From the IMG/VR virus record IMGVR_UViG_3300013132_000156, positions 1-31,966 of that record: DNA of 31,966 nucleotides; one strand, 5' to 3'. The position numbers and the translations under genes were made by a program. Source of the stretch: a virus. Of the stretch, positions 1-31,966 are shown piece by piece. The first letter of the stretch is position 1, and each line of letters starts with the position of its first letter. The notes beneath the pieces were generated by a model. That model was not told the DNA's origin. It made no database searches and saw only the letters and a program-made list of their open reading frames with translations.

Positions 1-29
1 CCAGAACGCGTTTTTGTGCGGCCATCTAG
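1..29 (+). CDS. Possible 3' end of the fibre-like gene cut at the right edge
   Basis: If the window is circular, the open frame of the gene starting at 31723 continues across the junction (last base of the window plus the first two give a Thr codon) and reads TRTRFCAAI before a TAG at 27-29. The terminase small subunit gene then starts 27 bases later behind a TTAGGA ribosome binding site, a normal gene junction. The frame match is seen directly; circularity is inferred, and a stop this early could also occur by chance. Confidence 0.35.
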
Positions 30-56
30 GTAATTTGGGAAACTTAGGACGATAAC

Positions 57-476
57 ATGGCGAAAAGGGGCAGAAAAGCGGTCGATCAGACCACATGGCT
101 GCGCGCTGGCGGTGAATTGCCGGCGAAACCTGCCGGGCTCAGTGCGCAGGAGGCGCGATATTACAAGTGGCTCGTCGAGGCGATGACGATCGTCGGGGTC
201 GGCGGGCGAGTCGACCAGCTCCTCCTGATGCTGACGGCGCGCCAGCTCGCCCGCGCCGACGAGCTCCGAGCCGCGATGATCGACCTGCATCCGGGAGACC
301 CGGTGCGGAAGTCGATCTCGGGCGACCTCGATCGGGTCGAGGGTCGAATCCAGACGGCCCTCGTCTACCTGCACCTGACGCCGAGGACTCGAGCCGGCAC
401 ACGCCTGCCGGCCGAGTCCAAGGGCAGCCTGCCAGGCGGCGACGACAACCCGATCCTGCGCCTGCTCGGCGGCTAG
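57..476 (+). CDS. terS: Terminase small subunit, P27-like
   Basis: Product of 139 residues that resembles phage terminase small subunits of the P27 family: a basic start (MAKRGRKA), a helical central region (residues about 28-80) with the pattern QEARYYKWLVEAM, and a C-terminal PGGDDNPILRLLGG tail. In this family the protein recognises the packaging start site on concatemeric DNA and hands it to the large subunit. The ATG lies behind TTAGGA with 8 bases spacing. It directly precedes the large subunit, the usual order. A longer out-of-frame reading over this region is the 5' extension of the large-subunit frame and is not itself coding-like (Arg/Pro-rich). No closer assignment is possible by eye. 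Confidence 0.85.
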   Translation: MAKRGRKAVDQTTWLRAGGELPAKPAGLSAQEARYYKWLVEAMTIVGVGGRVDQLLLMLTARQLARADELRAAMIDLHPGDPVRKSISGDLDRVEGRIQTALVYLHLTPRTRAGTRLPAESKGSLPGGDDNPILRLLGG

Positions 477-496
477 GCGATCAACGCGCCAGCAAT

Positions 497-2014
497 GTCA
501 AGCTGTTCTTCGAGAAGGCGCTGACTCATGCCAAGGGCGTCCTCGCCGGTCAGGCATTCGCGCTCAGCGACTGGCAATATCACGACATCATCCGTCCGCT
601 ATTCGGCACGCTGCGTCCTGATGGCATGCGGCAATATCGCACCGCGTACATCGAGGTGCCGAGAAAGAACGGCAAGTCGACCTTGGCCGCGGGCATCGCC
701 CTGTACCTCCTGCTGGCCGATGGCGAGCAGGGCGCCGAGATCGTGTCGGCGGCGGCCGATCGTGAGCAGGCGTCGATCGTGTTCGAGGCGGCGTCCTCGA
801 TGGTGCAGGCGTCGCCAGTCCTGTCACGCGTGTGCACTGTCCTGCGCAAGGAGATCGTGACTCGCGATGGATGTCGGTATCGGGCGATCTCGGCCGACGC
901 GCATACGAAACACGGATACAACTGCTCCGGCATAGTGTTCGATGAGGTTCATGCGCAGCCCAATCGTGAGCTCTGGGATGTGCTGACGACCTCGACCGGA
1001 GCGAGGACGCAGCCTCTTACAATCGCGATCACGACAGCGGGACACGATCGGGAGTCGCTCTGCTACGAGCTGCACCTGCACGCCAGGTCGATCCTCGACG
1101 GATCACTAGACGATCCGTCGTTTTTGCCGGTCATCTATGCCGCCGGCGACAGTGATGACTGGCGCCTCGAGGATACATGGCGTCGAGCGAATCCAGGCTA
1201 TGGGGTCTCGGTGCTGGCCGACTACATGCGCCAGGCATGCGCCGACGCGCAGCAGTCTCCGGCGCGCGAGCTGGCATTCAGGAGGCTGCACCTCAACCAG
1301 TGGACGGACACGGTGACTCGCTGGATCTCTCCCGACGCATGGGACGCGTGTCGATCACCTCGCCCCGAGCTCGCCGGACGACCATGCTATGGCGCGCTCG
1401 ACCTGTCATCGACGATGGATCTCTCCGCATTCGTCCTGGCATTTCCGCTCGATGACGGCACGATCTGGATCGAGCCGATGTGTTGGGCGCCTCGAGGCGC
1501 CCTTCGTGATCGCGAGCGCCGCAACAAGATGCGTTTCGATAACTGGTCGGCGAGTGGTCACCTGCGTGTGACCGATGGCGATGTCATCGAGTACGAGGAT
1601 GTTTACGCTCAGATCAGGGCGACGCTCGCTCGGTATCGGATCATGGACATCGCGATAGATCGCTGGAACACATCGCAACTCGCCCAGCAGATGCAGTCTG
1701 ACGGACTCGCTGTCGTGTCATTCGGACAGGGTTACGCGAGCATGTCGCCGGCGGCCAAGGACTGGGAGACCCTGGTGCTGGCCAAAAAAATACGCCATGA
1801 CGGCCATCCGGTATTGCGGTGGTGTCTCGGCAACGCGTCAATAGAGAGCGATGCCGCGGGCAACATCAAGCCCTCGAAATCGAAATCGTCCGAGAAAATA
1901 GACGCCCTTGTCGCCGCTGTCATGGCAGTCGCGAGGGCGAGGGTCGGATCGGCAGGTGGCTCGGTGCGAGGTGCGCCGAGCATATACGAGTCACGAGGCA
2001 TGGCCACCTTATGA
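497..2014 (+). CDS. terL: Terminase large subunit (ATPase/nuclease)
   Basis: DNA-packaging motor of the HK97-like Terminase_1 family. Seen: Walker A PRKNGKS (659-679), Walker B GIVFDEVHA (929-955), coupling-type motif AITTAGHD, then a nuclease half with LDLSSTMDL (first catalytic Asp), AIDRWN, and the C-terminal KIDALVAAVMA segment. Length of about 505 residues fits the family. The start is a problem: the family-like sequence begins VKLFFEKALTHAKG at 497, but the frame has no ATG, GTG or TTG from there until ATG 626, which would remove about 43 conserved residues. An ATG at 495-497 lies in another frame; one extra G after it would read MVKLFFEK. So either one base is missing, a rare start (CTG 503) is used, or translation shifts frame. 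The start given is the first homologous codon, not a proven start. The 3' end overlaps the portal gene by ATGA. Confidence 0.93.
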   Translation, partial: VKLFFEKALTHAKGVLAGQAFALSDWQYHDIIRPLFGTLRPDGMRQYRTAYIEVPRKNGKSTLAAGIALYLLLADGEQGAEIVSAAADREQASIVFEAASSMVQASPVLSRVCTVLRKEIVTRDGCRYRAISADAHTKHGYNCSGIVFDEVHAQPNRELWDVLTTSTGARTQPLTIAITTAGHDRESLCYELHLHARSILDGSLDDPSFLPVIYAAGDSDDWRLEDTWRRANPGYGVSVLADYMRQACADAQQSPARELAFRRLHLNQWTDTVTRWISPDAWDACRSPRPELAGRPCYGALDLSSTMDLSAFVLAFPLDDGTIWIEPMCWAPRGALRDRERRNKMRFDNWSASGHLRVTDGDVIEYEDVYAQIRATLARYRIMDIAIDRWNTSQLAQQMQSDGLAVVSFGQGYASMSPAAKDWETLVLAKKIRHDGHPVLRWCLGNASIESDAAGNIKPSKSKSSEKIDALVAAVMAVARARVGSAGGSVRGAPSIYESRGMATL

Positions 2015-3852
2015 CGATCATCGAGCGCGTCATGAGCTACCTGTCCGGCACGCGCTCCGAGCAGCGCGCGGCCAGCACGACCCAGGTGTGGCGTGACCCG
2101 GCGTTGACGATGTTTTTCGGCGGCGCGGTCAGCAATGCCGGCACCAGTGTATCGGCCGACACGGCCGCTAATTACAGCCCGTTCTGGCAGGCGGTGCGCC
2201 TGATCTCCGAGACGATCGCCTCGTTGCCGATCCATGTGTATCGCAAGGTCGGCGACAGTCGCGTGATCATCGACGACATCGGCGTCGGTGACATGCTGAG
2301 GATCGCTCCAAACTCCGAGATGTCGGCCATGCAGTTCAGGGCGTCATGGATCACGCACGCCCTCATCCATGGCAACGGATACGCCGAGATCGAGCGTGAC
2401 ACGCTCGGGCGCCCGACCCGGATCTGGCTGCTGAATCCTACCTCGATCAGCGTCGAGCGAGCCAGTGACTCGAGCATCATCTACGGCTACCAGATGACCG
2501 GCGGCCAGCGCATCTACCTGCCGGCCGATGATGTCCTGCACCTGCCCGGCCCTGGCACGGACGGGGTCGTCGGCCTGTCGATCATCCGGCAAGCTCGCCA
2601 GGCGATCGGCCTCGGCCTCGCCGCCGAGCAGTTCGGCTCGCAATTTTTCGGGAGCGGCGGGCGCCCCTCGGGCGTGCTGGAGCATCCCGGCCGACTCAGT
2701 GACGATGCGCGGGCTCGACTCCGCGGTGATTGGGAACGCCTGCATGCCGGCATAGACAACGCCCATCGGGTCGCAATCCTCGAGGAGGGCATGAAATGGT
2801 CGACGACCAGCATCCCTCCTGACGACGCGCAGTTCCTGCAGACGAGAAAGTTCCAGATCGAGGAGATCGCCCGCTGGTTTAATCTGCCGCTCAGCAAGCT
2901 GCGATCTCCCGAGTCGAGCTCGTACAACTCGCTCGAGCAGGAGAACCTCGCGTTCCTGTCGGAGACCCTGCGCCCATGGCTTGTGCGCATCGAGCAGGAG
3001 ATCCGCCGCAAGCTGTTGGATGATCCCTCGACCTATGTCGAGCACAAGGTCGAGGGATTGTTGCGCACCGACATCTCGGCGCGATACAGCGCCTACTCGA
3101 TCGGTCGACAGTGGGGATGGCTCAGCGTCAACGAGATCCGCGCCCTCGAGGGACTCGACCCCGTCGATGGTGGCGATATTTACCTCAGTCCGCTGAACAT
3201 GACACCGATCACGGCGAATACAGAGCAGGCGCCAGTCGTCGCGAATCCCGAGGTCTCGCCCGTCACGCAGGCTCCTGCAGTCGATGTGGCCGCCACGGCG
3301 CTCAATGGCGCGCAGGTCACATCGCTCCTCGAGATCGTGACGCAGGCAAGCCAGGGGCTGATCACGATTGACACGGCCAAGGCGTTGGTGGCGGCCGCGT
3401 TCCCGATGCTGTCGCAGCAAACTGTCGACGCGATATTCGCGCGCATGATCATCGCGCCAGCGCCCGCACCAACTCCCGCACCGCAGGCCGCGAGCCTGCG
3501 CGCCGTGCCGGAAAAATACGCCGACATCTCGTTCAGTCCGCCGCAGGGCGTGCGCGAGGCGCTGCGCCGCGGTCTCGACCTGCACGATCAGGGATTCAGC
3601 GGTGACGGCCTGCAGGCCGACACAGTCGCATGGGCGAGTCGCATGGCATCGGGCGAGCCGGCCAGCCCCGAGAAGATCGTCGCCATGCGCGCCTGGCATG
3701 CGCGCCATGCCAGTGACAAGAAGCCCGGATGGGACGATCCGCCGACTCCCGGCTATGTCGCGTTCCTCTTGTGGGGCGGTGCCCCTGGCGTGACATGGTC
3801 GGAGACGATCGCGGCCCGCATGGAGCGGGCTGATGAGGAGGCAGGCTCATGA
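2011..3852 (+). CDS. Portal protein, HK97-type, with extra C-terminal domain
   Basis: 613-residue product. The first 430 residues match the HK97-type phage portal pattern: YSPFWQAVRLISETIASLPIH near residue 55, HGNGYAEIERD, the LPADDVLHLPGPGTDGVVGLS stretch, IARWFNLPLSKLR, and SLEQENLAFLSETLRPWLVRIEQEI. This protein forms the dodecameric ring through which DNA enters the head. After a Pro/Ala linker (APAPTPAPQ, about residue 488) there is a further domain of about 110 residues with REALRRGLDLHDQG, a KIVAMRAWHARHASDKKPGWDDPP stretch and FLLWGGAPG. I have seen this RRGL...RHA...LLWGG pattern in other phage structural proteins but cannot name it; as a fusion on a portal it is unusual. ATGA overlaps both neighbours, so it is translationally coupled to terL and the protease. 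Confidence 0.95.
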   Translation: MTIIERVMSYLSGTRSEQRAASTTQVWRDPALTMFFGGAVSNAGTSVSADTAANYSPFWQAVRLISETIASLPIHVYRKVGDSRVIIDDIGVGDMLRIAPNSEMSAMQFRASWITHALIHGNGYAEIERDTLGRPTRIWLLNPTSISVERASDSSIIYGYQMTGGQRIYLPADDVLHLPGPGTDGVVGLSIIRQARQAIGLGLAAEQFGSQFFGSGGRPSGVLEHPGRLSDDARARLRGDWERLHAGIDNAHRVAILEEGMKWSTTSIPPDDAQFLQTRKFQIEEIARWFNLPLSKLRSPESSSYNSLEQENLAFLSETLRPWLVRIEQEIRRKLLDDPSTYVEHKVEGLLRTDISARYSAYSIGRQWGWLSVNEIRALEGLDPVDGGDIYLSPLNMTPITANTEQAPVVANPEVSPVTQAPAVDVAATALNGAQVTSLLEIVTQASQGLITIDTAKALVAAAFPMLSQQTVDAIFARMIIAPAPAPTPAPQAASLRAVPEKYADISFSPPQGVREALRRGLDLHDQGFSGDGLQADTVAWASRMASGEPASPEKIVAMRAWHARHASDKKPGWDDPPTPGYVAFLLWGGAPGVTWSETIAARMERADEEAGS

Positions 3853-4412
3853 TCATCGAGAGACGCGCATCCGGATCGCTGTCGAGCACGGCCGGCAAGC
3901 TGGTCGGGTATGCCAGCGTCTACGGTCCGCTCTCCGAGGATCTCGGCGGATTCCGGGAGCGGATCGCGGCGGGAGCATTCCAGCGCACACTCGACTCGCG
4001 ATCTGATGTCCGTGCCCTGGTGAATCATGACTCGACCCTCGTCCTCGGGCGCAGGTCGGCCGGGACGCTCAGCCTGACCAGCGACTCGACCGGCCTGCGC
4101 GTCGAGATCGACCCGCCAAACACGAGCTACGCGAACGACCTCAAGGAGCTCATCGGCCGCGGTGATGTGAGCCAGATGTCGTTCGGATTTTTTGTCAATC
4201 GTGACGAGTGGATCATCGAGAACGAGGCCCGAGTCCGGATCGTGCATGATGTCGATCTCATCGAGGTCAGCGTCGTCACGATCCCGGCGTATCCGGACAC
4301 CACGATCGCGCTGCGCTCGCGTGATCGCTGGGAGCGGGAGCAGGAGCTCCAGCGGCATCTACGCGAGCGCAGGATCCGAGTCATCGAGCTCTGCAGGAGG
4401 AGGACGAGATGA
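3849..4412 (+). CDS. Prohead protease (HK97 gp4-like, U35/S78)
   Basis: 187-residue capsid maturation protease. Seen: LVGYASVYGPLSEDLGGFRE at the N-terminus, the catalytic-type His in ALVNHDSTLVLGR (about residue 61), the catalytic Ser in DVSQMSFGFFV (about residue 113), and LIEVSVVTIPAYPDT near residue 155, all hallmarks of the HK97 prohead protease family. It cleaves the scaffolding (delta) domain from the capsid protein inside the prohead and itself. It sits between portal and capsid in the canonical order and overlaps both by ATGA. The C-terminus is very Arg-rich. Confidence 0.95.
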   Translation: MIIERRASGSLSSTAGKLVGYASVYGPLSEDLGGFRERIAAGAFQRTLDSRSDVRALVNHDSTLVLGRRSAGTLSLTSDSTGLRVEIDPPNTSYANDLKELIGRGDVSQMSFGFFVNRDEWIIENEARVRIVHDVDLIEVSVVTIPAYPDTTIALRSRDRWEREQELQRHLRERRIRVIELCRRRTR

Positions 4413-5737
4413 ACGAACAGCAGAAGCTCCGCGCCGAGCGCACTCGGCTCGAGGGAGAAGTCAAGGCGCTGCACGCCGGCGCTGAAAACCGCGCCTGGAC
4501 TCCCGAGGAGGAGGCCAAGGTCAACGCCATCGAATCACAGATCCAGAACATCGATTTTCGCCTCATGGCGATCGAGGAGGCCATGGATATGCCGGCCGAG
4601 CAACCCGAGGAGAGCAGCATCGAAAAGAACGGACTGCAGGAGACGATCCAGGCCGAGGTCCGCAAGGCCATCGACAGCCTTGCCGTTTCAAGGAGGCGCA
4701 TCATGCCAGCACCGATGGTCGTGTCCGATCTCGATGACAAGCGCGCCGAGCGCGAACGAGGCCTCGCCCTGCGCGCCTGGTTCCTCGGCAACGACGCGAA
4801 CACCGAGGAGGTCAATGCCGCTCGCAAGCTCGGCCTCAACCTGCGCAACAACAAGCTCACCCTGCGCGCGCAGTCGACCACCACGACCGCGGGCGGATAC
4901 ACGATCCCCCAGGGATTCCTCGCCGAGCTCGAGTCGCGGCGACTTTTTTACAACACCTTGCGAGGCGTCGCGCGTGTGATCCGCACCGAGACCGGCAACA
5001 CCCTGCCGTTCCCGACAACGGACGACACGAGCAATGTCGCCAACCTGACGGCCGAGAACACGGCGCCATCGGCCACCGATGTCGTGTTCGGCCAGGTGAG
5101 CCTCGGCGCCTACAAGCTCGACAGCCTCGTGCAGGTCAGCAACGAGCTGCTGCGCGACAGTGGACTCGACCTCGCCAGCGAGATCGCCTCGATCCTCGGT
5201 GAGCGAATCGGGCGCAAGGAAGCCGCTTTCTTCGCGACCGGCACCGGCTCGAGCCAGCCTCAGGGCGTTGTCACCGGCGCGTCCGCCGGTGCGACCGCGG
5301 CCACCACGACGACCATTACCCTGGCGAACATCATGTCGCTGGTGAACTCGCTGGACTTCGCATACCAGCAGGGCGCCTCGTTCATGATGCACCAGAGCGT
5401 GTGGAACACGATCCTGCAGCTGGCCGACAGCCAGAACAGGCCGCTGTTCCTCGACCTCCTCAACGGCAACGGCCCGAGACTTCTCGGATACCCGGTGGTC
5501 GTCAATAACAACATGGCGAGCTCGATCGCCTCGGCGAACGTCACCATGCTGTTCGGCGACTTCTCGAAGTATTACATTCGCCAGGCGGGCGACCTCGAGG
5601 TCATCCGCATGGACGAGCGGTACGCCGACGCCTACCAGACGGGCTTTATGGTCGTGGAGCGGGTCGACGCCAAGGTCGCGCAGAGCAACGCGATCAAGAA
5701 GCTCACCCAGCCAACTGCCACCACCACCACCACCTGA
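4409..5737 (+). CDS. Major capsid protein, HK97 fold, with delta domain
   Basis: 442-residue HK97 gp5-like capsid protein. Residues 1 to about 110 are charged and helical (EQQKLRAERTRLEGEVKAL...), matching the N-terminal delta domain that acts as internal scaffold and is removed by the neighbouring protease. The shell domain starts around TTTTAGGYTIPQGFLAEL (residue 155) and shows FPTTDDTSNVANLTAEN, LVQVSNELLRDS, GERIGRKEAAFF, GTGSSQPQGVV, and the C-terminal YADAYQTGFMVVERVDAKV typical of the family. A good AGGAGGA ribosome site precedes the start. The last residues are a short Thr tail (TATTTTT), which recalls the much longer Thr tracts in the tail proteins downstream. A separate scaffold gene is neither seen nor needed. 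Confidence 0.97.
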   Translation: MNEQQKLRAERTRLEGEVKALHAGAENRAWTPEEEAKVNAIESQIQNIDFRLMAIEEAMDMPAEQPEESSIEKNGLQETIQAEVRKAIDSLAVSRRRIMPAPMVVSDLDDKRAERERGLALRAWFLGNDANTEEVNAARKLGLNLRNNKLTLRAQSTTTTAGGYTIPQGFLAELESRRLFYNTLRGVARVIRTETGNTLPFPTTDDTSNVANLTAENTAPSATDVVFGQVSLGAYKLDSLVQVSNELLRDSGLDLASEIASILGERIGRKEAAFFATGTGSSQPQGVVTGASAGATAATTTTITLANIMSLVNSLDFAYQQGASFMMHQSVWNTILQLADSQNRPLFLDLLNGNGPRLLGYPVVVNNNMASSIASANVTMLFGDFSKYYIRQAGDLEVIRMDERYADAYQTGFMVVERVDAKVAQSNAIKKLTQPTATTTTT

Positions 5738-5747
5738 TGAGCTGATC

Positions 5748-6398
5748 ATGGCCAGAGTCGGACAAGTAAAGCCGCGGCGTGATGTCACCTTTCCAGTCTC
5801 CATCCAGGGACTGGAGAGGACCGTCGCGCTCATGCTGAACTTTCCGAAAGCCGTGTCGGCCGCTATGAAGCGCGCCGTGACGATCTCGTCGCGGCGCATC
5901 GCCAAGGACGCCAAGGCCCGCGTGCCGCAGCGTCGCAGTTTCACGAGGATCAAGGGCAAGCGAATCCCGTATTACGGACAAACCGGAACGCTTAAAAAGT
6001 CGATCGGATTCAAGGTCGTCAAGCCGAAAAGCGCGACCGGCACGGCGCTCGCCCCTCTGGTATGGGTCGGAGTTGTTGGCCCTCGCAAGGGTCGGAAATA
6101 CTCGGGCGTCGCGTTCAAGCACTACCACAAGCCCAAGCGCACATCAGTGGCGCAGCGTGATGTGATCGTGCCTGTGATCCCCAAGTTTTACGCTCACCTG
6201 GTCGAGCACGGCGCCACGATCAAGATCTGGCGCAGCGGCAAAACGAAAAGGATCCCGGCTCGGCCATTCCTCAACCCTGCCCTGCATGCCAACGCGGGCT
6301 CGATCACGCAGTTGGTCAGGGAGTCGCTCGACATCCAGATCGAGAAACTCATCAAGCGCGGCGACATCATCGTCGACACGGGGGAGGTGCTCGGATGA
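5748..6398 (+). CDS. HK97 gp10-like head-tail joining protein
   Basis: 216-residue basic protein. The pattern AMKRAVTISSRRIAKDAKARVP, GTLKKSIGFKVV, FYAHLVEHGA and RIPARPFLNPAL is that of the HK97-gp10_like family, which sits at the head-tail interface or tail completion ring of siphoviruses. It lies ten bases after the capsid gene; the ribosome site is weak. In the usual HK97-like order two further connector genes (gp6-like and stopper) stand between capsid and gp10; here they are missing and found instead near 28.7-29.7 kb. Ends in an ATGA overlap with the next gene. Confidence 0.85.
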   Translation: MARVGQVKPRRDVTFPVSIQGLERTVALMLNFPKAVSAAMKRAVTISSRRIAKDAKARVPQRRSFTRIKGKRIPYYGQTGTLKKSIGFKVVKPKSATGTALAPLVWVGVVGPRKGRKYSGVAFKHYHKPKRTSVAQRDVIVPVIPKFYAHLVEHGATIKIWRSGKTKRIPARPFLNPALHANAGSITQLVRESLDIQIEKLIKRGDIIVDTGEVLG

Positions 6399-6805
6399 GC
6401 GTGCTCGGCAAGGCATGCCGCACCTATCTCTCCGGTCGCACCGGATACGGGTCGACCGTGCCGGGCGGCATATCGCCCGAGATCGCGAATGTCGGCACGA
6501 CGATGCCGTATGTCGTGTATCAGACGATCACGACCCAGCCCCAGATGCTGCTGTCCGGTACGCCCGCGGTCATGACAGAGCGCGTGCAGGTCACGGTCGT
6601 CAGCAATACACGGGCCTCGGCGCAGGTCGTGGTCGATTGGATCAGGGATCAGATACAGGCGAATCCGGGCCGACAGACGATCGGCTCCACGACGGTCCAT
6701 CACTGGCGCATCGACGACACGGCCGACCAGTCCGAGGTCGTCAGTGATGGGGATGACGAGGCGACTCGGTTATCGACGATCGAGCTGGTCGGTGTGTACC
6801 AATAG
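6395..6805 (+). CDS. Tail terminator / tail completion protein (gp17/DUF3168-like)
   Basis: 136-residue product. MPYVVYQTITTQPQ near residue 37, the VQVTVVSNTRASAQVVVDWI segment and the C-terminal TRLSTIELVGVYQ strand match the pattern of DUF3168/lambda gpU-type tail completion proteins, which cap the tail tube at the head-proximal end. Position between gp10-like and tail tube genes supports this. Identification rests on short patterns plus gene order, so the family call is moderate. Confidence 0.7.
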   Translation: MSVLGKACRTYLSGRTGYGSTVPGGISPEIANVGTTMPYVVYQTITTQPQMLLSGTPAVMTERVQVTVVSNTRASAQVVVDWIRDQIQANPGRQTIGSTTVHHWRIDDTADQSEVVSDGDDEATRLSTIELVGVYQ

Positions 6806-6817
6806 GAGACTCTAGTC

Positions 6818-7249
6818 ATGGCATATGTCGTCGGACCAAGCGCCACCGCGGCGTTCTGCACCATCGCCAACTCCACCACGGGCACGACCGCGTCGCTGTC
6901 GGGCCTGATTTCGATTGCCGCGAATGCCAGGTCGATGGCGTTCGCGGATGTCACCGCTCTGTCGGACACGACCCTGCAGCGCATCCCGGTGCGGGCCGAT
7001 CCCGGCACCGTGCAGCTGACGATCTTCCTGGATGACACTGTGACGGCCAGCAACCTGTGGACGACCTTGAACACTCGCCGCACCTCCAAGACGCGGACTC
7101 GGGTGACCATCGACCTGCCGGGCGCCAACATCGACGGCCTCCTGACATATGATGGATACATCAGCGAGATCAGCACGCCCGAGGTCGCGTCCTCGGATGA
7201 GGCGTTGCGGTTCACGGTCACGCTGCAGCTCTCGGACAAGGATGTGTGA
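6818..7249 (+). CDS. Major tail tube protein
   Basis: 143-residue product placed just before the tail chaperone pair, where the tube subunit normally is. It is beta-rich and shows DTTLQRIPVRADPGTVQLTI, then ASNLWTTLNTRRTSKTRTRV, and a C-terminal LRFTVTLQLSDKDV strand, consistent with the phage tail tube fold that packs into the hollow tail through which DNA passes. Start behind AGGAG with 9 bases spacing. No transmembrane or signal sequence. The assignment is by context and general pattern; there is no single diagnostic motif. Confidence 0.75.
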   Translation: MAYVVGPSATAAFCTIANSTTGTTASLSGLISIAANARSMAFADVTALSDTTLQRIPVRADPGTVQLTIFLDDTVTASNLWTTLNTRRTSKTRTRVTIDLPGANIDGLLTYDGYISEISTPEVASSDEALRFTVTLQLSDKDV

Positions 7250-7251
7250 TC

Positions 7252-7590
7252 ATGGCACTGACTCGCGACCAGATCCTCGCGGCATCTCCGGCCCTGCGCG
7301 TCGAGCGCGTGCAGGTGCCGGAATGGGGCGGCGAGGTCTGCGTGAGGGAGATGACAGCGGGCGAGCGCGATCGCTGGGACGCCTGGCAGATCGAGCACAC
7401 GGGCCCGGACAGGTTCAACGACCTGCGGGCCCGTCTGCTCGTCACGGTTCTCTGCGATGAGCAGGGAGCCCGACTGTTCAGCGACTCTGACATCGAGCAG
7501 GTGAGCCGGATGCCGGCCTCGGTCGTGACGAGGATCTGGTCGATGGCTGTCGACCTCGCCGGCCTGTCCGGAGATCCGGAAAAAAAGTAG
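7252..7590 (+). CDS. Tail assembly chaperone, gpG-like (short form)
   Basis: 112-residue product, the unshifted partner of a G/GT pair. Patterns: REMTAGERDRWDAWQIE near residue 35, ARLLVTVLCDEQGARLF, and SVVTRIWSMAVDLAGLSG, common in phage tail chaperones placed between tube and tape measure. These proteins coat the tape measure during tail assembly and are absent from the virion. It ends at a TAG immediately after a run of seven A that forms the heptamer A AAA AAG in the reading frame. A GTG at 7246 is an alternative start, but ATG 7252 starts three bases after the preceding stop. Confidence 0.85.
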   Translation: MALTRDQILAASPALRVERVQVPEWGGEVCVREMTAGERDRWDAWQIEHTGPDRFNDLRARLLVTVLCDEQGARLFSDSDIEQVSRMPASVVTRIWSMAVDLAGLSGDPEKK

Positions 7591-7907
7591 TTTCGGACCC
7601 GATCCGTCGGGTCAAGTTTCGGCTCGCCGCGCTGCTCGGCATGACTGTGGGGGAGCTCGAGATGCGAATGAGCGCCCGCGAATTGTCCGAGTGGATCGAG
7701 CTCTTGCGAGTCGATCCATGGGGCGTTTATCGCAGCGACCTTCAGCATGCGCTCGCGGCATGGTCTCCACTCGCCGCGGCAGGCGGCAAGGCCAAGGTCG
7801 AGGATTTCTTGCCGCCGGATCGCAACGAGGACTGGCGCACAGCCAAGCCTGCCAGCATCGATGATCTCATCCGCGAAACGGGCGCCAAGATATTGAGGAC
7901 CACCTGA
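7252..7907 (+). CDS. Tail assembly chaperone GT fusion made by -1 frameshift
   Basis: If ribosomes slip back one base on A AAA AAG (7581-7587) the product continues as VVSDPIRRVKFRLAALLG and then through the open frame to 7907, giving about 218 residues. The added part (LRVDPWGVYRSDLQHALAAW) is the typical T-domain sequence of phage tail chaperone extensions, and the phrase RRVKFRLAALLGMTVGEL lies entirely before or across the first ATG of the downstream frame (7641), so that ATG cannot be the natural start of the domain. In lambda the GT form recruits the tape measure and tube subunits. It ends one base before the tape measure gene, with the GAGGA ribosome site inside its last codons. Confidence 0.85.
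7581..7587 (+). other. Programmed -1 frameshift site A AAA AAG
   Basis: The heptamer is read as gaA-AAA-AAG-TAG in the zero frame, the strongest bacterial -1 slippery class, and stands directly before the stop codon of the short chaperone. The -1 frame is open from here to 7907. No downstream pseudoknot was worked out. Confidence 0.85.
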
Positions 7908-7908
7908 C

Positions 7909-10887
7909 ATGGCCAATGTTGCCAACATGGCGGTCAAGATCGGATTCGATGGCGCTGACGCGCTGCGCGGATCCGCTCAGATCAGCGATGCCGTGCTCAA
8001 GGTCGCGACCGCCGCCGACAAGGCGGCCAAGTCCATGAACGCCCTCGACCTGCAGAAGTTCCATAACGCCGAGGCGACACGCGCCGCCCGCATGCTGATG
8101 ACGGCCGCCGAGATCGAGAAAGACATCGCGCGCGAGAGACTGCAGGAGCGGATGAAAGGGCTTAACGCCCTGGAAAAGCAGGAGTTGCTGGCATCCGAGA
8201 AACTGCGATCACGCCTCATGAAAATGTCGGCGGCGGACATCGAGCGTGAGATGGCGATGACGAGGAGGGCCGAGCGCCTCAAGGGACTCAACGCCCTCGA
8301 GCGCGAGGAGCTCATCGCTTCCGAGAAACTCAAGGCGCGTCTGGCTACCATGTCGGCGAGGGAGATCGAGAAGGACATCGCGGATCGCAGGATGCAGGAG
8401 CGTTTGAAGGGGCTGAACGCGCTCGAACGACAGGAGCTCATCGCGTCCGACAAGCTCAAACAAAAGCTCATGGGTATGTCGGCAGCACAGATCGAGCGCG
8501 AGTTGGCCAGCAATAGGATGCGCGAGCGCATGAAGGGTCTCAACGCCCTGGAACGCGAAGAGCTCGTCGCTGCGGAAAAGCTCAAGCAAAAGCTCATGAG
8601 TATGTCGGCAGCACAGATCGAGCGCGAGCTGGCTGCCAACCGAATGCGCGAACGCATGAAGGGACTCAACGCGCTGGAACGCGAGGAGCTCGTCGCTGCG
8701 GAAAAACTTAAGGCGCGTCTGACTACCATGTCGGCGACACAGATCGAGCGCGAGCTGGCCGCCAACAGGATGCGCGAACGCATGAAGGGATTGAACGCGC
8801 TCGAACGCGAGGAGCTCATCGCTGCCGAGCGGCTCAAGGCCAAGCGCATGCGCATGTCGGCCGACGAGATCCGAAACGAGATCGCCGCCGAGCAGGCCAA
8901 GGCGGCGGCCGCCAGGCGATTCGATGGACTCAACGCCCTCGAGAAGCAGAAACTGATGCGCGATGACGCGACTCGAGCCAGGCGCATGGGAATGACGGCG
9001 ACACAGATCGAGCGTGAGATCCAGTCGGAGCAGACACGCGAGCGGCTCAAGGGCATGAACGCCCTCGAGCGTCGTGAGTTCATCGAGGCCGAAAAGAAGC
9101 GCCAGCGCCGCATGCGCATGTCGGCCGAGCAGATACAGGCTGAGATCGCCGCCGAGGAGAAAGCGCGGCAGGTCGCGCCAAAGCAGAGCCTATTTGAGCG
9201 TGTCGGGATCAAGGGACTCGCCGATGCCAAGGCTGGTCTCGAGATGATCCGCGGCATCATGCAGACATTCGTGCTCGTGCCGGCGCAGGCCATGATCTCG
9301 ATCATGCGCATGGGATCCGAGCTGCAGAACATGCAGACGATCGCGCGAGGTCTCGAGACGCGTGTCGGTGGCGGGGCCGAGTCAATCGATCGCCTGCGCA
9401 AGATCTCGACCGGCACCGGCGCTCCCCTTGAGACGCTGAACAAGTCGATGTTGGAATTGTCGGCCTCGGGCATGAGCATCGAGGACGCGACGCGCGCTGT
9501 CGAGAAAACGGCCAACGCGATCACGGTTCTCGGTGGCACGGCCGAGGCCGCGGGTCTCGTCACGGGAGCGATCGGCTCCCTGCGCGAGAGTGCCATGGCG
9601 AGCGAGGGACCGCTGCGCCAATTGCAGGCATCGGGCCTGAATGTGTTCGGCGCCCTGCAGAAGGAGATCAGTCGAGCGACAGGTCAGGCAGTCTCTCTCG
9701 ATGAAGCGTTCACCATGCTGCGCGAGGGATCCGTCCTGTCGAGCACGGCGATCCGGGCGATATTCACGGCAAGCGAAGATGCGGCGGGCGCCGCCCAGCA
9801 GATAGGCGACTCATTCGGTGGACAATTGCAGAAGCTGTCGGCCGGGTTCTCCGACATGCTGCGCGAGCTCGGCCAGCAAGCCCTGAAACTGTTCGAGCCC
9901 GAAAAGGCGTTCGCCGCATTGCGCGGCGTGTTCGAGGGCATCATGGAGTCGGTGCGCGAGATCGCCGACGCGTTCGCTCCCGTCCTCGATCCGGCCGAGA
10001 AGGGCAAGCAGCTCAAGGATCTATTCGAGTCCGGCAAGGAGATCGGCAAAACTCTCGGCAAGGCGCTGATCGAGGCGGCCGCGACATTCAAGGAGTTGAT
10101 GACGGCGCTTCTCCCTGATCTCAAGACGATCCTCAAGGACATGCGCGGATTGACGCCAGGTCGGGCCGGACTGGCTGTCGCCAAGGGCGCGGCCGGGATC
10201 CCGTTTGAGTTCGGCAAGGACATCGGCATGCAGATCATGCGCGATATCGACAAGGGATTCGGTCTCGGCATCGCCCCGAATGGCAACCTCGCGCAGATCA
10301 TCAAGGAGACCGAGGCGCTCAAGGAAAAGCTCGGCGCCGGCAATTTCGAGGGCGGCGCCTCCGCCATGGGAGACTTCGGTGACGCAATCGAGGATGTCGA
10401 TGATGTCACCGAGCAGTTCGTCGCCGATCTCATCCGACAGACAGAGGAGATGCGTCAGGCTAATCAAACTGTCGAGCGCCTGCGCAAGGAGGCGCTGAAG
10501 AGCTCGATGACCGACGCCGAGAAGTTCGCCGAGATGATCCAGGCGATCGATGTGAAACTCAAGCAGGCGAGCGCAGCCAGTGAGGGCCAGCAGGCGCTCC
10601 TGCGCGAGGCGCTCGGCCGGCAGGTCGGCGCGCAGATCCAGTCGGCGATTCAGAAGTTCAGATCACAGCAGCAGGATCTCCCGAGCGCCCTGGTGGCAGG
10701 ATCGGCGGCCGAGGTCGAGGCTCGCATCCGTGCCGAGCGAGGCATGAAGACGAACGAGGAGGAGGTGCTGGCCGCGCTCGACGAACAGACACGACAGGGA
10801 CAGGAGCAGCTGCGCGCGCTCAACGAGCTGGTCGCCATCGCGGCGGCGAACGGCCGCGCGCCCGCGACGCTCGTCATGCCGAAATAG
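7909..10887 (+). CDS. Tape measure protein with nine 42-residue repeats
   Basis: 992-residue tail-length ruler. It starts MANVANMAVKIGFDGADALRGSAQ..., typical of tape measures (SAQISDAVLKVATAADKAAKSM). Residues 40-421 are nine consecutive highly charged helical repeats (see the repeat entry). A hydrophobic stretch follows (FVLVPAQAMISIMRMG, about residue 455), then the generic tape measure region with ETLNKSMLELSASGMSIEDA, AITVLGGTAEAAG, LGQQALKLFEPEKAF and a C-terminal coiled coil. It acts inside the tail tube during assembly and may help DNA pass the host envelope. Length suits a tail of roughly 150 nm if the usual 1.5 angstrom per residue holds. No peptidase or lysozyme domain was recognised. 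Confidence 0.96.
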   Translation: MANVANMAVKIGFDGADALRGSAQISDAVLKVATAADKAAKSMNALDLQKFHNAEATRAARMLMTAAEIEKDIARERLQERMKGLNALEKQELLASEKLRSRLMKMSAADIEREMAMTRRAERLKGLNALEREELIASEKLKARLATMSAREIEKDIADRRMQERLKGLNALERQELIASDKLKQKLMGMSAAQIERELASNRMRERMKGLNALEREELVAAEKLKQKLMSMSAAQIERELAANRMRERMKGLNALEREELVAAEKLKARLTTMSATQIERELAANRMRERMKGLNALEREELIAAERLKAKRMRMSADEIRNEIAAEQAKAAAARRFDGLNALEKQKLMRDDATRARRMGMTATQIEREIQSEQTRERLKGMNALERREFIEAEKKRQRRMRMSAEQIQAEIAAEEKARQVAPKQSLFERVGIKGLADAKAGLEMIRGIMQTFVLVPAQAMISIMRMGSELQNMQTIARGLETRVGGGAESIDRLRKISTGTGAPLETLNKSMLELSASGMSIEDATRAVEKTANAITVLGGTAEAAGLVTGAIGSLRESAMASEGPLRQLQASGLNVFGALQKEISRATGQAVSLDEAFTMLREGSVLSSTAIRAIFTASEDAAGAAQQIGDSFGGQLQKLSAGFSDMLRELGQQALKLFEPEKAFAALRGVFEGIMESVREIADAFAPVLDPAEKGKQLKDLFESGKEIGKTLGKALIEAAATFKELMTALLPDLKTILKDMRGLTPGRAGLAVAKGAAGIPFEFGKDIGMQIMRDIDKGFGLGIAPNGNLAQIIKETEALKEKLGAGNFEGGASAMGDFGDAIEDVDDVTEQFVADLIRQTEEMRQANQTVERLRKEALKSSMTDAEKFAEMIQAIDVKLKQASAASEGQQALLREALGRQVGAQIQSAIQKFRSQQQDLPSALVAGSAAEVEARIRAERGMKTNEEEVLAALDEQTRQGQEQLRALNELVAIAAANGRAPATLVMPK
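8026..9171 (+). repeat. Nine tandem 126-bp units coding 42-residue repeats in the tape measure
   Basis: Residues 40-421 of the tape measure divide into nine units, each starting with (K)GLNALE and containing MSA.QIE near position 26-31 and R..ER at the end. Units begin at residues 40, 82, 124, 166, 208, 250, 292, 338 and 380; eight are exactly 42 residues and the seventh is 46. 42 is six heptads, in keeping with a continuous coiled coil. Units 4 to 6 are close at DNA level as well (for example the shared stretch tcggcagcacagatcgagcg in units 4 and 5), suggesting recent duplication, while unit 1 is diverged. Confidence 0.95.
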
Positions 10888-10897
10888 GAGCGAGTCG

Positions 10898-11830
10898 ATG
10901 GCGTACACGCTATTTTCAGAAGTGCATTCAGGACGGCAGGCGACCGTCGACGCGAAGTTCAACCGCACCTATCAGCGCGTATTTCTCGTGCGCACCGATG
11001 CCGCGACATATGGTCCCTACTACGCGGGCTCGCATCCGTCACTGCCCGCGATATTCTCGACGCATCCCGAGGACGCCTTGGCATATTGCCTGACGCTCGC
11101 GCCATCGCAGGATCAGGATGATCCGATGCTCTGGCGTGTTACAGCTAACTATGCTTCGAATCTGGACATGAACGCTGCTGGCAGTGCACCATCTGGCATA
11201 CCTGCCGTTGACACACAGCAGCAGGGCATAGCGCCGGCTTCACGAATTCAAACACCGACACTGAGAGGGCGAGACTATCAGATCTCAACAAATGCTTACC
11301 AGATTGCGTTGTATGTGGCGATAAACGCCAACACCAACACGCTGGAGGTCGTGCAAAATACGGCCGGCGAGCCCATGCTACCACCGCTGCAGGCTATGCG
11401 AGGAGGAGCTACGATCACGGTCGGTCTCAACTCGCTCAACTCCCCGAGTGGAGCGTGGATTGGAGCTATCGGCATGGTCAATAGTTCGACATACACAGTC
11501 GGCCCCTATGTGATCGGTGCGCTGCTGGCTCGGCTCAATAGTGTTAGTGCTCAATTAGTTTACGAGAACAATCTCTCCTACTGGCGATGGACTCTTGTGT
11601 TTGAATACCGGCCAAACGGTTGGCTCACAAGTTTGGCCAACATGGGTAAAAAAGTAAGAGTCACGGCCGGATCTGATGTTTTGAAAAATCTGGAGATCAA
11701 TGGAGTTAGTGTTTCCTCTCCTGTCTACTTAAACTCAACAGGGACAGGTCCGTGGACAAGCTCTGAATCTGTTCTAGTAAAATATAGAAATTATCTCACA
11801 TACGACACGGTCGCATTCCCGAGCCTGTAG
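10898..11830 (+). CDS. Putative distal tail protein, hypothetical
   Basis: 310-residue product immediately after the tape measure, the position of distal tail or baseplate hub proteins. I see no named domain. The N-terminal third (TYQRVFLVRTDAATYGPYYAG, then HPEDALAYCLTLAPSQDQDDPMLWRVTANYAS) is beta-rich; a WTLVFEYRPNGWLTSLANMGKKV stretch lies near residue 225 and a YLNSTGTGPWTSSE loop near the end. Base use changes inside the gene: up to about 11,140 it is GC-rich like its neighbours, then to about 11,810 it becomes visibly AT-richer (tta, aaa, agt codons), as if the C-terminal two thirds came from another source. Start behind GGAG, 7 bases spacing. Confidence 0.85.
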   Translation: MAYTLFSEVHSGRQATVDAKFNRTYQRVFLVRTDAATYGPYYAGSHPSLPAIFSTHPEDALAYCLTLAPSQDQDDPMLWRVTANYASNLDMNAAGSAPSGIPAVDTQQQGIAPASRIQTPTLRGRDYQISTNAYQIALYVAINANTNTLEVVQNTAGEPMLPPLQAMRGGATITVGLNSLNSPSGAWIGAIGMVNSSTYTVGPYVIGALLARLNSVSAQLVYENNLSYWRWTLVFEYRPNGWLTSLANMGKKVRVTAGSDVLKNLEINGVSVSSPVYLNSTGTGPWTSSESVLVKYRNYLTYDTVAFPSL

Positions 11831-11839
11831 GAGTCCGTC

Positions 11840-12430
11840 ATGCCGGGATACCTGCTCGACGAGGACTCGATCGCTCGACTCGCGAAGATGTTGCGCGACT
11901 ACGAGCAGGGCACGCTGTTTGCTGCTGGTCAGACTGATCGCGATGATGCCGGCGAGTCCCCGGTCGTCCACTATGTCAGATGCACATCGTCGACGCCTAC
12001 TAGCGGCCTGTACCCTGGCGTCCTGCTGAGCTATGACGCAAGCAGCGGCACTTACTCCGATGTCGAGAATGTCCGTCTGCTCGAGATCAACGGGACAGTC
12101 CCGGTCGCGACATATCGGTATTTCGGACGATTCGCGGGCTATACCAGCGGCGGTGACACGGTCTACGCGATCTCGGCCGCGGCTCCCACAACGACGACAA
12201 CGACCACCACTACAACGACTCCAGCTCCGACTACCACGACCACGACGACCAGCACGACCACCAGCACGACGACGACTACCACCACGACAACGACTACCAC
12301 GACGACGAGCACGACGACGACGACGCCCGCACCCCTGTCGATCTCGGTCGTCACCGGGATCACATGCGAGGATGGCGTGATCACGCCCGTCTACACGACG
12401 ATCTGCATACCCGGCGGATACATCTGCTGA
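11840..12430 (+). CDS. Thr-rich virion protein (poly-Thr linker)
   Basis: 196-residue product. Residues 1-112 form a small domain (LLDEDSIARLAKMLRDYEQG; then YPGVLLSYDASSGTYSDVENV and VPVATYRYFGRFAGYTSGGD). Residues about 115-163 are almost pure Thr with a few Ser, Pro and Ala, then a C-terminal strand region LSISVVTGITCEDGVITP with three Cys at the end. Poly-Thr of this kind cannot be globular and is expected to be an extended stalk, a good substrate for O-glycosylation (inference). It follows the putative distal tail gene behind AGGAG and overlaps the next gene by one base (TGATG). The DNA of the Thr tract mixes acc, acg, act and aca codons rather than being one simple repeat. Confidence 0.8.
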   Translation: MPGYLLDEDSIARLAKMLRDYEQGTLFAAGQTDRDDAGESPVVHYVRCTSSTPTSGLYPGVLLSYDASSGTYSDVENVRLLEINGTVPVATYRYFGRFAGYTSGGDTVYAISAAAPTTTTTTTTTTTPAPTTTTTTTSTTTSTTTTTTTTTTTTTTSTTTTTPAPLSISVVTGITCEDGVITPVYTTICIPGGYIC

Positions 12431-13797
12431 TGGCCTGCACAGGGTTCTGTGAATGGTTCTGGAATGGCTCCTCATGGGAGCTGATCAGCGACACATGCTC
12501 GGAAGAATGCGAGCCATGCACGGCTCCGACCTACACGCCCGATGTTGAAACCTATGTGACGGTTCAATGTCTTGGAACGACTACTACCACGACGACGACG
12601 ACAGAAGATCCAAGCAGTACCACTACGACCACGACGACGACGACAGAAGAACCGACTACGACGACGACGACGACGACAGAAGAACCGACTACGACCACGA
12701 CGACGACGACAGAAGAACCGACTACGACCACGACGACGACGACAGAAGATCCAAGCAGTACCACTACGACCACGACGACGACGACAGAAGAACCGACTAC
12801 GACGACCACTAGCACGACTACGACAACAACTACGACCACTAGCACGACTACGACAACAACTACGACCACTAGCACGACTACGACAACAACTACGACCACT
12901 AGCACGACTACGACGCCATGCGAAAACATCTGCACATGGATCTGGCATGCTACTGAGCAGGAATGGATTCTCGAATTTGACCTATGCGAGGAGGGATGCG
13001 AATGTCCTCCAGCACCGACAGAGCCAGGGACGACAAACGGCGATTCGTCTGGTGGCTACTGCGTTCCCACCACAACGACCAGCACGACGACATCGACGAC
13101 CACGACTCCGGCCTGCGAATGCACCTGGCGATGGAACGCGACCAGCGAGACATGGCTCGTCATCAACCGCGGATGCAATCCGGAGAACGAGACCTGCGAT
13201 GGTGGCTGCTCGTATCCTCCAGATCCCGGCGAGGTCGACGGCGAGGAGACGACGACCGAGTGCGCTCCTCTCTACTGCTCCGATTGCTGCGGATCCGAGG
13301 ACTGCTGTCCCACCACGACGACGACCTCGACGACAAGCGGCTGTGGTTTCTGCATCTATATATGGTCCGAGGCGAGTCAATCATGGAGCCTGCTCGGCGG
13401 ATTTGAAGAGTGCAACCCTGGAGGTGAGGGCTGCGTATGCGGGCCTGCTCCGGCATATACGCCGCCCGGAGACGGAGTGACAGTCGTGGTCGATTGCGAA
13501 CTAGTCGGTCAGACACTTGCTCCCGAGGTGATGTCGGCCGAATCGACCAGCACGACTCCGCGCCCGCCGATCACGCCCGAGGCGCGGGCGATGCTGGTCG
13601 CCATTAAAACGAGGATCCGCCTGCCGTGCGCGCACCTCGGGCCCGAGCTCGAGACTCGCAGCTCGTGCGGATGCGGAAAGTCCTCGCTTCGGCACTCCTG
13701 CGGTATACTGGGCGAATGTCGAGTCTACGCGCCGAGGGCGACCGACCAGATCGCCCAATGCGTGAAGTGTCCGCACTACGAGGCGCCGCATGGCTGA
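12430..13797 (+). CDS. Mucin-like modular protein: Cys/Trp modules on Thr linkers
   Basis: 455-residue product; ATG 12430 overlaps the previous stop by one base. Four similar modules of about 50 residues (1-47, 164-211, 229-278, 305-356) share the plan C..W.W......W......C....C.CPP.P....G......C. They are joined by Thr linkers: a 113-residue tract (50-162, with EEP and EDPSS breaks) and shorter ones at 212-228 and 279-304. The end (about 395-455) is a separate Cys-rich domain (LPCAHLGPELETRSSCGCG, SLRHSCGILGECRVY, QCVKCPHY) that looks zinc-binding. No signal peptide. Likely a surface-exposed tail or adhesion protein with a long glycosylatable stalk. The last 8 bases overlap the glycosyltransferase gene, suggesting that the two work together. 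No named family is assigned. Confidence 0.85.
   Translation: MACTGFCEWFWNGSSWELISDTCSEECEPCTAPTYTPDVETYVTVQCLGTTTTTTTTTEDPSSTTTTTTTTTEEPTTTTTTTTEEPTTTTTTTTEEPTTTTTTTTEDPSSTTTTTTTTTEEPTTTTTSTTTTTTTTTSTTTTTTTTTSTTTTTTTTTSTTTTPCENICTWIWHATEQEWILEFDLCEEGCECPPAPTEPGTTNGDSSGGYCVPTTTTSTTTSTTTTPACECTWRWNATSETWLVINRGCNPENETCDGGCSYPPDPGEVDGEETTTECAPLYCSDCCGSEDCCPTTTTTSTTSGCGFCIYIWSEASQSWSLLGGFEECNPGGEGCVCGPAPAYTPPGDGVTVVVDCELVGQTLAPEVMSAESTSTTPRPPITPEARAMLVAIKTRIRLPCAHLGPELETRSSCGCGKSSLRHSCGILGECRVYAPRATDQIAQCVKCPHYEAPHG
12577..12915 (+). repeat. Poly-Thr coding repeat tract (11- and 10-residue periods)
   Basis: 113 codons, nearly all Thr. The first two thirds repeat an 11-residue unit (eight Thr plus EEP, 33 bp), with a larger block framed by EDPSS occurring twice. 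The last third repeats nine Thr plus Ser (30 bp). Such DNA is prone to slippage, so linker length may vary between relatives. Confidence 0.95.
12811..12914 (+). repeat. Three perfect 30-bp tandem copies plus a partial one
   Basis: Units at 12811-12840, 12841-12870 and 12871-12900 are identical, each coding Ser followed by nine Thr; 12901-12914 begins a fourth copy. Perfect identity points to recent expansion or strong homogenisation. Confidence 0.95.
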
Positions 13798-14665
13798 GCC
13801 GCTGCTGACGATCGGGATGGCGACATACGACGACCCGCAGGGCGTCTGGTGGACGCTGTCGAGCCTGCGACTTCATCATGTCGGCATCCATGATCCGCGG
13901 ATCGAGCTGCTCGTCATCAACGACCATCCCAAGGAGTGCCAGGATCTCGCGAACGCCTGCGCCAACGCGGGCGCGCGCCTCATCAGCAAGTCAAAAAATC
14001 TCGGCCCTGCGCACGCGAAAAACACGATCTGGGAGCAGGCGACCGGACAGTATGTCCTGATGCTCGACTGTCATGTCCTGCTCGGCAACGGATCGCTCAA
14101 GTACATCGTCGAGGCGATCAAGCAGGACATGATCGGCAAGGACATGTGGGTCGGGCCCTTGCTCAACGAGAGGGGCGGGATCATCGCGACCGAGCTCCTG
14201 CCTCAGCTGCGCGGCGAGTTCTTCGGGATCTGGCATGTCGCGGCCGATCAACCAAACAAGATCCGCGAGGTGCATGCGCACGGGAGCGCTTACGCTCTGA
14301 TGCGCCGCGATTGCTGGCCGGGATTCTCGGAACATTTTCGCGGATTCGCCGGAGAGGAAATCTATATCCATGAGAAGGTCCGGCGCGCCGGTGGCAAGGT
14401 GCTCTACCATCCGGCGCTGTCCTGGTCTCATCGGTTCTGTCGATTCGCGCCCGTGCCGTATTCGCTGACCATCAACGACAAGGCCCGCAACTACCTGATC
14501 GCGGCGCACGAGATGGGCTGGAATATAGGACAGTTCCAATCCTATTTCGCCAAGCGCCTGGCGCACGACCAGATGGTCGTCGTCGAGCGCGAGGTCGCCG
14601 CGATCTATCCTGACGCTTTCACTCGTGACTGCTCCGACATCCCGAGGTTCAGGGAGATCGACTGA
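13790..14665 (+). CDS. GT-A glycosyltransferase with DxH motif, GalNAc-T-like
   Basis: 291-residue glycosyltransferase of the GT-A (GT2-like) fold: N-terminal LTIGMATYDDPQGVWWTLSSL, acidic strand ELLVINDHP, then YVLMLDCHVLL with DCH at residues 93-95, and GFAGEEIYIHEKVRRAGG (185-202) followed by ALSWSHRF. The DxH in place of DxD, with a later GEE..., Gly-Gly and His-Arg-Phe, parallels the metal and donor-binding layout of polypeptide GalNAc-transferases (GT27: DSH, GGEN, VGHIFR). That parallel is from family knowledge; the donor sugar cannot be read from sequence. It is encoded directly after, and overlaps by 8 bases, the Thr-rich modular protein, so Thr residues of that stalk are the natural candidate acceptor. 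A cytoplasmic protein without signal or membrane segment. Confidence 0.9.
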   Translation: MAEPLLTIGMATYDDPQGVWWTLSSLRLHHVGIHDPRIELLVINDHPKECQDLANACANAGARLISKSKNLGPAHAKNTIWEQATGQYVLMLDCHVLLGNGSLKYIVEAIKQDMIGKDMWVGPLLNERGGIIATELLPQLRGEFFGIWHVAADQPNKIREVHAHGSAYALMRRDCWPGFSEHFRGFAGEEIYIHEKVRRAGGKVLYHPALSWSHRFCRFAPVPYSLTINDKARNYLIAAHEMGWNIGQFQSYFAKRLAHDQMVVVEREVAAIYPDAFTRDCSDIPRFREID

Positions 14666-14919
14666 TGGACAATCAAAACTATGGCGCCCCGTATCTCCTC
14701 TACGCGATGGGCGCATCGATGGCTGGCGCCGCCTGGTGGCTCGCGGTTAACATCCTCATCCCGGTGCGGGATGATCACCGGGAGTTTCTCCGAAAATTGG
14801 ATCGTAACCTTGAGAAACTCAGTGATCAGGTCGAGACCCTGCCGTGTCGCGTCTCGGCCCTGCACGAGCGAAACTCGGTCAACAACGCGCCATCGCGCGC
14901 GGCGGAGGTGAGGACATGA
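14665..14919 (+). CDS. Small single-span membrane protein, holin candidate
   Basis: 84 residues. A hydrophobic span (about residues 10-33: LLYAMGASMAGAAWWLAVNIL, ending IPV) is followed by a charged helical tail (DDHREFLRKLDRNLEKLSDQVETL). This layout fits small phage membrane proteins near lysis genes, including some holins or spanin-like proteins, but nothing specific identifies it. It overlaps the glycosyltransferase stop by one base and the next gene by ATGA, in a block with a secreted protein and a papain-like peptidase. Confidence 0.7.
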   Translation: MDNQNYGAPYLLYAMGASMAGAAWWLAVNILIPVRDDHREFLRKLDRNLEKLSDQVETLPCRVSALHERNSVNNAPSRAAEVRT

Positions 14920-15569
14920 TCTACCTGGTGCTGGCATGCTGCGCGCAGCTCACACTGCCGGCGGAGATCAGGGCGGAGCCTGGGACATTCGTCACGATCA
15001 CGGCCGATACCAAGGGCACGATCGTGCGATATGTGCCACTCGATGCCGGCCTGCAGGTCTTTCCGGCGCACCTGCTGGCCGACAAAAGGACTACTGTCGT
15101 ACTCTCACTCACGCCAGGTCGATATCGTGTCCTCGGATACACGGCCATCGATGGCAACCCCACCGAGCCCGCGGTCGTGTCGGTCGTGATCGGTGATCGG
15201 CCGACACCACCTGACCAGGTGCCCGATCATGCCGCGCTCCTGTCGGCCCTGTCCGGCATATGGGGCGGGCATGTCGAGCGCGACAAGGGCGCGAAACTCG
15301 ACGCCCTGATCGCGACCTATCGCGCCATCGAGTCGATCACGGCCGATGAGAAGATCGAGACCACCGACGCGCTGATGCGGGCCTGCGTCGACGCCCGCAA
15401 AAAGGCGGGCCTCGCTGATGACGCAATCCTGCCGATCAGGCAGAGAATCACCGAGGAGTGGACACGCGCCCTCGGTGACGCCGACGCGCCGATGACGCCC
15501 GAGCTGCGGGCCAAGGCGCGAGGCGTCGCGGTCAAGGTTCTCCGGGCACTGGAGGGACTGCGATCATGA
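14916..15569 (+). CDS. Secreted protein with beta domain and helical C-terminus
   Basis: 217 residues. ATG 14916 (ATGA overlap with the previous stop, GGAGG upstream) gives a short hydrophobic start, MIYLVLACCAQLTLPAEIRA, that looks like a signal peptide, possibly a lipoprotein through the Cys pair, though the box is not canonical. Residues about 22-85 read AEPGTFVTITADTKGTIVRY... RVLGYTAIDGNPTEP...VVIGD, an Ig- or fibronectin-like strand pattern I associate with Planctomycetota proteins. After a Pro-rich linker comes a helical domain (DHAALLSALSGIWGGHVERD to the end). Function unknown; position before the papain-like peptidase suggests a role at the envelope. Confidence 0.75.
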   Translation: MIYLVLACCAQLTLPAEIRAEPGTFVTITADTKGTIVRYVPLDAGLQVFPAHLLADKRTTVVLSLTPGRYRVLGYTAIDGNPTEPAVVSVVIGDRPTPPDQVPDHAALLSALSGIWGGHVERDKGAKLDALIATYRAIESITADEKIETTDALMRACVDARKKAGLADDAILPIRQRITEEWTRALGDADAPMTPELRAKARGVAVKVLRALEGLRS

Positions 15570-16456
15570 GTGACTGGTACACGCCGGGATGGATTGATGA
15601 TCCGGCCGCGGTCGAGGAGGTCGTGTCGACGCTGGTCGAGCCCGACATCTCGTCGACGCCGATCGGATCCGTCAGCGACCTGCCGGAGCGCGTGCATCTC
15701 TGGGCCGCGGCGCGCAAGGTTCTCGGCACGCTCCTGCCACCGCGCAATCAGGGGCGGGTCGGATCGTGCGTCGGATTCGGCACGGCTCGCGCGATCGAGT
15801 ACACGATGCTGTGCGAGATCGCGGCCGGAGAGCCCGAGGAGTTCGAGGCGCTGGCGGCCGAGGTGATCTACGCCGGCGCGCGAGTCGAGGTCGGCAATCG
15901 CAGGATCCGCGGCGATGGCGCGATCGGCGCGCATGCCGCCACATGGGCGCGCGACTGGGGCGTGCTGGCCAGGCAGAAGTATGGTGACATCGACCTCGGA
16001 TCCTACAGCGAGACACGAGCTCGCGAATGGGGAGATCAGGGCGTGCCCGACCAGCTCGAGGTCATTGCGAAAAATCATCCGGTGCGGCAGGTGACACGGG
16101 TCAAGACATGGCTCGACGCCAAGCGCGCCCTGGCGTCCGGATACGCGATCTCGATCTGCAGCAATCAGGGATTCGCGATGAGGCGGGACAGCAACGGCGT
16201 CGCGGCGTCGAACGCTCGATGGGCGCACTGCATGACTCTCTGCGGATACGATCGACTCGGACAGGACGAGATCGGGCGCATCGACAACTCGTGGGGACCG
16301 GACGCGCACACGGGCCCGGTCGGTGCCGGCAACCCCGGGCCCGAGGGATTCTACGCATACGACGAAGTGATCAATGGCATGCTGGCGTCAGGCGACGCCT
16401 GGATTTTCGCGAATGTCAACGGATTCGTGCGGAGGTCTCTACCATGGCTGATCTGA
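15566..16456 (+). CDS. Papain-like (C1A) cysteine peptidase
   Basis: 296-residue protein with a full papain-type active site: Gln62 and Cys68 in NQGRVGSCVGFGTARAIEY, His221 in RWAHCMTLCGYD, and Asn241 in RIDNSWGPD. The order Q-C-H-N and the spacing fit clan CA family C1A. No signal peptide or inhibitory propeptide is evident beyond about 55 leading residues. Phage copies could act in tail entry, on host surface protein layers, or in lysis; no conventional endolysin was recognised anywhere in the window, so a lytic role is worth considering. It starts in an ATGA overlap with the secreted protein and overlaps the next gene by 13 bases. Confidence 0.88.
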   Translation: MSDWYTPGWIDDPAAVEEVVSTLVEPDISSTPIGSVSDLPERVHLWAAARKVLGTLLPPRNQGRVGSCVGFGTARAIEYTMLCEIAAGEPEEFEALAAEVIYAGARVEVGNRRIRGDGAIGAHAATWARDWGVLARQKYGDIDLGSYSETRAREWGDQGVPDQLEVIAKNHPVRQVTRVKTWLDAKRALASGYAISICSNQGFAMRRDSNGVAASNARWAHCMTLCGYDRLGQDEIGRIDNSWGPDAHTGPVGAGNPGPEGFYAYDEVINGMLASGDAWIFANVNGFVRRSLPWLI

Positions 16457-16749
16457 TCGAGCACTATCAGCGAGTGCGCTCGCTCGCCCGCGGTCAGGAG
16501 AGCTGGACATCCTTGACGATGGCGGCCTGCCTAGCCGTGCAGGCGCAGGCGCTCCAGCACATGCACAGCGTCAAGGCCAGCAAGACGCCGCTCGGCGACG
16601 CGATCCCCGATCCGAAACCCTTGCGCGTGTGGGCCGAGGAGGTTCTCGACGACCTGCTGGCGCAACGGGATCCGACTCCCGAGGCGTGGCGCATCCTCGC
16701 CGAATACTGCGCCGACCGCATCCGTGTGCATGCGCTTGAGGCGTCCTGA
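16444..16749 (+). CDS. Hypothetical helical protein
   Basis: 101 residues, predicted mostly helical by eye (SLTMAACLAVQAQALQHMHS; PLRVWAEEVLDDLLAQRD; EAWRILAEYCADRIRVHALE). No signal, membrane segment or named motif. Start ATG 16444 follows GGAGG with about 8 bases and overlaps the peptidase gene by 13 bases; the stop overlaps the next start by one base. Coupled within the adhesion/glycosylation block, but its role is unknown. Confidence 0.75.
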   Translation: MADLIEHYQRVRSLARGQESWTSLTMAACLAVQAQALQHMHSVKASKTPLGDAIPDPKPLRVWAEEVLDDLLAQRDPTPEAWRILAEYCADRIRVHALEAS

Positions 16750-17483
16750 TGCTGCCGTTCGTGTCCTGCCTGTGCCCGACCTATGGCCGACCCGAATGCG
16801 TTGAGGAGGTGATCGAGTCGTTCCTGCGGCAGGATTATCGAGGGCAAAAGGAACTCATCGTCGTCAACGATCTCCATGATCAGCGACTGATCTACGATCA
16901 TCCCGAAGTGCGGGTCGTCAACGCCAAGGCGCGCGTGACGCCGCTCGGAGCGAAATTCAACGCGGTCGCATCGATGGCGCAGGGCGATGTGCTGTTCGTC
17001 TGGGAGGACGACGACATCTACCTGCCGCACCGGATCAGCTACTCGATCGACCACATGCAGCGCGGGATCTGGCACACGCCGATCGCATGGTACGAGGAGA
17101 GCCTCGGCGAGGTGATCCCGGCCCGCAACCTATTTCACGCCAACCTGGCGATCGAGCGTACCGCGTTCTGGTCGATCGGCGGATACGAGGAGTCGGACTG
17201 GCCGGGCATCGATACGCGACTATTCGAGTCGCTCAATCGCATTTATGGGAATGTCCACACTACGATATCGCATCACGAGGCGTACTACATTTACCGCTTC
17301 GGGACATCGGGACGATGTCACGCCAGCAACTGGATCAATGACGGAGAGACGAGCGCGCACGCCGAGCGCGTCGCTCACGATGATCTGCGATCGGGACGAC
17401 TGACCGCGGGCGACATCACGCTGCGTCCGCAGTGGCGACGGGATTATCTCGGGATGGTCGAGAGGGCGAGGGCGAAACTATGA
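16749..17483 (+). CDS. GT2-family glycosyltransferase
   Basis: 244-residue GT-A fold enzyme: FVSCLCPTYGRPECVEEVIESFLRQDYRG at the N-terminus (nucleotide-sugar binding start), KELIVVND, and LFVWEDDDIYLPHR with the acidic D87-D88-D89 metal site. Later HANLAIERTAFWSIGGYEESDW is the acceptor-side helix common in GT2 proteins. Unlike the enzyme at 13790 it has a conventional DDD site. It overlaps the following methyltransferase-like gene by ATGA. Together they could extend and cap a glycan begun by the first enzyme on the Thr-rich stalk, or modify the host surface; both are inference. Confidence 0.88.
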   Translation: MLPFVSCLCPTYGRPECVEEVIESFLRQDYRGQKELIVVNDLHDQRLIYDHPEVRVVNAKARVTPLGAKFNAVASMAQGDVLFVWEDDDIYLPHRISYSIDHMQRGIWHTPIAWYEESLGEVIPARNLFHANLAIERTAFWSIGGYEESDWPGIDTRLFESLNRIYGNVHTTISHHEAYYIYRFGTSGRCHASNWINDGETSAHAERVAHDDLRSGRLTAGDITLRPQWRRDYLGMVERARAKL

Positions 17484-18073
17484 CGATCGACGAGATGTAT
17501 CGTGTGCAGATCGACAGCCCCAGCGACATGCAGGGTCACCTGCTGACGCTGCGCGAGCTCGCCAGGGGATGCGAGCTCGTCGTCGAGCTCGGCGTGCGTG
17601 ACGGGGTCTCGACGATCGGGCTGCTCGCGGGTCGACCCTATGAGATGATCTCGGTGGACATCATGCCGAGCTCGTCACGGATGATGGACATCGCCGAGTC
17701 GGCTCGCGCAGAGGGTCTCCGCTGGAGATACCTGCAGTCCGACTCGCTCACTGTCGATCTGCCGGACGGGATCGGACTCCTGCTGATCGACACGATCCAT
17801 CGTCACGACCAGCTCGCCGCCGAGCTCGAGCGGCACGCGCCACGAGTCCTGCCAGGAGGCGCCATCGCAATGCACGACACGGTGACATTCGGCTCGGCCG
17901 ACGAGCCGATGTACTCGCACGCGTCACGACTGCTCCGTGCCGGCGAGCCATCAGGCCATGCCGGCCTGCGCCGGGCGATCACGACATTCATCGAGAATCA
18001 TCCGGACTGGATGATCGAGTCCGAGTACGACCACTGTCACGGACTGACAGTGATCCGGAGATCGGAGTCATGA
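17480..18073 (+). CDS. Class I SAM methyltransferase-like (CmcI/Methyltransf_24 type)
   Basis: 197 residues. Motif I VVELGVRDGVSTIGLLAG (glycine loop), then MISVDIMP as the acidic strand 2, GLLLIDTIHRHDQLAAELERH, and PGGAIAMHDTVTFG. This is the layout of the cephalosporin-hydroxylase-like / Methyltransf_24 group of class I methyltransferases, many of which act on sugars. It is coupled (ATGA) to the GT2 gene upstream and to the HNH gene downstream, so O-methylation of a glycan is a reasonable guess. Start is ATG 17480; upstream in-frame sequence belongs to the glycosyltransferase. Confidence 0.85.
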   Translation: MTIDEMYRVQIDSPSDMQGHLLTLRELARGCELVVELGVRDGVSTIGLLAGRPYEMISVDIMPSSSRMMDIAESARAEGLRWRYLQSDSLTVDLPDGIGLLLIDTIHRHDQLAAELERHAPRVLPGGAIAMHDTVTFGSADEPMYSHASRLLRAGEPSGHAGLRRAITTFIENHPDWMIESEYDHCHGLTVIRRSES

Positions 18074-18414
18074 TCCTCGACTGGCTGCGCTCCTGGCTGT
18101 CGTCCGACGCCGACCTCGTCGCGGGATCGCGTCCGAGGTCAAGCCAATGGCCGCGGGTCAGGAGGGATCACCTGCGCCACTGGCCGGCATGCGCGGCATG
18201 CGGACGGACTCGAGACCTCGAGGTGCATCATGTCATCGCGTACAGCGATCGACCCGACCTCGAGCTCGAGCCGAGCAACCTGCTCACACTATGCGCCGAC
18301 CCGTGCCATATCGTGCACGGTCACCTGATGTCATGGTCTCGGATCAATCCGAGCGTGCGTCAGGACGCCGACGCATACGCCGCCCGGATCCGTGCGGCGC
18401 GCGACGCCGAATGA
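18070..18414 (+). CDS. HNH endonuclease-like protein
   Basis: 114 residues. CAACGRTRDLEVHHVIAYSD gives a Cys pair and the HH of the HNH motif; LELEPSNLLTLCADPCHIVHGH supplies the Asn, the second metal Cys and the final His. The shape (VRRDHLRHWPACAACG at the front) is a known phage type of stand-alone HNH protein. Function may be DNA cleavage in packaging or homing. ATGA overlap with the preceding gene makes it the last gene of the long rightward run; its end overlaps the oppositely directed HTH gene by 71 bases, an unusually deep tail-to-tail overlap without a visible terminator. Confidence 0.85.
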   Translation: MILDWLRSWLSSDADLVAGSRPRSSQWPRVRRDHLRHWPACAACGRTRDLEVHHVIAYSDRPDLELEPSNLLTLCADPCHIVHGHLMSWSRINPSVRQDADAYAARIRAARDAE

Positions 18415-18565
18415 CGGCCGGCAGCGATGAGGCAGGGATCGACCAGGTGCGCGGGCCGAGGCGCGTGCACGGGATCGTCCCGTCAGCGCATGCGCGGCGC
18501 ACTGTGCGAACGGATACACCGAGGCGAGCCGCGACCTCGGTGACGGTGAGATGGATGTCAGTCAT
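18344..18565 (-). CDS. Small HTH DNA-binding protein (excisionase/MerR-like)
   Basis: 73 residues from ATG 18565, chosen because GGAGT stands 4-5 bases upstream. Residues 6-50 form a helix-turn-helix of the HTH_17 type: LTVTEVAARLGVSVRTVRRA, then CADGTIPCTRLGPRTWSIP as the wing. The last 20 residues are mostly Arg and Gly (RRRAPHGSGRRMRRRPDARS) and lie over the end of the HNH gene on the other strand, so a shorter natural protein is possible. Last gene of the leftward unit driven from 19.4 kb; a likely regulator. Confidence 0.75.
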   Translation of the reverse strand: MTDIHLTVTEVAARLGVSVRTVRRACADGTIPCTRLGPRTWSIPASSLPAVIRRRAPHGSGRRMRRRPDARSD

Positions 18566-18576
18566 GGTCACTCCGG

Positions 18577-19044
18577 TCATGCGTGAGTCAGTGTCGCCCA
18601 CGCGCTCACGAGCCTCGTCATCCGCTGGATCAGCCGTCGCCACGCCACCTGATCGGATTCGCGGCTGTGTTGGCCGATGGCATCCTCGGCCATCATGGCT
18701 GCGATCTCGGGATACTGCATGACATCCTCGTCGTCCGGGCAGAGGAGCTCGATGACTGAATGATCGCTCCAGTCGCCGACAACGAACTGGTCGCCGCCGA
18801 TCTCGTGACGAATATCGTCGGCATCTGTGCCATCGGTGACGGCCTCAGCCCTGACAATTTTGCCGTCGTTGGCATCGACATACGCGAGCGCCCCGCTCTC
18901 CATCGCCGCCAGGGCGGCAGCGTTGCAGGCCTCGGCGTCTCCGCATGCAATTTCGGGATGATCATCGCCCCATGCGACGATAGCCTTTTCGATCGTGCCG
19001 GCCTTGCGGATGTCGTGGATGTCGAGTCGGATGATCCCTGGCAT
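18577..19044 (-). CDS. Acidic hypothetical protein
   Basis: 155 residues from ATG 19044, which has AGGAG at 8 bases; longer readings lack a ribosome site. The product is very acidic (DGTDADDIRHEIGGDQF; CPDDEDVMQYPEIAAMMAED). The front MPGIIRLDIHDIRKAGTIEK and WGDDHPEIACGDAEACNAAA look globular, and FVVGDWSDHSVIELLCPDD is beta-like. No known family recognised. An acidic DNA-mimic role is conceivable but nothing proves it. Gene order within a small-protein unit behind an operator-bearing promoter suggests an early phage gene. Confidence 0.75.
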   Translation of the reverse strand: MPGIIRLDIHDIRKAGTIEKAIVAWGDDHPEIACGDAEACNAAALAAMESGALAYVDANDGKIVRAEAVTDGTDADDIRHEIGGDQFVVGDWSDHSVIELLCPDDEDVMQYPEIAAMMAEDAIGQHSRESDQVAWRRLIQRMTRLVSAWATLTHA

Positions 19045-19134
19045 GTCTGTCACTCCTGATATGGTCCGCACCTTGCGTCCCGGACGCCCTCGCGGGCGTT
19101 TCGGCCCGGCGCCCCGGGCCTCGTCAGCGGGCAA

Positions 19135-19353
19135 TCAGGCGCAGTCGATATCGACTTCGAGTCCGCGATCTGCGCCGATTTTGTCGCCCAGAGCGATGGC
19201 GCGCTTTTCGGAAAAAACCTTGTAGACCTTGCCGTAAATGTTTTCGTTTTCGTCCATGACCATGACTTCCCAGTAGCAGATTTCATTGCCGCGAAAATCG
19301 AAGTCCTCGAAAGGCCCGGTGACCGCCACGAATTTTTTGCTGATTGCGTTCAT
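19135..19353 (-). CDS. Small hypothetical protein
   Basis: 72 residues; ATG 19353 has AGGAG with 7 bases spacing. Sequence AVTGPFEDFDFRGNEICYWE followed by VMVMDENENIYGKVYKVFSE looks like a small beta protein. No family recognised. First gene of the leftward unit behind the promoter at 19401-19429, with a 5' leader of about 40 bases that holds a perfect inverted repeat. Confidence 0.75.
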   Translation of the reverse strand: MNAISKKFVAVTGPFEDFDFRGNEICYWEVMVMDENENIYGKVYKVFSEKRAIALGDKIGADRGLEVDIDCA

Positions 19354-19377
19354 GTCTGACTCCTTGTTTTCTGTCCC

Positions 19378-19394
19378 ATCACCAACTTGGTGAT
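19378..19394. promoter_or_regulatory. Inverted repeat ATCACCAA-C-TTGGTGAT at the transcript start
   Basis: Perfect 8-bp arms around one central base. It covers the expected first 17 transcribed bases of the leftward promoter at 19401-19429, so it could be a second operator or a 5' hairpin that stabilises the mRNA. Confidence 0.6.
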
Positions 19395-19400
19395 AAGACT

Positions 19401-19429
19401 ACTATGACCGATATCGGCCATACTGTCAA
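19401..19429 (-). promoter_or_regulatory. Leftward sigma70-type promoter
   Basis: On the minus strand TTGACA (19429-19424, perfect -35) is followed after exactly 17 bases by CATAGT (19406-19401, 4 of 6 to TATAAT). It faces the three genes 19353, 19044 and 18565. Confidence 0.7.
19403..19422. promoter_or_regulatory. Palindromic operator inside the promoter spacer
   Basis: TATGACCGATATCGGCCATA: a 20-bp palindrome with one mismatched pair, whose core CCGATATCGG is perfect. It fills the -35/-10 spacer, an ideal place for a repressor to block RNA polymerase. One of the HTH or RHH proteins of the phage is a candidate binder (inference). Confidence 0.65.
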
Positions 19430-19435
19430 GGGCGC

Positions 19436-19484
19436 ATGAAAAAAAAATCCAAAAAAAATAATCCCGAGGAAAATCCCTCGGGAT
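19436..19484 (-). terminator. Rho-independent terminator (leftward)
   Basis: Perfect 9-bp stem, ATCCCGAGG (19461-19469) with CCTCGGGAT (19476-19484), six-base loop; on the minus strand it is followed by two long T runs. It ends leftward transcription of the secreted-protein/methyltransferase unit just before the next promoter. Confidence 0.9.
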
Positions 19485-19515
19485 CACGACGGCGCACGGC
19501 CGGCTATCGCGGGCA

Positions 19516-19710
19516 TCACTCGATGACGAGTTTCGCCCGCCTCGACCACCGGATGCGCCCCTCGCGCACGATCTCGCCCTTGACCGGAGTCTTCGTCTCG
19601 ACCTTGCCCGGCAACGCGTCCTGACCCTTCTTGGTCTCGACCTTGGCGGCCGGCTGCACGATCACGACCTTGGCATCACCGGAAAAAAGGACTAAGAGAA
19701 TCGACAACAT
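19516..19710 (-). CDS. Small secreted or membrane-anchored protein
   Basis: 64 residues from ATG 19710, which has GGAG at 6 bases (a longer frame upstream has no site). The N-terminus MLSILLVLFSGDAKVVIV is hydrophobic and could be a signal or anchor; the rest is Lys/Glu-rich with a repeated KVETK (AAKVETKKGQDALPGKVETK). No family recognised. It starts 11 bases after the stop of another signal-peptide protein, and the pair precede the terminator at 19436-19484. Confidence 0.65.
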   Translation of the reverse strand: MLSILLVLFSGDAKVVIVQPAAKVETKKGQDALPGKVETKTPVKGEIVREGRIRWSRRAKLVIE

Positions 19711-19721
19711 GCTTGTCTCCA

Positions 19722-20045
19722 TCAACGGTATCGGACACAGGCGAACCAACCGCGGCTCCCCTGCACTACGGCACTCTCGACAATCGCCCGCTGTCCGTAG
19801 TAACAGCAGTTTCGCAACGCGGCATCGGGTCCGGCAGTCGAGAACCCGACACCCTCGAACGCGTACACGCCACCGCGATGCGCGGCGACTCCGGCCCGAG
19901 CCGAGATCGACGCCGACTCGTACGCGGTCAGGCTCGATCCTGTATGACTCGCCTGGCCGGTCGATCTCGTCCGTTTCGCGAACAGTCCGAGAGGTCCGGC
20001 ATGAGCGGGCAGGGCCAACATCAGTAGTAACAGAAACGATCTCAT
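19722..20045 (-). CDS. Small secreted protein with CCYYGQR C-terminal motif
   Basis: 107 residues from ATG 20045, behind AGGAGG. A clear signal peptide (MRSFLLLLMLALPAHAG, cleavage likely after AHA) is followed by a Ser/Ala/Arg-rich segment and a C-terminal domain: YAFEGVGFSTAGPDAALRNC, then CYYGQRAIVESAVVQGSRGW. From memory, small exported proteins with this GVGFS...CCYWGQR...RGWYA pattern are common in Planctomycetota; that memory is the main host clue and needs a search. Function unknown. Confidence 0.75.
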   Translation of the reverse strand: MRSFLLLLMLALPAHAGPLGLFAKRTRSTGQASHTGSSLTAYESASISARAGVAAHRGGVYAFEGVGFSTAGPDAALRNCCYYGQRAIVESAVVQGSRGWFACVRYR

Positions 20046-20100
20046 CACACCTCCTTGCCGGCCGACACGACCGGGCGAACGATCATAACATGCGGGCTCG

Positions 20101-20124
20101 GGATTCAGTCCTCAGGTTCGCATC
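20101..20124. repeat. 24-bp direct repeat, copy 1 (methyltransferase 3' end)
   Basis: Identical over 24 bases to 21305-21328, with different bases on both sides. This copy contains the stop codon of the methyltransferase gene (20112-20114). Confidence 0.95.
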
Positions 20125-21302
20125 ACATCAGAAAACATCGGCGAGTCTTGCCTGATCCGATTTTCGGCTAGGTTCGCATACTCCGGGTTGAGTTCGCACA
20201 GGATCGCATTCCGGCCTAACTGATCTGCCACCAGCCCCGTAGTGCCAGCGCCACCGAATGGATCAAGGACGGTGCATGGCACGGGATCGCCGCCGCACTC
20301 GCAGCCGGGACGCCAGCCGGTTGTTGTGCGTTTAAGCGTTTTCCCTCCGCTGTTCCATGATCCACGAACACCGTGGTCGATCATGTTGTCTCCCATAAGA
20401 GGATTTCCGTCCTCGTCGTATGCCTTGTTTCCCTTTATTACAGCAGCCCGGCGTCCATCAGGAGATTCAATGTCAACCACCCTCTCCCACGGCGTGCCGC
20501 ACGCGGGGCAGCATCCCTCCTCGCTGGTGCCGGCCTGGATGCACGGCTCTACCAGATCGGGCGGGAATGTGGCGAAGTGTGCGCCTGAGTATGGCCTAGT
20601 CGTGATCGTCCAGACGGAGCGACGATTGCGAGATGCAGTTGACATCGGCGTGGCATCCGGGCGTTCGTTTCCTGACGGATTACGCCCCATTGATTTAGCA
20701 CGCCCTCCATGTCCTTTTCCGTACTTAGTTGGTTTAACGCCGGTAACGGATATTTCATTTATCGCATCCGCATCGTAGAAATACCGATCGCTCTTGGTCA
20801 TCAAAAAAATGTACTCATGCGCCTTCGTGCAGCGGTCGGTCACGCTCTCGGGCATCGGGTTGGGCTTGTGCCAGATGATGTCCTGCCGCAGCCACCAGCC
20901 ATCGGCCTGCAAGGCGAATGCGACGCGCCATGGGATGCCGACGAGGTCTTTGGGCTTGAGACCGTGATTTTGTTTTCGACCAGTTTGTGCGACGCCATCA
21001 CGACACGGTCTGTAGAAATCTTGGCTTTCCCCGTTTCGGTTGCGAATCTCCGATTGGGCATAACTATCCCCCAGATTCAGCCATAGCGTCCCGTCATCCC
21101 GCAGCACCCGCCGCACTTCCCGAAACACTTCCACCATTTTGGAAACATAGGCTTCCGGCGTGTGCTCCAACCCGATCTGCCCATCGTGTCCGTAGTCACG
21201 AAGCCCCCAGTACGGTGGACTTGTCACGCAGCAATGCACGGATTGATCGGGCATTGCTTTCATCGACTCGACGCAATCGTTGACCAGTATCTTTACAGAC
21301 AT
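20112..21302 (-). CDS. DNA methyltransferase, beta-type amino (m4C/m6A)
   Basis: 396-residue DNA methylase of the N4/N6 family. Catalytic motif IV TSPPYWGLRDYG (SPPY at residues 28-31) comes before the SAM-binding motif I LDPFGGAGTTG (near residue 347), the order of beta-class enzymes. DGTLWLNLGDSY, ALQADGWWLRQDIIWHKPNPMPESV and HEYIFLMTKS are further family blocks. A Cys-rich insert (EEGCCPACGTPW ... GCECGG) suggests a bound zinc. No restriction partner is adjacent, so it is an orphan, likely protecting phage DNA. The whole gene sits between the two 24-bp direct repeats: its weak ribosome site is in one copy and its stop in the other, which points to insertion as a cassette. Target sequence unknown. 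Confidence 0.93.
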   Translation of the reverse strand: MSVKILVNDCVESMKAMPDQSVHCCVTSPPYWGLRDYGHDGQIGLEHTPEAYVSKMVEVFREVRRVLRDDGTLWLNLGDSYAQSEIRNRNGESQDFYRPCRDGVAQTGRKQNHGLKPKDLVGIPWRVAFALQADGWWLRQDIIWHKPNPMPESVTDRCTKAHEYIFLMTKSDRYFYDADAINEISVTGVKPTKYGKGHGGRAKSMGRNPSGNERPDATPMSTASRNRRSVWTITTRPYSGAHFATFPPDLVEPCIQAGTSEEGCCPACGTPWERVVDIESPDGRRAAVIKGNKAYDEDGNPLMGDNMIDHGVRGSWNSGGKTLKRTTTGWRPGCECGGDPVPCTVLDPFGGAGTTGLVADQLGRNAILCELNPEYANLAENRIRQDSPMFSDVMRT

Positions 21303-21304
21303 CT

Positions 21305-21328
21305 GGATTCAGTCCTCAGGTTCGCATC
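21305..21328. repeat. 24-bp direct repeat, copy 2 (methyltransferase 5' side)
   Basis: Second copy of the repeat at 20101-20124. It contains the last codons (CEPED) and stop of the gene at 21309-21473 and, on the same strand, the GAGGA element before the methyltransferase start. Confidence 0.95.
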
Positions 21329-21473
21329 GACATGCGCCGCGCAACAGCTCGATGATCACCAGCAGCTCGCTGAGATGCGGATGCGATTCGACATGCAGCC
21401 CGTATCGTCGAGCCAGTCGCTGCACGATCAGGCGCGCCCTGGCTGACAGCTCATCGATCTCGACCTGGTTCAT
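21309..21473 (-). CDS. Small helical hypothetical protein
   Basis: 54 residues: MNQVEIDELSARARLIVQRL, ARRYGLHVESHPHLSELLVI, then IELLRGACRCEPED. ATG 21473 overlaps the preceding stop by ATGA and has AGGA nine bases upstream. Helical, soluble, no family recognised. Its last codons are the repeat copy that is duplicated behind the methyltransferase, so this gene probably marks the old junction before that cassette came in. Confidence 0.65.
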   Translation of the reverse strand: MNQVEIDELSARARLIVQRLARRYGLHVESHPHLSELLVIIELLRGACRCEPED

Positions 21474-21742
21474 TTTTTCGCGTCCTCGCTGATGAGCAGC
21501 CAGAGCTCGCGGCACGACTCGTCGAGCATGCGCAATCCGATGTCGTCGATCCTACCCGACGAGTCCATGTGCTGGATCGCCATGATGCGCGTCTGATGCC
21601 GATGCCGGCGGATCGCGGACTCGAGATCGCGGATGCGCGACGACGCCTGCAGGCTGGCCTCGGCCAGTCCCTCGATGACGCCATCCAGCATGCGCTCGAG
21701 CGGCGTCCAGTTCCGATCGTCGGGCGAGTCGTACTCATCCAT
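21470..21742 (-). CDS. Helical hypothetical protein
   Basis: 90 residues from ATG 21742 (GGGGA upstream, 8-base overlap with the gene before). MDEYDSPDDRNWTPLERMLD, GVIEGLAEASLQASSRIRDL, then ESAIRRHRHQTRIM: an acidic start and a long amphipathic helix, probably coiled coil. No family recognised. One of five tightly packed small genes (22385 to 21309) that read as one translational chain. Confidence 0.7.
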   Translation of the reverse strand: MDEYDSPDDRNWTPLERMLDGVIEGLAEASLQASSRIRDLESAIRRHRHQTRIMAIQHMDSSGRIDDIGLRMLDESCRELWLLISEDAKK

Positions 21743-22004
21743 CGGTGATCCCCAGCGCGCGATAATTGATTCCACGACTCCGCAGGTAGCACGAGAGACA
21801 GTACGGTCTCGGGTGCCCGTTCACATCGAACAGGTGCCCGCCTAGAAGTTTCGGCTGGCTTGTTTTCGGTCCAGCCAGGTCGTGACGCTTCACGAGCAGC
21901 ACGCCGCATCCGGCACAGTCCATGACACGGGTCACCGCGGGCAGGCGATACGACCTGCCGTTCGCGTCCTCGACCTGTCCCCATTCGATCCTTGCCGGCA
22001 TCAT
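21735..22004 (-). CDS. Small Cys-rich, likely zinc-binding protein
   Basis: 89 residues. Two Cys pairs, VMDCAGCGVLL (about residues 30-33) and PYCLSCYLRSRGI (about 69-72), form a plausible zinc ribbon around GGHLFDVNGHPR. Two ATGs compete: 22004 (ATGA overlap with the preceding stop) and 22001 (better spacing from AGGAGG). Small zinc-ribbon proteins in phages often act in DNA or RNA transactions, but nothing specific is seen. Confidence 0.7.
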   Translation of the reverse strand: MMPARIEWGQVEDANGRSYRLPAVTRVMDCAGCGVLLVKRHDLAGPKTSQPKLLGGHLFDVNGHPRPYCLSCYLRSRGINYRALGITDG

Positions 22005-22171
22005 CGACCCTCCTGCTCGAGTAGCGACATCGCCCAGGCGCTACGCGACGCGTGCATCATGATCGCGGTCTCGAGATCACGGATCCGGTCACGCAATCGA
22101 GCGACCTCGGCATCGAGTCTCCTGATCTCGTCCTGCCGTTCCTTGCGCAGCTTCATCTCGCGGTACGACAT
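22001..22171 (-). CDS. 56-residue coiled-coil protein
   Basis: Short gene found by reading the minus strand: ATG 22171 behind GGAGGAG, stop TGA at 22003-22001 overlapping the next gene. Product MSYREMKLRKERQDEIRRLD, AEVARLRDRIRDLETAIMMH, ASRSAWAMSLLEQEGR: a highly charged heptad pattern in the first 40 residues. No family recognised. The strong ribosome site and perfect fit in the gene chain support it. Confidence 0.7.
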   Translation of the reverse strand: MSYREMKLRKERQDEIRRLDAEVARLRDRIRDLETAIMMHASRSAWAMSLLEQEGR

Positions 22172-22172
22172 C

Positions 22173-22385
22173 TCATCTCCTCCTGTCCGGCCGCGGCACT
22201 CCGAGGAGATCCATGACCCACTGCGGATACACGATCGCCCCGCGCCCCGGCCATCGATTCGCCTGCACTCCCGAGTGCTGGCGGATCACGGCGCGCACGC
22301 GGCGCAGCTCGGCCACCAGCTCCAGCACGAGCTCGTCCTGGCTCGTCGTCGCGATCTCGGTCAGCCTCTCGTCCGAGATCGCCAT
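22173..22385 (-). CDS. Small hypothetical protein under a sequestered RBS
   Basis: 70 residues from ATG 22385, five bases after GGAGGAG. MAISDERLTEIATTSQDELV, LELVAELRRVRAVIRQHSGV, then QANRWPGRGAIVYPQWVMDL: two helices and a short C-terminal part. A similar helical start (DERLxEI) occurs in many phage proteins of unknown role. Its Shine-Dalgarno sequence is the 3' arm of the 13-bp stem at 22391-22468, so translation is probably regulated. Confidence 0.7.
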   Translation of the reverse strand: MAISDERLTEIATTSQDELVLELVAELRRVRAVIRQHSGVQANRWPGRGAIVYPQWVMDLLGVPRPDRRR

Positions 22386-22390
22386 AAGAG

Positions 22391-22468
22391 CTCCTCCAGT
22401 CGGTTGAGTCATTCCGGATGACACCGATCACCTAGATGTGTGGCGACGCGCCACGCCGACTGGAGGAG
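22391..22468 (-). promoter_or_regulatory. Three-way-junction RNA hiding the Shine-Dalgarno of the next gene
   Basis: In the leftward transcript, CTCCTCCAGTCGG (22468-22456) pairs perfectly over 13 bases with CCGACTGGAGGAG (22403-22391), which contains the ribosome site of the gene starting at 22385. The 52-base interior has two more hairpins: GTGGCG/CGCCAC (22454-22440) and GTCAT/ATGAC (22422-22408), separated by 17 unpaired bases. That is a closed multi-branch fold of 78 bases with a sequestered RBS, the architecture of a translational riboswitch or protein-binding leader. The fold was made by hand and is not energy-tested. It lies between the ParB-like gene stop and the small gene. Confidence 0.6.
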
Positions 22469-22475
22469 TGTGCGA

Positions 22476-23333
22476 TCAGATACCAACATATTGACGCAAT
22501 TTTTCGCGAAAATTATCGGAAGGAAGTTCAAGAATCTTATTGTGATTTGCGGATTCAAGATCAAAAACGCGCATGGCTTTAAGGAAAAAATGATGTCGAG
22601 CATTGGTTCCCCCATTGCGAACAAGCTTGGTACGATTCATCGATGCATTCCATGCATTTACGACTTTTGGCATTTTCATTTCCTGCACGATTTCCACATC
22701 ATTCGCCATCCATCTAAGAATTGATTTATGCCATTCCCTATTGTTCATTTCGACATAATATGAGGCAACAAAAGCAGCTGGAATCATAGCTGGCTTCAAA
22801 ATGGATTTGTAGCTATTTATTAAAGTCATCTCCCTAAAAGCATCATCAAAAGACCAATAAAATTTTTTCAGCATAATCGGACTTATTCTGTCTGGCATGG
22901 TCGATCTGTGAATAGCTTGGTGCAAAACATTTATAATAGATACTTCAAAGCTACCGAGCTTGGTGACATCAGTAAGCGACCTAGGCGCACCTGTATCGTA
23001 GGCATCAAAAGATTCTGCGGGCATGCCGTACTGAATAGTCAAAGACACATCAGTTCCTGAATTACAAACAGCCATTAAGGTGTGCTGCCCATTCAGGAGT
23101 CTGCCGTCAAGGCTGAACGCGATAGTCGAGACATTCTCACGATATGAGCCATTCGCAATCGCATACTCTAATCGCCTGACTTGTGTTTTTCTGATCTTGC
23201 GATTGTCAACATTACATCTATCGAGCCAATGCCTCGCCATGGCAGGCGTCACAATTGCGATGCACGCACCGGTACTAGGCTGATTAGTTGGGTCGATAAA
23301 CTGTCCCGAATTAGACTGAATGTAGTAAGTCAT
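22476..23333 (-). CDS. ParB/Srx-like phage protein, AT-rich gene
   Basis: 285 residues; ATG 23333 behind AGGAGA. The region NRKIRKTQVRRLEYAIANGS (about residue 42), STIAFSLDGRLLNGQHTLMA and VSLTIQYGMPAESFDAYDTG follows the pattern of phage ParB/sulfiredoxin-like nuclease-domain proteins (usual core DGQHRL; here NGQHTL, so the conserved Arg is replaced by Thr). The rest is helical (EMTLINSYKSILKPAMIPAA, FVASYYVEMNNREWHKSILR). The gene is visibly AT-richer than everything around it and is framed by a terminator and hairpin chain upstream and a structured RNA downstream, which suggests separate acquisition. Biochemical role unknown. Confidence 0.8.
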   Translation of the reverse strand: MTYYIQSNSGQFIDPTNQPSTGACIAIVTPAMARHWLDRCNVDNRKIRKTQVRRLEYAIANGSYRENVSTIAFSLDGRLLNGQHTLMAVCNSGTDVSLTIQYGMPAESFDAYDTGAPRSLTDVTKLGSFEVSIINVLHQAIHRSTMPDRISPIMLKKFYWSFDDAFREMTLINSYKSILKPAMIPAAFVASYYVEMNNREWHKSILRWMANDVEIVQEMKMPKVVNAWNASMNRTKLVRNGGTNARHHFFLKAMRVFDLESANHNKILELPSDNFREKLRQYVGI

Positions 23334-23359
23334 CGCTATCTCCTAGATCTGTTGATAGT

Positions 23360-23394
23360 AAAAAGGACACAAGCCGGATCCTGAACTTGTGCCC
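23360..23394 (-). terminator. Rho-independent terminator (leftward)
   Basis: On the minus strand GGGCACAAG pairs with CTTGTGTCC (nine pairs, one G-U) across a 12-base loop and is followed directly by five T. It ends the replication-block transcript or the structured RNA just upstream. The ParB-like gene starts only 27 bases further on, so its own promoter must overlap the hairpin, or it depends on read-through. Confidence 0.75.
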
Positions 23395-23403
23395 ATGACG
23401 CGC

Positions 23404-23614
23404 TCCGGGAGTCGGACCCGGACGAGGATCGCCTACGATCACGCGCCATCGCATGCAGGCTGGGTGGCATGCGACACGACAGAGTCCCGCTGTATGGAGA
23501 CAGCGCCAGCCCGATCGTGCTCCCTCACGGGAGCTCGTTGGATTTCGCCGGGGGGCGATCGACCCGCCCCCCGGCTATCCAGGCATCCATGCCCGGCGGC
23601 CGGTGAGCACCGGC
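23404..23614 (-). ncRNA. Chain of consecutive stem-loops, candidate structured RNA
   Basis: No convincing gene on either strand in 23334-23616. Hand folding gives successive hairpins: 23404-23422 (six pairs, seven-base loop resembling a T-loop), 23427-23440 (five), 23449-23474 (eight, TCGCATGC arms), 23488-23505 (six), 23519-23534 (six), 23547-23575 (ten, very GC-rich) and 23599-23614 (six), followed on the minus strand by the terminator at 23360-23394. Neighbours are 4 to 24 bases apart. A small RNA transcribed leftward, a long structured 3' UTR, or a DNA site such as a single-strand origin would all fit. The strand is inferred from the terminator. Confidence 0.45.
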
Positions 23615-23616
23615 AC

Positions 23617-24309
23617 TTAGAACGGCAGGTCGACTACCGAGAGCGGCATCCATGCCGCATCAGCGACAAGATACACCACCGCGTCGCTGGACGAGACGCT
23701 GCCGACCTCCACCATTTTCCTGAGCTCGCCGATGTTGATCTCGATGCCAGGCCCGCCCGAGATGCTGGCATAGGTCCATCGGCTGCGATCCTTGAACTCC
23801 TCGCGTGTGCCCGCGAAAACCTTCTCGGTCGCAGGAGGAGGAGGTACGGGCGCAGGCGCGGCGCTCGGCCTCGGTGGCGGCGCCGGGATCGAGGCGGGAG
23901 CGGGAGTCGGTGCCGCAGTTCTCGTGACGGCCGCGGCGACTCCGGCCGGCACGGGTGCGGCGCTGGTCACCTTGGTCCTCGTCCCGTCGCTCGTGTAGTC
24001 GACGATGATCGAGAACAGATTCCCAATGAACTCATCGATGTCGATCTCCTCACCGCTGCGCATCGGTCGCCCGAGCATGCGCGCGATGAGTTTCCCGAGA
24101 TTGTTCTGGCTCGTGAGTCGCGTCGGCGTCCAGGCGCTCGCCGCCTTGCCGGCGTGCTCGCCCTGCTGCACCTCGAACTCCCAGGCGAACGACGGGCCCG
24201 CGTCAGGGAATTTCGCCGATGCCGGCATCTCCTTGCGCTCCTTGAGCCGCGCAACATACTGCCCTGGTGGCAGTGACTCATACACATCAACTCGCATTTT
24301 CATCGCCAC
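23617..24309 (-). CDS. DUF669-like DNA-transaction protein with GYF_2-like C-terminus
   Basis: 230 residues from GTG 24309 (AGGAGG nine bases upstream; TTG 24315 and ATG 24303 are alternatives). The front half, VYESLPPGQYVARLKERKEM, FAWEFEVQQGEHAGKAASAW, and TSQNNLGKLIARMLGRP, follows the pattern of DUF669 proteins that lie beside phage replication genes and may bind single-stranded DNA. A Pro/Ala linker of about 45 residues leads to a C-terminal domain (WTYASISGGPGIEINIGELR, KMVEVGSVSSSDAVVYLVAD) that resembles a GYF_2 peptide-binding fold. It follows the primase-helicase gene by two bases. Confidence 0.75.
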   Translation of the reverse strand: MAMKMRVDVYESLPPGQYVARLKERKEMPASAKFPDAGPSFAWEFEVQQGEHAGKAASAWTPTRLTSQNNLGKLIARMLGRPMRSGEEIDIDEFIGNLFSIIVDYTSDGTRTKVTSAAPVPAGVAAAVTRTAAPTPAPASIPAPPPRPSAAPAPVPPPPATEKVFAGTREEFKDRSRWTYASISGGPGIEINIGELRKMVEVGSVSSSDAVVYLVADAAWMPLSVVDLPF

Positions 24310-24311
24310 GA

Positions 24312-26312
24312 TCAAACCCCTCCTACCAACTGATACCGATAGATCGATCCCCTCGATCCATCACCTGACTGCCGGACACGCCCGGCTACCATCAGCTCGT
24401 GCAGCAGACGCTCGGTGCGCGCCTGCGTTAGCTCGCATTTGAGGGCCCACTCGCGGGCCGTCATCGCGTTCGAGTCAAGCACGGCCAGCAGGCGGGCGCG
24501 ATCACGCGCCTGCTCCGCGCCCTTCAGGTCGCCGGCAACGACATATCGACCCTCGACGAGGTCGATAACGAGGTCTTTTGGTACATGTGACGCGCGACTG
24601 TCACCGGACAGGTGACGCATCGTCGTCTCGCCATCGCCCTGCAGTTTCGACAGATTGAGGATAATCTCGGCAAAGCCATTGAACGCGATCGATCCCCGGC
24701 TCGAGGTGATCGTGTCATCGCCCGCGGTCACGCTCTTGCGTATGTGGTGCACCAGCACGATCGCGACCCCGCTCTTGTTTAACTGCCACAACGGCTGCAG
24801 CGCATTGTCCACATCCGTCGCGTCGTTCTCGTCGCTGATCGGCAGGTTCCTCGACATCGTATCGATGATGAGCACCTCGGCGCCGAATGCCTGGCAGTCC
24901 GCGACAGTGGCCGCGACCCACTCCGACCACTGCACGCGTGTCGGTCTCGACGGGAACGGCCGGACATACCAACCGCAGTAGTCGGCGATCCCGAGATCTG
25001 CGATCCGCTGCGCGATCGTCGGCTCATCCTCCTCAGACATCACGAGCACCTTGCAGGGACGCGTCGCCCTCTCGAGAAAATCCTCGCCGGTGCCGAGGGC
25101 GCGGATCATGTGCGCGAGCAGGGTCGTCTTGCCGGCCTTGGGATGCGCGCTCAGGATCGTCGTCTGGCCGGCACTTAGGATTCCGTGCACGATCCATCGC
25201 TTGTCGTCGTCGATCCTGCGCAGCTCGGACGATAGCTTGTATCGTCGGCTCGGCGCAGTGCCCGAGTCAGGAGACTCGGTCGTGCCCGTCTTAGGTGCGG
25301 CCAACACGCCACAGGGCGCGGGCTCCGGAGCATACCCGAGGTCACGCAGCTCGCGGGCGCAGTCGCTGAAATTGCCGGCATGTCGCAGGATCGCGCGCGC
25401 ACCAAACAGCGAGTATGTTTTGCCGGCCTCAAACGGCGCCGCATTCGAGCTGAACACATAGAGCAGGGATCCGCCGACATCACCGCGGCAGTGCCCTGTC
25501 GTGGCGCTGGTCCCCTCATCCTTGCCGGGCCTGCGCCAGCGCGTGATGCCCGCGTTCGTCCCGAGCTCGACCCATCCCTCGGGCACAAGAAGGTCGCGCC
25601 ACTCGCCGCGTGCGTTGTAAATGTTGCCGGGCCCGTCACCTGCTGGATCGACTGGACGCTGGCTCGGGGCGGGAGTCGGCAGGGACTTCGAGGCGCCCGT
25701 CGCGACCAGGGCGTTCATCGACTCGCACATGCTGAGCAGTTTGGTCACCGCTGATGTTGGCCATACGCATGCGTCGTCCGATCCGTGATATCGCATCCAT
25801 GTGTAGGGGCGCATGCTGGCATGCACCTCGGCACGAGATCCCGGCGCGACGACATAATGTCCCTCGCCCCTGGTCTCGATCCAGACATCGCCCTCAAGGT
25901 CGCGTGCCAGGACACGACCGGCAGGAGGAGCGTCCTGCATGTGCATGTATACATGTCGGCCGCCCGAGGGCGTGACTGCGACCGATGACTCGAGCAAGAG
26001 TTGCATTAGCTCGTGATCACCTTCAACCAGAAACATCAGGCTCGTGTACGCGGTCTCGCTCTCGAGGTCGAGCACAAGAAGGTTACGGCTGATCCGACCG
26101 CACACGACGCCGATGCCATAGGCTGCGTCAGAGTGCGCGAACCAATGATCGATCTCACGATCAAGGGGATGCGCGGTGCGATACGGTGACCAGGAGCGTC
26201 GGCCGTCATGCTCGGGCAGGTGCCGGCCGGACGGGGTCTTGTTTCTGCCAATTGGAAAGATGCTATACCCATCGTTCAGCAGATTTTTCGCACTCATATG
26301 CACATCAGTCAT
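24312..26312 (-). CDS. Bifunctional primase-polymerase / RecA-like helicase
   Basis: 666 residues from ATG 26312 (AGGAGG at nine bases). N-terminal prim-pol domain: GYSIFPIGRNKTPSGR at residue 15, NLLVLDLES with metal-type Asp82, VTPSGGRHVYM (113-123) and ETRGEGHYVVAPGS (146-159), all blocks of the prim-pol family. A middle region with a WRRPGKDEG and YSLFGARAILRHAGN pattern common in phage primases follows. The second half is a RepA/AAA_25-type ATPase: Walker A AHPKAGKTT (389-397), Walker B VLIIDTMS (Asp484), then VLVHHIRKS. The end (MTAREWALKCELTQARTERL) looks like a winged helix. It would prime and unwind phage DNA; no DNA polymerase gene of family A or B is present, so host polymerase is presumably used. 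Confidence 0.93.
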   Translation of the reverse strand: MTDVHMSAKNLLNDGYSIFPIGRNKTPSGRHLPEHDGRRSWSPYRTAHPLDREIDHWFAHSDAAYGIGVVCGRISRNLLVLDLESETAYTSLMFLVEGDHELMQLLLESSVAVTPSGGRHVYMHMQDAPPAGRVLARDLEGDVWIETRGEGHYVVAPGSRAEVHASMRPYTWMRYHGSDDACVWPTSAVTKLLSMCESMNALVATGASKSLPTPAPSQRPVDPAGDGPGNIYNARGEWRDLLVPEGWVELGTNAGITRWRRPGKDEGTSATTGHCRGDVGGSLLYVFSSNAAPFEAGKTYSLFGARAILRHAGNFSDCARELRDLGYAPEPAPCGVLAAPKTGTTESPDSGTAPSRRYKLSSELRRIDDDKRWIVHGILSAGQTTILSAHPKAGKTTLLAHMIRALGTGEDFLERATRPCKVLVMSEEDEPTIAQRIADLGIADYCGWYVRPFPSRPTRVQWSEWVAATVADCQAFGAEVLIIDTMSRNLPISDENDATDVDNALQPLWQLNKSGVAIVLVHHIRKSVTAGDDTITSSRGSIAFNGFAEIILNLSKLQGDGETTMRHLSGDSRASHVPKDLVIDLVEGRYVVAGDLKGAEQARDRARLLAVLDSNAMTAREWALKCELTQARTERLLHELMVAGRVRQSGDGSRGSIYRYQLVGGV

Positions 26313-26529
26313 GATCACTACCCTCCTGGTTTCCGTCCTCTAAATCGACATCCTCGTCGTACCTCGAGATCTTGATGCTCGGCCTGCATGCCAGGCGCAG
26401 TCGCACGCTACCTCGTCCGATCTCCTGCACCGTGATCACTCCGAGGATCATCGGATCCTCGGCGTCGTCGCGCTGGATGTGCAGAACGACATTTTCTCCG
26501 CGTCGTCGTGTCAGGCTCAGTCCTCTCAT
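26305..26529 (-). CDS. CsrA-like RNA-binding regulator
   Basis: 74 residues from ATG 26529 (GGAGG at nine bases). GLSLTRRRGENVVLHI at the N-terminus, ILGVITVQEIGRGSVRLRLA in the middle and CRPSIKISRYDED near residue 55 align by eye with CsrA (LTRRVGE...I.VL......VRIG..AP..V.VHR.E), including the LTRR and GE positions and the Arg in the terminal strand. CsrA dimers bind GGA in mRNA leaders and block ribosomes. The gene lies directly before the primase-helicase gene (8-base overlap), so it could set translation of phage or host messages. The acidic tail LEDGNQEGSDHD is extra. Confidence 0.8.
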   Translation of the reverse strand: MRGLSLTRRRGENVVLHIQRDDAEDPMILGVITVQEIGRGSVRLRLACRPSIKISRYDEDVDLEDGNQEGSDHD

Positions 26530-26893
26530 ATGCGTCACCCTCCATGGCTACTCTGACTAGATCCTCCACCAGCTCGTCAACCGACACGCCACGCGCGCCG
26601 GACATATATCGCAGTCGCTGCGATGTCTCGTCTGTCATCTCGATCCTCATCCGCGTCTGAAAATTCGGACGCAGGGTCGTCGTCGTCTCCTGCTCGAGGT
26701 CGATGCTGTAAACGAAAAGAGTCCAGGTCGTGTCACCGAACTCGCAGTCGACCTCGCGCAGGACATCATCACTACCTCGCAGCACGGCGCGCGTTCCGCG
26801 CCGGTCGACCCTGACTGACTGCACGACATGATCCAGTCCGAGATGTCGCACGACCCGGTCGATCGGGCTGCGGCTGATTTCGATTTGCCCCAT
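26408..26893 (-). CDS. Ribbon-helix-helix-like protein
   Basis: 161 residues from ATG 26893 (GAGG nine bases upstream). Residues 1-75 are beta-rich (VVQSVRVDRRGTRAVLRGSD, EVDCEFGDTTWTLFVYSIDL). Residues about 82-118, MRIEMTDETSQRLRYMSGAR then GVSVDELVEDLVRVAMEGD, look like a ribbon-helix-helix DNA-binding unit. The last 40 residues are low-complexity Arg/Asp/Ser and lie entirely over the CsrA-like gene, so the natural protein may end earlier by a frameshift or the overlap is real. A repressor role is possible. Confidence 0.65.
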   Translation of the reverse strand: MGQIEISRSPIDRVVRHLGLDHVVQSVRVDRRGTRAVLRGSDDVLREVDCEFGDTTWTLFVYSIDLEQETTTTLRPNFQTRMRIEMTDETSQRLRYMSGARGVSVDELVEDLVRVAMEGDAYERTEPDTTTRRKCRSAHPARRRRGSDDPRSDHGAGDRTR

Positions 26894-27047
26894 ATCGCTG
26901 CACCTCAGTCATCGGTATCGCGTACACGCTCCCGATCATCTCCGCGGACATGACGCCGCGCGTGATCGCGTATCGCACGGCTCGCGGCGTGACGCCGAGT
27001 AGCTCGGCCGCGGTCACGACGCTGACTCGCTGTGGTTGTTTCCCCAT
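26772..27047 (-). CDS. HTH DNA-binding protein (excisionase-like)
   Basis: 91 residues; ATG 27047 has AGGAGG at five bases. Residues 8-50, VVTAAELLGVTPRAVRYAIT then RGVMSAEMIGSVYAIPMTEV, form an HTH_17-type helix-turn-helix with wing. The remaining 35 residues (QPDRPGRATSRTGSC...) are Arg-rich and overlap the next gene by 122 bases. It is the first gene of the leftward replication unit, next to the promoter at 27080-27107, a usual place for an autoregulator. Confidence 0.7.
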   Translation of the reverse strand: MGKQPQRVSVVTAAELLGVTPRAVRYAITRGVMSAEMIGSVYAIPMTEVQRYGANRNQPQPDRPGRATSRTGSCRAVSQGRPARNARRAAR

Positions 27048-27079
27048 GCTGACCTCCTGCCGTTTTCCGGCGTGGGAAG

Positions 27080-27107
27080 ATTACGCATGGGGCAATGAAT
27101 GAGTCAA
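27080..27107 (-). promoter_or_regulatory. Leftward promoter candidate for the replication unit
   Basis: On the minus strand TTGACT (5 of 6 to the -35 consensus, 27107-27102) is followed after 16 bases by CGTAAT (4 of 6, 27085-27080). It sits 33 bases before the first gene of the unit. Confidence 0.5.
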
Positions 27108-27115
27108 GAAAAAAA

Positions 27116-27253
27116 TTACTGCGAAAAATTAAACGAGACGGATGTCCCGTCCCGGGCATAGGTTACGGATCCGGAAATTCTCACGGCGGGGCTTGCGCAT
27201 CCAGTCCCGAACATCCCGCAGACGATCATCAGCAGCAGTAGTCGGTATCGCAT
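27116..27253 (-). CDS. Tiny lipoprotein
   Basis: 45 residues: MRYRLLLLMIVCGMFGTGCA then SPAVRISGSVTYARDGTSVS. ATG 27253 has GAGGAGG at six bases. The first 18 residues are a bacterial lipoprotein signal with lipobox FGTGC, so the mature part would be only about 27 residues with two short beta strands. It might act at the cell envelope, for example in superinfection exclusion, but that is a guess. It ends just upstream of the leftward promoter at 27080-27107 and is divergent from the HTH gene at 27301. Confidence 0.65.
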   Translation of the reverse strand: MRYRLLLLMIVCGMFGTGCASPAVRISGSVTYARDGTSVSFNFSQ

Positions 27254-27300
27254 CCTGCACCTCCTCGGGGATATCATCGACATCTCGTCGGAGGATCTGC

Positions 27301-27474
27301 ATGACGACACGGGAAGCTGCATCGATACTCGGGGTCGGTGACCGTTACATTCGGCACCTCATCGAGATCGGGCGACTGCGGACTCGCGGTGGTGCAGGCC
27401 GGCATCAGCTCGTGCGCGAGGATGTCATGCGACTCATGGAGTCACGACAATGCCGCCGACCTCGATCTCGGTGA
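27301..27474 (+). CDS. Small HTH protein (excisionase/MerR-like)
   Basis: 57 residues from ATG 27301 with GGAGG at 8 bases. MTTREAASILGVGDRYIRHL is the helix-turn-helix, IEIGRLRTRGGAGRHQLVRE the wing, as in HTH_17 proteins; unlike integrase-coupled excisionases, no recombinase is present, so it is more likely a transcription regulator. It starts the rightward two-gene unit with RusA, overlapping it by 25 bases, and is divergent from the lipoprotein gene with only 47 bases between. Confidence 0.75.
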   Translation: MTTREAASILGVGDRYIRHLIEIGRLRTRGGAGRHQLVREDVMRLMESRQCRRPRSR

Positions 27475-27830
27475 CGCTCCCGATACCACCAAGCGTCAAT
27501 GCGATCTGGCGATGCCAGGGCAAGCGCATCCGCAAGAGCAAGGTCTATCGCAACTGGTGCACATCCTGCGATGTCATCGCGCTCCAGGGCATGATCCCTC
27601 GACCTCGTTACGCTCGGCCCGTCTCGGTCGAGATCATCGTGCGATCCGGTCACGGCTGGAGACGAGGCCGCGACCTCGACAACACGGCCAAGCCGATCAT
27701 CGACTGGCTCGTGTCTTGGCAAGTCCTTGAAAACGATGACTGGTCGATCGTGCAGCATGTCACGATCTCGCTCGACACGATGCCGCGGCCAGCGGCGTGC
27801 GTTGATGTGACCGTCAGGATTGCGCAATAA
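27450..27830 (+). CDS. RusA-like Holliday junction resolvase
   Basis: 126 residues. SVTLPIPPSVNAIWRCQGKR at the start, VYRNWCTSCD, then RRGRDLDNTAKPIIDWLVSW with the RD.DN acidic active-site signature, and VLENDDWSIVQHVTISLDTM: the standard RusA pattern. It cuts four-way junctions made in phage replication and recombination, clearing branches before packaging. ATG 27450 has GGAG at 8 bases. The unit ends in the hairpin and T run at 27947-27996. Confidence 0.9.
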   Translation: MPPTSISVTLPIPPSVNAIWRCQGKRIRKSKVYRNWCTSCDVIALQGMIPRPRYARPVSVEIIVRSGHGWRRGRDLDNTAKPIIDWLVSWQVLENDDWSIVQHVTISLDTMPRPAACVDVTVRIAQ

Positions 27831-27946
27831 GGCACCTATTTTTTTAAGCGACTGTCCGGCCAACATTTCAGGGATCGTCGATTCTAGGGCCAGTTATGCG
27901 AATCTGGCGGGCAATGGCGTGCCATTGATGCCGGCCTGATCACGGC

Positions 27947-27996
27947 CTCGCATACGCGCGCGCGCGCGCGAGTGTATCGAGCCTCAGATTTTTTTT
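27947..27996 (+). terminator. Rightward terminator-like hairpin with CG-repeat core
   Basis: CTCG-c-ATAC (27947-27955) pairs with GTATCGAG (27974-27981), one bulged base; between them lies the alternating CG run that can extend the stem. Eight T (27989-27996) follow after seven bases. The gap to the T run is longer than ideal. Confidence 0.5.
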
Positions 27997-28086
27997 GTGA
28001 GCCGTAGCGACAGCGAAGGCGAATGAAAAAAATCAATAGGCTCATGAACAAGAACACGATACTATGAAGTGTCAGTGATAATGTAT

Positions 28087-28107
28087 TTAATACAGTTACT
28101 GTATTAA
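28087..28107. promoter_or_regulatory. Perfect 21-bp palindrome, operator candidate
   Basis: Arms TTAATACAGT and ACTGTATTAA around a single central T, in the AT-rich stretch about 100 bases before the HNH and head-completion genes. This is a good site for a dimeric repressor or activator controlling late transcription. Confidence 0.65.
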
Positions 28108-28207
28108 GAGCAAACATCGTGCCAAACGATCACGGCGTCGTGGTCCTCGGCTCGGTGCACTCGCTCCCTATCGGTCGCCTCGCTGCCCTCGCCGAGGACT
28201 GTGACGC

Positions 28208-28513
28208 ATGGCAGATCGCATCCCGAATCATCGACCCGCGAGGCCCGTGTCACGACCGTCACGCAGTCGCGACACACGCGCCTCGGCACACGAGCGCGGA
28301 TACGATCGCACCTGGCGACGCTGGCGCCTCATGATCCTGCGAGAGGAGCCCGTCTGTCGCATGTGTGGCGCATCCGCGGATCAGGTCGATCACATCGTGC
28401 CGCTACGGGCAGGAGGCACGAACGATCGCGCCAACCTCCAGCCACTGTGCGCGTCGTGTCATTCGACGAAAACGGCGCAAGATCGGTTGCGTTTCAAGCT
28501 CGGTCCGGAATAG
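28208..28513 (+). CDS. HNH endonuclease
   Basis: 101 residues. PVCRMCGASADQVDHIVPLR gives the Cys pair and the DH of the HNH motif, GGTNDRANLQPLCASCHSTK the Asn and second Cys pair plus final His. HERGYDRTWRRWRLMILREE before it is typical of HNH proteins encoded near phage terminase genes, which take part in cos cleavage or packaging. Start ATG 28208 with GAGGA nine bases upstream. First gene of the rightward late block, after the palindrome at 28087-28107. Confidence 0.92.
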   Translation: MADRIPNHRPARPVSRPSRSRDTRASAHERGYDRTWRRWRLMILREEPVCRMCGASADQVDHIVPLRAGGTNDRANLQPLCASCHSTKTAQDRLRFKLGPE

Positions 28514-28522
28514 CATTATGGC

Positions 28523-28732
28523 ATGAAAATCCGCATCCTCCAGCACATGGTCGGGACGATCGTCAGCTATCAGTCCGGTGACATCGTCGACATGCCCGAT
28601 CAGGACGCCCGCCTCGCGATCTCGGCCGGCATTGCGGTGCCTGTCGATGACACGCCCGCGGCACCGATCCAGATACCCGAGCCCGAGATCCCCGAACGCT
28701 CGCGCACACGCAGCAGACGGGAGACCAGGTGA
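28523..28732 (+). CDS. Small head-completion-associated protein
   Basis: 69 residues: MKIRILQHMVGTIVSYQSGD, IVDMPDQDARLAISAGIAVP, then an acidic/basic tail. The plan (short strand, GD(I/V)V.(M/V)PD, A...I.AG.A.PV) is found in many small phage proteins placed just before gp6-like connectors. No biochemical role is known. It overlaps the next gene by GTGA. Confidence 0.7.
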   Translation: MKIRILQHMVGTIVSYQSGDIVDMPDQDARLAISAGIAVPVDDTPAAPIQIPEPEIPERSRTRSRRETR

Positions 28733-29346
28733 ATCTCGTCACGCTCGTCCAGCCCGCTGTCGAGCCCGTCACGCTGGCCGAGGCGAAAGCTCACCTACGC
28801 GTCGACAGCTCGGACGAGGACAGCACCATCTCGATGCTGATCACCGCGGCTCGGATCCATGTCGAGCGATACACGAGACGCAGTCTCGTCTACACGGCGC
28901 ATCGACTCCTGCTCGACGCCTGGCCATACGACATCGAACTCCCGAGATCGCCCGCGATCGTCGCGGCCGCAAACACGGTCACGGGGATCGCATACGCGAC
29001 ACCGCGGATCCGGTACTACGACGAGAACGGAGTCCAGCAGACGCTCACCTACGCGGCTGAGGACTTCGACAATCTGCTCGACGACAACCCGCCGCGCCTC
29101 GTGCTCTATCCTGACACGACATGGCCATCGTTGCAGACCGCGCTGCGAGGCGGGATCGAGATCGACTGGATCGCGGGATACGGTGCCGCGGCCGCATCCG
29201 TGCCGGCCCCGCTCAGGCTCATCATTCGCATGCTCGTGTCGCACTGGTTCGAGCAGCGTGAGGCGGTCGCTCCTGGCACGATGTCGACAGTCCCGATGGC
29301 GGTCGAGTCGATCCTGCTGGCGTATCAGGACGGGAGTCTCGGCTAA
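28729..29346 (+). CDS. Head-tail connector, HK97 gp6 / phiE125 gp8-like
   Basis: 205 residues from GTG 28729. VEPVTLAEAKAHLRVDSSDE and ISMLITAARIHVERYTRRSL are the classic start of gp6-like connectors; RLIIRMLVSHWFEQREAVAP and the VPMAVESILLAYQ end match too. It forms the ring below the portal. Its position is odd: in HK97-like phages it normally follows the capsid gene, but here it is on the far side of the terminase genes (about 7 kb away if circular, capsid to gp6 being otherwise 23 kb). Confidence 0.9.
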   Translation: MNLVTLVQPAVEPVTLAEAKAHLRVDSSDEDSTISMLITAARIHVERYTRRSLVYTAHRLLLDAWPYDIELPRSPAIVAAANTVTGIAYATPRIRYYDENGVQQTLTYAAEDFDNLLDDNPPRLVLYPDTTWPSLQTALRGGIEIDWIAGYGAAAASVPAPLRLIIRMLVSHWFEQREAVAPGTMSTVPMAVESILLAYQDGSLG

Positions 29347-29714
29347 TGGCACGGCGCACGCTGATCGGCGAGCTGCGCCACCGCATCGAGATCCAGTCCT
29401 CGAGCGAGTCGGCCGACTCATTCGGGCAGGATGTGCGCACCTGGTCGACATACGCGACCGTGTGGGCCAGCGTCGAGATGAGTGCCGGATCCGAGATCCA
29501 GGTCGCATCGTCACAGCAGGCGCTGTCTCCGTATCGTGTCATCATCCGGTATCGCGGAGATGTGCGCCCGTCGCATAGGATCATCTATGGCTCGCGCGTC
29601 CTCGAGGTCGTGAGCGTGATGGATGTGACCGGATATGGGACGCACGAGACGATCTCCTGTATCGAGTCGACGCCAGGCATGGTGACGACCAGCACGACCA
29701 CGACGGGAGCGTGA
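29346..29714 (+). CDS. Head-tail stopper/adaptor (SPP1 gp16-like)
   Basis: 122 residues. LIGELRHRIEIQSSSESADS, TWSTYATVWASVEMSAGSEI, YRVIIRYRGDVRPSHRIIYG and VLEVVSVMDV follow the phage head-tail joining family that seals the connector. It overlaps the gp6-like gene by one base. It ends in MVTTSTTTTGA, a short Thr tail like that of the capsid protein. Confidence 0.9.
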   Translation: MARRTLIGELRHRIEIQSSSESADSFGQDVRTWSTYATVWASVEMSAGSEIQVASSQQALSPYRVIIRYRGDVRPSHRIIYGSRVLEVVSVMDVTGYGTHETISCIESTPGMVTTSTTTTGA

Positions 29715-29747
29715 CATGCCGGATATCGTGGCTCTTAGGAGGACAAC

Positions 29748-30167
29748 ATGGCGACATTCAATAAGTTCAACTCGTTCGTAGAGGCATTGGCCGAAAAGGT
29801 CCATAACCTCGGCAGCGACACGCTGAAGGTCGTGCTGACCAACACTGCGCCAGTGGCCACCAATACAGTGCTGGCCAACATCACGCAGATCGCGTCCGGC
29901 AATGGATACACTACAGGCGGCAATGCTGCATCGATCACTAGCAGCTCGCAGACATCCGGCACTTACAAGCTGGTTCTCGGTGATGTGACATTCACCGCGT
30001 CCGGCGGTGCTATGGCAGCGTTCCGGTACGCAGTGCTGTACAACGACACGGCCACCAACGATGAGCTGATCGGCTACTATGACTACGGGAGCTCGGTCAC
30101 ATTGGCCGATACTGAGACATTCACGATTGACTATGATCCGAGCAACGGCGCCCTGACGATCACCTGA
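29748..30167 (+). CDS. Virion decoration-like protein
   Basis: 139 residues behind AGGAGG. MATFNKFNSFVEALAEKVHN, LGSDTLKVVLTNTAPVATNT, then ASGNGYTTGGNAASITSSSQ and a C-terminal ETFTIDYDPSNGALTIT: a pattern I recognise from many environmental phages as a small beta-rich virion protein, often taken as a capsid decoration or tail-associated protein. The exact location in the particle is not known. Confidence 0.8.
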   Translation: MATFNKFNSFVEALAEKVHNLGSDTLKVVLTNTAPVATNTVLANITQIASGNGYTTGGNAASITSSSQTSGTYKLVLGDVTFTASGGAMAAFRYAVLYNDTATNDELIGYYDYGSSVTLADTETFTIDYDPSNGALTIT

Positions 30168-30179
30168 TAGGAGGTCGGC

Positions 30180-31334
30180 ATGCCGTTCGTCTACGCCGAC
30201 CGCGTCCGAGAGACGAGCACCACCACCGGCACCGGGACGCTGACGCTGTCCGGTGCCGTCACTGGTTTTCAGACATTCTCTGCTGGCGTCGGTGCGAATA
30301 ATACTTGTTTCTATGTGATTTCTCACCGCTCCGCCGCCGAGTATGAGGTCGGATTCGGGACAGTCGGCAGTCCCGCGACGACTATCGCCAGGACATCAGT
30401 GATCGCATCCAGCAACTCGGGCTCGGCTGTAAACCTGAGCGCCGGCACCAAGGATATTTTTGTCACTGTGCCGGCTGATCAGGTGACGCCGCCGAACATC
30501 ATTCCTGGCGGTCGACTATCACTGTCTAGCACGGATCCGGTGCCGTCATCCGATCTGAGTGCGCAAGGGACGCTGTACTATCTGCCATTCACCGACTCGA
30601 AAATAGAAATATATTCCGGGAACCGATGGATCACCTATGACATTGGCACCGGCATCAGCCTGTCACTCAGCGGACTATCGAGTGGCACCAATTACGACAT
30701 TTACGCCGTCGTATCGAGTGGTGCCGCGGCCCTGGCCACCACCGCATGGTCCACGAATACCGCCAGGGCCACGGCGCTGACCACCGTGGACGGCGTACTG
30801 GTTCAGTCCGGCACCACCACGCGACGATATCTTGGGACAATCAGGACCAGCGCCGCGAATCAGTGCAGCGACACAGCGGCCCAAAGATTTGTTCACAATT
30901 ACTATTGGCGACAAAGAAGACCTTTCTACAAAGGCGATGGTGGCGTAGCATCGTACACCTACGCCAGCACTACCTATCAGCAGGCCCGGGCACAAACGGC
31001 GAATAAAGTGGAACTGGTCTGTGGTGTCTCCGGTGCCATGTATGACATGACCTGTCATGCCTACACCACGCATGGAACCGCCGGTCAGGGTGGGATCACC
31101 GCCATAGGCTACGATGCAGTGGACTTTCTAGCGCCAGCCTATGGCTCCACTACCGCGGCATTCTCGATCAGCCAAGTGGCCAGCCAGGCCATTACCAGCC
31201 ATGGTCGCGCGGTGGGATATCCAGCCATAGGATTTAGGACTCTGTACTGGATCGAAAGAATCTTTAGCACTGGGACGACGACTTTCTTTAATGGATCTGA
31301 CCGCGCCGGCATTCAGGGGTGGTGGGAATGCTGA
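30180..31334 (+). CDS. Tail fibre-like / minor virion protein
   Basis: 384 residues behind AGGAGG. MPFVYADRVRETSTTTGTGT, TLSGAVTGFQTFSAGVGANN, then EYEVGFGTVGSPATTIARTS is the standard N-terminal module of many phage fibre-region proteins. Residues about 120-200 (LYYLPFTDSKIEIYSGNRWI, SLSGLSSGTNYDIYAVVSSG) add a fibronectin-like section, and the C-terminal 180 residues (HNYYWRQRRPFYKGDGG, IERIFSTGTTTFFN) are probably the receptor-side part. Thr/Ser-rich throughout. Ends overlapping the next gene by 7 bases. Confidence 0.8.
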   Translation: MPFVYADRVRETSTTTGTGTLTLSGAVTGFQTFSAGVGANNTCFYVISHRSAAEYEVGFGTVGSPATTIARTSVIASSNSGSAVNLSAGTKDIFVTVPADQVTPPNIIPGGRLSLSSTDPVPSSDLSAQGTLYYLPFTDSKIEIYSGNRWITYDIGTGISLSLSGLSSGTNYDIYAVVSSGAAALATTAWSTNTARATALTTVDGVLVQSGTTTRRYLGTIRTSAANQCSDTAAQRFVHNYYWRQRRPFYKGDGGVASYTYASTTYQQARAQTANKVELVCGVSGAMYDMTCHAYTTHGTAGQGGITAIGYDAVDFLAPAYGSTTAAFSISQVASQAITSHGRAVGYPAIGFRTLYWIERIFSTGTTTFFNGSDRAGIQGWWEC

Positions 31335-31714
31335 CGGACCTTCACGACGCCGTTCTAGCAGTCGCGCCGATCGTCGGCGTCGAGCAGTATGTCGATGGTC
31401 GATACAGTGTTATTTTTTCGCCCGACGCGACTGATGAGCAGCGAGCTGCTGCTCAGGCGATCGCTGATGCGTGGATCGATCCTCCTGCTCCTCGTCTAGT
31501 CTATTCTCTGCAGTTTCTCGATCGATTCTCGGAGTCGACTCAGCTCGCCGTCGTGTCGGCGTCTCAATCGAATCCTGTCGTCCGTCTCTGGTATGACAGA
31601 CTTTTGGCCAATGGCAGCGTCGATCTCGACTCGCCGAGGCTGCATGCCGGCCTGATTGCATTGCGCGACGCCGGTCTGATCACTCAATCAGAGATCGACT
31701 CAGCCCTGGCGTGA
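31328..31714 (+). CDS. XkdW-like fibre-region protein
   Basis: 128 residues from ATG 31328 (ATGCTGA overlap with the preceding stop; GTG 31319 is an alternative). The front VAPIVGVEQYVDGRYSVIFS, PDATDEQRAAAQAIADAWID resembles the XkdW-like proteins found beside phage fibres. The second half, RLVYSLQFLDRFSESTQLAV to the end, is helical with a regular ITQSEIDSALA finish, seen in other phage fibre-associated proteins. Codon use is a little less GC-biased than the head genes. Confidence 0.75.
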   Translation: MLTDLHDAVLAVAPIVGVEQYVDGRYSVIFSPDATDEQRAAAQAIADAWIDPPAPRLVYSLQFLDRFSESTQLAVVSASQSNPVVRLWYDRLLANGSVDLDSPRLHAGLIALRDAGLITQSEIDSALA

Positions 31715-31722
31715 GGTGATCC

Positions 31723-31966
31723 ATGCTGGGACACGCCCCTATCTCGGCTGTTGCAATCAGCTCGCAGCTCGGCACGACTCACTATGTCATGACCGGAGAC
31801 ACGGGTGCATTCGCTCTGACAGGTCAGAGCGCGGCTACTAGAGCTGCACGCCGCACGACAGGAGGTGCTGGCGCATTCTCCTTGGCAGGTCAGGACGCAT
31901 CTCTGCGCGCATCTCGTCGAACGACTGGAGACGCTGGCGCATTCGCTCTGACAGGTCAGAGCGCAA
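31723..31966 (+). CDS. Repeat-containing fibre-like protein, cut by window edge
   Basis: 81 codons up to the edge, from ATG 31723. MLGHAPISAVAISSQLGTTH is followed by 22-residue repeats with the core TG..GAF.L.GQ.A (see the repeat entry). Short proteins with GAFTLTGQ-type repeats are frequent at the end of fibre clusters in environmental phages. If the contig is circular, the protein ends at base 29 with TRTRFCAAI (about 90 residues in all). Confidence 0.75.
   Translation, partial: MLGHAPISAVAISSQLGTTHYVMTGDTGAFALTGQSAATRAARRTTGGAGAFSLAGQDASLRASRRTTGDAGAFALTGQSA
31792..31966 (+). repeat. 22-residue (66-bp) tandem repeats with an inverted-repeat core
   Basis: Units at 31792-31857, 31858-31923 and 31924 to the edge. 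In units 1 and 3 the core holds the perfect inverted repeat GCTCTGAC-AG-GTCAGAGC (31813-31830 and 31945-31962), identical in both; unit 2 has diverged there. Confidence 0.9.

Follow-up and report, generated by a model that had tools for sequence, protein, structure and literature searches.

The window analysed here, that is, the whole 31,966-nt stretch of IMG/VR record IMGVR_UViG_3300013132_000156, encodes a glycosyltransferase (GT1, a working label for the 13790-14665 product) that probably glycosylates the two threonine-rich proteins encoded directly upstream, the glycan being putatively extended and methylated by enzymes encoded further downstream. As the best explanation of the data taken as a whole, this reading is given a probability of about 80%. 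The genes concerned are the following:

4409..5737, + strand: major capsid protein with the C-terminal end TATTTTT (possible minor acceptor)
11840..12430, + strand: virion-type protein, 196 aa, whose C-terminal half contains a Thr-rich tract (proposed acceptor 1)
12430..13797, + strand: fibre-like protein, 455 aa, start set at the ATG at 12430 (proposed acceptor 2)
13790..14665, + strand: GT-A glycosyltransferase with a DxH motif (GT1), 291 aa, proposed initiating protein-Thr O-glycosyltransferase
16749..17483, + strand: second GT-A enzyme (PF00535, WEDDD), proposed glycan extender
17480..18073, + strand: methyltransferase (PF13578), ATGA-coupled to the second glycosyltransferase (GT) gene, proposed glycan cap
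29346..29714, + strand: head completion protein (PF05521) with the C-terminal tail TTSTTTTGA

Threonine-rich proteins of the window

The preliminary description had reported two neighbouring proteins with long Thr stalks, and both are found. In the 11840-12430 product, the tract spans residues 117-162 (46 residues, 40 Thr, longest run 14), while the main tract of the 12430-13797 product spans residues 50-162 (~113 residues, 87 Thr) and is followed by two shorter ones near residues 214-227 and 295-303. The densest 30-residue window contains 27 Thr in both proteins, for which P is ~1e-26 per window at a background Thr frequency of 8.2%. The fibre-like protein is built of four Cys/Trp modules (C..C.W.W....W) separated by Thr linkers, the longest of ~113 residues, and ends in a Cys-rich domain. 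This module-linker architecture is common to loci L002-L007, L032, L037, L039 and L471, and a homologue of the 11840-12430 protein with its Thr tract is present in the relatives whose DNA extends into this region. Shorter Thr tails terminate the capsid and head completion proteins of the window and occur in some relatives but not all: the capsid tail is missing from L002 and others, while the head completion protein carries longer poly-Thr tails in relatives.

Might the tracts be functionless simple-repeat expansions that stay unmodified? Much of the second tract is encoded by tandem repeats with units of 30-33 bp and 3 bp (e.g., a 30-bp unit in 3.8 perfect copies at 12802-12914), so slippage may have a part in setting the exact tract lengths. 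However, all four Thr codons are in use, which excludes single-codon slippage; the tracts are retained even where the GT1 of a relative shares only 55-64% identity, they recur in phages whose G+C content ranges from 0.35 to 0.69, and their link to glycosyltransferases, described below, is not seen for poly-Ala. Such an explanation is therefore considered very improbable.

Sequence motifs and predicted fold of GT1

GT27 enzymes are the polypeptide GalNAc-transferases of mucin-type O-glycosylation, and GT1 had been likened to them on the basis of short motifs. The 8-base overlap of its gene with that of the fibre-like protein is confirmed, as is the motif block: D93-C94-H95, G188-E-E-I-Y-I-H-E-K, G201-G202 and S-H214-R-F (W-x-H-R-F). 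Across 21 aligned diverse homologues, the D-x-H, the G-F-x-x-E-E block and the C-terminal His (H214 in GT1) are invariant, and the same alignment reveals that the Asp base of the xED motif is replaced by Glu in the family (E189-E190 in GT1). Replacement of DxD by DxH has been described for GT27 and GT60, both of which glycosylate Ser/Thr polypeptides (Taujale 2020, PMC7185993).

Sequence comparisons at first sight favor another assignment, in which GT1 is an ordinary GT2-type enzyme acting on host surface polysaccharides or lipid-linked sugars, for instance to exclude other phages, the Thr-rich neighbour being incidental. The strongest family match of GT1 is PF00535 (45 bits, gathering cutoff 23.3); the Pfam search returned GT2-type models only, without a match to the GT60 family PF11397. 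The best matches in PDB profile searches are also GT2 enzymes, with TarP, AvpGT and chondroitin synthase at the top ranks, and cover only the ~110 N-terminal residues. Across the catalytic domain, similarity to GT27 falls below significance, both for profiles (best E 0.013, GalNAc-T4) and for single sequences (E 0.12); a weak phmmer stretch aligns the C-terminal block of GT1 with GGENLE...VGHVF of GalNAc-T4. The R-type lectin domain found at the C-terminus of most GT27 enzymes is absent, as GT1 ends at residue 291 and consists entirely of the catalytic domain.

Against the GT2 assignment stand the DxH found in place of DxD in 21/21 aligned homologues and the predicted fold. Two independent structure models were obtained, one for GT1 of the window (pLDDT 80) and one for the divergent homologue of locus L320 (pLDDT 92.8, 29% identity to GT1). 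With the former, ranks 1-19 of the Foldseek search are all GT27 (Z 20.1, rmsd 3.6 over 260 aa; next fold family, Z 16.9); with the latter, the top 50 matches are all GT27 (Z 24.8, rmsd 2.6 over 253 aa; next fold family, Z 18.2). Thus GT27 ranks first for both models, clearly above the GT2 enzymes directed to lipids or polysaccharides, even though the sequence profile of the N-terminal half is GT2-like. The original likening to a GT27-type enzyme is supported by the predicted fold, the DxH and the C-terminal His, while significant similarity over the full domain and a lectin domain were not found; GT1 is at most a candidate member of GT27, and GalNAc a candidate sugar.

These features suggest that GT1 acts as an O-glycosyltransferase on polypeptides, in the manner of GT27 and GT60. 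It would bind a nucleotide sugar, possibly UDP-GlcNAc or UDP-GalNAc from the host, via a metal ion coordinated by D93, H95 and H214, and would transfer the sugar, probably with retention, onto Thr residues of the phage's own virion proteins (11840-13797). To note, APTTTTTTTTTPAP is an example peptide that may serve as a candidate acceptor for GT1 of the window or its L320 homologue.

Association with poly-threonine proteins in phages and bacteria

Thr-rich ORFs occur in the locus of 34/38 relatives with sufficient upstream DNA. A reverse search was also performed, in which viral contigs were scanned for poly-Thr DNA alone (Thr20, 100 loci; Thr12, 120 loci), with 120 poly-Ala loci as a control. 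GT1 homologues, mostly as the next gene, were found at 14/100 Thr20 and 5/120 Thr12 loci vs 0/120 poly-Ala loci (Fisher p 9e-6 for 14/100 vs 0/120). When all glycosyltransferases among the two genes following the poly-Thr ORF are counted, the figures are 15/98 vs 0/99 in the control (p 1.6e-5). Two of these 15 are GT60 by PF11397 (E 4e-43 and 1e-38), proteins of this family lying near the poly-Thr genes of loci L344 and L389. An action on poly-Thr is not claimed for all GT60-like phage genes, as those of Xanthomonas phage XacN1 and Stenotrophomonas RAS14 are not tied to such tracts.

Bacterial chromosomes display a comparable arrangement. A first scan with close relatives of GT1 was empty, while a wider profile found 87 bacterial loci, and the notion of a phage-only family was abandoned. 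In bacteria, GT1 homologues adjoin small poly-Thr proteins with a Tat signal; cultured species that carry a homologue beside a gene for a Thr-tail protein include Labrys okinawensis and Rhodococcus erythropolis. Raw counts in G+C-rich loci include wrong-frame artefacts, and reversed-sequence controls were therefore added: a Thr-rich ORF lies within 5 kb of 41/74 bacterial homologues vs 6/74 in the control, and a Tat-like signal combined with a Thr tail is present at 26/74 loci vs 0/74. Furthermore, a PqqD peptide-binding domain is fused to the GT1 homologue in L405 and encoded next to it in L459.

The co-occurrence thus holds in relatives, in the reverse search and in bacteria, yet homologues lacking a Thr-rich neighbour, which had been named as evidence against the idea, do exist. 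In one set of viral GT1 homologues, a Thr-rich ORF is located within 6 kb in only 7/71, and no stretch of eight consecutive Thr codons exists in 9/18 of its large records; several large, AT-rich phages encode the GT1 homologue beside a primase or other non-virion genes, with no Thr tract. The link is therefore strong but not universal, and some GT1 members may use other acceptors. Although these large phages favor the polysaccharide- or lipid-directed reading, the co-occurrence far above controls, together with the possible PqqD fusion in bacterial members, argues against it, and this alternative is judged unlikely.

Glycosylation of phage DNA at hypermodified bases is less plausible still, to the point of being hardly credible. 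Viral glycosyltransferases of this kind are known (Pyle 2024, as cited in PMC12619734), and a DNA methylase gene is present in the window (20112-21302), but no base-hydroxymethylating gene was recognised among the window ORFs, the genes coupled to that of GT1 are of virion type, and the homologues on bacterial chromosomes adjoin secreted Thr proteins.

Since tblastn against isolated phage records detected no GT1 relative, the system has no direct host or laboratory phage, and the window contains no tRNA that would hint at the host.

A putative pathway and its relation to known systems

Modification of the Thr proteins by GT1 may be followed by further steps. The presence downstream of a second GT and a methyltransferase, together with fusions of GT1 and methyltransferase in a single ORF in several phages (L378, L385, L332, L340 and L314), leads us to propose a start-extend-cap pathway, in which the glycan started by GT1 would be lengthened by one or more sugars through the second GT (16749) and would be methylated by the coupled methyltransferase (17480). 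The latter also displays a weaker match to RMNT_CmcI, a rhamnosyl O-methyltransferase. A homologue of the second GT adjoins GT1 in unrelated phages (L032, L042, L045, L365, L376 and L378), and clusters of all three genes recur in unrelated phages. Searches against solved structures indicate no substrate for either downstream enzyme, and neither was found in the DNA examined of L037 and L039-L041, though these keep GT1 and the Thr proteins. The product is envisaged as stiff, sugar-coated linkers joining the Cys/Trp modules, i.e., a mucin-like virion fibre, which might confer protease resistance, adhesion or shielding; the adhesion fibre postulated earlier would be one such outcome.

Among known systems, GT27 resembles GT1 by its GT-A catalytic fold (the GT1 family reaches Z 24.8), its DxH, its C-terminal metal-binding His, the missing Asp base and a Thr/Ser-rich acceptor, which in the case of GT1 is a candidate one. 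Conversely, GT1 is of phage or bacterial origin, shares ~15% identity and, as a lone catalytic domain of 291 aa, has no space for the lectin domain. GT60 enzymes (PF11397), polypeptide alpha-GlcNAc-transferases, use Thr acceptors in mucin-like proteins of Trypanosoma cruzi (PMC3769586); they share with GT1 the DxH and, as proposed for GT1, this type of acceptor but form a separate sequence family.

RiPP pathways couple peptide-modifying enzymes to PqqD-type recognition domains. The likeness lies in the PqqD domains that bacterial GT1 homologues carry as a fusion or have as a neighbour, whereas phage GT1 has none, and the acceptors proposed here are poly-Thr proteins with a Tat signal (bacteria) and virion proteins (phages).

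A dedicated pair of protein substrate and transferase had been put forward as new for a phage. This claim has to be qualified because phage-encoded virion glycosylation, by unrelated enzymes, is already known in mycobacteriophages Che8 (gp110), Corndog (gp38) and Myrna (Freeman 2023, according to PMC12363180). Those enzymes modify capsid and tail-tube proteins, whereas the GT1 candidates are dedicated poly-Thr fibres. Che8 gp108-gp110 are encoded by clustered GT genes, gp108 being read here as a GT with an attached methyltransferase-like domain, and each scores <2 bits against the GT1 profile, a level that indicates no homology. In the literature covered, with few subscription journals among it, no paper was found that connects GT27 to phages, or PqqD to poly-Thr.

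The same pairing in many unrelated phages and bacterial genomes suggests a widespread microbial mucin-like protein-sugar system. We lean slightly towards a prokaryotic mucin-type system in which a family of GT-A enzymes with DxH, whose fold relates it to the eukaryotic GT27/GT60 and which may lie near the root of these, decorates dedicated poly-Thr proteins of phage virions and poly-Thr proteins that diverse bacteria export by the Tat route, with extension and methyl-capping enzymes. Mucin-type glycosylation is currently studied as a eukaryotic process; if this reading is true, its compact phage and bacterial counterpart would be a tractable model of poly-Thr tract modification, would supply small protein glycosyltransferases and would hint at how GT27/GT60 arose. 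It would also provide a likely explanation for the long Thr tracts of virus proteins and would predict glycan-coated fibres, which could affect virion adsorption, stability or recognition.

Threonine-rich proteins and a neighbouring glycosyltransferase

The 31,966-base IMG/VR virus record (G000) contains a siphophage-type structural block with genes for the large terminase, portal, prohead protease, HK97-type major capsid protein, tape measure protein, connector and head completion protein. No tRNA genes were found in the window. The features considered here are:

8224-8861: about five copies of a 126-bp tandem repeat in the gene for the tape measure protein
11840..12430 (+): first Thr-rich protein, 196 aa, 40 Thr in its tract
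12430..13797 (+): second Thr-rich protein, 455 aa, 87 Thr in its tract
13790..14665 (+): GT-A glycosyltransferase GT1, 291 aa
15566-16456: homologue of papain-like cysteine proteases (PF00112), lying between GT1 and the second glycosyltransferase and conserved across the siphophage lineage
16749..17483 (+): second glycosyltransferase (PF00535)
17480..18073 (+): methyltransferase (Methyltransf_24, PF13578) with a weaker rhamnosyl O-methyltransferase/CmcI hit

The preliminary description had proposed that a GalNAc-T-like enzyme glycosylates the phage's own Thr stalks. The positions it gave for the three genes are exact, as are the 8-base overlap of GT1 with the preceding gene and the DCH, GEE...HEK...GG and SHRF motifs. 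Both Thr tracts peak at 27 Thr per 30 residues (background frequency 8.2%) and use all four Thr codons; tandem repeats partly traverse the second. The second protein comprises four Cys/Trp modules (CTGFCEWFWNGSSW and three similar ones) separated by Thr linkers, and these modules number two to six in most relatives examined. A fibre protein of the same type with seven modules lies just upstream of a GT1 homologue in L471:2-3775, a contig binned to Chloroflexota that is perhaps a prophage and a clue to the host.

The capsid protein, ending in TATTTTT, and the head completion protein, ending in TTSTTTTGA in the window and with up to 16 Thr in its tail in relatives, are other possible acceptors. 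The arrangement recalls mycobacteriophages, whose capsid and tail tube proteins carry glycans at their C-termini (PMC12619734).

Predicted fold of GT1

Pfam places GT1 in the GT2 superfamily (PF00535, E 1.4e-11). A single-sequence search of solved structures yielded a weak GalNAc-T4 match, aligning DCH over DCH and GEEIYIHEK...GGK...SHRF over GGENLELSF...GGK...GHVF. A model of the window GT1, built from 18 close relatives (pLDDT 80), retrieved GT27 enzymes at Foldseek ranks 1-19, with a Z of 20.1 over 260 residues; the best values in other families were 16.9 (B4GALNT1) and 16.4 (GlfT2 and chondroitin polymerase). The second model, of the L320 homologue, only 29% identical to the window GT1, was based on a diverse alignment (pLDDT 92.8). 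All 50 of its top 50 structure matches are GT27 (Z 24.8, rmsd 2.6, 253 residues), compared with 18.2 for chondroitin polymerase. Both predicted structures are closest to GT27, above all other families, in line with the GalNAc-T-like enzyme initially proposed.

Among 21 diverse GT1 members, the invariant positions include D-x-H, a G-F-x-x-E-E block and a C-terminal H-x-F. GT27 and GT60 have DxH in place of DxD and share polypeptide Ser/Thr O-glycosylation; in GT27 the metal is bound by the C-His, and the xED Asp base varies among retaining families (Taujale et al. 2020, PMC7185993). In sequence-profile searches, GT2 enzymes score highest across the first ~110 residues of GT1, and the matches of GalNAc-T4 and T2 to the GT1 profile are not significant (E 0.013 and 0.097, positions 34-230 and 36-223). 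Since fold and motifs fit but profile significance is absent, GT1 is predicted to work like a GT27/GT60 enzyme and is not classed as a GT27 member.

Association with poly-Thr in phages and bacteria

By tblastn, a GT1 relative is encoded in 48 IMG/VR loci. Among the 38 with at least 2.3 kb of upstream DNA, 34 carry Thr-rich ORFs, mostly immediately upstream, so that the expected co-occurrence holds in related phages; many of the 34, being members of a single siphophage lineage, are not independent cases. Other phage kinds are also paired: L032/L033 (107-186 kb contigs), L042, L045 and L049 (33% identity, G+C 0.69). The four exceptions are AT-rich phages, two of whose records bear runs of at least 8 Thr codons elsewhere. 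A large AT-rich phage carrying a GT1 homologue also encodes a DUF1559-type protein (L048:6723-7673). Such proteins are common in Planctomycetota, a possible hint to the host.

In the wide-profile viral set, only 7/71 homologues lie within 6 kb of a Thr-rich ORF, and among those inspected several adjoin DNA-replication genes. Some superfamily members therefore probably modify other acceptors or work at a distance from them. Poly-Thr runs occur somewhere in 9/18 larger records of this set and in 0/18 poly-Ala-set records, which are shorter in total.

The reverse search started from viral contigs picked by a poly-Thr DNA pattern only. The GT1 profile found homologues, mostly as the next gene, in 5/120 Thr12 loci and 14/100 further Thr20 loci (17 loci scoring 160-434 bits, the other two 45 and 64 bits), compared with 0/120 poly-Ala control loci (Fisher p 9e-6 for Thr20, 0.06 for Thr12 alone). 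A blind Pfam scan covered the two genes that follow each ORF; it gave 12 PF00535, two PF11397 (GT60) and one Mannosyl_trans3 among 98 genes after poly-Thr, and no glycosyltransferases among 99 after poly-Ala (p 1.6e-5). The GT60 of Trypanosoma cruzi adds GlcNAc to mucin Thr (PMC3769586). The phage GT60 genes, each one or two genes away from the nearby poly-Thr ORF, are:

L344:3348-4256 (-): GT60 (PF11397), E 4e-43
L389:3393-4289 (+): GT60 (PF11397), E 1e-38

Genes after poly-Thr ORFs also include crAss muzzle-domain proteins. A recurrent ~305-aa family with no Pfam match (motif LSAQPALDYYAWQIEV...FFHDADFVFTK) lies directly downstream of poly-Thr ORFs (L085:4855-5769, L096:3681-4598, L106:2055-2984, L304:703-1617, L356:6935-7849, L308:4452-5393); its HDAD motif suggests another glycosyltransferase type.

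The wide profile also retrieved 87 loci in bacterial genomes. A Thr-rich ORF lies within 5 kb in 41/74 of the bacterial loci, against 6/74 in the reversed-sequence control, and a small ORF with a Tat-like signal and Thr tail in 26/74 against 0/74; Hyphomicrobium, Bradyrhizobium, Desulfobulbaceae and Oricola provide examples. Contigs L398, L400, L403-L405, L412, L416, L419, L436, L445 and L446 encode, near GT1 homologues, small proteins that combine a Tat-like signal (RRKFLKIVAIGGVVTAIALPSRWMKPVVNSVVVPAHA...) with a poly-Thr tail at the C-terminus; some of these homologues have a PqqD, HPr-kinase-like or DUF6065 domain fused to them or close by. Fusions of bacterial GT1 homologues are to a PqqD or to an HPr-kinase-like domain. 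In RiPP pathways PqqD is a peptide-binding domain, and the PqqD fusion hence points to a polypeptide acceptor. These Tat/poly-Thr loci possibly represent an undescribed bacterial poly-Thr export and glycosylation system.

A putative pathway and its relation to known systems

In the window, GT1 is followed by the second glycosyltransferase and the methyltransferase, homologues of which both adjoin GT1 in unrelated phages; GT1 and the methyltransferase form one ORF in L378, L385, L332, L340 and L314. From this clustering and these fusions we infer that GT1 would start the glycan, the second glycosyltransferase extend it and the methyltransferase cap it. In the relatives L037 and L039-L041, GT1 and the Thr proteins are retained, with no second glycosyltransferase or methyltransferase seen in the available DNA, a pattern consistent with GT1 acting first. 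In L376, GT1 carries a fused GNAT acetyltransferase at its N-terminal end.

That phages encode enzymes which glycosylate their virion proteins is already established in the mycobacteriophages Che8, Corndog and Myrna (PMC12363180). The Che8 enzymes gp108-gp110 give no match to the GT1 profile (under 2 bits). New in the present case are the type of enzyme, candidate acceptors dedicated to the purpose and rich in poly-Thr, the wide spread over phages and the bacterial counterpart. The proposed glycosylation may serve adhesion, stiffness or shielding.
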